A stretch of DNA of 56,810 bases, taken from an uncultured Clostridia bacterium (GTDB taxonomy: Bacteria; Bacillota; Clostridia; Christensenellales; CAG-314). This document shows, in pieces, positions 1-56,810 of the stretch (positions within the stretch are counted from its first letter, which is position 1; the number at the start of each line of letters is the position of its first letter). The notes beneath the pieces are model-generated. The model had not been told where the DNA came from and searched no databases. It worked only from the letters and a program-made list of their open reading frames with translations. The DNA is taken from contig CANQNJ010000001.1 in NCBI GenBank assembly GCA_947625185.1, positions 72,771 through 129,580 of the forward strand. Direction: 5' to 3'. Both the position numbers and the translations under genes were made by a program.

Positions 1-2
1 GT

Positions 3-326
3 CTTGCGATAGAGAAGTACAACAACAGTCTGGAAGAAAAAGAACAGCGTTATCAATATTCCAAAGCCAAGGCGTACGAAGCGGCGTTCCGCGCCCAACA
101 AAACAAGGCTTTGCAAAACGCCAAGATCTACGCCGAATTGGGTGAGGTCGGTTATCGCGATCTGATAGAGAAGGAGAAGTACGCCGTCTGTACCGACGGT
201 TGCGCCGCGCTAACGCGTTCCGAGGGCAACGCGATCATCAGCTTTGACTCCTTTTTCAAGAGCAGTCTGGGCAATTATTACAGCGCGTTCGTCAATTGGA
301 TCAACACCGTGCTGCCGCCCGACTGA
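3..326 (+). CDS. C-terminal part of an unrecognised protein (5' end outside window)
   Basis: The frame is open from base 3 and ends at a TGA, giving 107 residues of a protein that starts before the window. The visible start is charged and helical (EKYNNSLEEKEQRYQYSKAKAYE), probably coiled coil, followed by a more mixed region that ends in a hydrophobic/aromatic stretch (FFKSSLGNYYSAFVNWINTVLPPD). No family is recognised. A rho-independent terminator lies about 85 bp downstream, so this is the last gene of its transcript. Confidence 0.6.
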   Translation, partial: LAIEKYNNSLEEKEQRYQYSKAKAYEAAFRAQQNKALQNAKIYAELGEVGYRDLIEKEKYAVCTDGCAALTRSEGNAIISFDSFFKSSLGNYYSAFVNWINTVLPPD

Positions 327-411
327 ATGGAAACGTTTATATCTTTTATTTTCGCCTCATCGCGCCGAGACGTCCGTTCGCGTTATCGGCTTGACGGGGC
401 AAAACATTACG

Positions 412-442
412 GCTGTCGCAGATTACGCGCGACAGCTTTTTT
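412..442 (+). terminator. Rho-independent terminator
   Basis: An 8-bp stem (GCTGTCGC / GCGACAGC) with a 9-nt loop is followed by six T. It ends the transcript of the gene cut by the window start. Confidence 0.8.
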
Positions 443-479
443 GTCGTTTTTCAAAAAGGCAATTTGTACGCGCAAACAG

Positions 480-508
480 TTGAAAAATAACGTGATTTAT
501 TGTATACT
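480..508 (+). promoter_or_regulatory. Sigma-A type promoter for the 539 gene
   Basis: TTGAAA and TATACT are separated by 17 bp. The -10 box ends 30 bp before the ATG at 539. Confidence 0.7.
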
Positions 509-538
509 TAGATAAAGTTTACTACCATAAGGTACAAA

Positions 539-1369
539 ATGAAATATCAAAGTAAATCTTCCGCCGCCTATATGTTTCGCAATTTTTTCAGATTGGCGTA
601 CGTCTCCATACCGACTGCGCTGATAATGGCTTTTGCGGCTTATATGTACAAGCCCGCTATGGAAGCGGAGCTTTTTGTAACGTTGTTCCGCGGAGAGTTT
701 ACGATGGACAACTACACGACGCGATTGCTCGACGGTCTGACGTTGTTGCGTTACGGTAGATATTGGTGGATTTTCGTAATATCCGTGTTGATACTCGCTT
801 TTGCCTCGGCGATTCTGGTCGTCAAGATCGACAGGCATATGCGTACGGGACAGATGCCCGCCCTGCCCATGAGGCGCGCATTCGGGATATATCCCTATAT
901 GTTTCTGTACGTCGTATGCGCCGTTATGTCGGTGGAGGTGGGGACGCTTGTCGCTGTCGGAATATCCTGTCTGATACGTTTTGTCGGCAACGCGACGGCG
1001 ATCGCGGCTATTGCGTTGGGTCTGACGTTGGCGTTGAGGGTGCTTATCGGCTATTTGTTCGGCATACTCATCATCACTTTCCCGTTGAAGTACAGCGAGA
1101 ATTACCGCTTCAACAGGGCGATGTCCTATTCGGCGCGTCTGATGTTTCCCAAGAAAAGAATTTCTTGGGGATTTGCGCTGCTGTATCCTGCGTTGCGCGC
1201 GGCGGTATTGGGGACGGCGTATGTGCTTCAACCCTATTCGCTGGACGCGTTGGTTTATGCGGTGACGTTTATGTTTGCGGTAACATACATTCCGTGTCTT
1301 GCTTACAAGCAGTACTATGACGACGTAGGCGGAGAGCGTCGGGATATCGGCGCGATAATGTTCGGTTGA
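539..1369 (+). CDS. Polytopic membrane protein, function unknown
   Basis: This 276-residue protein has about five or six hydrophobic segments: near residues 20-40, 78-95, 115-135, 140-175 and 220-255. Between them are short basic loops such as KIDRHMRTG and RLMFPKKR, consistent with cytoplasmic loops. It has no signal peptide and no catalytic motif I recognise. It is preceded by a good promoter and followed 10 bp downstream by a second membrane protein of similar style. The two probably form an operon and may act together, which is inference from spacing only. The antisense frame is also open but looks like a shadow with unnatural composition. Confidence 0.75.
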   Translation: MKYQSKSSAAYMFRNFFRLAYVSIPTALIMAFAAYMYKPAMEAELFVTLFRGEFTMDNYTTRLLDGLTLLRYGRYWWIFVISVLILAFASAILVVKIDRHMRTGQMPALPMRRAFGIYPYMFLYVVCAVMSVEVGTLVAVGISCLIRFVGNATAIAAIALGLTLALRVLIGYLFGILIITFPLKYSENYRFNRAMSYSARLMFPKKRISWGFALLYPALRAAVLGTAYVLQPYSLDALVYAVTFMFAVTYIPCLAYKQYYDDVGGERRDIGAIMFG

Positions 1370-1379
1370 GGAGGCATCT

Positions 1380-2351
1380 ATGATAAAACCGCTTGTTCTT
1401 GCTTCCCACAATTGGAAAGTATTGCTCAAATCTCTTGTGTATCAAGCGCTGCTGTTGGCGCTCATCGTTGCGCTCGGCTATCTGATATTCGGCGATCTCG
1501 TGGACGATATTGCCAAGGTGCTTAAAGACAACAACGTCGCCGACCTCTTGTCCGACACGATCAACGAGATAGTCGCGGGCGAATTCGACAACGAGGGATT
1601 TGCCTCCCGTCTCAGCGCATTGATCGCCGATCTGCGCAATTCCATATCGTCGTTGCGATTGCCTTTCGGCGGAGTGACGATGAGTTATGTGCTTCTTTGC
1701 GTTATCTTCGTGGTGTACCGCCTGTTCGTCTCATTGACGGACGTCGCTGCGGCGTGTCAGTTGGAAGAATTTATGACGAGCAATGCCGAGCGTCCTTTCA
1801 CTTGGTTCGTCATCAAGAAGCAGGGTGCAACCTGGAAATTCGCTTTGTTGCAGACGGCGTTTGCTTTGCCGATGGACATATTGATAGTCAGCGGCTGTAT
1901 CGGCTTTTATCTGCTGTTCCTGTTGGCTTTCAGTTGGTGGACGATCATTCCCGTCGTGATATTGGGCGTGCTGTTCTATGTGATGAGACAGACTTTCTTT
2001 GCCTACACGCTGCCGTCGGTGGTATGCAGCGAGGGATCCGTCCGCATCGCTTTCAAGCGGGGACTTGCGCGCGCGCCTCAGAGATTCTGGCATGTATTCT
2101 GGAAGACGTTGATAATAGTATGTCTTATGTTGGCGATAAGCGTACTGTCCGTTATTTTTATAGATAATGCCATTCTCAAAACTGCCCTCTCGACGGTTCC
2201 CGACTTCATATTGTTCTTCTATCTCAAATGCGTCAATATGGTAGAGTATTTCCGTTTTGACAACCGTCCGTTCTTCTACAAGCGGGTAGAGATAGAGGGG
2301 ACAGATCGCTACAATCGCAAGCACGCTTCTACGGCGAAACGAGCGAGATAG
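1380..2351 (+). CDS. Polytopic membrane protein, function unknown
   Basis: This is a 323-residue protein. The ATG follows a GGAGG Shine-Dalgarno site (gaggaggcatct). The first hydrophobic segment (about residues 20-38) is followed by an extracytoplasmic-looking acidic stretch (DIAKVLKDNNVADLL) and then four or five more hydrophobic segments. The tail is basic (KRVEIEGTDRYNRKHASTAKRAR). No conserved domain is recognised. Its place 10 bp after another membrane protein points to co-expression. No terminator is obvious before the RNase J gene. Confidence 0.75.
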   Translation: MIKPLVLASHNWKVLLKSLVYQALLLALIVALGYLIFGDLVDDIAKVLKDNNVADLLSDTINEIVAGEFDNEGFASRLSALIADLRNSISSLRLPFGGVTMSYVLLCVIFVVYRLFVSLTDVAAACQLEEFMTSNAERPFTWFVIKKQGATWKFALLQTAFALPMDILIVSGCIGFYLLFLLAFSWWTIIPVVILGVLFYVMRQTFFAYTLPSVVCSEGSVRIAFKRGLARAPQRFWHVFWKTLIIVCLMLAISVLSVIFIDNAILKTALSTVPDFILFFYLKCVNMVEYFRFDNRPFFYKRVEIEGTDRYNRKHASTAKRAR

Positions 2352-2435
2352 CGTTTATCGACAATTTATCATGGGCGACGTGGAATGTTGGTTCCTTGTC
2401 GCTTTTTGCGCTCAAAAACGAGTTTTTTGCTCTTA

Positions 2436-2465
2436 TTGAGGCAACAATTTAACAAAAAAGATAAT
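2436..2465 (+). promoter_or_regulatory. Possible promoter for RNase J gene
   Basis: TTGAGG and GATAAT lie 18 bp apart. The match is only moderate, so read-through from the membrane-protein genes is an alternative. Confidence 0.4.
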
Positions 2466-2471
2466 AAGGCA

Positions 2472-2486
2472 GCGGGCATTGCCCGC
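2472..2486 (+). other. Short G+C hairpin in RNase J leader
   Basis: GCGGGC-att-GCCCGC forms a perfect 6-bp stem just after the putative -10 box and 15 bp before the ATG. It would sit at or near the 5' end of the mRNA. Confidence 0.6.
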
Positions 2487-2501
2487 GATAAGAGGTATAC
2501 A

Positions 2502-4346
2502 ATGAAATCCAAACAAATAAACGCGCCTGTCGGAAAAAAAGGCGCTTCAACGCCGCGTACGGACAGACCTTCCTCGGCAAAACGGCAATCCAAGCCGCGC
2601 TCGAAGAACGGTAAGCCCGCGGCAAACAATTTTCGCAATCCTTCCAAAGAAAGACGTCCGTCGGCCAAGGAGTACGGCAAACCGCGCGGCAAGCTCAAAG
2701 TGATATTTTTGGGCGGCGTCGGAGAGATCGGCAAGAATATGACCGCCTTCGAATACGGCGACAGCATAGTGGTGATAGACGCAGGGATGTCTTTTCCCGG
2801 GTCGGATATGCCGGGCGTGGACGTGGTGATACCCGACGTCACCTATTTATACGAGAACCGCGACCGTATCAAGGGCATCTTGCTTACGCACGGTCACGAG
2901 GACCACATCGGAGCTTTGCCCTTCATTTTGGAGAAGATCGGATGCAAGTTGGACGTATACGGCACCCGTCTTACGCTTGCTCTTGCGGAGAACAAGATAG
3001 TGGAACACAATATGACGGACAAGGTGAATTTCGTCCCCGTATCCGACCGCAGCGTCGTTTCTCTCGGCGCATTCACGGCGGAGTTCGTACACGTTTCACA
3101 TTCCGTTGCGGGCAGTATGGCGATATGTCTGCGCACGCCCGTCGGCACCGTGCTGCATACGGGCGACTTCAAGGTGGACTACACGCCGCTCGGCAACGAG
3201 ATAATGAATCTCAACCGCATTGCGGAGATAGGCAAGCAGGGCGTACTGCTGCTGATGAGCGAATCCACCAACGTGGAGAAGCCCGGCTACACTATGAGCG
3301 AATCGGTAGTGCAGGAGACCATCAACCAGATTTTCCGCGAGGCTAAGGGACGCCGACTGATAATAGCGACGTTCGCCTCAAACGTGGATCGCCTCGGAAT
3401 GATAATAGAGCTTGCCAAGACTTACCGCCGCAAGATAGCCCTCTCGGGCAAATCGATGAACAAGTACGTCGAGACGGCGGCGCGGGTAGGCGCGCTTACC
3501 ATAGATAAAAATATGTTCGTCGATATCGACGACGTCAACGAGGTGGAGGACGGCAAGTTGGTGATACTTTCGACGGGCAGTCAAGGAGAACCGATGTCGT
3601 CGCTTACGCGTATGGCAAGCGGCGAATTCAACAAGGTGCAGATTGGCGCCAACGATACTATCGTCATCTCTGCCAATCCCATACCGGGCAACGAGCGGGA
3701 CGTCTACAACGTTGTCAACAAGCTGTACCGTCTGGGCGCAAATGTGGTATATTCCGCTCTCGGCGCCGTACATGTATCGGGACACGCCTGCCAGGAAGAA
3801 CTCAAATTGATATATTCGCTTGTAAAGCCCAAGTACTTTATCCCCATTCACGGCGAATACCGTCATCTCAAACAACACGCAATGTTGGTAGGCAACCTCA
3901 AACACAAGAAGAGCAACATCATCATACCGGATATCGGCGACGTGGTAGAACTTGACGGCTCTACATTCCGCCTGTCCGGACGCGTCGTAAGCGGCAGCGT
4001 AATGGTGGACGGATTGGGCGTGGGCGATGTGGGCAACGCCGTGTTGAAGGATAGACTTTCCCTCGCCGAGGACGGCATATTGGTTTGCGTACTGTGCGTC
4101 AGCCACGGCAAACTTGCCGCCGAGCCGAAGATAGTCAGCCGCGGCTGTTTCTTCGAGGAGGACGGAGCCACGTCCATCATCGCCGAGCTTACGGGACAGA
4201 TCAAAGCCGAAGTGGTCAGGATGAACATTCAGAATTACAACGGCGTCGCCAACGTCAAATCGGTCGTGCAACGTATCGTAAGGCATTATTTCCGGGTGAC
4301 GTTGAAACGCAACCCCATAGTATTGCCTATCGTCATAGAATTGTAA
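2502..4346 (+). CDS. rnj: Ribonuclease J
   Basis: The 614-residue product is an RNase J of the metallo-beta-lactamase/beta-CASP group, which combines endonuclease and 5'-3' exonuclease activity in mRNA decay and rRNA maturation in Bacillota. After a basic, low-complexity N-terminal tail of about 60 residues the core begins with KLKVIFLGGVGEIGKNM. The zinc motif HGHEDH is in LLTHGHEDHIGALPF; further metal-binding His lie in VHVSHSVAG and HTGDFKVD. The beta-CASP part has STGSQGEPMSSLTRMA and PIHGEYRHL. I chose the ATG at 2502 because AGAGG precedes it and the upstream in-frame residues look non-coding. The lysine/serine-rich N-terminal extension is longer than in B. subtilis RNase J1. Confidence 0.95.
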   Translation: MKSKQINAPVGKKGASTPRTDRPSSAKRQSKPRSKNGKPAANNFRNPSKERRPSAKEYGKPRGKLKVIFLGGVGEIGKNMTAFEYGDSIVVIDAGMSFPGSDMPGVDVVIPDVTYLYENRDRIKGILLTHGHEDHIGALPFILEKIGCKLDVYGTRLTLALAENKIVEHNMTDKVNFVPVSDRSVVSLGAFTAEFVHVSHSVAGSMAICLRTPVGTVLHTGDFKVDYTPLGNEIMNLNRIAEIGKQGVLLLMSESTNVEKPGYTMSESVVQETINQIFREAKGRRLIIATFASNVDRLGMIIELAKTYRRKIALSGKSMNKYVETAARVGALTIDKNMFVDIDDVNEVEDGKLVILSTGSQGEPMSSLTRMASGEFNKVQIGANDTIVISANPIPGNERDVYNVVNKLYRLGANVVYSALGAVHVSGHACQEELKLIYSLVKPKYFIPIHGEYRHLKQHAMLVGNLKHKKSNIIIPDIGDVVELDGSTFRLSGRVVSGSVMVDGLGVGDVGNAVLKDRLSLAEDGILVCVLCVSHGKLAAEPKIVSRGCFFEEDGATSIIAELTGQIKAEVVRMNIQNYNGVANVKSVVQRIVRHYFRVTLKRNPIVLPIVIEL

Positions 4347-4521
4347 CGGCATATCGGTCGATATCGTCGCGAACTTGGCTCGTTTCCGAAAACAGCCTTT
4401 GCCGTACGAGCAGACTCGGCGCTCGCCGTAAAAAGCTGCGTTTGAGTCCGCAGAGGTTTGCCGCAATTCAATGATTGTCTTTGTTCGCGCTTCCTGTTTT
4501 GGGGCGCGTCACACACAAAAA

Positions 4522-5109
4522 ATGTCCACTCTCGAAGAACTGAAAAAATACGCCCGCGAGCGTTATATCCCCGTTATGTCGGACGCGACAAAACAATTGC
4601 TGTACGATACCGTCGCCGAACGTCAGCCCGAGCGTATACTCGAAATAGGCACGGCGATAGGGTACAGCGGTATAGTTATGCTGTCCGCCGCTTCCGAGGC
4701 AACTCTCAATACGATAGAACTGTCCGAGCAGGCGGCGAACAGAGCGAGAGCCAACTTCGCCGAGTTCGGATTGGACGGTCGTGTCAATATATTCGTCGGC
4801 GACGCGAGGGAGATAGTTCCGTTGCTCACGGGCAAATACGATTTTATTTTTATGGATGGACCCAAGGGGCAGTACGAGACGTTCTTCCCTTATCTTACGG
4901 AACTGTTGACGGTAGGGGGCACGCTTGTTTGCGACAACGTTCTGTACAAGGGATTGGTGGAGCATATACCCGACGACAAACGCCACAAGCATATAACCGT
5001 AGCGCGCAATATGCGGGCTTTTCTGGACGATATTACCGCAGATAAACGCTATCGCACAACGCTTCACCGTGTAGGCGACGGCGTAACCGTGTCCACAAAA
5101 ATAAGTTAA
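4522..5109 (+). CDS. trmR: tRNA 5-hydroxyuridine O-methyltransferase (TrmR/YrrM-like)
   Basis: This is a 195-residue class I SAM methyltransferase of the O-methyltransferase family 3. The SAM-binding motif is ILEIGTAIGYSGIVM, the acidic ribose-binding residue is in LNTIELSEQ, and the metal/substrate motif is YDFIFMDGPKGQY followed by VCDNVLYKG. Family members next to U32 peptidases (yrrM-yrrN-yrrO in Bacillus) methylate 5-hydroxyuridine at tRNA position 34 to 5-methoxyuridine. The adjacent U32 gene supports that role. I chose the ATG at 4522, where the family alignment begins (MSTLEELKKYARE); an upstream ATG at 4471 would add 17 unlikely residues. Neither start has a strong Shine-Dalgarno site. 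Confidence 0.85.
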   Translation: MSTLEELKKYARERYIPVMSDATKQLLYDTVAERQPERILEIGTAIGYSGIVMLSAASEATLNTIELSEQAANRARANFAEFGLDGRVNIFVGDAREIVPLLTGKYDFIFMDGPKGQYETFFPYLTELLTVGGTLVCDNVLYKGLVEHIPDDKRHKHITVARNMRAFLDDITADKRYRTTLHRVGDGVTVSTKIS

Positions 5110-5141
5110 GTTGTGCGAAAATCGTACAATTACAGAATACT

Positions 5142-6398
5142 ATGTCAGACATATTATTTGAAAAAAGCATAAAAACAGAGAAAAAACGCCCCAAAGCGGA
5201 GTTGTTGGCGCCGGCAGGCAATCTTGAAAAGCTGATTACGGCTTTGCATTTCGGCGCGGACGCGGTGTATCTTGCCGGTAAGAAATTCGGGCTTCGCGCC
5301 TTTGCCGATAACTTCGGGGACGAAGAGATCGCCGAAGCCGTCCGTATCGCGCACGAGGCGAACGCAAAGGCTTACGTCACACTGAATATTTTTGCAAGCA
5401 ATGCGGATTTCGACCAACTCGGCGATTATCTCGCGATATTGGAAGAAGCCCGTGCGGACGCGGTGCTTGTAACCGACGTCGGCGTATTGGATTTCGTCAA
5501 GGCGCACAGCAAATTGCCTATACACATATCCACGCAGGCAAATACCACCAACAAGTATGCCGTCCGTCATTGGAAGCAACTCGGCGCGGAGCGCGTAGTG
5601 CTTGCTCGCGAAGTACCTCTCCGAGCCATTCGCGAGATCGCCGATTTTTGTCCCGACGTTCAGTTGGAAGCATTTGTTCACGGCGCAATGTGCGTAAGTT
5701 ACAGCGGAAGATGTCTTATGTCCAATTACCTCAGCAATCGCGACAGCAATCGCGGCGAGTGCGTTCAGGCGTGTCGGTGGGAGTGGCAGGTCCGCGAGGT
5801 AAGCCGCGATGATTGGCTGCCCGTATACGAGGACAGTCGGGGCAGTTACATATTCAACTCCAAGGATATGAATATGCTTTCGCATCTTGCCGAGCTTCTC
5901 GACGCCGGCGTGGTAAGTTTCAAGATCGAGGGCAGAATGAAATCGGCATTTTACGTCGGTACGGTGACCGCCGCATATCGTCGCGCGCTCGACGCGATAT
6001 ATGAAGGCAAGTTCACTCCCGAATTGAACGGGATATTGCAGCGCGAACTCAACAAAGCCTCTCATCGCGATTACACAACGGGATTTTATTTCGACGAGGA
6101 TATGTCCCGACAGTACTATGACAGCAGCAAAGCCACAGAGGAATACAAATTTATCGCCGTCGTGAAAGAGGTGCGCGATGACGGCGTCCTCATTGAACAG
6201 CGCAACAAATTCGCCGTGGGCGACGAGTTGGAAATATTGTCCCTCGGCGAGGCTTGCGGCAAGAGTTTTACCGTGCAATATGCTCGCGACGTTCTCGGCA
6301 ACGACGTTTCCGTTTGCAACAGAGTAAAGCAGCTACTCGAAATCAACTGTCCCTATCCTATTGCCGTCGGGGATATTCTTCGCAAATTCAACGGCTAA
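5142..6398 (+). CDS. trhP: U32-family tRNA hydroxylation protein (TrhP-like)
   Basis: The 418-residue protein carries the U32 signature EAFVHGAMCVSYSGRC followed by the cysteine cluster GECVQACRW, and begins with the typical PKAELLAPAGNLEKL. U32 proteins of this type (TrhP; YrrN/YrrO in Bacillus) are needed for prephenate-dependent hydroxylation of wobble uridine to ho5U34, the substrate of TrmR encoded just upstream (32-bp gap). The C-terminal beta-barrel-like part (residues about 325-418) ends in VGDILRKF, typical of the full-length family. Its 3' end overlaps the oppositely transcribed dapB by 66 bp. Protease activity, implied by the old name, is not expected. Confidence 0.88.
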   Translation: MSDILFEKSIKTEKKRPKAELLAPAGNLEKLITALHFGADAVYLAGKKFGLRAFADNFGDEEIAEAVRIAHEANAKAYVTLNIFASNADFDQLGDYLAILEEARADAVLVTDVGVLDFVKAHSKLPIHISTQANTTNKYAVRHWKQLGAERVVLAREVPLRAIREIADFCPDVQLEAFVHGAMCVSYSGRCLMSNYLSNRDSNRGECVQACRWEWQVREVSRDDWLPVYEDSRGSYIFNSKDMNMLSHLAELLDAGVVSFKIEGRMKSAFYVGTVTAAYRRALDAIYEGKFTPELNGILQRELNKASHRDYTTGFYFDEDMSRQYYDSSKATEEYKFIAVVKEVRDDGVLIEQRNKFAVGDELEILSLGEACGKSFTVQYARDVLGNDVSVCNRVKQLLEINCPYPIAVGDILRKFNG

Positions 6399-7007
6399 AC
6401 GTTCCGCCGTTTGCACGGCGCCTTTGGCAAATATGTCGGTATTTTCCGCCTGATGCGTCAGCGTCAGGCTTTCTCCTTGTGTGGCGAATATCACGCTGTG
6501 ACAGCCGAAATTGCTTCCGCAGCGCAGAGAATGTATCGTTACGCCCTTAAAACTCTTTCGTTTGGCGGCAGTTGCCGCAAGCATCTTCGCCGTGCCGCTC
6601 GGAGAATCGATTTTTCCTTTTCTGTGTATTTCCACGATCTCGCAGTCCCAATCCGCAAGCTGTCTGCTCAACGTTTCCACAACGGCGCGCAGAGCGTTTA
6701 TCCCCGCGGCGAAGTTGCTTTTTGCCGCGACGGGCAATTGCTGCGACAGCTCGTCTATCGCCCGTTGTTGCGTCTCGTTCCTGCCCGTAACGCCCGTAAC
6801 CAGAGGACAGCGGTGGGAGCGGCAGAAGGAACACACTTCGTCGGTTGCGTCCGCCGTCGAGAAATCTATTACGACGTCGGCGTTTTGTTTGTCGAACAGC
6901 GGCGCTTGTCCCTTTTCCACGGGCAGTACGATATGACCGCGCGCCTCGGCGATCGCCGCCACCTTGCTGCCCACCCGTCCGTCGGAGCCGAATACCGCTA
7001 TCGTCAT
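6333..7007 (-). CDS. dapB: 4-hydroxy-tetrahydrodipicolinate reductase
   Basis: The 224-residue DapB catalyses NAD(P)H-dependent reduction in the DAP/lysine pathway. The nucleotide-binding start is MTIAVFGSDGRVGSKV, ADVVIDFST is the DxxIDFS motif, LVTGVTG is the GTTG-type motif, and the substrate loop is EIVEIHRKGKIDSPSGTAKML (family E-x-HHxxKxDxPSGTA; here HRKGKIDSPSGTA). It is shorter than the usual 240-270 residues. The start at 7007 overlaps the dapA stop by 4 bp, implying translational coupling. Upstream in-frame residues are antisense shadow of dapA. The 3' end runs 66 bp into convergent trhP. Confidence 0.92.
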   Translation of the reverse strand: MTIAVFGSDGRVGSKVAAIAEARGHIVLPVEKGQAPLFDKQNADVVIDFSTADATDEVCSFCRSHRCPLVTGVTGRNETQQRAIDELSQQLPVAAKSNFAAGINALRAVVETLSRQLADWDCEIVEIHRKGKIDSPSGTAKMLAATAAKRKSFKGVTIHSLRCGSNFGCHSVIFATQGESLTLTHQAENTDIFAKGAVQTAERLAVEFAKNIPDGNRIGTVDFE

Positions 7008-7825
7008 TGTATTTTCTCCCAATCGATTGCGTCTATTTGTTTTCTCGTCGCCCCGCAGGCTTTTGTAAGCGGAAGGCGCACATCGTAGGCGTCGAAGATA
7101 CCCTTTTTGTACAACATATATTTGACGGCGACGGGGTTTACTTCCAACATCGTAAGCTTGGCGAGCAATCCGAACAGCGCGCTGTCCTCTTCGGAGGCGC
7201 CACGTATTATTTTCCGAGTCAGTTCGGGCGCGACGTTGGATACCACGGATACGCTTCCTTTTGCGCCCCGCGCAAGCATTTCCGACAGCAATCCGTCGTT
7301 GCCGCACAGCACGGTCATTTTTGCGGACAGCGCCTCGGTAAATTGCAGATTGCCGCCCGCGTCTTTAAGCATATATCGTCCCGATTCCGACAGCTTTTCC
7401 ACAATGCGCCTGTCCAGAACATATCCGCAGCGAGAGGGCGCGTTGTACAGCATTACGGGGATATCGACCGCCTCGGCGACCTGCTTTACGTGCAGCAGGT
7501 ACCCTTTGGGCGTGCATTTTACAAATGCGGGCGGAGCAAGCAATATGCCGTTTGCGCCGAGTTTTTCCGCGGTAACGGCGTCCTTTGTCGCCTTTTTCGT
7601 ATCGGCGTTTTCCACTCCGACCCACAGCGGCAATTGCGGCGCGACCCCTTTGGCAAGGGTTATAAGCAATTTTTTTTCGCAGTCGTCAAGCAGAAGCGCT
7701 TCCGCAGTTGTGCCGACCGCAAGCAATCCGTCCACCGAATTTTTCTGACGGGATATCAATTTTTCATAGCTGCGACTGTCGATTTTTCCCTCTTTGAAGG
7801 GCGTCGCAAGGGCGGTTATAAGCAT
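7004..7825 (-). CDS. dapA: 4-hydroxy-tetrahydrodipicolinate synthase
   Basis: This 273-residue DapA condenses pyruvate with aspartate semialdehyde. Motifs visible are GLLAVGTTAEALLL (family GTTGE), the proton-relay tyrosine in LYNAPSRCG and the Schiff-base lysine in YMLKDAGGN. It lies between asd and dapB in an overlapping operon. The ATG at 7825 follows GGGAG; a GTG nine bases upstream (7834) is possible but would lengthen the overlap with asd. At about 270 residues it is slightly shorter than the usual 290. No lysine riboswitch was seen upstream of the operon. Confidence 0.93.
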   Translation of the reverse strand: MLITALATPFKEGKIDSRSYEKLISRQKNSVDGLLAVGTTAEALLLDDCEKKLLITLAKGVAPQLPLWVGVENADTKKATKDAVTAEKLGANGILLAPPAFVKCTPKGYLLHVKQVAEAVDIPVMLYNAPSRCGYVLDRRIVEKLSESGRYMLKDAGGNLQFTEALSAKMTVLCGNDGLLSEMLARGAKGSVSVVSNVAPELTRKIIRGASEEDSALFGLLAKLTMLEVNPVAVKYMLYKKGIFDAYDVRLPLTKACGATRKQIDAIDWEKIQ

Positions 7826-8793
7826 TTTTCCCACTCCCGAAATTTACATAGCAATATTTCGTACGCGTTGTAGGCGGCGCCTCTCAGCAGATTGTCCGCC
7901 ACGCAGAAGAAATTGACTGCGTTGTACGTCGGGTCCTTGGTGACGCGTCCCACGCCGACGTATTTGGTGCCTTTCAGCGTCAGCGGCATGGGATACAGAC
8001 CGCATTCGGCGTCGTCGAGCAGCAGTACGTTTGGCGTGTTCTTGAACCTGTCGCGTATTTCCGCGATATTTATTTTGCTTTTCAGTTGAAGATTGACGAA
8101 TACGCCGTGGCATACGGAGACGGGCACCCTTGCGCAGAAGGCGTTCACTTTGAGGCGGGGCAGGGACAGTATTTTTCTGCTTTCGTCCGTCAGTTTGCGT
8201 TCTTCGGTAGTGAAGCCGTCGCCGCGCAATTGCCCGATCATAGGGATAACGTTGTCGTATATCGGATGGCGAAATGCTTTCAGCGCGCCGTAGCAACGCC
8301 TTTCTTCGAGGTCGGTCAACGCGTCCTTGCCCGCGCCGCTCACCGATTGATATGTAACAGCAAGCATTCTTACGGGTCCAAGATCTTTAAGGGCGTTTAT
8401 CGGTATCACGGTTTGGATGGTGGAACAGTTGGGGTTGGCTATCAGCGTCTTTCCGCGCACGGTATCTCCGTTTACCGACGGCACCACGAGAGGCACGTCC
8501 CGACGCAGTCGGAAATAGCGACTGTTGTCTATGCAGGTTATGCCTCGTCGGATAAGTTTCGGCGCGTACTTTGCCGCGACCTCGTCCGTTGCCATAAACA
8601 TAGCGCAGTCCGCTTTGACGGAGGGCAGATTTTCGCAGCTTTCCACGACGGCGGTGCGGTTTCTCAATTGGACAACGGACCCTGCCGATTCGTTTGCGAA
8701 CAATTTCAGCCGAACGTTGGGCATATTGTCCAGAATATCGGTAAGTTTCCGTCCTACCAGTCCTGTCGCGCCCACAATGGCGATATGGTACAT
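7816..8793 (-). CDS. asd: Aspartate-semialdehyde dehydrogenase
   Basis: The 325-residue enzyme reduces aspartyl phosphate to aspartate semialdehyde. The N-terminal GATGLVGRKL binds NADP, the catalytic cysteine lies in LIANPNCSTIQ, and VPVSVCHGVFVNLQ contains the active-site histidine region. It is the first gene of the asd-dapA-dapB operon on the reverse strand, with an AAAGGAG Shine-Dalgarno site before the ATG. It feeds DapA directly. No convincing promoter was found in the 190-bp gap shared with the divergent membrane-protein gene, although one must exist there. Confidence 0.94.
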   Translation of the reverse strand: MYHIAIVGATGLVGRKLTDILDNMPNVRLKLFANESAGSVVQLRNRTAVVESCENLPSVKADCAMFMATDEVAAKYAPKLIRRGITCIDNSRYFRLRRDVPLVVPSVNGDTVRGKTLIANPNCSTIQTVIPINALKDLGPVRMLAVTYQSVSGAGKDALTDLEERRCYGALKAFRHPIYDNVIPMIGQLRGDGFTTEERKLTDESRKILSLPRLKVNAFCARVPVSVCHGVFVNLQLKSKINIAEIRDRFKNTPNVLLLDDAECGLYPMPLTLKGTKYVGVGRVTKDPTYNAVNFFCVADNLLRGAAYNAYEILLCKFREWEKCL

Positions 8794-8886
8794 AAATCTC
8801 CTTTGTCATTACAATATGTTGCGCGGCAAAAAAGCTTGACGAAAAAAGAGGAAAACCGTCGGTTTTTTTTGATATGATAAATTTAG

Positions 8887-8915
8887 TTGAAAAATCTCTT
8901 TATTTTTGATATACT
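8887..8915 (+). promoter_or_regulatory. Sigma-A type promoter for the 8983 gene
   Basis: TTGAAA and TATACT are separated by 17 bp. The -10 box lies inside an inverted repeat (8906-8932) that could be an operator. A leader hairpin (AGGCGGA 8935-8941 / TCCGCCT 8959-8965) follows before the Shine-Dalgarno site. Confidence 0.7.
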
Positions 8916-8982
8916 AAAAAAGTATATAATCAACAGGCGGATATGCGAGTTCGGCAGCTCCGCCTGAAAGGAACGGTAATAT

Positions 8983-10092
8983 ATGGATTACAACAAGATC
9001 AGATTGGCAAACGAGCGCAATTCGCACGTCACCAAGCGTCTCAACCGACTGTCCACCTGGAAGTTCTTCAAGGTAATTTACCGCGAGAACATATGGCGTA
9101 TGTTCGGGTTCAATTTCCTGATGATATTGTGCTTGGTGCCCATCTTCATAATGATGATGTTGGGCAGTATCAAGCTCACGGGGATAAGCAACACCTTGCC
9201 CTTGTACAACGGTTTCGGATTCGGCACGGGCGCCTGGTTCGGCGGCTCGGGAGAGTTTGCCGACGTAAACGATTATCTCGCGGCGCAGATACGCAACACC
9301 AACACGATGACGGGCGTGTATATGATCGCGGCGTCTTTGTTGGTAACGTTGGTATTCTCCGGCGGTTTTGCCGTCATTCGCGACGCGTTCTGGACGGGCA
9401 AGTTGTCCGCCGTAGGCGTTTTCAAGAGTATGTGGAAGGGCATCAAGGCAAATATCCTTTATGCTTTTGCGTCCACCGCGGTCATAGCATCGATGATATT
9501 CGGCATTTACGAGCTGTTCGTTTATCTCAGTCAGATAGTCGGATTGCTCTGGCTTGCGATTGTGCTTACGGTATTGCTCGGGATTGTCGCCCTGTTTGTG
9601 ACGATGTACTTGCTGATACTTTGTTCGGTCACTGTCACATACAAGCAGACCCCGTACGAGAATCTGGACGACGCCTGGCGTCTGCTGTGGCTCAACATTT
9701 TGCCCAATCTCATTCACTTGCTTGCGGCGCTTATTCCCATTGCGCTGTACTTCCTGTTCAGCAACAGCCTGTTGCAGCAGATATTCCTCATTCTGATGCT
9801 TATGTTCGGCGGTCTGTATTTTCCGCTTGTGTGGCAAACGCATATGATGAAGACGTTTGCGCTTTTCCACCCCGTGGAGGTAAAGAAGCGTAAGAAGGTC
9901 GCTCAGGAAGTGGCGGAAGCTCGGGCGGCGAAAGCCCCGACCAAGCGTATCAAGCAATCGGACAAAGACGTCGATAGAGACGTAGAAGAACCTGAGTCGA
10001 CGGAAGAATACGACGAAGCCGATGTCGCCCTTTCGGACGAAGACTCTGCGAAAGATGTATCCGATACGTCGGACGGCGAAGTAAGAGAATAA
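8983..10092 (+). CDS. Membrane protein with acidic cytoplasmic tail, function unknown
   Basis: This 369-residue protein has about six hydrophobic segments: around residues 40-60, 108-128, 155-180, 185-215, 240-262 and 265-285. The first cytoplasmic part (NRLSTWKFFKVIYRENIWRMFGFNFLM) and overall plan recall DUF624-like membrane proteins, which is a weak resemblance. From about residue 300 there is a soluble tail that is first lysine-rich and then strongly acidic (DVDRDVEEPESTEEYDEADVA). It starts after GAAAGGA. It is the first gene of a tight run with the methyltransferase (3-bp gap), hslO and the 11674 gene. Confidence 0.75.
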   Translation: MDYNKIRLANERNSHVTKRLNRLSTWKFFKVIYRENIWRMFGFNFLMILCLVPIFIMMMLGSIKLTGISNTLPLYNGFGFGTGAWFGGSGEFADVNDYLAAQIRNTNTMTGVYMIAASLLVTLVFSGGFAVIRDAFWTGKLSAVGVFKSMWKGIKANILYAFASTAVIASMIFGIYELFVYLSQIVGLLWLAIVLTVLLGIVALFVTMYLLILCSVTVTYKQTPYENLDDAWRLLWLNILPNLIHLLAALIPIALYFLFSNSLLQQIFLILMLMFGGLYFPLVWQTHMMKTFALFHPVEVKKRKKVAQEVAEARAAKAPTKRIKQSDKDVDRDVEEPESTEEYDEADVALSDEDSAKDVSDTSDGEVRE

Positions 10093-10095
10093 GCG

Positions 10096-10809
10096 ATGGA
10101 ACCCTATTCGATACTTGCAAAGTATTACGACAAGTTCTCTGCGGACGACTGCGATTACGGCGCTTGGGCGCAATATCTGTTGAAAATAGCCTCTTCTTGC
10201 GGAGCGGCGGAAGCGGCGGATTTAGCCTGCGGAACGGGCAAGATGACAAGATTGCTCGTTCAGGCGGGGCTGCGTATGACGGGTATAGACGTAAGCGGCG
10301 ATATGCTCAATGTCGCCCGCTCCAAGTGTCGGGCGGTATTTGTTCAACAGGATATGCGCAAGTTGGCTCTGACTCATCCTACGGATATGGCGGTGTGCGT
10401 CAACGACGGAGTCAACTATATCCACCCCGAGGAACTTGTCGCTTTTTTTGCCAAGGTCGCGGCAAATCTCAAATGCGGCGCGCCGTTCGTATTTGACGTT
10501 TCCTCTCCCTACAAGCTGCGCGAAATTATCGGCGACAAAGTTTTCTATTGGGACGGCGAGGACGAGACGTTGCTATGGACCAACCGTTTTGCACACGATA
10601 GCGTCAGGATGGATCTGACGCTGTTTGTTCGTGAAGGCGACGGCTATCGCCGATATGACGAAAGGCACGTTCAGTACGCTCATACGACGGAGCGGCTTGC
10701 CGACGCGCTGGACACGAGCGGGTTCGACCTGCGCGAAGTCAGCGATTGCTACGGCAAAGAACTGCGGTCGGACAGCGTCCGCCTTACTTTTTACGCGACA
10801 AAGAGGTAA
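10096..10809 (+). CDS. Class I SAM-dependent methyltransferase
   Basis: The 237-residue protein has the SAM-binding motif ADLACGTGKMTRLL and the acidic loop GIDVSGDMLNVAR, followed by CVNDGVNYI at the motif IV position. The C-terminal half is a mixed alpha/beta substrate domain. The substrate is unknown; small-molecule methyltransferases of this type (methyltransf_25/YqeM-like) are common in Bacillota operons. It begins 3 bp after the membrane protein gene and ends 7 bp before hslO, so it is co-transcribed with both. Confidence 0.85.
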   Translation: MEPYSILAKYYDKFSADDCDYGAWAQYLLKIASSCGAAEAADLACGTGKMTRLLVQAGLRMTGIDVSGDMLNVARSKCRAVFVQQDMRKLALTHPTDMAVCVNDGVNYIHPEELVAFFAKVAANLKCGAPFVFDVSSPYKLREIIGDKVFYWDGEDETLLWTNRFAHDSVRMDLTLFVREGDGYRRYDERHVQYAHTTERLADALDTSGFDLREVSDCYGKELRSDSVRLTFYATKR

Positions 10810-10816
10810 AAAATAT

Positions 10817-11677
10817 ATGTCTGTACTTACCAAAGCGATAGTGGCAAATTCCGTGATAATATCCGCTATCGAAAGCAAAGATATAGTCAACAAAGCGATA
10901 AAAATACACAATTTGTCTCCCGTGGCGGCAGCCGCAATGGGCAGAACGCTCACTATGGCGGCGCTGATGGGAAAGGAATTCAAGAACAAAGAGGATTACC
11001 TCACGGTGATAGTTGACGGCAACGGACCTCTCGGCAGGATCACCGTATGCGCGGACGGCGACGGACACGTCAAGGGGGAGATCATCAACCCCGTTGCGGA
11101 GACGGTAGTCAAGTCGGACGGTCATCTCGACGTCGGAGGCGCGGTGGGGCGCGACGGAACGCTCACCGTTATCAAGGATATCGGACTCAAACAACCGTAC
11201 GTCGGGACGTCCAAACTTGTCAGCGGCGAGATAGCTCAGGACTTCGCCTATTATTTTGCGGAGAGCGAACAGCAGCCTTGCGGCGTAACGCTCGGCGTGG
11301 GACTTAACAACAAACGTTGCACTTCGGCGGGCGGAGTATGGGTGCGCATAATGCCCGGTTGCCCGTCGGACGTGTTGGATCGCGTGGAGACGATAATGTA
11401 CGCTATGGACGAGATGAGCTATCAATTTGACGGCAGTACCGCTCAACAAGTCATATCGCGTTTTTTCGGCGAATTGGATCCCGTCTTTACCGAGAGCGCG
11501 GAGGTATGTTACAAATGCAACTGCAACAAACGCAAGATTGACCGCGTCGTGCGCAGTCTCGGCAAACAAGAAGCGACGGATATTCTCGACGAGATGGGGC
11601 AGATAGAAGTCTGCTGTCATTTCTGCGGCAAAAAGTATGTGTATGACCGCGATTCGGTAGATAAACTGTTCAAATGA
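10817..11677 (+). CDS. hslO: Hsp33 redox-regulated chaperonin
   Basis: The 286-residue Hsp33 is a holdase activated by oxidative stress. The C-terminal zinc-redox switch is complete: CNC followed about 30 residues later by CCHFC (CxC...CxxC). The N-terminal half has the typical AAAAMGRTLTMAALMG and DGNGPLGRI. The start at 10817 matches the family N-terminus (SVLTKAIVANSVI). The stop overlaps the start of the next gene by 4 bp. Confidence 0.95.
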   Translation: MSVLTKAIVANSVIISAIESKDIVNKAIKIHNLSPVAAAAMGRTLTMAALMGKEFKNKEDYLTVIVDGNGPLGRITVCADGDGHVKGEIINPVAETVVKSDGHLDVGGAVGRDGTLTVIKDIGLKQPYVGTSKLVSGEIAQDFAYYFAESEQQPCGVTLGVGLNNKRCTSAGGVWVRIMPGCPSDVLDRVETIMYAMDEMSYQFDGSTAQQVISRFFGELDPVFTESAEVCYKCNCNKRKIDRVVRSLGKQEATDILDEMGQIEVCCHFCGKKYVYDRDSVDKLFK

Positions 11678-13407
11678 AAATAGAAATTTGCGACAATTCA
11701 ATATTTTCCGCAGGTCTCAAAAAGGCTGAGCAAGAGGAATACTTCGACGCTCTTTGCCTTTTTGCGCAGGTGGACGGTTACGAAAGCATGCTCAATCAAA
11801 TCGGCTGTCACTGCATGCTCGAAGATTACGGCTATGCGATAGAGTTGTACCGCAAGTTGCTTGCGCGTTATATAGATACGCACAACTGCATAGACGACGT
11901 ACGCCGACTCGGCGACGCCTCGGGAGAAATATTCGTCTATTTCGGCAACGATCTCAAAGGCGCTTACGACGCGCGCGATCCTAACAAAATCTCCGCCGAC
12001 GACAATATGCTGGGGGATTACTCCTGGGGCGATGATGAGACGGATTACGACGACGATTTTCCCGACGAAATCGTGCAGGCGCTTCCGGAAGTGATGCAGG
12101 ACGTCATATTGCCGGAGAGCAAGCAAAGCCGATTTTTCGACGTTGGATCGGTGGAGTATATCGACAGCGTGCGCAAACGAATGATCAACGCTTACGTCAA
12201 GGGCAATATGGCAAAGGGCAGAGAATTGCAGCGGCAGTATCTCTCCTTTAAGACCGACGACGGACTGACGTTGGAACTGCAACTGCTGATGTGCCATATG
12301 CAGCAGATGTGGGACAAAGGCGAGGAATTTGCGCTGCGTCTCGCGGACAATCCGCAGGCTACCTACCGCGGTATGGGGATGGCGATAGAGGTTCTCTATC
12401 ATTGCAACGGCGACAAGGAAGCTCTTACCAAACTTTTCAAGCGGATATCCGCTTACAGCGACGATATCCCCGACGGCGAACTGATCACTTACTTGCAGAT
12501 CGCCTCGGTAAGTCTCGGTTACGGTGAGACGACGCTTACCCTTGCCGATACGTTGTATTCGCGCTTTCCCGATATAGGCTGCTCGGTATTGTCTCTTTGC
12601 GCAAGAGTTTATTTCAATTGCGGATTGAGGGATACCGCGCGCGAAGCGGTGCTGACTCTTCTCAGCGCGGCGCCCTGGGACGGCGTGAGCAGAACTTTGC
12701 TGTCCTATATCAACGACGGCTATACGTTGAAACTGTCCGACCCGACGCCCTCCAACGTGGTGATCAGACAGTACGATGTCGCCGCCGAATTGACGTCGCT
12801 TGCCACGCACAGAATATTGGTTATGGCGGAACGCCGCAGCCCGTACGACAAGGCGGAAATGTACTATATCGACTGCCTGTTGAAGAGTTGCTACGGCTGT
12901 ATCATAAGGGGCGACGCCGACGGTTTTTTGCAGCACTCCGCGATGTTGGAAACAATGCTCGTCGCAGTCAATTTCGACGACTGCGCCGACGCTTTTATAC
13001 GGTTTGCCAAGGACAGCTTGTGTACGGTTCTGCCCGAGGCAAGTCTCGGCAGAAGTCTGCTTGCCAAGATGATCTTTTTGGGCTGCCGCGACAAGATCTT
13101 TGTGTCGTTGCTCAACAATTTCTATACATTGGACCTCGGCAAACTGACCCTCGGCAACGATCGCCGTTTCGTCAACGCGTTCGCATTGTGCGCCGCATTG
13201 CGCAGAGTGGATGTTCGCCGTATGGAGCGCGTGTACACCGACTTGAAGAATGTGTTGGAATTGGATTCCGTAGATATGATCGACGAGCGACAGCTGTCTT
13301 ACGCGATGCTTGCCGTCACCTACAAGTCCTTTCCCGAGAGCAATGAAAGCAATTATTTCAGCGAGGACGACCACGCGATGTATCTGGATTACAAGCGCAG
13401 GCTTTGA
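11674..13407 (+). CDS. Large helical (TPR-like) protein, function unknown
   Basis: This 577-residue protein lacks membrane segments and catalytic motifs. The first 75 residues (EQEEYFDALCLFAQVDGYESMLNQIGCHCMLEDYGYAIELYRKLL) have the A/G/Y spacing of degenerate tetratricopeptide repeats. An acidic linker (GDYSWGDDETDYDDDFPDEI, about 111-130) and further helical pairs follow. Its ATG overlaps the hslO stop (ATGA), a sign of translational coupling, so a role in protein quality control or as an adaptor is conceivable but not shown. The gap behind it holds a dispersed repeat rather than another gene. Confidence 0.7.
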   Translation: MKIEICDNSIFSAGLKKAEQEEYFDALCLFAQVDGYESMLNQIGCHCMLEDYGYAIELYRKLLARYIDTHNCIDDVRRLGDASGEIFVYFGNDLKGAYDARDPNKISADDNMLGDYSWGDDETDYDDDFPDEIVQALPEVMQDVILPESKQSRFFDVGSVEYIDSVRKRMINAYVKGNMAKGRELQRQYLSFKTDDGLTLELQLLMCHMQQMWDKGEEFALRLADNPQATYRGMGMAIEVLYHCNGDKEALTKLFKRISAYSDDIPDGELITYLQIASVSLGYGETTLTLADTLYSRFPDIGCSVLSLCARVYFNCGLRDTAREAVLTLLSAAPWDGVSRTLLSYINDGYTLKLSDPTPSNVVIRQYDVAAELTSLATHRILVMAERRSPYDKAEMYYIDCLLKSCYGCIIRGDADGFLQHSAMLETMLVAVNFDDCADAFIRFAKDSLCTVLPEASLGRSLLAKMIFLGCRDKIFVSLLNNFYTLDLGKLTLGNDRRFVNAFALCAALRRVDVRRMERVYTDLKNVLELDSVDMIDERQLSYAMLAVTYKSFPESNESNYFSEDDHAMYLDYKRRL

Positions 13408-13449
13408 TTGGTTTTTTGTCCTCAAAATTTTTTGATTCTGCGAACAATG

Positions 13450-13755
13450 TCGTGGTGCGGAAGTGAACTAAAAACAGAAGCCGACTTCTGTATTAAAGCG
13501 GAATTTGAGTGCGCGGAGATGCGCGTGTCGCGCATAGTAGCGAAAAAAGCGAAAATTTCGCCTGTAATCTCGGGCGTGTACCGAGATTGCAGCCCTTGCG
13601 GGGGATGGCGGGGCATGCGACTCCCCGCCGAAAGTACAAATAATGCAAGCCGAGGCGTCCTCGGCTTCCTTAATAGTCCGACCAAGTCTGCGCTTGCGCC
13701 CCGTCAGGGGTCGGTTGCACTGTCAACCGTACAGACTTGCGTTTGGTCGGGGCTC
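13450..13755 (+). repeat. Dispersed structured repeat, most complete copy (gap 13408-13789)
   Basis: The gap carries a string of hairpins shared with 18728-18960, 30206-30660 and 37066-37200. These are ACAGAAG/CTTCTGT, ATGCGCG/CGCGCAT, GGCGGGG/CCCCGCC followed by GAAAG, AAGCCGAGG/CCTCGGCTT (13647-13667) and CCCC/GGGG. Paired bases change together between copies. No open frame with plausible composition is present. Confidence 0.7.
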
Positions 13756-13757
13756 TA

Positions 13758-13821
13758 ATGGCATAATGTTGGGGCAAAGCAGACTTTTTTTATAATTTAC
13801 CTTGACCCCAACATTTGCCAT
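13758..13821. repeat. Inverted repeat over the 3' end of the YkvI-like gene
   Basis: ATGGCATAATGTTGGGG (13758-13774) is inverted at 13806-13821 with one bulged base. The stem overlaps the last codons of the reverse-strand gene and may terminate or protect its mRNA. No T-run follows on the reverse strand. Confidence 0.5.
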
Positions 13822-14764
13822 AGAGCTTTTTTGTTGCCACGGCTACAAGCGCGGCGCCGACGGCGGCTATTACGGCGTATCCGTATTTTACCGCAAAGTC
13901 GAATCCGAACATGCTCAACGCCAACGACGTCCCGAATGTCATTATCGTACACACCGTTGTGTCGGGCAATACCGACGACAAATATTCCGTCACAGGCAGG
14001 GCGTTTGCCGCAAGCCCCGTCACGCTTGCAAGCAGCAGCGTGATTGCGGCAAATATTTTGAGAGGACCGCTCATCCCCGATACGACGGGCAACGCCTTTG
14101 AGAAATCGCACAGCGGCAGCGTCCATATTATCAACGCAGCAAGCAGCAGGGCAGAGAGGACGGAGCATACGATATTTTCCTTTGCGGAGGACTGTTCGCC
14201 CAATTTTGCCGTTACGCCCAATGACGTTGCTATACCGAACAGGGCATATGCCGCAGGACGGTAGGGCGGCACGTTTACGCTTTGTCCGACAGAGCCGCTT
14301 TTGACGGTAAGCGCACACAGCAACGCTATTGCAAGCGATATTGATATGACGTTTGTCGCCTTGAAAATTTTGATATTTGTTCTGCATATAATTGCGGCGC
14401 ATACCGCCGCGGTGAAAGCGAATACGGGCAGCTTTGCGGGCGAAAAGAGCGTTGACAGACATTCTTCCACGCCGGCAAGCGTTGTCGTTACGCATACGAA
14501 GGAACACAGCGCAAGCGCGGCATTTATTATGTTTGCCCGTTTCGGCAGCAGCTTCTCGCTCAATGCCGCAACCCCGTCGCAATGTTTTCTTCGGCAGAAT
14601 TCCCTTATAGCGCAGGCGCTCAACCCGTAAGTTAAGGCAAATATAATTACGTTGATTGTATTGCCGAAGAATATCTGCGCCTCCTTGCCGCTGAGAAATC
14701 CTATCCCGATACAACAGCCGGCGGTGGCGGCGATGTCCCCTGATATACGAATTATTTTTTTCAT
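13790..14764 (-). CDS. YkvI-like membrane transporter (APC-superfamily type)
   Basis: The 324-residue protein has about ten hydrophobic segments. Its start, SGDIAATAGCCIGIGFLSGKEAQIFFG, resembles the G-x-GFASG-x-E-x-x-QFFG element at the first helix of YkvI-type and related transporters. Several helices contain glycine/serine breaks typical of this fold (TSLGVTAKLGE). The substrate is unknown. It is a single gene; the upstream 444-bp gap holds a quasi-palindromic motif at 15038-15058 and the terminator of the neighbouring ABC operon. Its 3' end overlaps an inverted repeat. Confidence 0.65.
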   Translation of the reverse strand: MKKIIRISGDIAATAGCCIGIGFLSGKEAQIFFGNTINVIIFALTYGLSACAIREFCRRKHCDGVAALSEKLLPKRANIINAALALCSFVCVTTTLAGVEECLSTLFSPAKLPVFAFTAAVCAAIICRTNIKIFKATNVISISLAIALLCALTVKSGSVGQSVNVPPYRPAAYALFGIATSLGVTAKLGEQSSAKENIVCSVLSALLLAALIIWTLPLCDFSKALPVVSGMSGPLKIFAAITLLLASVTGLAANALPVTEYLSSVLPDTTVCTIMTFGTSLALSMFGFDFAVKYGYAVIAAVGAALVAVATKKLYGKCWGQGKL

Positions 14765-15037
14765 ATTTTATTACATTTTTCCTAAGGGCAAATTATACGC
14801 TTTTGAAAGCGTTTTTGCGCATTTTCATGCAAAGCGCTGTTGCCGCATAACGGACAAATATCTCCTTGCGATAGTGTAAGCGCCGCCGATTTCGTCCGAT
14901 GCTCAACGTCGGATAGCTGTTTTTGTCGGAATTTTGTGCGTTTTTCATTAACTCCCGAATGGCGCAGTCTGTTGTCAAAACGTCCTTGAAACGCATCAAT
15001 TTGACCAAATTATGCTTGGATTTTGTCAATCTTGATA

Positions 15038-15058
15038 TACTATTTCAGACATAATATT
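15038..15058 (+). promoter_or_regulatory. Intergenic quasi-palindrome, copy 1
   Basis: TACTATTTCAGACATAATAT is one of six related intergenic copies in the window. It lies between the start of the YkvI-like gene and the end of the ABC operon, in a gap (14765-15208) with no gene. Confidence 0.6.
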
Positions 15059-15079
15059 GATTTGTATCGCATTTTTATC

Positions 15080-15111
15080 AAAAAACTTCCCTTGATTTAA
15101 TTCAAGGGAAG
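15080..15111 (-). terminator. Terminator of ABC importer operon
   Basis: Read on the reverse strand, CTTCCCTTGA/TCAAGGGAAG forms a perfect 10-bp stem followed by six T. It lies 98 bp after the permease stop. Confidence 0.8.
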
Positions 15112-15208
15112 CGTGGTAAACTATATATTCGTCAAATATTCTGTACGGCGGTGCGGAAGCGCTCGAAAACGTGTTTTTGAGCGTTTCTTCGTGTAAGTTC
15201 TTTAACTG

Positions 15209-16009
15209 TCAATATCGTTTTATTACGATTTTTTCCAGCAATGCAACCAATGCGTACATAACGCCCGCAAGTGCGCAAAGAACAACGGTGCAGGTCATCA
15301 CCAGGTCGAGTCGGAACACCTGACTGCCGTATACGAGCAGGTATCCCAAGCCTTCTTTTGAGACGAGGTATTCGCCCATTATGGATCCTATCCAAGCCAT
15401 TCCGACGTTTATTTTGAGAGTTGCCATCAGCGTTGGGACGTTGGCGGGCGCGACCAATTTCGTAAATATCTGCAATCTGTTTGCTCCCATCGAGCGAAGC
15501 AGAAGCGCCTTCTCTTTGTCCGTCGCCAGAAATCCGTTCAGTATGGTTATGGTTGTGATGACGACGCTTATCAGTACCGCCATCGTGATTATGGACGCTT
15601 TTCCCGTGCCTGCCCAGATGATTATTATCGGTCCGAGAGCGATTTTCGGTAGAGAATTAAGCACCACGATGTACGGTTCGAACACGTCTTTCAGAAACGT
15701 ATTCCACCACAGAATGACGGCGACGACGTATCCGAGAACCGTCCCTATTGCAAATCCCGCCAAGGTTTCCAACGTGGACACTCCCATATGGTGCCACAGT
15801 GTGCCGTTTCTTATCAATTCGACGAGGGTTTTCCACACGCGCGAAGGACTGCTTGTAATGAAGCTGTCAATCCAACCGAGCTGTGCCGCCAACTCCCAGA
15901 ATCCCAATATCAGCACCAAGACGCCCGCTTGCGCAATGTGTATCAGTATCTTTCGCGTTCTCAGACCTCGCAAGTACGTCAGATGTTCTCTTGTAAAAGT
16001 ATTTTTCAT
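15209..16009 (-). CDS. ABC importer permease (SsuC/TauC type)
   Basis: This 266-residue inner-membrane permease has about six hydrophobic segments. The EAA-type coupling loop is KEKALLLRSMGANRLQIFTKLVAPANVPTLM, close to the family pattern EAAxxxGA...IxxPxxxP. It is the nitrate/taurine/aliphatic-sulfonate/NMT1 type by the start GFWELAAQLGWIDSFITSSPSRVW. It overlaps the ATPase stop by 4 bp and is the last gene of the three-gene importer operon. The substrate cannot be read from the sequence. Confidence 0.88.
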   Translation of the reverse strand: MKNTFTREHLTYLRGLRTRKILIHIAQAGVLVLILGFWELAAQLGWIDSFITSSPSRVWKTLVELIRNGTLWHHMGVSTLETLAGFAIGTVLGYVVAVILWWNTFLKDVFEPYIVVLNSLPKIALGPIIIIWAGTGKASIITMAVLISVVITTITILNGFLATDKEKALLLRSMGANRLQIFTKLVAPANVPTLMATLKINVGMAWIGSIMGEYLVSKEGLGYLLVYGSQVFRLDLVMTCTVVLCALAGVMYALVALLEKIVIKRY

Positions 16010-16749
16010 ATTTTTTCTCCGTGTAGATATTTGTGCAGCAGCTCGAACTGTTTGGAGAAGTCGGGGCTTTCTCTCCGTTTAAGCGGCGAGGGAGCGTCCA
16101 ATTTCGGCTCGTGTATTGCCAATACCGTTGCCGGGCGCGGCGTCAGCACGATTATTCTGTCCGCCAGAGATATGGCTTCGGATATATCGTGCGTTACCAA
16201 CAGCGCCGTTTTTTGTTCCTTTCTGATTATTGCGTACACGTCGTCGCACACTTCGAGACGCGTCTGAAAGTCCAATGCCGAGAAAGGTTCGTCCAACAGC
16301 AGCAGGTCCGGATTGGTGGCGAGGGTACGGATCAACGCCGCTCTTTGCCTCATTCCTCCGGACAGTTCGCTCGGATAGTGTTTGCGAAATTCCCACAGAC
16401 CGTATTTTTTGAGCAGTTCGCAGGCGTAGGCTTTGTTTTCCGGTGTAAGCTTGCGCATAATTTCCAAGCCGAGGTACACGTTTTTTTCGATAGTGCGCCA
16501 CTCAAACAGTTGGTCGCGTTGCAGCATATAGCCGACGCGGTCGTCGCCGGATATGGTGACGGTACCGCTCGTAGGTGCAAGCAGTTTGCACACGAGGGAC
16601 AAAATGGTGGTCTTGCCGCAGCCCGACGGACCGATAATCGCCACGAACTCCCCGTCGTTGACGTCAAAGGAGAGGTGGCTGACCGCTTGGGTTTCCTGTG
16701 TTTTTGTATAGAATATTTTGCTTACGTCTTTTAGTTCAAGTACTTTCAT
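16006..16749 (-). CDS. ABC importer ATP-binding protein
   Basis: The 247-residue ATPase has Walker A GPSGCGKTT, Q-loop in GYMLQRDQLFEWRT, signature LSGGMRQRAAL, Walker B LLLLDEPFSALD and the H-loop LLVTHD. It is the SsuB/TauB type that energises the adjacent permease, with which it overlaps by 4 bp. The C-terminal tail (about residues 210-247) is charged and variable as usual. Confidence 0.93.
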   Translation of the reverse strand: MKVLELKDVSKIFYTKTQETQAVSHLSFDVNDGEFVAIIGPSGCGKTTILSLVCKLLAPTSGTVTISGDDRVGYMLQRDQLFEWRTIEKNVYLGLEIMRKLTPENKAYACELLKKYGLWEFRKHYPSELSGGMRQRAALIRTLATNPDLLLLDEPFSALDFQTRLEVCDDVYAIIRKEQKTALLVTHDISEAISLADRIIVLTPRPATVLAIHEPKLDAPSPLKRRESPDFSKQFELLHKYLHGEKI

Positions 16750-16866
16750 TCCATTTGTACCTTTGTAAACGGTTGTTGCGGTTTGAGTTTACTTTTTGAT
16801 TTATCTTTTGAGCGTCCGTCGTTTGTTCGGTCGACTCTGACGTCGCGACGATTTTCCGACAGCGCC

Positions 16867-17862
16867 TCAGCCTATCTTGCTTGCGACGCTGTTGTCTACT
16901 ATGGTGTCATAGCCTACCCGTTCGCGCAGTTCTCCCGCGTTTTGCATAATATCCTGTATGCGTTCGAATGCGCTCTTGTCGGTGACGGGAGTAGTCATCC
17001 ATACGTCGGCTTTCTTGTAGTTGTCTATTGCGGCGGTAAGCAGATCCATATCCGTATCCTCGAAGTAGGGCGATACTTTCGCCGCGATATCTTCTGCGGA
17101 GTGGGTCATTGCGTATCCTGTTCCCTTCCACACCGCGCGGAGAAATTTTTCCGCTTTGTCGGGATGTTTTTCCAGAAACCGCGCCGTAACTGAGTAGCAG
17201 GTGTAGGGTATTTCGCCGCTGTCCTTACCTATGGAGGACACGATGAAGCCATTGCCCTCTTTTACGAGTTGACTTGCGGCAGGCTCGAACAGCGGCACAA
17301 AGTCTCCCGTTCCGCCCGTAAATGCGGGACCGAGTACGCCGAATTCTATCGAGTAGTCCATAGTGATGTTTTCGCCGTTGCGGTAGCCTTTATTGTTGAG
17401 GACATATTGCAATATCATAGCGGGAGTGCCGCCGCTTCGTCCCATAAGGACCGTCTTGCCTTCCAGACCGCTGTAATCGAAGTCTTTTATGTCGTCGCGC
17501 GCCACGAGAAAACTGCCGTCGCGTTTGGTCAGTTGTGCGATCACGCGGGGATAATCCTTTTTGCCTTGCAGATACACATATATATTGGCTTCGCACCCCA
17601 TAAGTCCGATATCGGCTTCATCGGTGAGCAGAGCCGTCATCACTTTGTCTGCGCCGCTGCCGTTGGTGACTTCCACTTCGAGACCTTCTTCTTCGAAGTA
17701 CCCGAGCGCCATTGCCAGATACTGCGGCGTATAGAATAAGCTGTGAGTTACTTCGTTGAGCCGTATCAGATTTTCGTTTTCGTTGCAGGCGGCAAATCCG
17801 ATTGCGCAGACAGTCGCAAGCAGCAGCACAAGTGCGATAGTTACTGTTTTTTTCAAATTCAT
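16867..17862 (-). CDS. ABC importer substrate-binding lipoprotein (NMT1/THI5-like)
   Basis: This 331-residue lipoprotein has a signal peptide (MNLKKTVTIALVLLLATVCAIGF) ending in the lipobox FAAC. The mature part has the NMT1/SsuA pattern: LFYTPQYLAMALGYFEEEGLEVEV, GSGADKVMTALLTDEADIGLM, and GRSGGTPAMILQYVL. The family binds nitrogen- or sulfur-containing small molecules such as pyrimidines, sulfonates or riboflavin; the ligand is not identifiable here. GGAGGA precedes the ATG at 17862. It is first in the operon, 117 bp before the ATPase gene. I found no TPP or guanidine riboswitch consensus upstream. Confidence 0.9.
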   Translation of the reverse strand: MNLKKTVTIALVLLLATVCAIGFAACNENENLIRLNEVTHSLFYTPQYLAMALGYFEEEGLEVEVTNGSGADKVMTALLTDEADIGLMGCEANIYVYLQGKKDYPRVIAQLTKRDGSFLVARDDIKDFDYSGLEGKTVLMGRSGGTPAMILQYVLNNKGYRNGENITMDYSIEFGVLGPAFTGGTGDFVPLFEPAASQLVKEGNGFIVSSIGKDSGEIPYTCYSVTARFLEKHPDKAEKFLRAVWKGTGYAMTHSAEDIAAKVSPYFEDTDMDLLTAAIDNYKKADVWMTTPVTDKSAFERIQDIMQNAGELRERVGYDTIVDNSVASKIG

Positions 17863-17996
17863 TCCTCCGTTTGTTGTATATTGCATACTACTGAATTTTT
17901 GCGAAAAATGTTACGCAGACAGCCGAGGACAGATTCTTTCCTCCGCGCGGGACCGCACACGGGCTTACAGAGATATTGACGTGTGCGCTGATTATA

Positions 17997-18025
17997 CGTT
18001 TGACAGCAAGGTCGATATCGCCCGA
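17997..18025 (+). repeat. 29-bp direct repeat, copy 1
   Basis: CGTTTGACAGCAAGG starts a 29-bp sequence that recurs at 18158-18186 with one mismatch. It lies upstream of the substrate-binding protein gene. Confidence 0.8.
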
Positions 18026-18125
18026 TTGCACATTTTTTTACAAGATGAATTTGGTTGCAATTTGCTCGATTATTTGAAAAAAACATATAGAGTATTCCGA
18101 AAAGCCGCTCTCGGAAATCGACCTG

Positions 18126-18157
18126 CCTTTTGCTGATCCTGCCTTTTGCTGATCCTG
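18126..18157 (+). repeat. Two tandem 16-bp units
   Basis: CCTTTTGCTGATCCTG is repeated twice head to tail and runs directly into the second copy of the 29-bp repeat. Confidence 0.9.
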
Positions 18158-18186
18158 CGTTTGACAGCAAGGTCGATATTGCCCGA
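18158..18186 (+). repeat. 29-bp direct repeat, copy 2
   Basis: This copy differs from 17997-18025 at one position (T for C). Together they frame about 130 bp without coding potential. Confidence 0.8.
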
Positions 18187-18291
18187 CGTCGGTTTGTCCG
18201 ATGTTCGTTTGCGTTATGTCCGTGCGGCGGTTGCGGTATATCGGGCGCGCTACACAATACGTTTTGCGGCAGTCTTTTTGCGCTTATTCGC

Positions 18292-18320
18292 TTGCCAAAT
18301 GCGGTGAGCGGTGGTACAAT
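18292..18320 (+). promoter_or_regulatory. Promoter of the valS T-box leader
   Basis: TTGCCA and TACAAT are separated by 17 bp, directly upstream of the T-box RNA. Confidence 0.65.
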
Positions 18321-18344
18321 TGTGTTGTAAAAACGTTGGAGGCG

Positions 18345-18590
18345 CAAGGGCTTGTCTGACTGCCTTTTCAGAGAGCGGACTGCGGTGAGAATTCCGTAGG
18401 GCAGGATACAAAGCGGTAGTGCGCCGAGTTGACGTCGCGAAACGGCGCTTATTGGGCGAAAGTAGCGATGTACGGCTTGCCTCGTTATCGGCATAAACGA
18501 GGATCTGTCTTGCGGACAGGTCGAATTGAGGTGGTACCGCGATAATATCGCCCTTGACAGCATTTGCTTTGTCGAGGGCTTTTTTGTTTC
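18345..18590 (+). ncRNA. T-box riboswitch (valine)
   Basis: This leader senses uncharged tRNA-Val and controls read-through into valS. The conserved T-box element AATTGAGGTGGTACCGCG is at 18524-18541; its TGGT part pairs with the tRNA 3' end. A GGTGAGAA hairpin lies in Stem I near 18383, and a Stem III-like hairpin (GATCTGTCTTGCGGACAGGTC) precedes the T-box. Candidate GTA valine specifiers are at 18462 and 18470; which one is used is not certain. The leader ends in its own terminator. The 5' boundary is approximate. Confidence 0.88.
18550..18585 (+). terminator. T-box attenuator terminator
   Basis: GCCCTTGACA pairs with TGTCGAGGGC (one mismatch) and is followed by six T. It competes with the antiterminator containing the T-box sequence. 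Confidence 0.88.
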
Positions 18591-18608
18591 CGCCCGCCGA
18601 AAGTCAAA

Positions 18609-18661
18609 AAAAATACAAGCCCGTTTGCGCCGAGTCGATCGGACCGACGAACATTCGGGCG
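18609..18661 (+). repeat. 53-bp direct repeat, copy 1
   Basis: This sequence (starting AAAAATACAAGCCCG, ending CATTCGGGCG) is identical to 18974-19026, 365 bp downstream. GCCCG/CGGGC at its ends could pair. Confidence 0.9.
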
Positions 18662-18727
18662 CGATATCTTATTATAGACTGTATACGTCCGCAATTGTTT
18701 ACGAACTGATAATCGCTGTTCCATACA

Positions 18728-18960
18728 ATGGAAATTTGGGTGAGCGTAACCGCGCGGAGCAAGCGGTGCAGCGGTAACAACTCAAATTTCATCGCAAGCG
18801 GCGACCTGCGCGGCGCTTGCAGTCCATGCGGGGGATGGCGGGGAAAGCTACTCCCCGCCGAAAGGCACAAAAATATAAGCCGACGTGTCGTCGGCTTCCG
18901 CAGTCGCTCGCCTTCGTCGGCGCTTTGCGCCCGACAGGGTCGGGATCGCGACGGCGCAGA
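18728..18960 (+). repeat. Dispersed structured repeat, copy in valS leader
   Basis: It shares with 13450-13755 the elements CGCGCGGAG, GGGGGATGGCGGGG, CTCCCCGCCGAAAG, a second hairpin (here AAGCCGACG/CGTCGGCTT) and TGCGCCC...GGGTCGG. Bases in the hairpin stems differ from the other copies in a paired fashion. It sits between the two 53-bp repeats. Confidence 0.7.
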
Positions 18961-18973
18961 ACAAAAACAAAAT

Positions 18974-19026
18974 AAAAATACAAGCCCGTTTGCGCCGAGT
19001 CGATCGGACCGACGAACATTCGGGCG
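18974..19026 (+). repeat. 53-bp direct repeat, copy 2
   Basis: Identical to 18609-18661. It ends 19 bp before the valS start and directly abuts the A-rich Shine-Dalgarno region. Confidence 0.9.
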
Positions 19027-19045
19027 AAAAAAAAAGAGGAAATAT

Positions 19046-21658
19046 ATGTTATCAAAAACCTACGATCCTACGTCATTTGAAAGCAATCTTTACGATTTTT
19101 GGATGAAGCAAGGCTATTTTACGCCAAAAGCCGAAGTCGGCAGACCTTACTTCTCCATTGTCTCTCCGCCGCCCAATATTACGGGGCAGCTTCACCTCGG
19201 TCACGCTCTCGACAGCGCGATAATGGACACGATAGTTCGGTTCAAGCGTATGCAAGGCTTCAACACGCTGTGGTTGCCGGGCACAGATCACGCAAGTATC
19301 GCGACGGAGGTCAAGATCGTCGAGCAACTCAAAAAAGAAGGCATAGACAAGCGCGACCTCGGCAGAGAAAAATTTCTCGAACGCGCCTGGCAGTGGAAAG
19401 AGCAATACGGCAACCGAATCGTCGAGCAGCTCAAAAAATTGGGCAGCAGCTGCGATTGGAGCCGCCTTGCCTTTACAATGGACGAGAAGTGCAGCGAGGC
19501 GGTACGCAAGCAATTCGTGTCGATGTACAAGAAGGGGCTTATCTATCGCGGCAACCGCATAATCAATTGGTGTCCCGTATGCCAAACGGCGTTATCCGAC
19601 GCGGAAGTGGAGTATTCGGAACAGGACGGCTATTTCTGGCATTACGGATACACGACTCCCGACGGCAAGACGACGGTAACGTTTGCGACCACCCGTCCCG
19701 AGACGATGTTGGGTGACACCGCAGTAGCAGTCAATCCCAATGACCCGCGTTATACTCACCTTATAGGCAAGACGGTGATAGTGCCTTTCGTCAATCGCGA
19801 GATCCCCGTCATCGCCGACGAATATGTCGATATGGATTTCGGAACGGGCGTAGTCAAGATCACTCCCGCGCACGACCCCAACGACTTCGAGGTGGGCGTG
19901 AGGCACGGTCTGCCCGTCATACGCGTGATGAACGACGACGGCACGATGAACGAGAACGCGGGCGAATTTGCGGGATTGGACCGTTATGAAGCGCGCAAAC
20001 GCATTGTGGCGCGTCTCAAAGAAATGGGCGTCTTGCAGAAGGTAGAGCCGCACAAGCACAACGTGGGCAGTTGTTACCGCTGTCATACCACCGTCGAGCC
20101 GATCGTATCCAAGCAGTGGTTCGTAAAGATGCAGCCCCTCGCGGAGCCGGCGATCAAGGCTGTGCGCGACGGAGATATAGAATTCTTCCCCGAGCGCTTT
20201 GAAAAGACATATTTCAATTGGATGGAAAACATCAAGGATTGGTGCATTTCCCGTCAATTGTGGTGGGGACACCGCATACCCGTCTGGTATTGCGACGATT
20301 GCGGCGCGGAGATATGCGAAGAAACGGATCCGGAAGTTTGTCCCAATTGCGGAAGCGCTCATCTGCACCGTGACGAGGACGTACTTGACACCTGGTTCAG
20401 CAGCGCTTTGTGGCCGTTCAGTACGCTCGGCTATTACAAGGACAGCGACGATTTCAAAGCATTTTTCCCCACAAGCGTGCTTTCCTGCGGGTACGATATC
20501 ATATTCTTCTGGGTGGCGCGGATGATATTCAGTTCGCTGTACGCCACAGGCAGCGTGCCTTTCCGTCACGTTCTTCTGCACGGTATAGTGCGCGACGAAA
20601 AGGGACAAAAAATGAGCAAATCCGCAGGCAACGGCGTTGACCCCGTGGAATTTATCGACAAGTACGGCACGGATACGCTGCGTTTTGCCCTCATCAACGG
20701 CGTCGCCAACGGTTCCGATATCCGTTTCTCGACGGACAGGATCGAAGGCACGCGCAACTTTATGAACAAGGTGTGGAACGCCAGCCGCTTCGTGTTGATG
20801 AACGCGGAAGGCAAGACGCTTGTTCCCGTCGAGCAATGCCGCCTCAATCTTGCGGACAAGTGGATATTGACAAAACTCAACGATACCGTCAGGAACGTTA
20901 CCGACCTGCTCGAAAAGTACGAGTTGGGTATGGCGGCGGGCGCGTTGTACGACTTTGTGTGGAGCGAATTCTGCGATTGGTACATCGAGCTGACCAAGCC
21001 CGTTTTGTACGGCACCGACGACGTCGCGCGTCGCGATACGCTGTCGGTACTGTGCTATGTATTGGATAAGATACTCAAATTGCTTCATCCCTTTGCCCCC
21101 TGCATTACGGAGGAAATCTATCAATCCTTGCCCGACCACGGCGAGAGCATAATGATAGAGCGTTTCCCCGAGTATAACGACGCTTACAACTTCGCTGACG
21201 AAGCCAACCTCGTGGAGGAACTTAAAGACATCGTCACAAAACTTCGCAATATTCGCAATGAGTACAACGTCGCGCCGGGCAAGCGTATTCGCCTGTATGT
21301 AACTCCCGTAGACGATCGTATCAGAAGCTGCGATATGTATCTCGTCAAACTTTGCAATCTCGAAGAAGTGGTGTTCGCAGCTGCGCCTTCCGACGAAAAG
21401 ACTGTCAAAGCCGTCAGCTCGGCTGCGGCGTGCGAAGTTCCTCTCGGAGATCTCGTGGATTTTGCCAAGGAAGCGGAACGCCTTTCCAAGGAGTTGGACA
21501 ATATCAACGGAGAGATAAGCCGCGCGGAGAGCAAGCTCGGCAACCAAGGATTCCTTGCCAAAGCGCCTGCGCAACTCGTCGAAAACGAGAAAGCCAAGCT
21601 TGCCAAGTATCGGGATCTGAAAGAACAGCTTCAAGCTCGTCTCGACGAATTGAAATAG
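19046..21658 (+). CDS. valS: Valyl-tRNA synthetase
   Basis: The 870-residue class I synthetase charges tRNA-Val. Visible are the HIGH motif as QLHLGHALDSAI, the WLPGTDHASI element typical of ValRS, the CP1 editing domain (TTRPETMLGDTAVAVNP, about residues 200-390), the KMSKS motif in KGQKMSKSAGNGVDP, the anticodon-binding domain and a C-terminal coiled-coil arm (EAERLSKELDNINGEISRAESKLGNQGF). Two CxxC pairs near residue 415-435 (WYCDDCGAEIC, VCPNCG) are the zinc knuckle found in many bacterial ValRS. The ATG at 19046 follows AGAGGA; longer in-frame starts would translate repeat DNA. The T-box upstream and terminator downstream make it a single-gene unit. Confidence 0.97.
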   Translation: MLSKTYDPTSFESNLYDFWMKQGYFTPKAEVGRPYFSIVSPPPNITGQLHLGHALDSAIMDTIVRFKRMQGFNTLWLPGTDHASIATEVKIVEQLKKEGIDKRDLGREKFLERAWQWKEQYGNRIVEQLKKLGSSCDWSRLAFTMDEKCSEAVRKQFVSMYKKGLIYRGNRIINWCPVCQTALSDAEVEYSEQDGYFWHYGYTTPDGKTTVTFATTRPETMLGDTAVAVNPNDPRYTHLIGKTVIVPFVNREIPVIADEYVDMDFGTGVVKITPAHDPNDFEVGVRHGLPVIRVMNDDGTMNENAGEFAGLDRYEARKRIVARLKEMGVLQKVEPHKHNVGSCYRCHTTVEPIVSKQWFVKMQPLAEPAIKAVRDGDIEFFPERFEKTYFNWMENIKDWCISRQLWWGHRIPVWYCDDCGAEICEETDPEVCPNCGSAHLHRDEDVLDTWFSSALWPFSTLGYYKDSDDFKAFFPTSVLSCGYDIIFFWVARMIFSSLYATGSVPFRHVLLHGIVRDEKGQKMSKSAGNGVDPVEFIDKYGTDTLRFALINGVANGSDIRFSTDRIEGTRNFMNKVWNASRFVLMNAEGKTLVPVEQCRLNLADKWILTKLNDTVRNVTDLLEKYELGMAAGALYDFVWSEFCDWYIELTKPVLYGTDDVARRDTLSVLCYVLDKILKLLHPFAPCITEEIYQSLPDHGESIMIERFPEYNDAYNFADEANLVEELKDIVTKLRNIRNEYNVAPGKRIRLYVTPVDDRIRSCDMYLVKLCNLEEVVFAAAPSDEKTVKAVSSAAACEVPLGDLVDFAKEAERLSKELDNINGEISRAESKLGNQGFLAKAPAQLVENEKAKLAKYRDLKEQLQARLDELK

Positions 21659-21830
21659 GCAAATCGGCGCCGATACGGGCGTATCGGATGTCTTTACGGA
21701 CGATTTTGCAGACGATTTTTATTCGGTAAATCGGCGCAGCGGATTCTTTCGACGGCGTTTTCGGAATTGCCTTTTGCCTATTGCCGAATTATATTTGAAT
21801 TACTTTTTTCATAACTTACACGAATAGCGG

Positions 21831-21865
21831 CAGCGGAATACGACGGTCGTATTCCGCTGTTTTTT
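21831..21865 (+). terminator. valS terminator
   Basis: A near-perfect long stem (CAGCGGAATACGA / TCGTATTCCGCTG) is followed by six T. It lies 173 bp after the valS stop. Confidence 0.9.
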
Positions 21866-21966
21866 CGCTGTAAAACAGCGTAGAAAATCGTTGTTTTGTC
21901 GTTTATCGAAAATTTGATGCCGTGCATTTTAACCGTCAGAATGACGAAAAATATCAAAATAAATAA

Positions 21967-21987
21967 TACTATTTGTGACATAGTAAT
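21967..21987 (+). promoter_or_regulatory. Intergenic quasi-palindrome, copy 2
   Basis: TACTATTTGTGACATAGTAA shows ACTAT-N7-ATAGT arms. It lies in the 630-bp gap between valS and the 22291 gene, 112 bp before that gene's promoter. Apart from the terminator, this motif and the promoter, I see nothing in 21659-22290. Confidence 0.6.
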
Positions 21988-22098
21988 CTTAAAATCAATA
22001 TTTTCGATTGTTTTTTTGCCTATAATGGCGATATGTTGACCGAAAACTTGTCGGAACGTTTGCTGCAAAGGCCGTAAGCGCGTTTTTCGAGGAAACTA

Positions 22099-22127
22099 TT
22101 GTCAAATAACGCCGTAATTGATATAAT
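22099..22127 (+). promoter_or_regulatory. Sigma-A type promoter for the 22291 gene
   Basis: TTGTCA and TATAAT are separated by 17 bp. About 155 nt of leader follows, with a CGACTATC/GATAGTCG hairpin near 22206-22224. Confidence 0.75.
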
Positions 22128-22290
22128 TATCTTGCAATGCAATGTGGACGAGGGACAAACTTGTTGCACATCGGATAATTCTATTTTTCTGCGTTTAACA
22201 GGGGTGCGACTATCGGGATAGTCGTCGATACTATTCGGCATTTACCGATACGAACCTGTGCAAAACAGCCGTGTTTTTTAGGAGGTAAAC

Positions 22291-23496
22291 TTGACAGCAT
22301 CTGAGGAAAAATCAAAAACCGTACTCAAATACAAGTTGACGGTAAGCGATCTCAAACAAGCCAATTGGCAACTATTCCGTCACACTTTGAGTATATTTGC
22401 CGCGTTGGCTATTATATTTATTGCTGCGCTTGTCTATTCCGTCGTCAGCGGTATAAGCAACGACTCGCGCAATACCCTTTTGCCCATTGTCTTTTTTTCG
22501 GTGCTGACGGCGCTTGCGTTTATTTGCCCCCTTGTGATGTGGATCGTTCGGCTTGTGCAAATCAAGCGCCGCGGCGAATCGGAGTATTCTATCTGCATTG
22601 AGGAAAACGGTATCGTCGTACACGACCTGATAGCGGAGGAGACCCGCACGGTTGACAATGCCGCGGTCGATTATGTCGGCAAAAACAAGGCTTTTATCTA
22701 TCTTCGTTTGCCCGATTCGCGCGATACGCTTATACTTCCCAATACTTACGAAGCGGACATCGCAACGATTCACCTCGCCCGTGAAAATGTCTTTGAAAAT
22801 GCCGTCATGCAGCAACGCAGCAAACCGCTGTTTGCGGCAAGCGCAACGTTGGCGGTGCTGTCGTTTCTGTCTATATTTGCGACGTTTATCATCGCTCTGC
22901 TAAAAGGGCAAAGTTACGCGTTGGGATTGATGGGAGTCAACCGTTATTTGTGGGCGGCGTTATGCTTCTTGCCGTTGCCCGCTGCGGTTGTCGTGTGCGC
23001 CTTTTTTCAACGCCGCAACCGTCGGCGTTTTACGAGATTGCTCGTGACGGGCGTGTTGGCAGCGGTTATTTTGTGCGAAACGGGATTTGCCGCTTTCACG
23101 GTGACGGAGGACACATATTCTCGCGCAAACGTCTCCGCGATAGAGTTGCGGACGGGCTTGACCTTTCCCGACGAATTGAGCGTTGTGTGCGACAGTCAGC
23201 GCGATTTTGCCGAGATAAACGCGCTTGTCGGCGAAGGCGACAGAGAAGAATTCAAGCGGCAAATTGCCTCGGACGAGCGGTGGCTCGAAGAACTTCCGCA
23301 AAGTCTTAAAGACGCCGCGCCCGCCTGGTTGCAGGTGCAAGTTGACAAATACGGTTATTTTGCGTGTTACGACGAGACGTCGCTCCGATTTAACGAAACG
23401 CCCGCCGTCGGCGACAAATGCGTTTATGCTTGTTACAATCCCGACAACGGCGCCTTGTATATAATATATGATTATGTCGTTCCGCCTGAAAGCTGA
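22291..23496 (+). CDS. Membrane protein with YcxB-like region, function unknown
   Basis: The 401-residue protein starts at a TTG that follows a strong AGGAGGT Shine-Dalgarno site. Two hydrophobic segments (about 36-58 and 68-92) are followed by a soluble stretch (IEENGIVVHDLIAEETRTVDNAAVDYVGKNKAFIYLRL) that resembles the YcxB-like domain, a weak match. Three further hydrophobic segments lie at about 181-205, 213-238 and 248-270. The remaining 130 residues form a soluble, probably extracytoplasmic domain with no recognised family. It is a single gene with its own promoter and terminator. Confidence 0.75.
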   Translation: MTASEEKSKTVLKYKLTVSDLKQANWQLFRHTLSIFAALAIIFIAALVYSVVSGISNDSRNTLLPIVFFSVLTALAFICPLVMWIVRLVQIKRRGESEYSICIEENGIVVHDLIAEETRTVDNAAVDYVGKNKAFIYLRLPDSRDTLILPNTYEADIATIHLARENVFENAVMQQRSKPLFAASATLAVLSFLSIFATFIIALLKGQSYALGLMGVNRYLWAALCFLPLPAAVVVCAFFQRRNRRRFTRLLVTGVLAAVILCETGFAAFTVTEDTYSRANVSAIELRTGLTFPDELSVVCDSQRDFAEINALVGEGDREEFKRQIASDERWLEELPQSLKDAAPAWLQVQVDKYGYFACYDETSLRFNETPAVGDKCVYACYNPDNGALYIIYDYVVPPES

Positions 23497-23575
23497 GTTC
23501 GTGATCCGTCGGCAAAAAAACTCTGTTTCGACGTTCGCATATCGACGCAATGCGGGTATAGTCAGGCGAATTTCG

Positions 23576-23610
23576 GCGCATACTTGTTACAAACAAGCGT
23601 GCGCTTTTTT
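23576..23610 (+). terminator. Terminator of the 22291 gene
   Basis: GCGCATACTTGTT pairs with AACAAGCGTGCGC (two mismatches or wobbles) and is followed by six T. The rest of the gap 23497-23862 shows no gene. Confidence 0.8.
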
Positions 23611-23862
23611 ATCGTCGACGCGGGCGGACCGAGATGTTATGCTTTGCGCGATGGATCTGCGTATCTTTGCAGGCAGATACCATCACTTGGGCAGGGCGGA
23701 TTTGACGAGTTCCCTTGCGATCCGACGTTAAATAAAGCGTTCGAGTTTGAATACAACGCGCACTTTTTTTGCAACGGTTACATACATTGACAGTAGAGCA
23801 GGTTGATATCTGCCTATCGTCAGGACGGAAGCGCGCGCGAGTACACACAAGGAGCGCGAAAA

Positions 23863-24207
23863 GTGATTAAACGAGGAGAAATATATTACGCCGACCTCAA
23901 CCCCGTTGTCGGAAGCGAGCAGGGCGGTATACGTCCGATAGTAGTACTGCAAAACGATGTAGGCAATAAGTACAGTCCAACCGTGATTGCTGCGGCGACT
24001 ACATCGCGCCTTACAAAAGCCAAGCTGCCAACGCACATCGAACTGAGCCACGATCATACGCCGTTGCCCAAGGATTCGGTGGTGCTTTTGGAACAGATAC
24101 GCACGATAGACAAAAGCAGAATAAAAGAACGAATCGGCGAGCTGTCTCCCGACGTTATGCAGCAGATAAATGACGCTTTGCTTTTAAGCCTCGGCTTTTA
24201 CGGCTGA
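23863..24207 (+). CDS. mazF: MazF/PemK-family endoribonuclease toxin
   Basis: The 114-residue protein has the MazF fold signature: [30 protein letters not shown], with the conserved arginine in GIRPIVV, then [21 protein letters not shown] with the conserved threonine and histidine region, and [15 protein letters not shown]. Family members cleave mRNA in a sequence-specific way and are normally neutralised by a small antitoxin encoded immediately upstream. I see no antitoxin-like ORF in the 366-bp gap before it. The GTG at 23863 is preceded by AAGGAG and begins exactly at the family start ([10 protein letters not shown]). The stop codon lies in its own terminator. Confidence 0.93.
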
Positions 24208-24215
24208 GGCTTTTT
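24186..24215 (+). terminator. mazF terminator
   Basis: AAGCCTCGGC pairs with GCTGAGGCTT (one wobble) and is followed by a T-run. The 3' arm includes the stop codon. Confidence 0.8.
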
Positions 24216-24309
24216 GACTGCGTATTAACTTTTCGCCTTTTTTAGCGCATTGCCTTTTGTTTGCGGCAGAGCGGTACTCCCGAAAATACCGTTTCGGACT
24301 TCGGTGCAA

Positions 24310-24538
24310 ATAGTTTTGTCCGTTTGCGATTGGATTGAAGCGGTAGGGGAACAAGGCAATTTTTCGTCGCGTTGTTGGTCTTGTATTTGCCGTCGGATAA
24401 GTAAATTTACCCGTCAATTCGCGTATAGTTTTGTCCGTTTGCGATTGGATTGAAGCGGTAGGGGAACAAGGCAATTTTTCGTCGCATTGTTGGTCTTGTA
24501 TTTGCCGACGGATAAGTAAATTTACCCGTCGATTCGAG
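24310..24538 (+). repeat. Two tandem 115-bp repeat units
   Basis: Units 24310-24424 and 24425-24538 are head-to-tail copies with about four mismatches. Each contains TTGTCCGTTTGCGATTGGAT and GATAAGTAAATTTACCCGTC. No plausible reading frame is present. They occupy the mazF-lgt gap (24208-25143), which also holds a quasi-palindrome and the lgt promoter. Confidence 0.9.
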
Positions 24539-24702
24539 TCTGCATTGCACGGATTTTCTCCGCCGCAAAAATAAAATTATTGCGAATTTTGTCGTCGAAT
24601 TTGAAATTTCGGCGTATTTATTTGTGCAATGAATTTGTGTTTATACCGCAAGTAAGCGGTGCAAATTTGATTTATCATACTCGATTTCGACAAAACGTAC
24701 AT

Positions 24703-24723
24703 TACTATTTTAGACATAGTATC
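24703..24723 (+). promoter_or_regulatory. Intergenic quasi-palindrome, copy 3
   Basis: TACTATTTTAGACATAGTAT shows ACTAT-N7-ATAGT arms. It lies about 300 bp before the lgt promoter. Confidence 0.6.
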
Positions 24724-25000
24724 TCAAAAATGGTCCTATAAAGTCGTGAAAATAGATATTTTCTTCTGTATCGGACTGTAAAAGCGCCTTTGTAGTTGTT
24801 TGGGCTGTTAAAACAACCCGAATTGCAAAAATAACAAAAAAAATAAAAGCGACAAAAAGGGAGAGGACGCCGAACTCCCAAGACATTCAACCTTAAATAT
24901 GTCGCACATACAAGTAGTATCGTCTTTTTCGATTGCAGTTTGCAACGGCTGTTTCATATCGCGACGCAACAAATAGCTCTTTGCAATATCGGCATTTTGT

Positions 25001-25029
25001 TTGACAGGCAAAGTTAAAGATATTATAAT
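25001..25029 (+). promoter_or_regulatory. Consensus sigma-A promoter for the lgt operon
   Basis: TTGACA and TATAAT are separated by 17 bp, both hexamers perfect. The start codon lies 115 bp downstream. Confidence 0.85.
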
Positions 25030-25143
25030 TATCTATAAATATATTTATTGTTCTCATTACCGACAGACCGGCTGCTTGCGAGTACGCTTTGCGGCTTGGT
25101 TCGGAGGGACGGGGACAAACCTTTGGTAAAAAGGAGTATCGGT

Positions 25144-26778
25144 TTGACAAATCTTCTTTCGGTAGTAGAGTGGCGCGGTATGAAGTTCGGCTTCGGTCCG
25201 GGCGACAACGGCAATCCCGCCGTATGGATATTCAATTTTCCCGTGTATGTGTACGCTCTCTGTATAGTGACGGGCATGTGCGTGGCGATCCTCGTCGCGG
25301 CGATGTACTTCAAAAAGCGCGGTTACGATCCGTACGACATAACGGTCTATGCCTTGGTACTCATTCCTTTCGGCGTCATCGGCGCGCGACTGTATGTTTA
25401 CATATTTCCGTGGGAAGGACGTCTTTTGGATTGGTCCACGATATGGGATATCCGCGACGGCGGTTTGGGGATATACGGCGGCGTTATTCTCGGATATATC
25501 TCCGCCTGGATACTTTGCAAGATAAAGAAGCAGGACTTTCGCATTGTGACGGACAGCATATTGCCCGGGGTAATGATCGCGCAGAGTCTCGGGCGTTGGG
25601 GCAACTTTGCCAATCAGGAGGCGTACGGCAATCTCATCACAAAGGTATACGACGCTCTTCCTCACGCGCAAAGCGGTATGTTCAGCCGTTTCAACGGATA
25701 CGCGGTGTGGATCGACCACAGTTGGTTCCGCGACGTCAATCCCAATATCGGCGGTTGGTATCAAGCGACATTCTTTTATGAGTCGATGTGTACTCTGATC
25801 GGATTTCTCATTTGCGTGTTGGTGCTTACCCGCAGCAAGCGATATCGGCTCGGGTGGTGTACGGCGTTTTACGGTATTTATTACGGCATAGTACGTCTGA
25901 TAATCGAAGGCTTGCGTAGCGACAGCTTGTATCTGTACGTTGGAGAAACTCAAACCAACATAAAGATAAGTCAGCTTGTATCCATATTTACTATTGTTTT
26001 GGGGTTGATCTTGCTAAGCAACGTTTACCGCAAGGAGTTGCACGCGCTGTACAAGAAGTTGTTCAAGTCCGATTACGACGAAATGTCCAAGTCCCGTTGG
26101 ATATTGATGGCGCTGTCCGTTGTGTTATTGGGCGTCGGCGTAGCGATGTTCGTACTAAGCGCACAGGCGGAATACGGTCAGTTTGAGTTGATAATCGGTT
26201 TCTTCGCCACGGTGGGCGCGGTTTACTGCGGTCTCGGTGTGTGGTCGCTGTGGGACAGACTCAAATTGTATTGTCCGGACTGCCGCAAATGCACAGTTCC
26301 CAAGGAGCGTTGGCAAACGCCTCGCGAGCAGTATTTCGTCGCGTTTGTAAGTTATGTGACGATAAGCGCGCTTTTGGTCGGGTTCGGATTGTTCAGTCTT
26401 ATCAAATGGGGCATAGTGGACGGCATCGCCAACGGCGTTGTCCTGTTTGTAGTTTGTACGGCAACTGCGGCGGCGTTTGTCGTTTGCAAAGATATCCCCC
26501 TGTTCAAAGCGCTTGCAAAGGCGTCCGCCACAGACGACGGCAAGGGCAGCAGCGTCGTGCAGGCGGAGTGCGAATGCGGTGCACGTTACGAAGTGAAGCT
26601 CAACAAGTTTTTGTTGTTTGTGTTTCCGCCCAAAGAGTATCGCGATTACGGCGTGGACAAACTTAAACCGTGGGTAGATCCCGACAAAAACAAGCGCAAA
26701 GTCAAGTCCGCCGCAGGCGGAGCCGAATCGACCGACGGCGTTGAGCGGCCCGACGACGGATCTCAAAACAAATACTAA
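25144..26778 (+). CDS. lgt: Prolipoprotein diacylglyceryl transferase with C-terminal membrane/zinc-ribbon extension
   Basis: The first 290 residues are Lgt, which moves diacylglycerol from phosphatidylglycerol to the lipobox cysteine. Motifs include the family signature GRWGNFANQEAYG, IPFGVIGARLYVYIF and GGLGIYGGVILGY. The product is 544 residues, roughly double the usual 260-300. The extra part has four or so hydrophobic segments and cysteine motifs CPDCRKC (about 378-384) and CECG near residue 476, which could form a split zinc ribbon, then a hydrophilic tail. I chose TTG 25144 because AAAAAGGAG precedes it; ATG 25180 would remove 12 residues. It leads an operon with pncB, the DivIVA-like gene and the permease. 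Confidence 0.9.
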   Translation: MTNLLSVVEWRGMKFGFGPGDNGNPAVWIFNFPVYVYALCIVTGMCVAILVAAMYFKKRGYDPYDITVYALVLIPFGVIGARLYVYIFPWEGRLLDWSTIWDIRDGGLGIYGGVILGYISAWILCKIKKQDFRIVTDSILPGVMIAQSLGRWGNFANQEAYGNLITKVYDALPHAQSGMFSRFNGYAVWIDHSWFRDVNPNIGGWYQATFFYESMCTLIGFLICVLVLTRSKRYRLGWCTAFYGIYYGIVRLIIEGLRSDSLYLYVGETQTNIKISQLVSIFTIVLGLILLSNVYRKELHALYKKLFKSDYDEMSKSRWILMALSVVLLGVGVAMFVLSAQAEYGQFELIIGFFATVGAVYCGLGVWSLWDRLKLYCPDCRKCTVPKERWQTPREQYFVAFVSYVTISALLVGFGLFSLIKWGIVDGIANGVVLFVVCTATAAAFVVCKDIPLFKALAKASATDDGKGSSVVQAECECGARYEVKLNKFLLFVFPPKEYRDYGVDKLKPWVDPDKNKRKVKSAAGGAESTDGVERPDDGSQNKY

Positions 26779-26791
26779 CGGAGACGAAATT

Positions 26792-28231
26792 ATGCGTAAT
26801 CTTACATTGCTTACTGATTTTTACGAATTGACGATGATGTACGGCTATTTTCGTCAGGGCAAAACGGACGAGATAGCCACCTTCGACTTGTTTTTCCGTC
26901 CTTTTGAAGAAAGCAATTTTTGCATAGCCGCGGGCTTGGAGCAAGCGGTGGAATATCTCGAAAATTTGCATTTCGACTGCGAGGATATCGATTATCTGCG
27001 TTCCACGGGGGCGTTCGGCGAGGATTTTCTGCAAACGTTGAGAGATTTCCGTTTTACGGGCAGCGTCCGCGCTATTCCGGAAGGAACGGTCGTGTTTCCG
27101 TACGAACCGCTTTTGATAGTTACGGCGCCTATCAGTCAGGCGCAATTGATAGAAGCGGCGCTTCTTAACATTATAAATCATCAGACGCTTATCGCCACCA
27201 AAGCGCGCAGAGTTTGTTATGCCGCGTCGCCTGCAAGCGTGTTGGAATTCGGACTTCGCCGCGCTCAGGGACCGGACGCCGCAATATACGGCGCGCGCGC
27301 GGCGGTCATAGGCGGTTGCAGTTCCACAAGCAACGTTCTTTGCGCGGAGATGTTCGGATTGCCGCCCAAGGGGACGCACGCGCACAGTTGGGTGATGTCC
27401 TTTCCGACGGAATACGACGCGTTCAAGGCGTACGCCGATACCTATCCCGACAACTGTTTGTTGCTTGTAGACACATATGACACGCTCGGCAGCGGCGTTC
27501 CCAATGCTATAAAAATATTCGATTATCTCAAAGCCAAGGGTTACAAACCCATCGGTATTCGTCTCGACAGCGGCGATCTGGCGTATCTCAGCAAACAGGC
27601 GCGCCGTATGATGGACGAGGCGGGGCACTCCGATTGCAAAATATTTGCCAGCTCGGATATAGACGAATATGTTCTCGAAAGCTTAAAACAGCAGCAAGCC
27701 GCGATAGATATCTACGGCGTCGGCACCAAGTTGATCACGAGCAACAACACCCCGAGTCTCGGCGGCGTTTACAAATTGTCCAATCTGAACGTTGACGGCA
27801 CCGATGTGCCCAAGATGAAGATCAGCGACAACCCTATCAAAGTAACCAATCCGGGGATCAAGACGGTGTATCGCCTTTTCGGAAGGGACACGCACAAGGC
27901 GATCGCCGACGTGATCGCTCTTCAAGGCGAGACGATCGACGATACCCAGCCGCTTGTCATCACGCACCCGTTGGAACGGTGGAAGACCAAGGAAGTTACC
28001 GATTTCTACGCGGTAGATCTGTACGTCGACGCAATGAAGGACGGAGTTCGTACGCTTGCTCACAAGGACGTCTATCAATTGCAGCGTGACTGCGCGGCGA
28101 GTCTCGACGGATTTTGGGAGGAATACAAGCGTCTCAGCAATCCTCACGATTACAAGGTGGATCTCTCCGACAGGCTGTACGAGCTGAAAGATAATCTTAT
28201 AAAAGAAGAACGTAAAACGGTGGCAAAATGA
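26792..28231 (+). CDS. pncB: Nicotinate phosphoribosyltransferase
   Basis: The 479-residue enzyme makes nicotinate mononucleotide for NAD salvage. It starts with the family N-terminus RNLTLLTDFYELTMMYGYF and has FDLFFRPFEESNFCIAAGLEQ, the active-site region FGLRRAQGPDAA, GTHAHSWVMSF with the catalytic histidine region, and IRLDSGDL. GGAG precedes the ATG and lgt ends 13 bp upstream. Its stop overlaps the next start by 4 bp. The length matches the Bacillota type. Confidence 0.95.
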   Translation: MRNLTLLTDFYELTMMYGYFRQGKTDEIATFDLFFRPFEESNFCIAAGLEQAVEYLENLHFDCEDIDYLRSTGAFGEDFLQTLRDFRFTGSVRAIPEGTVVFPYEPLLIVTAPISQAQLIEAALLNIINHQTLIATKARRVCYAASPASVLEFGLRRAQGPDAAIYGARAAVIGGCSSTSNVLCAEMFGLPPKGTHAHSWVMSFPTEYDAFKAYADTYPDNCLLLVDTYDTLGSGVPNAIKIFDYLKAKGYKPIGIRLDSGDLAYLSKQARRMMDEAGHSDCKIFASSDIDEYVLESLKQQQAAIDIYGVGTKLITSNNTPSLGGVYKLSNLNVDGTDVPKMKISDNPIKVTNPGIKTVYRLFGRDTHKAIADVIALQGETIDDTQPLVITHPLERWKTKEVTDFYAVDLYVDAMKDGVRTLAHKDVYQLQRDCAASLDGFWEEYKRLSNPHDYKVDLSDRLYELKDNLIKEERKTVAK

Positions 28232-29019
28232 ATTTCAAAAAGGTTTTTCGGGGATACGATCCCGACGAAGTGGATAAGTATATCGCGGATACCGCGCAGA
28301 AAGAACAGCAGATCCGCACCGCGCAGAAGGAGCGAATAGACGAGCTGTCCGACGAAAATTATACTCTTCGTCAGCAAGTAAAGCAGTATCAGACGGACGA
28401 ACAGGCTATTTCCAAGTCGTTGATCGCCTCTCAGCATCTGGCGCAGGAACTGAAATTCGACGCGGAGCGATATTCCGATTTGGTGCTTAGCCGCGCCAAG
28501 ATTTTCTATGCCACATGGCGAGCCTATGCCAAGACGCTCATAGCCTCCCTTTCGGAAGAGGAAGTCCGTCAATTCAATGTTTTGAAGAAAAAAATCGAGG
28601 ACGTGATCAATGCTTACGAGGGCAAAGACGTCGACAAGGAAATGGATGAGCGTACAGCGGCGCACGACAATTTCGTCGCGTCAACGACCGCAGAACAAAA
28701 CGCCGATCCAACGGCTGCTTCGCCGCAAACGCCGACAGCAGCGCCTGTTTCGCAGCCGTCGGAACAGCCCGCCGTCACGCCTGCACGATCCGCCCCTGTC
28801 GCGGAGCCGCAGGAGCCGCTTACGGAAGAAGAGAAATGGCGTCAGGCTCGCGCAGTGGTGGACGTGACCCCGAGCGAAACTACCATGAAGATATATGAAA
28901 ACCCGATCTCGAAGGTGGAGCAGGCTTCCGGACAAGTCATCGACCTTCGCGAACTTACCAAGACGGATATGTCTCTTGAAGACTTGTGCGCCGAATTGGG
29001 GCTTATAGTAAAGAAGTAA
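28228..29019 (+). CDS. DivIVA-domain coiled-coil protein
   Basis: This 263-residue protein begins with the DivIVA membrane-targeting element (MNFKKVFRGYDPDEVDKYI), followed by coiled coil to about residue 130 (QQIRTAQKERIDELSDENYTLRQQVKQY). A proline/alanine/glutamine-rich linker (about 150-200) and a conserved-looking C-terminus (IDLRELTKTDMSLEDLCAELGLIVKK) follow. DivIVA/GpsB-type proteins mark curved membranes or septa. The ATG overlaps the pncB stop. It is not a standard DivIVA in length or tail, so a specific role cannot be assigned. Confidence 0.85.
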   Translation: MNFKKVFRGYDPDEVDKYIADTAQKEQQIRTAQKERIDELSDENYTLRQQVKQYQTDEQAISKSLIASQHLAQELKFDAERYSDLVLSRAKIFYATWRAYAKTLIASLSEEEVRQFNVLKKKIEDVINAYEGKDVDKEMDERTAAHDNFVASTTAEQNADPTAASPQTPTAAPVSQPSEQPAVTPARSAPVAEPQEPLTEEEKWRQARAVVDVTPSETTMKIYENPISKVEQASGQVIDLRELTKTDMSLEDLCAELGLIVKK

Positions 29020-29029
29020 TCTACGGGCA

Positions 29030-29051
29030 AACGCCGCAGCATAAGCGGCGT
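29030..29051 (+). other. Intergenic hairpin
   Basis: ACGCCGC-agcataa-GCGGCGT separates the DivIVA-like gene from the permease gene. No T-run follows, so it is more likely a processing or stability element than a terminator. Confidence 0.4.
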
Positions 29052-29078
29052 CCCGACAAAGTCAAAGAGTAAATTATA

Positions 29079-29942
29079 ATGTGGTCAACGGTTCTTGATG
29101 CCTTGATAGACAGCGCGATTGCCGCGCCCTTTTTACTTGTAATATATCTGCTTATCGAATTTCTCGAAAGCAACGCCAAGGCAAAAGCGCGCACGGTCAA
29201 GCTCCTCAACGGAAAGGTCGCTCCTTTGGTGGCGAGCGGTGTGGGGCTTATTCCGCAATGCGGATTTTCCGTAATGGCTGCCGATCTGTACTGTCAACGA
29301 TATCTCAAATTAGGTACGCTCGTGGCGTTTTTCGTGGCGACAAGCGACGAGGCGCTGCCGATATTGCTTACCAACGTCAAGACTTTGCCCGCGGTGTGGA
29401 TAGTGTTGCTTGTCAAGGCGGTATACGCAATAGCGCTCGGATATCTGATCAATCTTTTCGACAAGCGTCCCCTTGCCGTCGATTACGAACTTGCAGATGA
29501 ACACGGATGCTGTCACCACGAGATAGGCGACGAACACAAGCGCAGTTTCTTCGGATTTGTCAAGCATCCTCTTTTGCATACGCTTAAAATATTTGTTTAT
29601 ATATTTGCAGTCAATACCATTTTCGGATTGCTGTTGTATTATTTCGAGCAGCCGATAATGGATTTCACCGCGAAATTGGGCATAGCGCAAAGCCTGTTTA
29701 CCGCGCTTATCGGACTCGTGCCCAACTGCGCAAGCAGCGTTATTCTTACGGGGATGTATTCCGAGGGACTCATCGCTTTGCCCGCGCTTTTGAGCGGACT
29801 TGTCAGCAACAGCGGTATTGCCTTGGCGATACTTTTCCGCCGTAAAAATCAGCTTAAACGCAACCTCTTGATACTTGCTTTGATGTACTCCGTCGGCGCC
29901 TTGTGCGGTATCGTCGGCGCACTTATTTCGCTTGCATTTTGA
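29079..29942 (+). CDS. ArsP_2-family heavy-metal exporter-like permease
   Basis: The 287-residue membrane protein has two similar halves. Each carries a G-L-(I/V)-P-x-C motif: VGLIPQCGFSVMAADLY in the first and IGLVPNCASSVILTGMY in the second, typical of the family called putative 10TM heavy-metal exporter or putative manganese transporter. The central loop has a histidine/cysteine cluster (DEHGCCHHEIGDEHK) that could bind metal. The start has only a weak Shine-Dalgarno site. It is the last gene of the lgt operon. Whether it moves arsenic, manganese or another ion cannot be told. Confidence 0.8.
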   Translation: MWSTVLDALIDSAIAAPFLLVIYLLIEFLESNAKAKARTVKLLNGKVAPLVASGVGLIPQCGFSVMAADLYCQRYLKLGTLVAFFVATSDEALPILLTNVKTLPAVWIVLLVKAVYAIALGYLINLFDKRPLAVDYELADEHGCCHHEIGDEHKRSFFGFVKHPLLHTLKIFVYIFAVNTIFGLLLYYFEQPIMDFTAKLGIAQSLFTALIGLVPNCASSVILTGMYSEGLIALPALLSGLVSNSGIALAILFRRKNQLKRNLLILALMYSVGALCGIVGALISLAF

Positions 29943-30017
29943 TCTCTGATATTGTTCGACATTCGCGAAAGCGGTGTAATTTTCGCACAAGATTGTCCGA
30001 ATTTACCTGAAATATCA

Positions 30018-30038
30018 ACTACTATGTCACTAATAGTA
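30018..30038 (-). promoter_or_regulatory. Intergenic quasi-palindrome, copy 4 (reverse orientation)
   Basis: Read on the reverse strand, TACTATTAGTGACATAGTAG matches the consensus. It lies 76 bp after the ArsP_2-like gene in the gap 29943-30886. Confidence 0.6.
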
Positions 30039-30205
30039 TGCTTTTTGAAACGTTTTATGGCGTGAAAAGCTTAATTTATAAACGATTTTCACCGATAAAT
30101 GACTTAGAAAATAGTAATTCGCCTTCCGTATTGTCACGTAAAACCTTTTTTCTTGCCGACGAGAAACAAATTTTTCATTAGTATATAAATTTTTTCCTGC
30201 GCAAG

Positions 30206-30252
30206 CGGGCGTGTACCGAACTTTGCGTCCGTATGGGGGATGTCGGGGGTTC
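30206..30252 (+). repeat. 47-bp direct repeat (dispersed-repeat fragment), copy 1
   Basis: Starts CGGGCGTGTACCGAAC and includes GGGGGATGTCGGGG. It is identical to 30596-30642 and related to 13572-13614. Confidence 0.85.
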
Positions 30253-30402
30253 GCCTCTAAGTCTGAACAATAGTAATCGAGCATATTGTAAAGGGTACCC
30301 GCACAAGTTGAGGAACGAAACTTGTGTGGGAGAGGAACAACCGAGCGACGTTGGCACCGCTTGTACTTGCACAAGTGGTAACGTCAAGCGAGAGTTGTGA
30401 CG

Positions 30403-30560
30403 AAGCCCGACTGCGGCGGCGCGTCAGCGCACCGGATAATGTCAAATATCGTATAAAAAGAAATCGACTTCCGTCGGGGAAGCCGATTATCTTTATGTTT
30501 ATCAGTTGTTCCGTCGATTGCGCAAGCGTTACGCAGTAGCAAGCAATCGACCGCCGCACG
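30403..30560 (+). repeat. 158-bp direct repeat, copy 1
   Basis: Identical over 158 bp to 30693-30850. It contains two hairpins: ATCGACTTCC/GGAAGCCGAT and TCGATTGC/GCAATCGA. Confidence 0.95.
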
Positions 30561-30595
30561 AGTGGTCGGCATTAAAATAAACTTTTCGCAAAGTA

Positions 30596-30642
30596 CGGGC
30601 GTGTACCGAACTTTGCGTCCGTATGGGGGATGTCGGGGGTTC
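30596..30642 (+). repeat. 47-bp direct repeat (dispersed-repeat fragment), copy 2
   Basis: Identical to 30206-30252 and continues with CTCCCCGACGAAAG, so here the GTCGGGG/CCCCGAC hairpin is complete, whereas other copies have GGCGGGG/CCCCGCC. Confidence 0.85.
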
Positions 30643-30692
30643 TCCCCGACGAAAGTTTTAATAGTGCGCGCGTGCGTTCACGCGCAACTCCC

Positions 30693-30850
30693 AAGCCCGA
30701 CTGCGGCGGCGCGTCAGCGCACCGGATAATGTCAAATATCGTATAAAAAGAAATCGACTTCCGTCGGGGAAGCCGATTATCTTTATGTTTATCAGTTGTT
30801 CCGTCGATTGCGCAAGCGTTACGCAGTAGCAAGCAATCGACCGCCGCACG
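30693..30850 (+). repeat. 158-bp direct repeat, copy 2
   Basis: Second perfect copy, 290 bp after the first and ending 37 bp from the groEL stop. It supplies the groEL terminator on the reverse strand. Confidence 0.95.
30741..30777 (-). terminator. groES-groEL terminator
   Basis: On the reverse strand ATCGGCTTCC pairs with GGAAGTCGAT and is followed by a T-rich run. It is part of the 158-bp repeat, so a spare copy lies at 30451-30487. Confidence 0.7.
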
Positions 30851-30886
30851 TGTGGTCGGTACCGATGCACGTGTGGTCGGGCCCAA

Positions 30887-32512
<1,626 letters not shown>

Positions 32513-32800
32513 TTAGTCCTCCACAATTGCCAAAATATCGCTTTGTTTGATAACGGTGACTTCTTCGCCGTCCAATTTGAACGTGCTGCCCGCATACTTG
32601 CTGTACAGCACTCTGTCGCCGACGTGAACTATCATCTTGACGTCTTTGCCGTCAATGACGCCGCCCTCTCCGACAGCGACGACGATAGCCACTTCCTGCT
32701 TTTCCTGCGCTGCCGTGGGAAGGAATATTCCTCCGACGGTTTGCTCTTTTTCTTCGGTTTTTTTGACTACAACCTTGTCAAAAAGCGGTTTTAGTTTCAT
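32513..32800 (-). CDS. groS: Co-chaperonin GroES (Hsp10)
   Basis: The 95-residue lid protein has KLKPLFDKVVVKKTEEKEQTVGGIFLP, with the mobile loop (EKEQTVGGIFLPTAAQEK), and VGDRVLYSKYAGSTFKLDGEEV. The family often has G-I-(V/I)-L-P; here it is GIFLP. GGGAGG precedes the ATG. A consensus promoter and a CIRCE-like operator lie directly upstream, so HrcA repression and heat induction are expected. Confidence 0.98.
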   Translation of the reverse strand: MKLKPLFDKVVVKKTEEKEQTVGGIFLPTAAQEKQEVAIVVAVGEGGVIDGKDVKMIVHVGDRVLYSKYAGSTFKLDGEEVTVIKQSDILAIVED

Positions 32801-32835
32801 TTATTTGCCTCCCAAAAACTATTGATAACGTATTT

Positions 32836-32862
32836 TTAGCAGTCGTTCGTTCCGACTGCTAA
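32836..32862 (-). promoter_or_regulatory. CIRCE-like HrcA operator
   Basis: TTAGCAGTC-N9-GACTGCTAA matches CIRCE (TTAGCACTC-N9-GAGTGCTAA) except for one position in each arm, changed symmetrically. It lies 4 bp after the -10 box, as is usual for HrcA repression. Confidence 0.9.
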
Positions 32863-32866
32863 CTAT

Positions 32867-32894
32867 ATTATACTACAACTTTTTTGTTTGTCAA
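32867..32894 (-). promoter_or_regulatory. groES-groEL promoter
   Basis: On the reverse strand TTGACA and TATAAT are separated by 16 bp, both perfect hexamers. Confidence 0.88.
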
Positions 32895-33050
32895 CACAAT
32901 TACTTGCCAATTTGATAATTTTTTTGACGAAATTGTATTGCGCGTGTTTTTGCGCCTCGCATATAGGACAATTGCGGATAATATTGTGTTGTCATTGCGT
33001 TAAAAATTATGTCTATTTGTCTCCGATCGAGAAAATTTTCTTATAAAGTA

Positions 33051-33079
33051 TTGTTATTTTTGAAATCAGATGATATACT
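33051..33079 (+). promoter_or_regulatory. Sigma-A type promoter for the 33113 gene
   Basis: TTGTTA and TATACT are separated by 17 bp. AAAGGAG and the ATG follow within 35 bp. Confidence 0.65.
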
Positions 33080-33112
33080 ATTTTTGTAATACCTACAAAA
33101 GGAGATACAATT

Positions 33113-33676
33113 ATGGAATTTTTAGAAAAAGCTTTGTTCCCATTGTGGGGCGGACATAATTTCCGCGTTTGGCATTTATTGGTTGTTCTGGCAATAGCGA
33201 TAGCCGTTGTACTTATTGTGGTCATTGCCGTGCTTAGCCGCAGAAAATCCAATAAGCCCGATAAATCCTCCGATTCCGCAGGCGATGGCAAAGCCGTTGC
33301 CGAGGATTCGCAGATAAGCGACGAGCAGAACGCCGAGCAATCTTCCGATCAACCCGTTAAAGAAACGGCGGACGACGACGTAGTCGTTACCGAGGAAGTG
33401 GATGACGAACCGGACGCCGACGAGGAACCCGCTACGGAAGAGGAAGCCGCTCAGGAAGAGAAAGAAGCGGCAGATCGCAAACGTCCCAAGAACTATCACA
33501 TTTCGTTGCGCGCCGACGGCAAGTGGCAAGTCAAGCTCAGCAAGGGCGCCAAGCCGCTCAAACTCTTCGACACACAGGCGCAGGCGATCGCCTTTGCCAA
33601 GGAGAAGGCTCGCAATCAAGAGGGCACGATCACTATTCACAAGGTAAACGGTCAAATCCGCAAACAGAAGTATTGA
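33113..33676 (+). CDS. Membrane-anchored protein with C-terminal DUF2188 domain
   Basis: The 187-residue protein has one transmembrane segment (about 21-43: VWHLLVVLAIAIAVVLIVVIAVL). A long acidic, glutamate/aspartate-rich linker (50-125) leads to a DUF2188-type domain at the end (YHISLRADGKWQVKLSKGAKPLKLFDTQAQAIAFAKEKA...EGTITIHKVNGQIRKQKY). The domain is small and of unknown function; the G-x-W-x-V...A.K.F.T..EAI..A pattern is its hallmark. It has its own promoter and a strong Shine-Dalgarno site. The linker implies that the basic domain reaches away from the membrane into the cytoplasm. Confidence 0.85.
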   Translation: MEFLEKALFPLWGGHNFRVWHLLVVLAIAIAVVLIVVIAVLSRRKSNKPDKSSDSAGDGKAVAEDSQISDEQNAEQSSDQPVKETADDDVVVTEEVDDEPDADEEPATEEEAAQEEKEAADRKRPKNYHISLRADGKWQVKLSKGAKPLKLFDTQAQAIAFAKEKARNQEGTITIHKVNGQIRKQKY

Positions 33677-33691
33677 GCTTGATCGTATTTG

Positions 33692-33803
33692 TTGCGCTCT
33701 TTTAAGTAGCGCAAAGCTGCTATGATCGCTTGCAAGCAAGCGGACTATCCGCAAGCGATATCGATTGCCATTCGTAGCTCCTTATCCGTTGTGTTTAAGG
33801 AGC
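33692..33803 (+). other. Three hairpins between the DUF2188 gene and the deaminase gene
   Basis: TTGCGCT/AGCGCAA (33692-33714), ATCGCTTGC/GCAAGCGAT (33725-33759) and GCTCCTTA/TAAGGAGC (33777-33803) follow one another. None has a clear T-run. They may form a leader or a processed junction. Confidence 0.4.
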
Positions 33804-33825
33804 GAAAAGGCTCGGGGAAAATCAT

Positions 33826-34278
33826 ATGAACAAATGGGACAGAAGATTTATGGAGCTTACCGAACAGGTGGCTACCTGGTCAAGTTGCTACAAAGAGGAC
33901 CGTCAGGTAGGCGCAGTCATAGTGCGCGACAAGCGCGTTTTATGCACAGGATATAACGGCGCGCCCGAGGGCATCATGAGTTGCAAGGAGAAGGGCGAGT
34001 GTCTGCGCATCAAGCTCGGCATAGCCAGCGGGCACAATCTGGAAAAATGCTATTCCGTACACGCCGAGCAAAACGCCATTGTCAATGCTGCGCGTATGGG
34101 GACGTGCCTTGACGGCGCCACGCTGTACTGCACGCATCAACCCTGCGTTATCTGCGCCAAGCTGATAGTCAACGCGGGCATCAAGCGCGTGGTGTACAAG
34201 GACGGATATCCCGACGAGTTCGCAATGGAACTGTTGAACGAGGCTGGGATACAAGTAGACCGTTATTCGGACCTGTAA
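33826..34278 (+). CDS. Deoxycytidylate (dCMP) deaminase, ComEB-type
   Basis: The 150-residue zinc enzyme deaminates dCMP to dUMP for thymidylate synthesis. The zinc-binding and catalytic motif is VHAEQNAIVNAA, and the second zinc motif is QPCVICAKL. WDRRFMELTEQVATWSSCYKEDRQVGAVIV and GYNGAPEG are typical of the family. The last 30 codons and 110 bp downstream are duplicated at 36835-37040, marking the edge of an inserted element. The gene as it stands is intact. Confidence 0.93.
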   Translation: MNKWDRRFMELTEQVATWSSCYKEDRQVGAVIVRDKRVLCTGYNGAPEGIMSCKEKGECLRIKLGIASGHNLEKCYSVHAEQNAIVNAARMGTCLDGATLYCTHQPCVICAKLIVNAGIKRVVYKDGYPDEFAMELLNEAGIQVDRYSDL

Positions 34279-34390
34279 CAGCAGCAAACTTCACCGTATC
34301 GACAAAACCGCCGTTCGCACAGAGCGGCGGAAGTGTTTATTTGTGTTATTTATTAACGTCGGCTTCGTAATCGTTGCCGACGTTTTTTTT
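34184..34390 (+). repeat. 207-bp direct repeat, left copy (deaminase 3' end plus terminator)
   Basis: It starts AGCGCG in the deaminase gene and runs through the stop codon and terminator. The right copy is 36835-37040, offset 2651 bp, with about seven differences, three of them synonymous in the coding part. Confidence 0.95.
34355..34390 (+). terminator. Terminator of dCMP deaminase gene
   Basis: AACGTCGGC pairs with GCCGACGTT and is followed by eight T. Confidence 0.9.
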
Positions 34391-34410
34391 GTGCAAGTGC
34401 GGTTATTTTT

Positions 34411-34704
34411 ATGAGTGCCAAAAACGGCGACACATTCAAAAGGCTTTATAACGGCGAGGACATTAGAAATAATCACAGCAACAGCGACATGAGTCTTATG
34501 AATCAGCTTGCGTTTTGGTGCAGACACGACAAAGATCAGATGCTCCGCATCTTTGCGACGAGCGGACTCTATCGGCCCGATAAACCGCAAAGTTACTATG
34601 AGTACACCGCGATGAAAGCCGTGAAATCGTCCCCGGCATATAATCCGCCCAAAGCAAGCAATTCCGTGCCCAAATCATCGGGTGGCGGTAACGGTAAAGT
34701 GTAA
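34411..34704 (+). pseudogene. Fragment of a plasmid/phage primase-type protein (NrS-1-polymerase HBD-like)
   Basis: This 97-residue reading frame has GDTFKRLYNGEDIRNNHSNSDMSLMNQLAFWCRHDKDQMLRIFATSGLYRP. It matches the pattern of the small helical domain in NrS-1-like and other phage/plasmid primase-polymerases (LFxG....SxADLxLxxxLAFWxxxDxxQxxRLFRxSGLxR). It ends in a low-complexity tail. There is no Shine-Dalgarno site before the ATG, and the frame begins directly after the 207-bp repeat, so it is most likely the severed C-terminal part of a larger gene. It marks the left end of the inserted element. Confidence 0.65.
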
Positions 34705-34755
34705 GACAAGGAAAGCGGCTACCGAATAGTCGGTAGCCGCGAAACTTGAAACTCA

Positions 34756-36186
34756 TCAATCGGAAACGGTTGCGATGTCGTGCGCTGTGACTAATTGTAT
34801 GTTTTCACTTTGAGCAAATTGTTGGACTGCTTCGGTGAAACCGCTCAAAGAAAACAGGAAATATAAAACTGTACCGTGAGGTTTCAACTTATCCATAAAA
34901 GTTTTGACCTGTCCCAGATCGAAAGGTGAGTTTGTGAATTTACACTCTCCGAGTATGAAATTCTTTTGTGGACGGTCACACGCCATGAGGTCTATCTCAA
35001 CGGGGACGGTTTCGGTCTTGTTGTTTGTCGTGGCGGTTTTCTTGCCCCAATATCTGCCTGCGTCTGTGATGCGGAATGGGAGAAGTTTTTGACGACTCAA
35101 CAATAGCAGATAGTCTTTGCAGACAACCTCGAAAGAGCGCGAAGCGAAATTGTGAAGTTCATCCGCTATCTCGGTATCCCATACGAGTTCCGCGGCATTA
35201 GCTTCGAGGTCTGTCAGGTTGCGGTAAGCAAAAGCATACCAAAAACGGAAAAAATTATCCGTGAGGATATAACTGCCCTTTTGTGCGCTCACCTTCTCGT
35301 TTTTGGTGGCGAGGACAGGAAATTCCTTGTCAACCACGGACAGTTCCAAGAGATTTTTGAGATAAACGCTCAATTTGCTCTTGTCGATCTTCGTCCTCTG
35401 CAAAATGTCGTTGAACGAATTGCAACCTGTGGCGATAGCCTCTATCACTGTATTGTATATAGACGGCTCGCGTAACTCCTGTTTCATCAGGAACTCGACT
35501 TCGTTATAAAGCGTACAGCCTCTGCGAAGTATCTGTTGCAACACGTTCTGCTTGACGGACTTGTCGGGGTCGAATTGCGTGAGATAGTAGGGGATCCCGC
35601 CGAGAATGGAGTATGCAATCAATTTGTCCTCGTCGGAATAGTTCGGGAAGAATTTAATGGCGTCGGTGTAGGGCAGAGGTAACACTTTGTATGTCGCCGT
35701 TGTACGCCCGTAAAGAGGATTCTTTTCGGAAAGAATATCCTTCTCAATGAAACTCATCGCGCTTCCGCTCAGAATTATCATCACGTTTTCGTGCCTCAGT
35801 TTCTCGTCCCAAAGTATTTGCAGTATGGACGGGACGCTCGGATTGGACTTGCAGATGTGCGGAAATTCGTCGATGACAAGTATCTTCTTTTGATCGGTGG
35901 GTAATTGCAATACCGAGAGGAATGCTTTTTCCCAATCTTCGAACCGCCCAACAAGGTCAAGTGAAGGAATGTGATATGAGTGTATTTTGTCAGTGAAGGA
36001 TTGCAGTTGCTGAATGTCGGTGTATTCGCGACAGGCATAGTAAAAGTGTGGCTTGTCTTTGCAAAACACGTTGATAAGTTCGGTTTTTCCAACGCGACGA
36101 CGACCGTACAGCACGACAAGCTCTGCCTTGTTGCTGTGATAGCATTCTTCCAAAAACTGCAATTCGTTTTTACGACCGATGAACAT
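34756..36186 (-). CDS. AAA ATPase with DUF234-type C-terminal domain
   Basis: The 476-residue protein belongs to the archaeal-ATPase-type AAA family: Walker A VLYGRRRVGKTELI, Walker B KKILVIDEFPHI, sensor LSGSAMSFIEKDILSEKNPLYGR. It continues with a winged-helix-like part (about 255-300) and a C-terminal DUF234-type nuclease-like region (EIDLMACDRPQKNFILGECKF, with an E-x-D...E-x-K arrangement as in PD-(D/E)XK folds). These proteins occur in scattered, often mobile, loci and their role is not established. The ATG at 36186 follows GAGGTG and fits the family start (MFIGRKNELQFLEE). It is the only complete gene of the inserted element. Confidence 0.88.
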   Translation of the reverse strand: MFIGRKNELQFLEECYHSNKAELVVLYGRRRVGKTELINVFCKDKPHFYYACREYTDIQQLQSFTDKIHSYHIPSLDLVGRFEDWEKAFLSVLQLPTDQKKILVIDEFPHICKSNPSVPSILQILWDEKLRHENVMIILSGSAMSFIEKDILSEKNPLYGRTTATYKVLPLPYTDAIKFFPNYSDEDKLIAYSILGGIPYYLTQFDPDKSVKQNVLQQILRRGCTLYNEVEFLMKQELREPSIYNTVIEAIATGCNSFNDILQRTKIDKSKLSVYLKNLLELSVVDKEFPVLATKNEKVSAQKGSYILTDNFFRFWYAFAYRNLTDLEANAAELVWDTEIADELHNFASRSFEVVCKDYLLLLSRQKLLPFRITDAGRYWGKKTATTNNKTETVPVEIDLMACDRPQKNFILGECKFTNSPFDLGQVKTFMDKLKPHGTVLYFLFSLSGFTEAVQQFAQSENIQLVTAHDIATVSD

Positions 36187-36312
36187 TGCGCACCTCGAAA
36201 AAATGATTGTCAAATCGAAATTTGTCAAATCACGATTTGACTATATACATTATAGACGAAACAGAATTGTAAGTCAATCTATTTCGTAAAAAAATCAGAT
36301 GTTGGAGGAAAA

Positions 36313-36444
36313 ATGAAACAGAAAAAAGAAATGCCCGAAGTAGTGATTCCTGCGGGATATAACCTTGACGAAGTAATGGACTTCGATGATGACGACTTTG
36401 GGGGAAGAACCAATTTTGACGGAGGAGGTGAGGTTGCGTTTTGA
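36313..36444 (+). CDS. Small acidic protein, 43 residues, coupled to ArdC-like fragment
   Basis: The ORF starts with ATG after GGAGG (gttggaggaaaa) and encodes MKQKKEMPEVVIPAGYNLDE followed by VMDFDDDDFGGRTNFDGGGEVAF. Its TGA overlaps the TTG start of the next ORF, a layout of translational coupling. It has a run of four aspartates and a glycine-rich end, and no recognised family. The good ribosome-binding site and tight coupling argue for a real gene. The function is unknown; it belongs to the mobile-element part. Confidence 0.6.
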   Translation: MKQKKEMPEVVIPAGYNLDEVMDFDDDDFGGRTNFDGGGEVAF

Positions 36445-36929
36445 GTGACGTGATAAACAATGAAATCTATGACAAACTGACTCCTCAAAGAAAACAACTT
36501 GTCGATGCCGTTTTGAAAAATCTCGAAAAGCAACATGGACTTTGGCAACAAGGTTGGGTTTACATCGGTACGCCCGTATCGGCTGTCACGGGGAAAAAGT
36601 ATCACGGAATAAACAACTTTTTTCTGACGATTGCGGCGATGTCAAACGGCTATTCCGATAATCGTTGGGCAACGTTCAATCAAATCAAGGACAAAGGTTG
36701 GGAGTTCAAAACCGATGCGGAGGGAAATTCTCTCGGTAAAGGCGCAGGCGTCGCTATTGAGTTCTTTGAACTTCGTGACAGGGAAACACGGCAACCTTTT
36801 GACAGGCGCGTTTTAGACGGCATGAGTGCGGACGAGCGCGAGGTGTACAAGGACGGATATCCCGACGAGTTCGCTATGGAACTGTTGAATGAGGCCGGGA
36901 TACAAGTAGACCGTTATTCGGACCTGTAA
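36441..36929 (+). pseudogene. ArdC-like N-terminal domain fused in frame to a dCMP deaminase tail
   Basis: Residues 1-133 match the N-terminal single-strand-DNA-binding domain of ArdC-like antirestriction/replication proteins of plasmids and integrative elements: HGLWQQGWVYIGTPVSAVTGKKYHGINNFFLTI, then NRWATFNQIKDKGWEF and AGVAIEFFELRD. From residue 135 the sequence is that of the deaminase C-terminus (VYKDGYPDEF to YSDL), shared with the gene at 33826. The join is in frame at a GCGCG microhomology. The catalytic part of ArdC is absent. Start is TTG with GGAGGAGGTGAGG upstream. It is a recombination product and probably non-functional as ArdC. Confidence 0.8.
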
Positions 36930-37040
36930 CAGCAGCAAATTTCTCACCGTATCGACAAAACCGTCGTTCGCACAGAGCGGCGGAAGTGTTTATTTGTGTT
37001 ATTTGTTAACGTCGGCTTCGTAATCGTTGCCGACGTTTTT
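36835..37040 (+). repeat. 207-bp direct repeat, right copy
   Basis: It repeats the end of the deaminase gene, its stop codon and its terminator. Differences from the left copy include two extra bases (AAATTTCTCACC versus AAACTTCACC) and three synonymous codon changes. Confidence 0.95.
37008..37040 (+). terminator. Duplicate of the deaminase terminator
   Basis: AACGTCGGC/GCCGACGTT stem with a six-T run, now ending the ArdC-like chimera. Confidence 0.88.
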
Positions 37041-37065
37041 TCGGCTCTATTTCAAATATTGGAGA

Positions 37066-37200
37066 CAGAAGTGAATGAAATACAGAAGTCGGCTTTTCTG
37101 TTAAAGCGGAATTTGAGCGCGCGGAGCACGTGTCGTGCAAAACAGTGAGAAAAGCGGAAGTTCCGTTGCAAGCGGCGATAGCCGTTCGCTTTCAATTGCG
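37066..37200 (+). repeat. Dispersed structured repeat, 5'-domain copy
   Basis: It shares with 13450-13560 the order ACAGAAG hairpin, TTAAAGCGGAATTTGAG, GCGCGGAG and a GCACG-tgt-CGTGC hairpin (ATGCGCG-tgt-CGCGCAT in the other copy). It ends in GCAAGCGGCGATAGCCG. Confidence 0.65.
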
Positions 37201-37304
37201 GCAATTTTGGCAAGTTGTCACGGCAAAATGTTTTAATTGTTGTCGATAATTTGCTTGTTGCACGCTTATTATAACTGCGCTAATGTCGTTTTGTATTTGG
37301 TTTA

Positions 37305-37333
37305 TTGACAATTTTTACAAACTGTTATACAAT
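37305..37333 (+). promoter_or_regulatory. Promoter of the structured leader upstream of the BspA-like gene
   Basis: TTGACA and TACAAT are separated by 17 bp. Expected transcription starts about 37340, at the first bases of the long hairpin. Confidence 0.8.
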
Positions 37334-37337
37334 GAAA

Positions 37338-37440
37338 TTACCACATTATTTTCTATAATTTTGGCATAACATCGCATACTCTCATGGTAGAGTTATGCGT
37401 CCTTCATCTTTGATGTTATGTCAAGAAAATAGTGTGGTAA
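37338..37440 (+). ncRNA. Candidate structured RNA: three nested stems
   Basis: The outer stem pairs 37338-37354 with 37424-37440 (17 bp, one G-U). The middle stem pairs 37361-37373 with 37412-37424 (13 bp, one G-U). The inner hairpin lies at 37374-37398 with a single bulge. The structure starts where transcription from the upstream promoter should start, and a terminator follows at 37461. It could be a small RNA or the sensor part of an attenuator. I do not recognise a known class. Confidence 0.6.
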
Positions 37441-37460
37441 CTATCGAGGCGCATATTCTA

Positions 37461-37493
37461 CAAGTGTCGCAGCGATAGTTGCGGCACTTTTTT
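37461..37493 (+). terminator. Terminator between leader RNA and BspA-like gene
   Basis: AAGTGTCGCA pairs with TGCGGCACTT (one wobble), followed by six T, 25 bp before the ATG. AACTATCG (37439-37446) can pair with CGATAGTT (37473-37480) in the terminator loop, a possible antiterminator. Confidence 0.82.
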
Positions 37494-37517
37494 GATGTAA
37501 TGCAAAGGAGGTACTAT

Positions 37518-39953
37518 ATGAAAACAAAACGCAATGTATTGGTGCTGTTGGCAATATTGCTTATTGCGTCTCTTGTCGTGGCGGTATTTGTTGCGTGCGA
37601 CAACGGCGACAAACCCCAGCCCGGCACGTCGCACACACATACATTTTCGGAGCAGTGGACGCATAACGATACGTATCATTGGCACGCAGCCAACTGCGGT
37701 GATACGGATGAAGTCAAGGATAAGGGGGAACACATTATCGGCTCCGATGGCAAATGTACTGTCTGTGACTATGAAGTGACCGCTCCCGAACCCGATCCGG
37801 ATCCCAATCCCGAACCTGAGACACCGCACACCCACACTTTTGGGGAGCAGTGGATATGTAACGATACGCATCATTGGCATGCAGCTACCTGCGGGGATAC
37901 GGACGAAGTCAAGGATAAGGGAGAACACATTTTCGGCGATAATGGCAAATGCTCTGTATGTGGGTGCGTGTCATTCAGCTCGGAGGGCGTAATATACAAA
38001 CTCAATCCCGATGAGCAAAGCTATTGCGTATTCGATGGCAGCAATGCGTTTTCGCCCAATGTAATAATTTTGTCTGAGTATGACGGCAAACCCGTCACGA
38101 GCATACGCGATCGCGCTTTCTACGATTGCAACAGCTTGACGTTCATTACCATACCGAGTAGCGTTACGAGCATCGGCTCGTATGCTTTCTCCGGTTGTAG
38201 CAGCTTGCAAAATGTAATATTTGAGGGCGACAGTCAATTACAGAGCATAGACGATTATGCTTTCAGTCATTGCGGCTTGACGTTCATTAAAATTCCGAGC
38301 AACGTCACAAGCATAGGTGCTCAGGCTTTATATGATTGCTGCAATATGACGTCCATCATAATTCCAAGTAGCGTCACAAGAATAGGCTTGGGGACTTTCG
38401 CTGGTTGTAGCAGATTGCAGAGCATAGTCGCAGAGCAAGGTAACCCTGTGTATCATAGTGATGGCAATTGTATCATTGAGACAGCCTCCAAGACCTTGAT
38501 TGCCGGGTGTAAGACTTCGGTAATTCCCACTGACGGCAGCGTCACAAGCATCGGCTCAGGTGCTTTCGACGGTTGCAGTGGTTTGACGTCCGTCACCATA
38601 CCGAGCAGTGTTACAGACATTGGCTATGGGACCTTCTCGTGGTGCAGTAACTTGCAGAGCTTGGTCGTGGAGCGAGGTAACTATGTGTATCATAGCGATG
38701 GCAATTGTATCATAAAGACAGGCTACAAAACATTGATTGCAGGGTGCAAGAACTCCGTAATTCCCACTGACGGCAGCGTTACAAGTATCGGCTCGTATGC
38801 TTTCTGGGGTTGCAGTGGTTTGACGTCCGTCACCATACCAAGCAGTGTCACAAGCATAGGCGATGGGGCTTTCGATGGTTGTACAAGCTTGCAAAGTGTT
38901 ATATTCGATGGCGACAGCCAATTGCAGAGCATAGGGGACTGCGCTTTCGGGTATTGCAATAGCCTGACATCATTCACAATTCCAAACCTTGTCACAAGCA
39001 TAGGCGATGCGGCTTTCTCGTATTGCAGTAACTTGCAGAGCATGGTCGTAGAGCAAGGTAACTCTGTGTATCATAGTGAGGATAATTGTATAATTGAGAC
39101 AAGTTCCAAGACCCTGATTGCAGGGTGCAAAACTTCAATAATTCCTACTGACGGTAGCGTCACAAGCATAGGATCGTATGCTTTCTACGGTTGCAACAGC
39201 TTGACGTCAATCACCATTCCAAGCTGTATTACAAATATAGTCGATATGGCTTTCTTATGTTGCAACAATTTGATAGAGGTGTGGAATTACTCCAAATTAT
39301 CCATTGTAGCGGGAGAGAGCGCCTTTGGCCGCGTTGGCTACTACGCGAAATACGTGTACACGGAAGATACCGAAAGTAAACAAATTACAGATCAAGACGG
39401 ATATGTATTTTTCCTGTACGAGGGTAATATGTATTTGATTTCGTATCGCGGCAATGAAACGCGATTGGTATTGCCTGAAAAAAGCCCCACCGAGACTGAC
39501 TATGAAATATATCAATATGCGTTTTACACCAATAAGAAGATAATCTCTGTCACCATTCCAAGCAGTGTCACAAGCATCGGTTCTTGGGCTTTTTCATGGT
39601 GCAGCAGCTTGCAAAGCATTATATTCGAGGGTGACAGCCAATTGCAAAGCATAGGCTATAATGCTTTCTATGAATGCATCAGCTTGACATCCATTACCAT
39701 ACCGAGTAGCGTCACAAGTATAGGCTCTGGGGCTTTCTATAATTGCGATAGTTTGATGTCTATCACTATACCGAGCAGTGTCACGAGCATAGGCTCGTAT
39801 GCTTTCTGGGATTGTAGCAATTTAACGAGTGTAACATTTGAAAATCCCACCGGCTGGAATGCAGACGGTATAAGCATTACTTTTGATGACCCAACGCGTA
39901 ATGCCAAATATTTGACGTTCATCTATTCAATTTCCGGGTTGATTCGAGAGTAA
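37518..39953 (+). CDS. BspA-like leucine-rich-repeat lipoprotein
   Basis: The 811-residue surface protein has a signal peptide with the lipobox FVAC (cysteine 27). Two near-identical His/Cys-rich modules follow (about 39-85 and 101-147), each with HTHTF, W, ND.(Y/H)HWHA, CGDTDEVKDKGEH and KC.VC, separated by a DPDPNPEPE linker. From about residue 185 to 790 there are BspA-type (LRR_5) repeats of the form LTSITIPSSVTSIGSYAFSGC, interrupted near 575-670 by a different segment. Such proteins mediate adhesion in gut and oral bacteria. AAAGGAGGT precedes the ATG at 37518. A promoter, structured leader and terminator precede the gene. Confidence 0.9.
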   Translation: MKTKRNVLVLLAILLIASLVVAVFVACDNGDKPQPGTSHTHTFSEQWTHNDTYHWHAANCGDTDEVKDKGEHIIGSDGKCTVCDYEVTAPEPDPDPNPEPETPHTHTFGEQWICNDTHHWHAATCGDTDEVKDKGEHIFGDNGKCSVCGCVSFSSEGVIYKLNPDEQSYCVFDGSNAFSPNVIILSEYDGKPVTSIRDRAFYDCNSLTFITIPSSVTSIGSYAFSGCSSLQNVIFEGDSQLQSIDDYAFSHCGLTFIKIPSNVTSIGAQALYDCCNMTSIIIPSSVTRIGLGTFAGCSRLQSIVAEQGNPVYHSDGNCIIETASKTLIAGCKTSVIPTDGSVTSIGSGAFDGCSGLTSVTIPSSVTDIGYGTFSWCSNLQSLVVERGNYVYHSDGNCIIKTGYKTLIAGCKNSVIPTDGSVTSIGSYAFWGCSGLTSVTIPSSVTSIGDGAFDGCTSLQSVIFDGDSQLQSIGDCAFGYCNSLTSFTIPNLVTSIGDAAFSYCSNLQSMVVEQGNSVYHSEDNCIIETSSKTLIAGCKTSIIPTDGSVTSIGSYAFYGCNSLTSITIPSCITNIVDMAFLCCNNLIEVWNYSKLSIVAGESAFGRVGYYAKYVYTEDTESKQITDQDGYVFFLYEGNMYLISYRGNETRLVLPEKSPTETDYEIYQYAFYTNKKIISVTIPSSVTSIGSWAFSWCSSLQSIIFEGDSQLQSIGYNAFYECISLTSITIPSSVTSIGSGAFYNCDSLMSITIPSSVTSIGSYAFWDCSNLTSVTFENPTGWNADGISITFDDPTRNAKYLTFIYSISGLIRE

Positions 39954-39998
39954 AATTATTCGTTAGCAAATCACTTTATTTGTTTTTTCACGCACAAA

Positions 39999-40022
39999 CC
40001 CGCGAAACGTAAATTTCGCGGG
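39999..40022. other. Hairpin between BspA-like gene and ddh
   Basis: CCCGCGAAA-cgtaaa-TTTCGCGGG is a perfect 9-bp stem between convergent genes. A T-rich stretch follows on the forward strand after about 15 bases, so it may act as a weak terminator. Confidence 0.5.
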
Positions 40023-40162
40023 CTGTTGCGTTAATTTATTTTTTTGCGATTATTCAGTCGCATTGCATTGTGTCCGTGTGTCGGCGACCTTTTTTCGCGT
40101 AGTCTTATTCGTGTAGTCTTATAATCGCCTGTTAAAAATAATTTCGGTGCAGACCTCGCTTT

Positions 40163-41047
40163 TTACAGCACGTTGCTGTCGGCGAGGTATTTCATCGGTA
40201 TATCCAGCACGTCCAAGGCGCCGCGATAGCCGTCCGCTTTCAATTGCGGCAAAGCCTTGGCATAGGCGATCATTATCTTTGCCGTATAGTCGGGGTTGTT
40301 GTCCATGCTTACCGTGCAGCTTGCCTCGAAGCCTTCTCCCGTGCATATCACCTGTCCGCGGTGGTGGGTGCGGGTTTTCAGTTGACGCACTTCCTGCGGC
40401 GAGACAAAGCGAACTTCCGTATCGTATCCCTCAAAGTAGTTTGGCATAGTCACGATTTGTTGTCGAATCGTCTCCCTGTCCGATTGCACGCAGGCAACAT
40501 AGCAAATGCGGTCGTGCAGTTTTTTGCCGTCGGTGACTCCGCTTGCCGCCAAGGACAGCGCGTCGCTCTTCGGCACGGTAAACTGCACGGCGTCGATAAC
40601 CCCGGGAATGGCGCGGATGGCGTTGCCGTGTCCCTGCGAGACGCCTTCTCCCCACAGCGTGGCGCAACTTGTCGCCCCTATGCCGAATACAGCTCTCGCC
40701 AGGCTTAGCAACCCGGGATCCCAACCGGTGGATATTATCGCAAGGCTGTCCTTTTTGACGGCGTTCAGGTGCGCCTTATATTCGGCTATCCGCGCGTGCG
40801 TATCGAAGCTGTCCACGGTGTCTGTATCGGCAAGCGCGTCGGCGTATTGCATTACGTCCGAATAGCTGCCCAAAGCCGACAGCGCTATGTCGAAATCGTT
40901 TTTTTTGCCCAAATCTTTCATCGGGCGATATAGCGGCTGATCGATGTTTCTCCGCGAGTATATGGCAACAAGTCCACCTTCTTTTTGCAACTCTCTTTGC
41001 AGGCTTTTTCCCAGGTTTCCGTAACCGATGATTGCGTATCTTAACAT
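40163..41047 (-). CDS. ddh: meso-Diaminopimelate D-dehydrogenase
   Basis: The 294-residue NADPH-dependent enzyme makes meso-DAP from tetrahydrodipicolinate in one step. It starts MLRYAIIGYGNLGKSL (Rossmann motif GYGNLG) and has VDSFDTHARIAEYKAHLNAV, AIISTGWDPGLLSLARAVF and the diagnostic WGEGVSQGHGNAIRAIPGVIDAVQFTVP. The family is usually about 320 residues. GGAGG precedes the ATG at 41047; longer starts would translate a hairpin. It completes a DAP pathway with lysC, asd, dapA and dapB in the same window. A TTGCTGC/GCAGCAA hairpin (41093-41109) followed by T on the reverse strand could be an attenuator. Confidence 0.93.
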   Translation of the reverse strand: MLRYAIIGYGNLGKSLQRELQKEGGLVAIYSRRNIDQPLYRPMKDLGKKNDFDIALSALGSYSDVMQYADALADTDTVDSFDTHARIAEYKAHLNAVKKDSLAIISTGWDPGLLSLARAVFGIGATSCATLWGEGVSQGHGNAIRAIPGVIDAVQFTVPKSDALSLAASGVTDGKKLHDRICYVACVQSDRETIRQQIVTMPNYFEGYDTEVRFVSPQEVRQLKTRTHHRGQVICTGEGFEASCTVSMDNNPDYTAKIMIAYAKALPQLKADGYRGALDVLDIPMKYLADSNVL

Positions 41048-41297
41048 AATTTGCCTCCGTCTACCAATATATGCGCGTTGCCCCGCAAAAATTTGCTGCT
41101 TTGCAGCAACAAATTTCGCAAGCGGCGTCGGCTTCCGATACGTGACGTGTTTTTCGTCAAAAAGGAACAAAATGCGCCCGAAGTCGCGTTTGCCGTGATA
41201 AATGCGAAAAAAAACGGCGGTGCAGTCGTTCACCGACCGTCGGAGACAAATTTTACGGAAAAAATTAAGATATATGCTTTATTTTTTTTGAAAAATA

Positions 41298-41326
41298 TTG
41301 TATCATTATGTAAGCGATAGTATACT
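41298..41326 (+). promoter_or_regulatory. Sigma-A type promoter for cdaA
   Basis: TTGTAT and TATACT are separated by 17 bp, 44 bp before the ATG. The rest of the gap 41048-41369 holds only the ddh leader hairpin. Confidence 0.68.
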
Positions 41327-41369
41327 AAATTGTGTCCGTGCGACACAATGCGACGGTAAGGTAGGCAAT

Positions 41370-42209
41370 ATGCTTGATTTTCTGAAAAATATTGTGAATG
41401 AAGGCACAACGGTTCTCGTATCGAGGATAATTTTTGTGTTGGCGCTTACATTCGTATTTTATTTGTTCTTCTATTACGCAAAGAAACGCAACTTGCAGTT
41501 ATACACCTACATAGTGGTGGGCGTCATTGTGGTACTGTTTGCATTGACATTCCTGATCGGTGCGGGAGAATTGCGTATTTATGTCTACGTTGCTTTGATA
41601 CTGTTATCGGTTCTCGGATTGATGTTGTTCATATCCGATATCAACCGGCACATATTTCGTTTGTCCCTCAAACGAAAGTTCTTCCGTGAGAATCTTGCCG
41701 ATCACTACGGCAGCGAGGATCTGTCCAAGTCGGTTGGAGAGATTGTCAAGTCTTGCTTGCGCCTTTCCAAGACGGATACGGGAGCGCTGATCGTCATCGC
41801 CGATCATATGTCCGACGAGATACTCGACTCCGGTATCAAGATCAATTCCGAAATCACGGCAGAACTTATCGAGACGCTGTTCTTCCCCAAGACGCCGTTG
41901 CACGACGGCGCCGTGATAATAACGGCAAACAGGGTGGCAAGCGCGGGTTGTTATTTGCCGCTTACGCAAGCGCAGAATCTTCCGCGGGAGTTCGGCACTC
42001 GTCATCGCGCGGCGATAGGCGTGGCTGCAGCGTTTCCCGATTGCACGGCAATAGTCGTCAGCGAAGAAACGGGCATTATTTCCGCAATGCACGACGGCAA
42101 GATCAAGCGCTATCTCGATAGCCGTCAACTGCAAGATATCCTCGACTGCGCAATGGGATTGGCGGACGAGAGCGCCGAAGAAAGACTTTGGGGAGAGAAA
42201 GAACAATGA
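41370..42209 (+). CDS. cdaA: Diadenylate cyclase CdaA
   Basis: The 279-residue membrane enzyme makes cyclic di-AMP from two ATP. Three hydrophobic segments (about 17-35, 43-62, 68-90) precede the DAC domain with the catalytic DGA motif in KTPLHDGAVIIT and the RHR motif in GTRHRAAIGVA. AAGGT precedes the ATG at 41370. In most Bacillota cdaA is followed by cdaR (YbbR domains) and glmM. Here the next gene is a 42-codon membrane microprotein overlapping by 4 bp, and no YbbR domain is visible. Confidence 0.96.
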   Translation: MLDFLKNIVNEGTTVLVSRIIFVLALTFVFYLFFYYAKKRNLQLYTYIVVGVIVVLFALTFLIGAGELRIYVYVALILLSVLGLMLFISDINRHIFRLSLKRKFFRENLADHYGSEDLSKSVGEIVKSCLRLSKTDTGALIVIADHMSDEILDSGIKINSEITAELIETLFFPKTPLHDGAVIITANRVASAGCYLPLTQAQNLPREFGTRHRAAIGVAAAFPDCTAIVVSEETGIISAMHDGKIKRYLDSRQLQDILDCAMGLADESAEERLWGEKEQ

Positions 42210-42334
42210 AAAAGAAAAAAGGAATGACAGCTTCGCAAAGAATAGCACATTTTTTCAAACACTATTTCGTACTGCTTTTGCTTGCGCTCGGATGCTCGGT
42301 GCTAACCGTGTTGCTTATTGCTTTCTGCGCGTAG
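42206..42334 (+). CDS. Single-pass membrane microprotein coupled to cdaA
   Basis: This 42-residue ORF starts in the ATGA overlap at the cdaA stop. Its N-terminus is basic (MKKKKGMTASQRIAHFFKHY) and is followed by one hydrophobic helix (FVLLLLALGCSVLTVLLIAF), so it would sit in the membrane with its start inside. It takes the place where cdaR is usually found. It may be a small CdaA partner or just a conserved membrane peptide; no family is recognised. The strong terminator 57 bp further on ends the transcript. Confidence 0.65.
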   Translation: MKKKKGMTASQRIAHFFKHYFVLLLLALGCSVLTVLLIAFCA

Positions 42335-42390
42335 CATAACGACCTCTCGGCGGCGTAAGGCATAGCCGGGATCAATAAATTGTATTGCAG

Positions 42391-42426
42391 AACCGATCTC
42401 ACCGATAAAGAGGTCGGTTTTTTTTT
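42391..42426 (+). terminator. Terminator of the cdaA operon
   Basis: AACCGATCTC pairs with GAGGTCGGTT (one wobble) and is followed by nine T. Confidence 0.9.
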
Positions 42427-42635
42427 GGCTTTATGTCAAATGTTGGGGTGAAGAAAAATCGACTCTGCGTCAGATGTCGGGGCGAGGCGAATTATTTAAT
42501 AGTTCGATATCCTGTATTTTCCGCAGCAGTCGCGATATCGCTTGCGGTGGAGCGGCAAACTTCAATTGATATGGCGCAAATTTTTATCTGGACGGCAGTC
42601 GCAGCTTGTGACATTGTTTTCCGTTGAAAGGTTCC

Positions 42636-42663
42636 TGTTTGACCTCGCCTTTGAGGGTATAAT
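42636..42663 (+). promoter_or_regulatory. Possible promoter for aspartokinase gene
   Basis: TATAAT at 42658-42663 is clear, but the -35 (TGTTTG, 16-bp spacing) is weak. I see no lysine riboswitch in 42427-42690; the remainder of that gap shows nothing identifiable. Confidence 0.4.
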
Positions 42664-42690
42664 AGTAGCGGGCGATTCGTACAATACGGT

Positions 42691-43749
42691 ATGATCGTGG
42701 CAAAATTCGGCGGTACGGCGGTAACGCCGCGCAATCTGATTTACGTTAAACGTATCGTGACGGAAGCTCATGGCGCGGTGGTGGTAAGCGCGGTCGGCAA
42801 AGAATTCAAAGAGGACCGCAAGGTTACGGACTTGCTTCTCGCCTATCGCGCGCGTCCCGATGACGGCATCTGGCGGCTGATCGCGGATAAATATCGCCGT
42901 TTGGCAGAGGTAAACGCGGTGGACGTCGATGTGGACGCATTGCTCAAAGACGCTCAGCGGCGCGCTCTTTTGCACGACGGGCAGTACTGCGCTTCGCTCG
43001 GAGAGGAGCTTTCGGCAAAGATAACGGCAAAGTTTCTCGGGGCGGATTACGTCGAGGCGGAAGACGTCGTCCGTTTCGACGAGAACGGCGACTTGCTTGT
43101 TGAGGAAACATATTCCAACATTCGCGCTGCGTTTGACGGGGGCAAACTGTCGGTAATGGGAGGATTTTACGGCTCTACCGTCTGCGGACGGCATACTTTT
43201 TCTCGCGGAGGCGGCGACGTCAGCGGCGCGATCGTGGCGGCAGCTCTCAATGCCTCGCTGTATGAGAATTGGACGGACGTCAGCGGAGTATGTATTGCCG
43301 ACCCCGCCAAGATACACAATGTGGCAAGCGTGGAGGGCATAGGCTATTCCGAAATGCGTCTTTTGTCTCGTTCGGGCGCGGAAGTACTGCATCCCGACGC
43401 GATCGAACCGTGCGAACGGTTGGGTATCCCGATAAAAATCGGCAACTTTTATTGTCCCGACGGTGCAAGCACGCTTGTATCGCGCTGTCCGTCCCGATGC
43501 AGGTTGCTTTCCGTCGCAGAGAAAGCCGCGGACGGCGTCTTTGTCACGACTGTATTGCATAGTTATCCGCAGTGGCAGATGACTCGCTTGATCTCGCATT
43601 TTTTACATTCGCAAACAAACGAATTGCGATTTTTTAACGTTGGTTATACCGTTGAACCCGATATCTCGGCAGAGTTTTCCGATCATATTGTCCGCTTGAC
43701 ATCCCGAGTATCCATTCTCGATCCGCTGTATAAATCGTTGACGCTGTGA
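42691..43749 (+). CDS. lysC: Aspartokinase with shortened regulatory region
   Basis: The 352-residue enzyme phosphorylates aspartate, the first step to lysine, DAP, threonine and methionine. Motifs are VAKFGGTAV (KFGGTSV), YCASLGEELSA, GFYGSTVCGRHTFSRGGGDVSGA (family GFxGxxxxGxxTTLGRGGSD) and WTDVSGVCIADP. After the kinase domain (to about 265) only some 85 residues remain, enough for about one ACT-like unit rather than the usual two. Feedback control by lysine may therefore differ. The Shine-Dalgarno site is weak. It is a single gene. Confidence 0.9.
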   Translation: MIVAKFGGTAVTPRNLIYVKRIVTEAHGAVVVSAVGKEFKEDRKVTDLLLAYRARPDDGIWRLIADKYRRLAEVNAVDVDVDALLKDAQRRALLHDGQYCASLGEELSAKITAKFLGADYVEAEDVVRFDENGDLLVEETYSNIRAAFDGGKLSVMGGFYGSTVCGRHTFSRGGGDVSGAIVAAALNASLYENWTDVSGVCIADPAKIHNVASVEGIGYSEMRLLSRSGAEVLHPDAIEPCERLGIPIKIGNFYCPDGASTLVSRCPSRCRLLSVAEKAADGVFVTTVLHSYPQWQMTRLISHFLHSQTNELRFFNVGYTVEPDISAEFSDHIVRLTSRVSILDPLYKSLTL

Positions 43750-43969
43750 CGTTTTGTTCGCGGCTTTTATTATTGCGATAAGCATTGTCGAAAAAACCGA
43801 AAGGACTGCAACGCTTTGATGTAGAAATGAGTATTGCCAACCATCTGCGATAATTTGACGTAATCGGATGAATTTATCGTCGATCGTCATATCCGATAAG
43901 ATAATTATTTTTTTGCGTCGGTGTTTTATTACGAGCGGCGAAATATCCTTTTCAACTTATTCCGTCGCC

Positions 43970-43998
43970 TTGACTATTTGGCGGTAATCGACTACAAT
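43970..43998 (+). promoter_or_regulatory. Sigma-A type promoter for the 44016 gene
   Basis: TTGACT and TACAAT are separated by 17 bp, directly before GAGG and the ATG at 44016. Confidence 0.75.
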
Positions 43999-44015
43999 AT
44001 ATCCGTGAGGTAAAT

Positions 44016-45191
44016 ATGAAAATTTTGGTAATCGGCGGCGGTATGGCAGGGCTTACCTATGCGATAGTCGCCTGCAAGAACGGTTACGACGTCACCGTTG
44101 CGGAGCGTAATTCTCGCGTCGGCAAAAAAATTTCGATGACGGGCAACGGCAAATGCAATATAGGCAATGCCCGCATAAACGCCGATTGTTTCAATCGCAG
44201 CGGAATAGCGGATCGTGTATTGAACGCCGTATCCGTTGACGAATATGTAAAGTTTCTCAATAGTTGCGGAATTTACGTTTATACCGACAGCGAAGGACGT
44301 ATGTATCCGCTATCCGACAGCGCGGCAAATGTGGTGGATTGCCTTCGGCACCAATTGTCCAAGTACGGCGGCAAATTGCTTGTCAATTCGCCGATCTCGT
44401 CCGTTAGCAAGACAGGAAATAAATTTGAAGCAATTATCGGCGGCAATAAATCGGTGTTCGATAAAGTAGTGCTTGCATGCGGCAGTCGCAGTCAGGCGGC
44501 ACCGACAGGCGCGGAGAGTCTCCTCCCCGAAGGAGTCCTTACACCCACCGTTCCGTCCCTTGTCCCCGTAAAGATACGCGATATGGACGCTGCGTTGAAC
44601 GGACTTCGCGCACGCGCCGAGATTACTTTGTACGACGGCAAAGAACTCCTCGACAGTAGGCAGGGCGAATTGCTTTTTAAGGATTACGGTTTGTCCGGAA
44701 TATGTATTTTAGATCTGTCTGCGACGATAGCCCGCCGAGAAGTAGAGCGAAAGGGCGGCGATTACATTTTTGTTGCGGACGTCGTGCCTCGTATGAGTCA
44801 AGAAGTTCTTGAAAAAATAATCGGTAAAAGGCTCGATTGCGGCGAAAGGGATAAGCTTTTTTACGGTATATTGCACAACAAACTTGCCGAACACATCGTG
44901 CGCCGTGCAGGCGCTTCGGCGGACGCTTCGCGGATCGCTCACACTGCAAAGAATCTTTCTTTCAAGTTCGATCGCCTGCTTGATTGGTCGATGAGTCAGG
45001 TTACGGCAGGCGGCATTGCGGAACGGTATCTCGACGCCGACGCGCTTACCTTACCGAACGGAGTTGTGGCTTTGGGCGAGGTACTCGACGTCGACGGAAT
45101 ATGCGGCGGCAACAATTTGTATTTTGCAGCGGCTTCGGCGCTGTATGTATTCGATTCGGCAGAACGCGACGTCGCTTATACCATTTCGTAA
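44016..45191 (+). CDS. HI0933/BaiN-family flavoprotein
   Basis: The 391-residue FAD protein starts with MKILVIGGGMAGLTYAIVACKNG (dinucleotide-binding GGGMAG) and has the family hallmark RVGKKISMTGNGKCNIGN. The end carries QVTAGGIA and LYFAAASA-type C-terminal FAD contacts (GEVLDVDGICGGNNLYFAAASA). The family includes BaiN, a bile-acid-modifying enzyme in gut clostridia, and many members of unknown substrate. A specific reaction cannot be assigned. The promoter lies 18 bp before the ATG, giving a short leader with a GAGG site. Confidence 0.87.
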   Translation: MKILVIGGGMAGLTYAIVACKNGYDVTVAERNSRVGKKISMTGNGKCNIGNARINADCFNRSGIADRVLNAVSVDEYVKFLNSCGIYVYTDSEGRMYPLSDSAANVVDCLRHQLSKYGGKLLVNSPISSVSKTGNKFEAIIGGNKSVFDKVVLACGSRSQAAPTGAESLLPEGVLTPTVPSLVPVKIRDMDAALNGLRARAEITLYDGKELLDSRQGELLFKDYGLSGICILDLSATIARREVERKGGDYIFVADVVPRMSQEVLEKIIGKRLDCGERDKLFYGILHNKLAEHIVRRAGASADASRIAHTAKNLSFKFDRLLDWSMSQVTAGGIAERYLDADALTLPNGVVALGEVLDVDGICGGNNLYFAAASALYVFDSAERDVAYTIS

Positions 45192-45270
45192 AACCGGAAC
45201 TATTGCAAAAAGAAAGTTTACCGTTGCCTTTCAGCGACTAAATTATATCAGAATATAACAAATCACACAC

Positions 45271-45291
45271 TAATATTACAGACATAGTATT
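45271..45291 (+). promoter_or_regulatory. Intergenic quasi-palindrome, copy 5
   Basis: TAATATTACAGACATAGTAT lies 17 bp before the start codon of the 45309 gene. It shares 25 or more bases with the copy at 54119. Confidence 0.65.
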
Positions 45292-45308
45292 ATAAAAAAG
45301 ACAAATTT

Positions 45309-46892
45309 ATGGCGTTTTATATAACAAAACCGTTAAATATTCCGTTGGAAACGGACGTAAACGACGTAGAAGGGCGATTGCTCAAATTGCTTAAAATTGG
45401 CAAAAGGGAGCTTCTTTCTTACTCGTTGCACAAGTTAAGCGTGGACGCGAGAGATAAATCCGACGTGCATTTTGTATGTTCGTATCTTGTGAAGACGTCG
45501 CGAATACCTTTTAACGCACTTCCGTACGACGCGCCGCACGATGTTATTACCGAGGCAACGGCAATGGCGTCCGCCGCGTCGCTCATAGTGATCGGCGCGG
45601 GTCCCGCAGGGTTATTTGCGGCGTTGTATCTGGCAAAGAGAGGATTCAAAGTAACCGTTATCGAACGCGGCTCCGACATATCGGAACGCAAGCAAAAAGT
45701 CATGCGATATTTCGGCGGCGGTGTGTTCGATCCCGAGTGCAACGTGCAGTTCGGTCTGGGCGGAGCGGGGACGTTCTCCGACGGCAAACTTACTACCGGC
45801 ATATCCTCGCCGTTGACTTATACCGTTTTTCGTCAATTCGTACGTAGCGGCGCGCCCGAAGATATTCTTACAAACGCGCTTCCTCATATCGGCACAGACA
45901 AACTTGTAGGCGTCGTGGCGAACCTGAGGGACGAGATAACGAGTTACGGCGGGGAGTTTATCTTTGACCGAGCCGTATACGATTTTATCGTCGAAGACGG
46001 CTCGGTGCGCGGCGTAATTCTGCAAGACGGAACACGATTTTTTGCCGACGGCGTCCTTCTTGCCTGCGGTCACAGCGCCCGCGATATTTTTTACCGATTG
46101 GCAGAGTTGGGCGCCGAGCTTGCGTTCAAACCCTTTGCAGTCGGTCTGCGTATCGAACACAGCCGCAAATTTATCGATACCGCGCAGTACGGCGCGTTGT
46201 TTGCCACGCATAGGGATCTTCCGTCGGCAAGTTACAAACTTGCAATGAACGGATCTTCGCACAGCTGTTACAGTTTCTGCATGTGCCCGGGCGGAGTAGT
46301 GGTCGCAGCCAATTCGGAAGCGGATACCGTTGTTGTAAACGGAATGAGCGATTATGCGCGCAATGCCGACAATTCCAACAGCGCTCTCGTTGTGAACGTC
46401 ACTGCTGACGATATGGCGGATTTCGGTTTCGGCAGAGGCGCTTTTGCGGGGGTGGAGTTTCAACGCGATCTCGAACGCAGGGCATATAAACTCGGCGGCG
46501 GCGATTACCGTGCGCCCTGTCAGAACGTTACCGACTTTGCGTACGGCAAGGTAAGCGAGCATTTTGATGTTGTGCCGAGTTATCCTCGCGGCGTCGTCTC
46601 GGCAGATCTCCGTCAACTGTTGCCCGAACCGCTCAACGTCGTCATATGCGAGGCGTTAAGGACGTTTGATCGCAAGATAGTCGGTTTCGGCACGAGCGGA
46701 GTGTTTACGGGAGTGGAAAGCCGCACGTCGTCGCCGGTACGCATAGTAAGAGACGGCGACTTTCAAAGCAATCTAAAAGGATTGTACCCCGTCGGAGAGG
46801 GCGCGGGCTATGCGGGAGGCATAGTATCCTCGGCGGTGGACGGCTTGCGCGTCGCAATTCACATTGCCGATACGCTTCCTCGCCGAATATAA
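45309..46892 (+). CDS. COG2509-type FAD-dependent dehydrogenase, uncharacterised
   Basis: The 527-residue protein has an N-terminal helical module (about 1-85: GRLLKLLKIGKRELLSYSLHKLSVDARDK), then the FAD motif LIVIGAGPAGLFAALYLAKRG and the family-specific GGAGTFSDGKLTTG. Later come HSARDIFYRLAELGAELAFKPFAVGLRIEH and a C-terminal GEGAGYAGGIVSSAVDGLRVA. This matches the uncharacterised FAD-dependent dehydrogenase family common in clostridia. No strong Shine-Dalgarno site precedes the ATG, and the upstream quasi-palindrome lies where a promoter would be. It is 117 bp after the other flavoprotein gene and could be co-regulated with it. Confidence 0.88.
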   Translation: MAFYITKPLNIPLETDVNDVEGRLLKLLKIGKRELLSYSLHKLSVDARDKSDVHFVCSYLVKTSRIPFNALPYDAPHDVITEATAMASAASLIVIGAGPAGLFAALYLAKRGFKVTVIERGSDISERKQKVMRYFGGGVFDPECNVQFGLGGAGTFSDGKLTTGISSPLTYTVFRQFVRSGAPEDILTNALPHIGTDKLVGVVANLRDEITSYGGEFIFDRAVYDFIVEDGSVRGVILQDGTRFFADGVLLACGHSARDIFYRLAELGAELAFKPFAVGLRIEHSRKFIDTAQYGALFATHRDLPSASYKLAMNGSSHSCYSFCMCPGGVVVAANSEADTVVVNGMSDYARNADNSNSALVVNVTADDMADFGFGRGAFAGVEFQRDLERRAYKLGGGDYRAPCQNVTDFAYGKVSEHFDVVPSYPRGVVSADLRQLLPEPLNVVICEALRTFDRKIVGFGTSGVFTGVESRTSSPVRIVRDGDFQSNLKGLYPVGEGAGYAGGIVSSAVDGLRVAIHIADTLPRRI

Positions 46893-46942
46893 AACGAAAA
46901 CGCCACGCCTTTTCGGCGGGCGTACATAGGAATTCTATGAAT

Positions 46943-46974
46943 AAGCGGTTTGATGGTTAGTCAGACCGCTTTTA
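46943..46974 (+). terminator. Terminator of the 45309 gene
   Basis: AAGCGGTTTGA pairs with TCAGACCGCTT (one wobble) and is followed by TTT. The rest of the gap to 47137 shows nothing identifiable. Confidence 0.75.
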
Positions 46975-47137
46975 TGTGGCGCACAAGTGGGTACACGTTT
47001 CAATGAGAAACAGGATAAGGATCTTAGGCAGTTTTATCCCAATCGTCCCTCAACAAGCGGGAAGTCCTTTTTTAAGAAAATCGCCATAATTTTACAAAGA
47101 AAATTTTAATAATTACGCAAAAATTCTCAATAGCCGC

Positions 47138-47166
47138 TTGACAACAAGCATAGTTTTTGCTATAAT
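47138..47166 (+). promoter_or_regulatory. Perfect consensus sigma-A promoter
   Basis: TTGACA and TATAAT with 17-bp spacing, 27 bp before the ATPase start. Confidence 0.9.
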
Positions 47167-47192
47167 ACAAAAAAATTGAAATGAGGGTAAAT

Positions 47193-48452
47193 ATGGAGAT
47201 CGCAAGAGATTTTTACTTACAAAAGCTCATCGACCATAAGCACAACGGGCTGGTCAAGATTGTCACGGGAGTTCGCCGTTGCGGTAAGTCATATCTGCTT
47301 TTTGCGCTGTTTTACAACCATCTTTTGAAAGAAGGCGTTTCCGCCGATCATATCATTCGCGTTTCGCTTGAAGATTACGGAAATAAAAGCCTGCAAAATC
47401 CCGACGAACTCTATGCGTTTGTCAAGGCACAAATCAAGGACGACGCGCCGTACTATATTCTTTTGGACGAAATACAGCTTGTACCGAATTTCGAGAGCGT
47501 CGTCAACGGATTTCTGCACATTCCGAATGCGGACATTTACGTCACCGGGAGCAATTCCAAATTTTTGTCGAGTGACATCATCACGGAATTCCGCGGGCGC
47601 GGCGACGAAATCCGCGTCTTTCCGCTCAACTTTTCGGAATTTTATTCTGCTCTCAAACCGAATACGCCGTTTAACATGGCTTGGCTGCAATATGCAACCT
47701 ACGGCGGAATGCCGCTCTGCCTTTCGATGAAGACGGATGTCGATAAGGCGAAATATTTGCAAGACCTGTTCGCAACGACTTATCTTGCGGATATCATCAA
47801 CCGAAACAACCTGCGCGGTAACGCCGAAATCAACGAGCTTACCGATATTCTCGCCTCGTCGATCGGCTCGCCCACCAATCCGTTGAAGCTGTCGAACACC
47901 TTCAACTCGCAAAAAAACCTAAAACTCTCCGCAAACACGATATCGGCGTATCTTGATTACCTGCAAGACGCATTCCTAATTGAAAGAGCCGTCCGCTACG
48001 ACATCAAAGGCAAGAAATATATCAACACGCCGTCCAAATACTATTTTGTCGATATGGGGTTACGAAATGCGCGGCTTTCTTTCCGCCAACAGGAATACAA
48101 CCACATCATGGAAAACGTGGTTTATAATGAGCTGACGTTACGCGGCTATTCCGTTGACGTGGGAGTGGTGGAGACCAATCTGAAAGTGAACGGCGCATCA
48201 CAGAGGAAGCAACTCGAAGTGGATTTTGTGGCCAATATAGGTAGCCGCAGATATTACATTCAATGTGCTTATCGTATGCCCGACGAGGAAAAGCGCAAGC
48301 AGGAGCAAGCTTCGCTTCTCGGTATCAACGACGCATTCAAAAAGATCGTCATTGTGGGCGACGAAGTGCTTACGGGTTATAACGAACAGGGAATTTTGAT
48401 TGCCTCTCTTTCGGATTTCCTTTTCAACCCGGAAAAAACATTGAATTGGTAA
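47193..48452 (+). CDS. AAA_14/DUF4143 ATPase
   Basis: The 419-residue protein has Walker A VTGVRRCGKSYLLF and Walker B YYILLDEIQLV with TGSNSKFLSSDI as sensor. A winged-helix segment (NTISAYLDYLQDAFLIERA) and the C-terminal DUF4143 domain (ENVVYNELTLRGYSVDVGVV...LEVDFVAN.GSRRYYIQCAYRM, an E...D...Q pattern like PD-(D/E)XK folds) follow. These ATPases are often patchily distributed and mobile; their function is unknown. I chose the ATG at 47193 because GAGGGT precedes it by 6 bp. It differs in family from the ATPase at 34756. A frameshifted small ORF follows 32 bp later. Confidence 0.9.
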   Translation: MEIARDFYLQKLIDHKHNGLVKIVTGVRRCGKSYLLFALFYNHLLKEGVSADHIIRVSLEDYGNKSLQNPDELYAFVKAQIKDDAPYYILLDEIQLVPNFESVVNGFLHIPNADIYVTGSNSKFLSSDIITEFRGRGDEIRVFPLNFSEFYSALKPNTPFNMAWLQYATYGGMPLCLSMKTDVDKAKYLQDLFATTYLADIINRNNLRGNAEINELTDILASSIGSPTNPLKLSNTFNSQKNLKLSANTISAYLDYLQDAFLIERAVRYDIKGKKYINTPSKYYFVDMGLRNARLSFRQQEYNHIMENVVYNELTLRGYSVDVGVVETNLKVNGASQRKQLEVDFVANIGSRRYYIQCAYRMPDEEKRKQEQASLLGINDAFKKIVIVGDEVLTGYNEQGILIASLSDFLFNPEKTLNW

Positions 48453-48484
48453 GAGAGAAACTTAAATTCAAAAAGGAGTGGCAA

Positions 48485-48758
48485 ATGAATATTAACTTAA
48501 TCAAAAATTACGTTGATAATAAAGGATGCTGTAACAACTAAAGACGGCAAGTTTCTATCGGATGGAAACATAACTTATCATAGAGTGGTTTTCTTCATCA
48601 AAAACAGCCATTTAAATGAGGGAAAAAATGTTTTTATTCAAGAGACAATACATCAAACAACGTACAGCTCGTTAGTTTACTCAAAAGTTAAAGAAGGTTA
48701 TGAAAAAATTATTTTAGCTGAAATAGAAGCATTGAGGTTAATCATTCCTGATAAATAA
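48485..48758 (+). pseudogene. Small ORF interrupted by a frameshift
   Basis: A strong AAAGGAG site precedes ATG 48485, but that frame stops after 18 codons (MNINLIKNYVDNKGCCNN). The next frame, open from the same region, continues with DAVTTKDGKFLSDGNITYHR and ends ILAEIEALRLIIPDK at 48758. Together they would give one protein of about 90 residues with a single-base indel near the A-run at 48519-48523. The family is unknown. It may be a former partner of the ATPase upstream, or a sequencing error could have split it. Confidence 0.5.
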
Positions 48759-48810
48759 GGGTTGGCAATTTGGTTTGTTGCAAATTAGGTATTTAAAGTA
48801 TCAAGTCTTT

Positions 48811-48855
48811 CAATGAAAAAGTCCAAGAGCTGAAAACTCTCGGACTTTTTCATTG
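48811..48855. terminator. Bidirectional terminator hairpin
   Basis: CAATGAAAAAGTCC pairs with GGACTTTTTCATTG, with an inner AGAG/CTCT stem. The A/T-rich arms can serve both the forward genes and the convergent phosphodiesterase gene. Confidence 0.8.
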
Positions 48856-48957
48856 ACTCGCTCAAAGGTGTATTCCGATAAAAAATTTTGTTTTAGCGAT
48901 TTCTTATAGTGCCCGCCATTTCGGCGGGCGTTTGAATTATCGCGATGGTGAAAGTGT

Positions 48958-49728
48958 TTATTCGTCTCGATTTCTTAGCTTTTCGAGATCTTTTCTTTCG
49001 GGGATAAATGAGTCGAATATCATATTGTCGAAGCAGTCGTGCAGCTCCTCGAATTGCTCTTGACTTCGTATCGTCCAACAAACTATCGGGATTTTCTTGG
49101 CAAATCTTGCCACGGCCTTATTGTCGCGCAGAGTCGCGGCGTCATATGCGATAAACTGACTGCCGTTCCATTTGCACAATTTCAGTTGAGCGAGCAGCCG
49201 CCGTTTAAGTGCGGAGAAGGGCGCCCCGTTATATGAGCAAGAGAGCTGTCCGCGTATTACTTCCGGCGCGTGGACCTTGAACCACCTGACGATGAGCGGA
49301 TTGAAAGATTCGATGCAATAGTGTCCGCGATAGCTTTTGAGCATATCGTACGTTTTTTGTTCCGTCTCGCCGATGCGGTCGTGGTTTTTGATTTCGACGA
49401 CGAGGTTTACGCCGTCGGCGGCTTGAAGAAATTGTTGAAAAGTGGGTATTACGCAGTCGGTATCGAGCAGCCGCAATTTAAGCAGTTCTTCGTAGGTCTT
49501 GTCGCTCAATTTACCCTCTTGTCCCGTCATTCTTTTGAGCGTATCGTCGTGAAAAACCACCAAAACGCCGTCTTTTGTCATCTGGACGTCCGTTTCGATG
49601 CCGAAGTTATGTTGCGCCGCGCGCGTAAAAGCGGGCAAGCTGTTTTCGGGGATACCGTTTTTATTGTCGAACAATCCCCTGTGCGCGATATAAATATCCG
49701 TCAACCATTTGTAGTCTTGTCTTATCAT
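48958..49728 (-). CDS. Glycerophosphodiester phosphodiesterase
   Basis: This 256-residue GDPD-family enzyme hydrolyses glycerophosphodiesters to glycerol-3-phosphate. Motifs are YIAHRGLFDNKNGIPENSLPAF (HRG...PENT), FGIETDVQMTKDGVLVVFHDDTLKRMTG (E-x-D, HD-x-T-L-x-R) and LVVEIKNH. No signal peptide is present, so it is cytoplasmic (UgpQ type). The ATG at 49728 follows GGGGAGA. It is a single gene on the reverse strand. Confidence 0.93.
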   Translation of the reverse strand: MIRQDYKWLTDIYIAHRGLFDNKNGIPENSLPAFTRAAQHNFGIETDVQMTKDGVLVVFHDDTLKRMTGQEGKLSDKTYEELLKLRLLDTDCVIPTFQQFLQAADGVNLVVEIKNHDRIGETEQKTYDMLKSYRGHYCIESFNPLIVRWFKVHAPEVIRGQLSCSYNGAPFSALKRRLLAQLKLCKWNGSQFIAYDAATLRDNKAVARFAKKIPIVCWTIRSQEQFEELHDCFDNMIFDSFIPERKDLEKLRNRDE

Positions 49729-49881
49729 AGTCGTCTCCCCGCCTTTGCGCTTGTGTGCGCGTATCGTCAATTAAAGATTATATAATGCTTTTGTTCAAAA
49801 CGCAACCGTCGCAACGCAAACTTTTCAATTATTTTCCGCGGCGCGCTTTTGTAGCGATAGGGTAAAATAATTTGTCGAGAG

Positions 49882-49910
49882 TAGACAAACGCGCCCGTTT
49901 CGGTTATAAT
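49882..49910 (+). promoter_or_regulatory. Sigma-A type promoter for lepA
   Basis: TAGACA and TATAAT are separated by 17 bp, 28 bp before the ATG. Confidence 0.7.
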
Positions 49911-49938
49911 TAGTACAACAAATCAAAGCGAAATAATT

Positions 49939-51738
49939 ATGTCACAGCAAAATACACGAAATTTTTGTATAATAGCCCATATCGATCACGGCAAAAGCAC
50001 CCTTGCCGACCGTCTGATGGAGTATACAGGACAGGTCGCCAAGCGCGATATGGAAGCGCAAATGTTGGATACTATGGATATCGAGCGCGAGCGCGGCATT
50101 ACCATCAAGCTTACTCCCGTAAGGATGCATTATGTCAAGGACGGTGCGGAATATACGCTCAACCTCATCGATACTCCCGGTCACGTCGACTTCAATTACG
50201 AAGTCTCCCGATCTCTTGCGGCGTGCGAGGGGGCGCTTCTGGTGGTGGACGCGTCGCAGGGCGTGGAAGCGCAGACTCTTGCCAATTGCTATCTCGCGCT
50301 TGAAAACGATCTTGAAATCATCCCCGTGATCAACAAGATAGATTTGCCTTCCGCCGATATTGAAGGCACCAAGAAGGAGATAGAGGACGCTATCGGTCTG
50401 GACGCAAGTCAAGCGCCGCTTGTCTCTGCCAAGGAGGGCATCAACATCAAGGAAGTTCTGGACGCCGTAGTGGATCTCGTTCCGCCTCCCGACGGCGACG
50501 TCACCGCTCCGCTCAAAGCCCTTATATTCGACTGTCAGTATGACAATTACAAGGGAGTTATCATCTTTACGCGCATTGTGGACGGCGAAGTACGCGTCGG
50601 CACGCAGATAAAGATGTTTCAGACCGCGGGCAAGACCTTCGACGTGACGGAAGTCGGCATTTTTGCCCCCGGTATGCAACCCGTAGACAGCCTTCTCGCG
50701 GGTGACGTAGGGTATATTTGCGCAAGCATCAAGACAGTTTCCGATACCAAGGTGGGCGATACCGTTACGGACGCCAAGCGCCCTTGCGACAGCCCTTTGC
50801 ACGGCTACAAGGAAGTAAAACCGATGGTTTTCTGCGGTATTTTTCCCGCGGACGGCAGCAAATACAACGATCTCAAAGACGCCCTCGAAAAGCTTAAACT
50901 CAACGACGCCTCTTTGACGTATGAGCCGGATACATCCGTCGCGTTGGGATTCGGGTTCCGCTGCGGATTTTTGGGGTTGTTGCATATGGAGATAATTCAG
51001 GAAAGGTTGGAGCGTGAATTCGACCTTGACCTCGTTACGACGGCGCCGAGTGTGGTGTACAAGGTCTTTACCACGCAGGGCGAACAGCTGTTTATCGACA
51101 ACCCGACAAAATTGCCTCCGCCCACTCTTATCGAACACATCGAGGAGCCGATAGTCAAGGCGGAAGTGTATTCTCCGCCGGAGTACGTCGGCGACGTAAT
51201 GGGATTGTGTCAGGATAAGCGCGGCACTTTCGTCGATATGACTTATCTCGACAAGCACCGCGTCAAGCTCAGTTACGATATTCCGCTGAACGAAATTATC
51301 TACAACTTTTTCGACACGCTCAAATCCCGTACGCGAGGATATGCAAGTCTGGATTACGAACTGAAAGGTTTTGTCCCGGGCAAGCTCGTCCGTATGGATA
51401 TGTTGCTCAATGGCGAAGTGTGCGACGCTTTGTCCGTCATCGTCAACGAAGAACGCGCTTATGCGCGCGGACGGCAGATGGCGGAGAAACTGAAAGAGGC
51501 TATCCCACGCCAGATGTTCGAGATACCCATTCAGGCTGCGATAGGCAACAAGATCATCGCCAGAGAGACGGTCAAGGCTCTCCGCAAGGACGTTCTTGCC
51601 AAATGTTACGGCGGCGACATCACCCGCAAGAAGAAACTTCTCGAAAAGCAAAAAGAGGGCAAAAAGCGTATGCGGCAGGTCGGCTCCGTAAGCGTCCCGA
51701 GCGAAGCGTTTATGTCTATCTTGAAGATAGATGACTGA
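49939..51738 (+). CDS. lepA: Elongation factor 4 (LepA)
   Basis: The 599-residue GTPase acts on the ribosome and back-translocates tRNAs. G-motifs are AHIDHGKST (G1), RGITIK (G2), DTPGH (G3), NKID (G4) and SAKEG (G5). The LepA-specific C-terminal domain ends with the basic [33 protein letters not shown]. Length matches the family. The neighbourhood with hemW nearby is conserved in Bacillota, with an aldo/keto reductase inserted between them here. A complete open frame on the opposite strand is a codon-bias shadow. Confidence 0.98.
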
Positions 51739-51871
51739 CAAAGACTTTTACGAAAAATAGACGTTTGTAACGCAGGACGAGTAGTTTTTTCATATCGCAG
51801 CGATGTCAAGCGTCGCATAGCGGTGCGTTGCTAACGCGTATTGAAAAATTTGTTGTATAAGGAGAGAGCAT

Positions 51872-52687
51872 ATGCTTAAAGACTTTGTAACTTACGACGG
51901 ATTTGCTATCCCCGCCGTGGGATTGGGAACCTGGCAAAGCAAGATAGGCGATTGCTACAATGCGGTGCGTTGGGCGTTGGACGCAGGATACCGTCATATA
52001 GATACCGCTTACGATTACGGCAACGAATCGGACGTGGGCAGGGCTATCCGCGACAGCAGGATTCCGCGCGAACAGATATTCGTTACCACCAAGCTGCCGT
52101 CGCACGTCAAGGACGAAGTCGGCGCAAAGGCTCATTTGGCGCAGTCCCTTCACAATCTCGGCACGGAGTACGTCGATCTGTATCTGATACATGCCCCTTG
52201 GCCCTGGTCGGATGTGGGCAAGGATTGCACCGAGGGCAATATAGCCGCTTGGAAGACAATGTTGGAAATGCAGTCGAGAGGTCTCATTCGCTGTTGCGGC
52301 GTATCCAATTTTTTGCCTTCGGATATCCGTCCGTTGCTTGCCGCCACAGGCACGATGCCGGCGGTAAATCAGATAAGGTATTTTGTAGGCAACACTCAGC
52401 GCGAAACGACGTCCTTTTGCGAAGAGAACGGTATCGTCGTTGAGGCATACTCTCCGCTTGCTACGGGCAATATTCTCGATAACCGCGTCCTTGCCGAGGT
52501 CGCCGAGCGCTACAACGCGACGGTGGCGCAGCTGTGCATAGCGTACTGTCTCAATAAGGGCACGTTGCCGCTGCCCAAGTCCGTCAATAAGGAGCGCATA
52601 GAGCAGAATCTTGCCGTTGACTTTGTCATTTCTCCCGAGGATATCGCTTATCTGGACGGTCTCGAAGGTATCGAATCGCACAGATAA
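51872..52687 (+). CDS. Aldo/keto reductase
   Basis: The 271-residue NADPH-dependent reductase has the AKR tetrad in place: Asp in HIDTAYDYGNE, Tyr in the same motif (AYDYG), Lys in FVTTKLP and His in YLIHAPWPW. The cofactor-binding end is LPKSVNKERIEQNL. It resembles the AKR5 (2,5-diketo-gluconate reductase/glyoxal reductase) type. AAGGAGAG precedes the ATG. The natural substrate is unknown. Confidence 0.93.
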   Translation: MLKDFVTYDGFAIPAVGLGTWQSKIGDCYNAVRWALDAGYRHIDTAYDYGNESDVGRAIRDSRIPREQIFVTTKLPSHVKDEVGAKAHLAQSLHNLGTEYVDLYLIHAPWPWSDVGKDCTEGNIAAWKTMLEMQSRGLIRCCGVSNFLPSDIRPLLAATGTMPAVNQIRYFVGNTQRETTSFCEENGIVVEAYSPLATGNILDNRVLAEVAERYNATVAQLCIAYCLNKGTLPLPKSVNKERIEQNLAVDFVISPEDIAYLDGLEGIESHR

Positions 52688-52784
52688 CGGAAAAATTGAT
52701 GATTTTCGGTCGGCGAGTTCTCGTAACGCATAATTTCGGCGACGTCCTTTGCGCCCAAAGCGCAATCGACACAAATATCACGAT

Positions 52785-53915
52785 ATGTATTCGGACAAAT
52801 ATTCTGTTTATATCCATATTCCGTTTTGTAAAGCGCGGTGCGGTTACTGCGCTTTTTCGTCGTGTACGGATTTTTCTCTTGCGGACAGATATTTTGAAAA
52901 ACTTTTTGAAGAGATGAAATTCCGCTCGGACAAGAGCAAACCCATATATACGGTGTATTTAGGGGGCGGAACGCCTTCGGCGGTGGATGCGAGATACCTC
53001 GACGCGCTGTTTGACAAACTTGACGAATGTTTCGATATGTCGCAAGTAGAGGAAACGAGCGTGGAATGTAACCCCGAAAGCGCTTCCGACGAATTGCTGT
53101 CCTGTCTCGCCCGCAACGGCGTTGACCGTATAAGTTTCGGGCTTCAAAGCGTAAACGACGCCACGCTCCGCGCGATCGGCAGACTGCACGTTTTTTCCGA
53201 CTTCGTTGCGGCGCTTGACCGTGCGCACAGACACAATATCGTCAACGTCAATGCGGACCTGATGATAGGCTTGCCCGAGAGCCGCGACGACTTCGTTCGC
53301 TCCGTCTCCACTGTGGCGGCGCTCCCCGTAACGCACGTCAGCGCATATGCCTTGGAGCTGCATCGCGGCACCTCGCTTTACGCCGCATTGAAGGGCAAAC
53401 AACCGTTTGACGACGACGAGCAAGCCGATATGTACGACGAAGCGGCGGAACTGCTTGCCAAGCAAGGCTTTGCGCGGTACGAGATATCCAACTTCGCCCG
53501 CGAGGGACGTCAATGCAAGCACAATCTGCATTATTGGCAGGAAGGTCATTACTTTGCTTTCGGCGCGGCGGCAAGCGGATTTACGGACGGAGTGCGATTT
53601 ACCAATCCGTGGGATATCCGCGATTACATAGCTGCTCCCGTTGCCGACTTGCGCGAGGGCAGCAGCGAGACGATAGACAGCCGTGAGGAAGCAAACGAGT
53701 TTGCAATGCTCGGTTTGCGGCTGGACTGCGGCATAAGCGTAAGCGAATTTTACGAGCGTTTCGGCATAGACTTCTGGCAATTTTTCTCGTCGGCAGATTC
53801 TCTTCGGGAGAGAGGTTTCCTCCTTTGCGAAGGGGATAGAGTGAGAGTTCCGTCGGACAAATTTTACGTCGTCAATTCCATTCTTTCGGAACTGTGGCAG
53901 TCGTCCGACGAATAA
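52785..53915 (+). CDS. hemW: HemW, radical-SAM heme chaperone
   Basis: The 376-residue protein has the 4Fe-4S motif CKARCGYC in VYIHIPFCKARCGYCAFSS, followed by VYLGGGTPSAV and the C-terminal HemN-type domain. It lacks the extra N-terminal part of true coproporphyrinogen dehydrogenase (HemN), so it is better called HemW, which binds and delivers heme. The ATG at 52785 fits the family start; an upstream TTG would add 12 unlikely residues. The lepA-hemW proximity is typical. Confidence 0.93.
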   Translation: MYSDKYSVYIHIPFCKARCGYCAFSSCTDFSLADRYFEKLFEEMKFRSDKSKPIYTVYLGGGTPSAVDARYLDALFDKLDECFDMSQVEETSVECNPESASDELLSCLARNGVDRISFGLQSVNDATLRAIGRLHVFSDFVAALDRAHRHNIVNVNADLMIGLPESRDDFVRSVSTVAALPVTHVSAYALELHRGTSLYAALKGKQPFDDDEQADMYDEAAELLAKQGFARYEISNFAREGRQCKHNLHYWQEGHYFAFGAAASGFTDGVRFTNPWDIRDYIAAPVADLREGSSETIDSREEANEFAMLGLRLDCGISVSEFYERFGIDFWQFFSSADSLRERGFLLCEGDRVRVPSDKFYVVNSILSELWQSSDE

Positions 53916-54118
53916 TTTCTATTATGCGAGATCGTCAACGCACGGAGTTTTGCCGACGCATATTTGCGGGGGCGTCCTACTTTCTTTCCGCAATAACCGA
54001 TGAAATAACTGTTTTATAGACAAAAAGCGGTGCATTTATTTTCTTCATTCTCGGCAAATCGGAGAATTTGTCGGCAGTATAATGTTATTACAATGCCAAA
54101 AATCGCGATTTTGCAGAC

Positions 54119-54139
54119 TAATATTACAGACATAGTATT
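54119..54139 (+). promoter_or_regulatory. Intergenic quasi-palindrome, copy 6
   Basis: TAATATTACAGACATAGTAT is identical to the core of copy 5. It lies 62 bp upstream of the LysR-gene promoter in the 378-bp gap after hemW. Confidence 0.65.
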
Positions 54140-54200
54140 GTAATTTTGTGCTTTTTTCGTCAGTGCGCGTCATTTTGCAGTAAAATACGGTATATTTAAG

Positions 54201-54229
54201 TTGATTTATTTTCCGCTGTCTGCTATAAT
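54201..54229 (+). promoter_or_regulatory. Sigma-A type promoter for the LysR gene
   Basis: TTGATT and TATAAT are separated by 17 bp. Confidence 0.75.
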
Positions 54230-54293
54230 AAGCATAGTCTAAACTTTGTTCAACTTGGATTTGGGCAAAATTTTTCTAATTTATAGGTGCAAG

Positions 54294-55169
54294 ATGAAGC
54301 TTCTGCAAATGAGATATTTTCAGACTGTATGCCGTTACGGCAGTATTACCAAGGCGGCGGAAGAGTTATTTGTAAGTCAGCCCACGATATCTTTCTGTTT
54401 GAAAGAATTGGAGGACGAATTCGGAGTCAAGTTGTTTCATCGCCGTCACAATCGGCTTCAACTTACGGTGGAAGGACAGTTTTTTCTGGACAAAATCAAT
54501 TACATATTGCAGTCTGTCGATACCCTCGCCACACAGATGAAAGATATGGGCAACAATCACAACCACGTAAAGATCGCGGTGCCCGCGATGATAAGTACAT
54601 TTCTGTTTCCGCAGATGTTCAATGCGTACAACAAGATGTACCCCGACGTGGAGTTGGAGATGTTGGAGACGGGTTCTCTTCAAACGCGCAAACTTGTGGA
54701 CGCCAATTCGGTGGATCTCGGCATAACCATACTTGACAATTTCGTTACCGACAGTTACAACGTTTTGCCTCTCGTCTCGACGGAATTGGTATTTTGCGTC
54801 AGCAAGACCCACCCTTTGGCAAATAGGGAGCATATATCTTTCAAGGAGCTTGCCAACGAACACATCATTATGTTCAAGGCGGACAGCTACCAGAATATAT
54901 TTATAAAGCGCGCCTTTTCGGAGGTGGGGGTGGACCCCAAGATAATGCTTTATTCCTCGCAGTTGTACACGATCAAGCAATTTCTCAGTTACGGCTATGC
55001 GGGCGCGTTTTTGTACAGGCAGGTGGCGGAGATGGATCGCGATATAGTCTGCATACCGCTCGATCGGGCGATATTTCAGGATATCGTGCTTATCTGGTCC
55101 AAGAGCAGCAGCCTGTATTCCGATTCGGAGAACTTTATACAATTTGCAAAACAATATCATTATCAATAA
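54294..55169 (+). CDS. LysR-family transcriptional regulator
   Basis: The 291-residue regulator has an N-terminal winged helix-turn-helix (LLQMRYFQTVCRYGSITKAAEELFVSQPTISFCLKELEDEFGVKLFHR, where SITKAAEELFVSQPTIS is the recognition region) and a periplasmic-binding-like effector domain (about 90-291). AGGTG precedes the ATG at 54294. It is followed 12 bp later by ppa in the same direction, unlike the usual divergent arrangement, so its target is not evident. The effector is unknown. Confidence 0.93.
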   Translation: MKLLQMRYFQTVCRYGSITKAAEELFVSQPTISFCLKELEDEFGVKLFHRRHNRLQLTVEGQFFLDKINYILQSVDTLATQMKDMGNNHNHVKIAVPAMISTFLFPQMFNAYNKMYPDVELEMLETGSLQTRKLVDANSVDLGITILDNFVTDSYNVLPLVSTELVFCVSKTHPLANREHISFKELANEHIIMFKADSYQNIFIKRAFSEVGVDPKIMLYSSQLYTIKQFLSYGYAGAFLYRQVAEMDRDIVCIPLDRAIFQDIVLIWSKSSSLYSDSENFIQFAKQYHYQ

Positions 55170-55181
55170 GGAGATATTACG

Positions 55182-55718
55182 ATGAATATTTGGCACGACA
55201 TAGCGCGAAGCAGAATCAACAGCGACGACTTCTATGCTGTGATAGAGATCACAAAGGGTAGCAAGATGAAGTACGAGTTGGATAAGGAGACGGGCTTGCT
55301 CGTATTGGACAGGATCCTGTACACGTCCACTCATTATCCCGCCAATTACGGTTTTATACCGCGCACGCTTGCAGAGGACGGCGATCCTATGGACGTATTG
55401 GTGCTTTGCTCCGAGCCTCTTCTTGCGCACAGTCTGGTTCGTTGCTATCCTATCGGCGTGATAATAATGAACGACAACGGTTCCCGCGACGAGAAGATAA
55501 TCGCCATTCCCTTTACCGATCCAAATTACAACTGCTACAAGTCCATTCAGGATCTGCCCAAGCACATTTTTGACGAAATGCAGCACTTTTTCCGCGTGTA
55601 CAAGGAGTTGGAGAACAAGCCGACTTCCGTATCGGAAGTACACGACGTGGACGACGCAAAGGCAATCGTGCAGAAGTCTATCAACGATTACATACAGGAA
55701 ATATTGTCGAGAAGATAG
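55182..55718 (+). CDS. ppa: Inorganic pyrophosphatase (family I)
   Basis: The 178-residue enzyme hydrolyses pyrophosphate. Family I motifs are EITKGSKMKYELDKETGLLVLDRIL, YPANYGFIPRTLAEDGDPMDVLVL (the DGDPMDVLV signature with the metal-binding aspartates) and AIPFTDPNY. Family I is less common than family II in Bacilli but frequent in Clostridia. AAGGAGA precedes the ATG. It is cotranscribed with the LysR gene. Confidence 0.95.
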   Translation: MNIWHDIARSRINSDDFYAVIEITKGSKMKYELDKETGLLVLDRILYTSTHYPANYGFIPRTLAEDGDPMDVLVLCSEPLLAHSLVRCYPIGVIIMNDNGSRDEKIIAIPFTDPNYNCYKSIQDLPKHIFDEMQHFFRVYKELENKPTSVSEVHDVDDAKAIVQKSINDYIQEILSRR

Positions 55719-55725
55719 TGTTTCG

Positions 55726-55756
55726 GGACGCTCGTCGTACGGTCGGGCGTCCTTTT
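55726..55756 (+). terminator. Terminator after ppa
   Basis: GGACGC pairs with GCGTCC around a 15-nt loop, followed by four T. It is modest. Confidence 0.55.
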
Positions 55757-55904
55757 ACAACGGATCGGATGCCGTTTTTGCCCGATGTCCGCTCTGCGGC
55801 AAGGGCTTTTCTTTATGAGAATTGACCTTTCGGCGTGCGTTATTGACGAGCGATCCGTTCTGTATATCCGTAATTTTGCGTAAATTTACGTTGGAAAGAA
55901 AGCG

Positions 55905-56810
55905 ATGAACATTATCGATTATGTAAAAAAGAACAAATCCACGTTTGCCGAGCAGTCTCTTAACGAAGTTGACAGCCTCGTATTTGCCGAGTTGGCATAT
56001 CTCGGTTATTCCCGCGCGGTGAGCCACGCCCCCGCAAAGACATTGGGCGAACTTGCAGATAATATAGACGGATTGGTGGGCGGCACGCTGTCCATTTTGC
56101 GCAAACACAACGCCGCGCTTCTCAAAGCCATCCGTCGCAGTCCGCGCTTTTCGTCGGTCAGGGCGGGATATTTTCGTCAGCGCAACAGCGACAGCAGGGA
56201 CGAACGTTTTGCCGCGATCACATTTGCGCTCGGCGACGGAACTTATCATATTTCCTATCGCGGCACGGGCGTGTCTTTGGTCGGTTGGCGCGAGAACTTC
56301 AAGATGTCGCTTATGAGCGTTATACCCACTCAACGCATAGCCTTGAAATATCTTGTCCAAGTCGTTTCCCTTCTTGACGGCAAGTTCACCGTCGGCGGAC
56401 TCAGCAAAGGTGGTAATCTGGCGGTATTTTCTTCGACGTTTGCGCCGGCGGAAATCAAGGCGCGCATTATTGCCGTTTACGATCACGACGGACCGGGCTT
56501 CAAGGAGAGCATATTCGAGGACGAGAGATATCTTGAAATTGCGAGTCGCATTCACAAGACGGTACCGCACGATTCCATTGTGGGCATGCTGCTTACCGCG
56601 TCTCAGGTTTATGAAGTGGTGGACAGCAGCGGCGTATCCATTGGACAGCACGATCCGTTTACCTGGATAGTCAAGGATTGCCGCGGTTTCAAGAAACTCC
56701 CGAGGACGACGCGCAATTCTCACGCAACGGACGCGGCGCTTACGGCGTGGCTTGCCGAAATGGACGAGCGCACTCGTCGCAGATTTGTGTATGCGGTATT
56801 TGCAATAGTG
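55905..56810 (+). CDS. DUF2974 (Mbeg1-like) alpha/beta hydrolase, 3' end cut by window
   Basis: The frame is open to the end of the window (302 codons). The N-terminus has LNEVDSLVFAELAYLGYS, then the alpha/beta-hydrolase region ITFALGDGTYHISYRGTGVSLVGWRENFKMSL, the nucleophile elbow GGLSKGGNLAVF (G-x-S-x-G) and VYDHDGPGF, all typical of DUF2974 proteins of gut Bacillota. A His in VPHDSIVGMLL may belong to the catalytic triad. The substrate is unknown, lipase-like by fold. GGAAAG lies upstream of the ATG. Confidence 0.85.
   Translation, partial: MNIIDYVKKNKSTFAEQSLNEVDSLVFAELAYLGYSRAVSHAPAKTLGELADNIDGLVGGTLSILRKHNAALLKAIRRSPRFSSVRAGYFRQRNSDSRDERFAAITFALGDGTYHISYRGTGVSLVGWRENFKMSLMSVIPTQRIALKYLVQVVSLLDGKFTVGGLSKGGNLAVFSSTFAPAEIKARIIAVYDHDGPGFKESIFEDERYLEIASRIHKTVPHDSIVGMLLTASQVYEVVDSSGVSIGQHDPFTWIVKDCRGFKKLPRTTRNSHATDAALTAWLAEMDERTRRRFVYAVFAIV

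Follow-up and report, generated by a model that had tools for sequence, protein, structure and literature searches.

A large, unnamed family of leader RNAs, most likely riboswitch-like transcription attenuators, upstream of mainly surface-protein genes in uncultured gut Clostridia

Surface proteins are known targets of the c-di-GMP-I riboswitch elsewhere. Like that riboswitch (RF01051), the RNA family described here occurs in several copies per genome in front of diverse genes, and some genomes hold both; it differs in that no member tested has an Rfam match. Nine genomes in which no GGDEF domain was detected carry the RNA, in up to 10 copies, and c-di-GMP is unlikely as a general ligand because several RNA-rich genomes are among those without a detected GGDEF domain. 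Transcriptional riboswitches built on a terminator/antiterminator platform, such as the Na+ riboswitches (PMC9337991), share with the present family a 5′ leader position, a covarying receptor fold, a competing antiterminator and terminator, tandem copies and the presence of several copies per genome. However, the stems, pseudoknots and conserved bases of the family fit no Rfam class, and its linker is contested between the 3′ strand of an apical hairpin (P3) and the terminator loop. T-box leaders also share the terminator/antiterminator arrangement, and the sequence GTGTGGTAAC is superficially T-box-like, but GTGTGGT is locked in the basal stem (P1) and the downstream genes are not amino-acid genes; no T-box covariance-model match was found at the gathering threshold or at E <= 5–10.

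More generally, no Rfam 15 family was found at the element at its gathering threshold in any member tested, and loose E-values gave only sub-threshold chance matches there, none of them convincing; the other Rfam matches were true tRNA and tmRNA neighbours. One member (L013) scored 29 bits over the full model of rli51 (RF01490), a Listeria leader, with E 0.15. This is below the gathering score of 48, the other members have no match, and the match of L013 is likely due to chance. A search of open-licence papers turned up no description of the RNA family, an absence which is not proof of novelty.

The element was found in a 56,810-nucleotide stretch of DNA from an uncultured Clostridia bacterium, referred to here as the window. 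Three helices, P1, P2 and P3, are nested within 37338–37440 and are followed by a linker and then a terminator. Two alternative pairings, PK1 and PK2, involve the linker. The features are as follows.

37305–37333, plus strand: sigma-70-type promoter, TTGACA-17-TACAAT, 11 of 12 consensus matches; transcription start expected near 37340
37338–37354, plus strand: P1 5′ arm, 17 bp; 97.8% of cells paired (alignment columns 5–16)
37354–37361, plus strand: asymmetric A/U-rich joint between P1 and P2, TATAATTT, its last base being the first of P2
37361–37373, plus strand: P2 5′ arm, TTGGCATAACATC, 13 bp with one G-U
37374–37398, plus strand: P3 apical hairpin, 9 bp with one bulge and a loop around GGTAGA; shows covariation
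37386–37401, plus strand: PK1 strand, GGTAGAGTTATGCGTC, the P3 3′ strand; pairs with 37448–37461 as an alternative to P3
37412–37424, plus strand: P2 3′ arm, GATGTTATGTCAA, partner of 37361–37373
37424–37440, plus strand: P1 3′ arm, pairs with 37338–37354; one G-U is the sole departure
37437–37446, plus strand: PK2 5′ strand, GTAACTATCG, the antiterminator half; overlaps the end of P1; cognate-specific, z -20
37448–37461, plus strand: PK1 linker strand, GGCGCATATTCTAC, second part of the linker
37462–37489, plus strand: intrinsic terminator hairpin, 12 bp, -18.5 kcal/mol; U-run to 37493
37473–37482, plus strand: PK2 3′ strand, CGATAGTTGC, terminator loop and part of the terminator 3′ arm
37504–37512, plus strand: ribosome-binding site, AAAGGAGGT
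37518–39953, plus strand: gene presumed to be controlled, encoding an 811-aa lipoprotein with BspA-type leucine-rich repeats (Pfam LRR_5, E 2.7e-117)

An earlier note on this DNA had described a strong promoter, three nested stems with G-U pairs as the only mismatches in the two long ones, a rho-independent terminator before the ATG and an antiterminator pairing between AACTATCG (37439–37446) and CGATAGTT (37473–37480). The consensus scan bears out the promoter, similar -35 and -10 boxes lie upstream of most relatives, and P1 and P2 have one G-U pair each. The terminator ends 24 nt before the ATG at 37518, and the antiterminator helix extends to 10 bp and covaries across the family in cognate tests (below). 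The window RNA folds at -68 kcal/mol against -42.4 +/- 4.2 in dinucleotide-preserving shuffles (z -6.2), which is far beyond chance.

Two diverged paralogues, absent from the earlier note, are present in the same genome: one on contig 31 (73% identical), preceding another lipoprotein gene, and one on contig 35 (68%), preceding a gene for a zinc-ribbon/Flg_new-repeat protein. Matches by blastn occurred in 15 of 41 related genomes, every one within the genus, and the records with close copies are assemblies labelled ‘uncultured Clostridia bacterium’ from rabbit gut. When 26 copies were aligned, 23 of 41 pairs showed double compensatory changes; this alignment gave a first covariance model, which found matches in 19 of 25 genomes of the genus, with up to 10 copies, and in 40 of 297 genomes of the order. 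A second model, built from 77 members, was run on 391 genomes from 223 genera of the class and placed the family in 90 of these genomes and 53 of the genera, with at least about 310 copies when no more than seven candidates per genome were scored. The same model found no member in 398 other genomes sampled across the phylum. Elements also stand in tandem, two or three before one gene and often of different subtypes, at nine loci; tandem copies occur in several riboswitch classes.

In an alignment of 102 members, double changes occur at every one of the 41 model pairs; 94.4% of cells are paired, compared with 65.0% in shuffles and 37–46% when the arms are slid, and the covariation score is 0.756 compared with 0.216. 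In this alignment, double changes affect 12 of 12 pairs in P1 (columns 5–16), each position of P2 shows 4–6 pair types with 95.5% of cells paired, and the terminator is 97.2% paired, again with covariation. The family consensus of P1 is near UGCNACA...UGU-GCA with a kept U/C-G position, followed by A-R-C-A-A, and joints like UUAAUAUU lie between P1 and P2 in relatives. The covariance-model search suggested by the earlier note has thus yielded homologous structures in abundance across the class. As in riboswitches, a receptor fold (P1–P2–P3) upstream of an expression platform covaries, here across a class in which the family occurs in 53 genera.

The linker behind P1 has two partners. PK2 is the antiterminator, while PK1, a 14-nt pairing that the earlier note did not contain, has in the window a duplex energy of -17.2 kcal/mol against -9.2 kcal/mol for P3. 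In simulated folding of the nascent chain, the antiterminator is the minimum-energy structure for ends 37478–37486, and the terminator takes over once the chain reaches 37490. Because the pairing register varies, both pairings were assessed by an alignment-free cognate test, in which the duplex energy of an element's own strands is compared with that of strands swapped between elements. Among 137 non-redundant elements, own strands of PK2 gave -11.6 kcal/mol against -7.25 for swapped strands (z -20), and those of PK1 gave -13.7 against -9.2 kcal/mol (z -21); reversed-strand controls reached z -3.1 to -4.8 for PK2 and -0.6 to -1.5 for PK1. With one element per genome the values were z -17.8 (PK2) and -17.5 (PK1), and with ten elements whose linkers are <55% identical they were -5.7 and -5.5, matched in 0 of 3000 permutations. 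The support for PK1 comes from this test, since its column-wise covariation is slight (in the best register 71% of cells pair where 67% are expected), the pairing being largely conserved or shifting register. The nascent antiterminator folded in 98% of cases with own linkers and in 80% with swapped ones, the latter figure being high because linker motifs are common to the family.

In 58% of elements of the genus and 81% of others, PK1 and PK2 have 2 nt or more of linker in common, and they overlap or lie within a few nt of each other in about 95% of elements; the linker cannot easily serve both at once. In diverged members the same linker bases serve both, for example CAAUCGGAGC with the terminator loop, and GGAGC..UGCAUUUUU with GGUAAAAAUGCAUGCUC. 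As PK1 and the 10-bp PK2 stand one base apart in the window and share no bases, we infer rather than observe their strict exclusion there.

The position of the elements is that of leader RNAs, just upstream of co-directional genes, and they combine a conserved intrinsic terminator with a conserved competing antiterminator. A co-directional start codon lies within 150 nt downstream in 140 of 206 elements, mostly at 15–35 nt. By a crude gene caller, an opposite-strand gene comes first in 31 elements and no gene follows in five; in a few of these cases a start codon nevertheless adjoins the U-run. BspA-type leucine-rich repeats occur in 39 of 146 downstream proteins, with zinc-ribbon (16), Flg_new-repeat (11), Cu_amine_oxidN1-domain (9) and YpsA/SLOG proteins (6 at the threshold used, more by eye) among the others. 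N-terminal hydrophobic segments are found in 54–72% of downstream proteins compared with 30% of neighbouring genes, and the regulated genes point to no single pathway. LRR_5 proteins are abundant in RNA-rich genomes outside the genus and few in RNA-poor members of the class, a co-occurrence confounded by shared ancestry because genomes of the genus that lack the RNA also abound in LRR proteins.

In the 811-aa lipoprotein of the window a Cys/His-rich N-terminal region precedes the LRR_5 repeats. Here (window 37600–37980) the motif HTHTF..W..YHWHAA.CG...C..C is repeated; it is common to many other downstream lipoproteins and is possibly metal-binding. At five loci SLOG genes (YpsA-like, CFIGHR/CFGHK) have their start codon almost directly after the U-run, and the terminator 3′ arm may therefore also hide the ribosome-binding site. 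Five copies lie near tmRNA or tRNA genes, one of them (L078, 1501–1661) directly after tmRNA.

We place the element in a large unnamed class of RNAs that attenuate transcription in cis and are most likely riboswitches, and put the probability of this at roughly 0.55. There is about an even chance that it represents an undescribed riboswitch class, a sensor of a small molecule or ion that governs the repertoire of surface adhesins in uncultured gut Clostridia, namely BspA-type LRR proteins, lipoproteins, SLOG-domain and zinc-ribbon proteins. In that case the linker would choose between a strand-exchange pseudoknot with P3 and the antiterminator, and the class would be among the most copy-rich in its lineage. 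Each relative can probably fold either to stop or to allow the reading of its gene. P1, P2 and P3 would form the receptor domain, and the linker would either pair with the P3 3′ strand (PK1), which would push out the P3 5′ arm, or pair with the loop and inner stem of the terminator (PK2). If binding of, say, a small molecule or ion kept PK1 and the receptor in place, the linker would be occupied, the terminator would complete and the surface-protein gene would be off; otherwise PK2 would form while the terminator loop emerges from the polymerase, and transcription would continue into the gene. The structure with its covariation, the cognate specificity and linker overlap or close adjacency of PK1 and PK2, and the placement before start codons are observed; the switching itself, its on/off direction and a small-molecule effector are what we infer.

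The same layout could respond to a protein or other macromolecule binding the long P1–P2–P3 hairpin or a repeated loop motif, a reading we hold to be a good deal less probable. Long near-perfect stems and a diverse regulon would fit a regulatory protein, as would P3 and terminator loops that are alike within the genus (GGTAGA / CGGTAGA), but the competition between pseudoknots is a property of the RNA itself and the loop motifs differ between lineages (GGTAGA, GGTAAAAA, GGCATA). It is unlikely that the RNA is mainly a free trans-acting small RNA which ends at its own terminator, with downstream genes read by leakage: start codons cluster 15–35 nt past the terminator in most copies, and covariation maintains an antiterminator for which a free RNA would have no need. 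In favour of such an RNA, the element has its own promoter and a strong terminator, and there are copies that point at a convergent gene or come after tmRNA or tRNA genes. Where the copies lie with respect to genes speaks for a cis-acting leader, with some copies lacking an obvious target gene. The earlier note had proposed a riboswitch, a protein-dependent attenuator or a small RNA of no known class, and the covarying homologues and antiterminator together with the absence of an Rfam match support that proposal.

Very improbable is a processive antitermination RNA, EAR- or put-like, that modifies the polymerase to pass its own and later terminators. Such RNAs are likewise structured leaders of about this size that precede genes for exported proteins and have a terminator directly after them, yet a simpler antiterminator pairing exists and covaries, and neither EAR nor any other Rfam family is matched. 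The earlier note would have given up its reading for a MITE with the same ends, and a MITE copied around the genome would account for long inverted repeats in several copies per genome. This explanation is hardly credible, as the copies are 68–85% identical with compensatory changes in every helix, their flanks do not align beyond the element, and their spacing to start codons is fixed. One diverged member used as a query had no match in phage and plasmid records, and two exact patterns had none in viral contigs, results which show only that close copies are absent there.

Although at least about 310 copies were detected among the 391 genomes sampled from one class, with several in a single genome, Rfam 15 does not contain the family; it most likely works like a transcriptional riboswitch or attenuator, and in the strict, ligand-binding sense it is a predicted riboswitch. 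Since the family probably controls mostly exported proteins, including BspA-like adhesins, its effector would reveal a signal by which many uncultured gut Clostridia adjust their surface. Exact compensatory mutations follow from the model and the two competing pairings, and the class-wide gene list offers a basis for guessing the ligand.

Elsewhere in the window, a DAC-domain protein (c-di-AMP cyclase, CdaA-like) is encoded at 41367–42206, ~4 kb downstream of the RNA. Unlike c-di-GMP, c-di-AMP may be a candidate ligand, but such proteins are near-universal in this phylum. On the other side of the RNA, a direct repeat of ~207 nt (95–98% identical), in which a dCMP-deaminase gene has its 3′ end, occurs at 34184–34388 and 36835–37041. 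The 2.65 kb between the repeats encode an NrS-1 polymerase-like fragment, a DUF234 ATPase and an ArdC N-terminal domain, the last fused in frame to the deaminase tail, and the whole resembles an insertion or what is left of one.

Follow-up and report, generated by a model that had tools for sequence, protein, structure and literature searches.

In the window analysed here, a stretch of 56,810 nucleotides, the diadenylate cyclase gene cdaA is followed by a small ORF that begins inside the cdaA stop codon, at the position where the gene of the YbbR-domain regulator CdaR lies in other bacteria, directly after cdaA and often with an overlapping start. In the preliminary description, this ORF could be a CdaA regulator in minimal form or the leftover of CdaR's membrane anchor. 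The ORF is here termed mini-CdaR. Parts of PMC10243994 (citing Rismondo 2016 and Gibhardt 2020) and PMC8573169 state that CdaR touches CdaA through the transmembrane parts of both proteins. In an excerpt of PMC5207132, two of several suppressors of a ybbR deletion in Staphylococcus aureus were altered in membrane helix 3 of the cyclase, and a section of PMC13289029 reports that CdaR was enriched in the co-immunoprecipitation of the Streptococcus mutans cyclase. The mode of action of CdaR on CdaA is described as unclear in passages of PMC8573169 and PMC5207132. No description of an anchor-only CdaR was found among the open-access papers searched, as far as titles and abstract openings tell.

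The cyclase of the window possesses both active-site motifs, HDGA at residue 178 and RHR at residue 211, and AlphaFold2 (mean pLDDT 82.8) predicted membrane helices at residues 13-39, 43-62, and 65-106 together with a DAC fold. It provided the only DAC match in its genome, which is 95.87% complete. The DAC domain, three predicted membrane helices, and active-site motifs are shared with the known CdaA proteins (TIGR00159); however, the TIGR00159 score was 158.8 bits, under the equivalog cut-off of 188.8, and the N-terminal domain PF19293 was not listed for this protein (the CdaA of locus L155 scored 23.7 bits against a cut-off of 23.8). No solved structure spanning the membrane part of CdaA was found; the chain of 9g69 includes this part in its sequence, and its title names the DAC domain with GlmM. 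Foldseek and VIA-align searches over the membrane part returned nothing past weak matches, mostly to unrelated helical bundles, and no near phage match was found. The c-di-AMP riboswitch RF00379 yielded zero matches in the 41 genomes of the window's family (E ≤ 0.01 and stricter filters). The features of the locus are listed in the table.

Table. Features at and around the cdaA locus (window coordinates unless a locus is named)
Feature	Position	Strand	Evidence
cdaA, membrane diadenylate cyclase, 279 aa	41370..42209	+	DAC Pfam E 1.1e-38
CdaA membrane domain, three predicted helices (residues 13-39, 43-62, and 65 to approximately 97)	41406..41660	+	AF2 model, hydropathy
DAC catalytic domain, residues 127-244	41748..42101	+	Pfam PF02457; HDGA and RHR motifs
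mini-CdaR, 42-aa single-helix ORF	42206..42334	+	ATGA overlap with the cdaA TGA
Predicted membrane helix of mini-CdaR, residues 15-42	42248..42331	+	hydropathy; alignment and hhalign chain to the CdaR anchor
Small-xxx-small motif, Ala27-x3-Ser31	42284..42298	+	Ala/Gly/Ser in 105/105 aligned anchors
Terminator-like 12-pair hairpin and T run closing the cdaA-mini unit	42389..42426	+	folding, shuffles
Aspartokinase-like frame (KFGG-type)	42691-43749		
Diaminopimelate dehydrogenase gene, divergent from cdaA	40163-41233	-	TIGR01921, 214 bits
BspA-type leucine-rich-repeat protein, 824 residues	37479-39953		LRR_5, 3.1e-117
Short ArdC-like frame	36441-36929		anti-restriction factor ArdC N-terminal domain, 2.8e-19
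g92 anchor-CdaA fusion	L175 1651-2745	+	
g92 anchor-CdaA fusion	L176 1743-2801	+	
g92 anchor-CdaA fusion	L191 1753-2838	-	

The product of the small ORF, MKKKKGMTASQRIAHFFKHYFVLLLLALGCSVLTVLLIAFCA, has one hydrophobic segment, and a GGGGAG stretch ends 10 nt upstream of its ATG. The preliminary description of a 42-codon single-helix ORF that starts in the cdaA stop codon, with no cdaR behind it, was thus accurate. The same description placed a strong terminator after the ORF. The hairpin and T run are present; 5 of 200 shuffles folded equally well (z -2.45), and terminator-like sites numbered 5 in 1.7 kb versus 2.3 ± 1.5 in shuffles. The evidence for a terminator at this position is moderate.

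The gene that follows in the operon is not glmM; the hairpin and the aspartokinase-like gene occupy that place instead, and a glmM-like gene lies elsewhere in the genome (G000 contig 9, 334 bits, below the cut-off of 447.55). A KFGG-type aspartokinase-like frame was observed within 900 nt after cdaA in 12 of 39 loci of the family, including the window, and in 5 of 67 other loci. A frame with a CDQF-type motif, which we take to be DUF1015, was observed within the same distance in 8 of 39 and 51 of 67 loci, respectively. With the diaminopimelate dehydrogenase gene on its other side, the cdaA of the window stands between two lysine/DAP-pathway genes. Farther upstream, the leucine-rich-repeat protein carries HTHTF...HWHAA repeats close to its N-terminus, and the short ArdC-like frame is a possible mobile-element remnant.

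The preliminary description had also allowed for a YbbR-domain gene elsewhere in the genome. None was found in the genome of the window, in which the YbbR domain PF07949 had 0 matches at E ≤ 10 and an order-specific profile identified no full CdaR at E ≤ 1. The second profile was run because PF07949 misses divergent CdaRs: in 11 of 23 loci from other orders a CdaR-like protein could be recognized by eye, and PF07949 missed all 11 at E ≤ 0.01. Among the 41 family genomes, no PF07949 match exceeded the cut-off (22.3). The best, at 21 bits, was a 190-residue frame on contig 16 (420-584; L046) of G023, a genome of the window's genus, and the order-specific CdaR profile did not match this frame. 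G023 is unusually large (2.4 Mb) and has 4% contamination, and the frame may be foreign DNA. We also rejected a cdaR divided in two, with the YbbR part at another site, since the window's genome has no recognizable YbbR protein.

We then turn to the conservation of the small ORF. The cdaA gene was found in 40 of the 41 family genomes, and 39 of these loci were readable beyond the cdaA stop (in G039 the contig ends inside the gene). All 39 carried a single-helix ORF at the end of cdaA, with a length of 37-49 residues when the earliest start was used. As a chance control, such ORFs with starts from -30 to +20 nt of the stop occurred at 3 of 348 other gene ends, one of them a mini-CdaR, and at 20 of 348 when the range was widened to +140 nt. 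The pooled pN/pS of the mini-CdaR in the window's genus (11 genomes) was 0.193, compared with 0.071 for the cdaA segment, and the differences per codon position were 0.24, 0.08, and 0.455. Four further sets gave 0.306, 0.340, 0.438 (two sequences only), and 0.326, and in each of the five sets the mini-CdaR exceeded cdaA in pN/pS. In eight disjoint pairs, the 24 helix codons showed 62 nonsynonymous changes versus 117.5 ± 5.2 in random expectation, and 0 of 5000 randomizations were as low. The mini-CdaR evolves under purifying selection. Conservation and selection together reject a spurious ORF. A frameshifted start of a longer CdaR, which the preliminary description had named as a contrary outcome, was rejected as well, because in different genera of the alignment the ORF stops only a few residues from the end of the helix, and because it is under purifying selection. 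The ORF is conserved in relatives; by descent it is a remnant, though not one in decay.

The origin of the mini-CdaR was examined by comparison with 30 full CdaRs, taken from the loci of the best-scoring CdaAs in the window's order. All have an anchor that follows the pattern RN-WGLKLLSLLFAVILWGYV; Trp occurs in 30 of 30, Ser/Ala in 30 of 30, and Lys in 25 of 30. Mini-CdaRs of other genera and families resemble the beginning of CdaR, as in G032 (...VNNIVLKLLALLAAVVIWLLVGYLFV) and G124 (...CENWGLKIFALLFAAFVWLMLSLV); the anchor Lys and Trp are missing from the window's genus. An HMM of the 30 anchors (29 columns; best-domain scores with bias added back) gave minis up to 30.1 bits. Twenty-five of 56 minis scored above all 200 of their own shuffles with helix composition kept; the 31 that failed include the single f9 mini and all three of f29. 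Sixteen of 56 exceeded the best unrelated control (10.9 bits) among 850 hydrophobic ORFs, a set that also held CdaRs and some minis with another start, which account for most of the rows above 10.9 bits. The mini-CdaR of the window scored 2.5 bits, and 18 of its 200 shuffles were equal or better.

Profile-to-profile comparison by hhalign linked the minis of the window's genus to the other minis of the family at 97.7%, the latter to the full CdaR at 95.6%, and the minis of other families to the full CdaR at 95.5%. The direct link from the window's genus to the full CdaR reached 34.3%, still over all 60 permutations; with 60 column-permuted controls per query, the maxima for the three queries were 2.1, 9.1, and 9.4%. 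For the most independent homology test of the mini-CdaR, 16 full CdaRs were combined in a 426-position profile and the 41 whole family genomes were searched with it. This search returned three matches at E ≤ 1 (2.0e-4, 0.029, and 0.23, in G032, G040, and G026), all of which were the mini-ORF beside cdaA and fell inside CdaR positions 5-41; no match was obtained in the other 38 genomes, including that of the window. The window's own mini-CdaR is too derived to reveal the link to CdaR alone, and the link runs through intermediate genera.

The gene position of the mini-CdaR directly after cdaA is that of CdaR, and both proteins have one N-terminal membrane helix with the same small-xxx-small motif. 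Unlike CdaR, the mini-CdaR has no YbbR domain and terminates close to the outer helix end, and in the window's genus it has lost the anchor Lys and Trp. Profile comparison, the search of whole genomes, the place of the gene, the phylogeny, and the fusions described below give good support to the view that the mini-CdaR corresponds to CdaR's N-terminal membrane anchor, the extracellular YbbR domains having been lost. The anchor origin suggested in the preliminary description is borne out in this sense. We regard the mini-CdaR as a CdaR derivative by descent and do not class it among the YbbR proteins, since a search for the domain that defines them found none.

Small-xxx-small motifs are a known helix-packing face. 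In one MAFFT alignment of 105 anchors (30 full CdaRs, 50 from other genera including the fusions and the extended form, and 25 from the window's genus), every sequence had Ala, Gly, or Ser at both motif positions, all 30 full anchors as well as all 75 that are anchor-only, fused, or extended; the background of these residues in the helix columns of anchor-only forms was 26.4%. The single-helix length and the motif are kept over seven families.

To describe the distribution of the anchor, we drew 297 genomes from the order. YbbR was found above the cut-off in 100 of them and at E ≤ 0.01 in 103, and CdaA in 265; at least 162 of the 265 CdaA genomes consequently have no YbbR match. We read 106 loci, one per genome, comprising the 39 of the family and 67 from 14 other families that were hand-picked from families without a YbbR match and are not a random sample. 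These counts omit L031-L045 (named records, partly of the same species as G genomes) and L064 (contig ends inside cdaA), and L156, L168, and L142 were replaced by longer stretches of the same genomes (L191, L192, and L194). A stand-alone mini-CdaR followed cdaA in 71 of the 106 loci read over these 15 families (f1 39/39, f9 1/1, f15 6/6, f19 5/5, f20 1/1, f29 3/3, and f32 16/20). Its earliest ATG, GTG, or TTG overlapped the cdaA stop in 46 of the 71 and lay 0-20 nt downstream in 21 more. The remaining four f32 loci also have the anchor, as three fusions and one extended form. In genus g92, the anchor is fused to the N-terminus of CdaA without a downstream mini-CdaR (3 of 3 genomes in the draw), as in FVRDLRFKILAVVIGGLLWLVTVGLG ahead of the three CdaA helices. 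In locus L185 (G302), the anchor stands at the end of a 128-residue ORF directly after cdaA, with GYPKTG-type repeats in an N-terminal tail that is probably cytoplasmic. The anchor was absent in 31 of the 106 loci (f3, f6, f8, f10, f14, f17, f24, and f30) and is therefore not indispensable.

Outside the order, a survey of the class found YbbR in 246 of 291 genomes at E ≤ 0.01. From 34 genomes of other orders in the same class without a YbbR match (9 identified directly and 25 by inference), 23 cdaA loci were obtained. Inspection by eye revealed 6 CdaA-CdaR fusions, 5 divergent full CdaRs, 11 loci with none, and 1 that was cut off; the anchor-only form was found at none of the 23. The fusions, with a C-terminal anchor and an outer part, are L212-L217 of f56 and f74, and the loci without CdaR after cdaA are L197-L202, L204, and L206-L209 of f70, f79, and f88. 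Like the g92 proteins, the f56 and f74 fusions and the streptococcal CdaA-CdaR fusions described in part of PMC10243994 hold CdaA and a CdaR anchor on one chain; however, their anchor lies behind the DAC domain, with a long outer part after it, whereas g92 has a bare anchor before the CdaA membrane domain.

An unrooted CdaA tree was constructed by a quick method with SH-aLRT support (110 rows, 289 columns; 28 of the 39 family loci and 16 of the 30 full-CdaR loci, with L154 left out). The YbbR-less loci of the order fell together in a clade with a support of 100; within it, the anchor-less loci made up a single subclade (87), and the fusions likewise grouped together (100). The five labels (full, mini, none, fusion, and extended form) required four changes on this tree, which is the minimum. 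We treated full CdaR as the ancestral state, since it occurs generally across the class. Most simply, the YbbR domains would have been lost once while the anchor was kept, and the anchor would later have been lost once and fused once.

The membrane domain of CdaA was compared between pairs with 50-60% DAC identity; sequence pairs are not independent, the full-CdaR set comprised the best-scoring CdaAs and 20 lower-scoring ones, L203, L211, and L213-L216 were omitted, and the membrane-domain identity was on average 0.200 in the mini clade, 0.425-0.475 with full CdaR, 0.262 in the anchor-less clade, and 0.457 in the 11 other-order genomes without CdaR after cdaA. The poor conservation in the mini clade indicates that the mini-CdaR does not hold the CdaA membrane sequence tightly. 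The idea that the CdaA membrane domain was released from constraint by sensor loss was rejected, since the 11 genomes of other orders in which no CdaR was seen after cdaA keep the domain conserved; CdaR loss alone thus does not explain the looseness. In the model of the g92 fusion, a separate anchor helix at residues 28-47 (pLDDT approximately 60-76) was predicted alongside the three CdaA helices. A structure alignment that placed the minis on CdaA helix 1 was not used.

These findings suggest that the conserved helix alone does a job on CdaA. We consider it probable that the mini-CdaR is a stand-alone CdaR anchor that was left after YbbR loss and now most likely serves the CdaA membrane domain as a fixed structural subunit. 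The YbbR domains would have been lost in this order close to the root of a large clade, leaving an anchor of approximately 40 residues. Through the overlapping start, the mini-CdaR may be made in step with CdaA, and it would insert with its lysine-rich N-terminus inside. The g92 fusion fits this predicted topology, because CdaA, with three helices and the DAC domain inside, starts outside, where the anchor ends. The conserved small-xxx-small face may pack against the CdaA helices, so that the mini-CdaR could help CdaA to assemble, to stay stable, or to hold the arrangement that sets basal c-di-AMP synthesis. The g92 proteins, in which the anchor is joined to CdaA in 3 of 3 genomes, lend indirect support to a putative binding of the mini-CdaR to CdaA. 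The helix contact of CdaR would be kept and the sensor lost, with no outside input via YbbR. A bolder proposal, to which we give slightly less than even odds, is that a single membrane helix is the only portion of CdaR hard for this clade to lose, and that this helix, encoded in approximately 42 codons, by itself became a purely intramembrane subunit or switch, with the sensor dropped and the CdaA membrane domain remodelled around the helix.

The strongest competitor to a fixed structural subunit is a regulator with a new input, in which the anchor is now an active intramembrane switch, such as an inhibitor that tunes CdaA by its own level or by the membrane state. Excerpts of PMC11520302 and PMC9259658 report that loss of CdaR/YbbR raises c-di-AMP in S. 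aureus and Porphyromonas gingivalis, respectively, so the parent CdaR can be an inhibitor, and the long repeat tail on the L185 anchor would also suit such a role. However, the sign of CdaR action is disputed, with conflicting findings on activator or inhibitor in parts of PMC5207132 and PMC8573169, and a section of PMC12422730 on Chlamydia discusses YbbR as a limiting factor in making c-di-AMP. We judge an active switch of this kind rather unlikely.

Still less probable is a vestige, that is, a short and harmless cdaR leftover beside cdaA that no longer acts on CdaA. The derived clade that lacks the anchor in 31 of 31 loci, the poorly conserved CdaA membrane domain of the mini clade, and the excess of mini over cdaA pN/pS in all five sets would be expected of a vestige; nevertheless, the purifying selection on the mini-CdaR, the helix length and motif retained over seven families, and the anchor carried intact at the CdaA N-terminus in g92 argue against it, and decay over such depth would bring stops and frameshifts. 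An unrelated small membrane protein recruited beside cdaA, resembling the anchor in hydrophobicity only, is very improbable: the window's copy is not significant alone and 31 of 56 minis do not exceed all their shuffles, but the gene position is that of cdaR and the overlap similar, the full-CdaR profile matches whole genomes only at the mini-CdaR, the hhalign links of approximately 95% stand against permuted controls of at most 9.4%, and the fused and extended forms keep the small-xxx-small motif.

AcrZ, KdpF, and MgrB are single-helix bacterial microproteins that modulate a membrane protein. By analogy, the mini-CdaR is single-pass and a few dozen residues long; it differs from them in its origin as a truncated regulator. 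The order presents a natural truncation experiment, in which the sensor is gone and the helix is kept in seven families, fused in one genus, and absent in one clade. This natural series would separate the function of the helix from that of the sensor. The g92 fusion offers a natural construct for a structure, the small-xxx-small face offers a target to mutate, and the mini-CdaR itself may offer a 40-residue tool for the control of the CdaA membrane domain.
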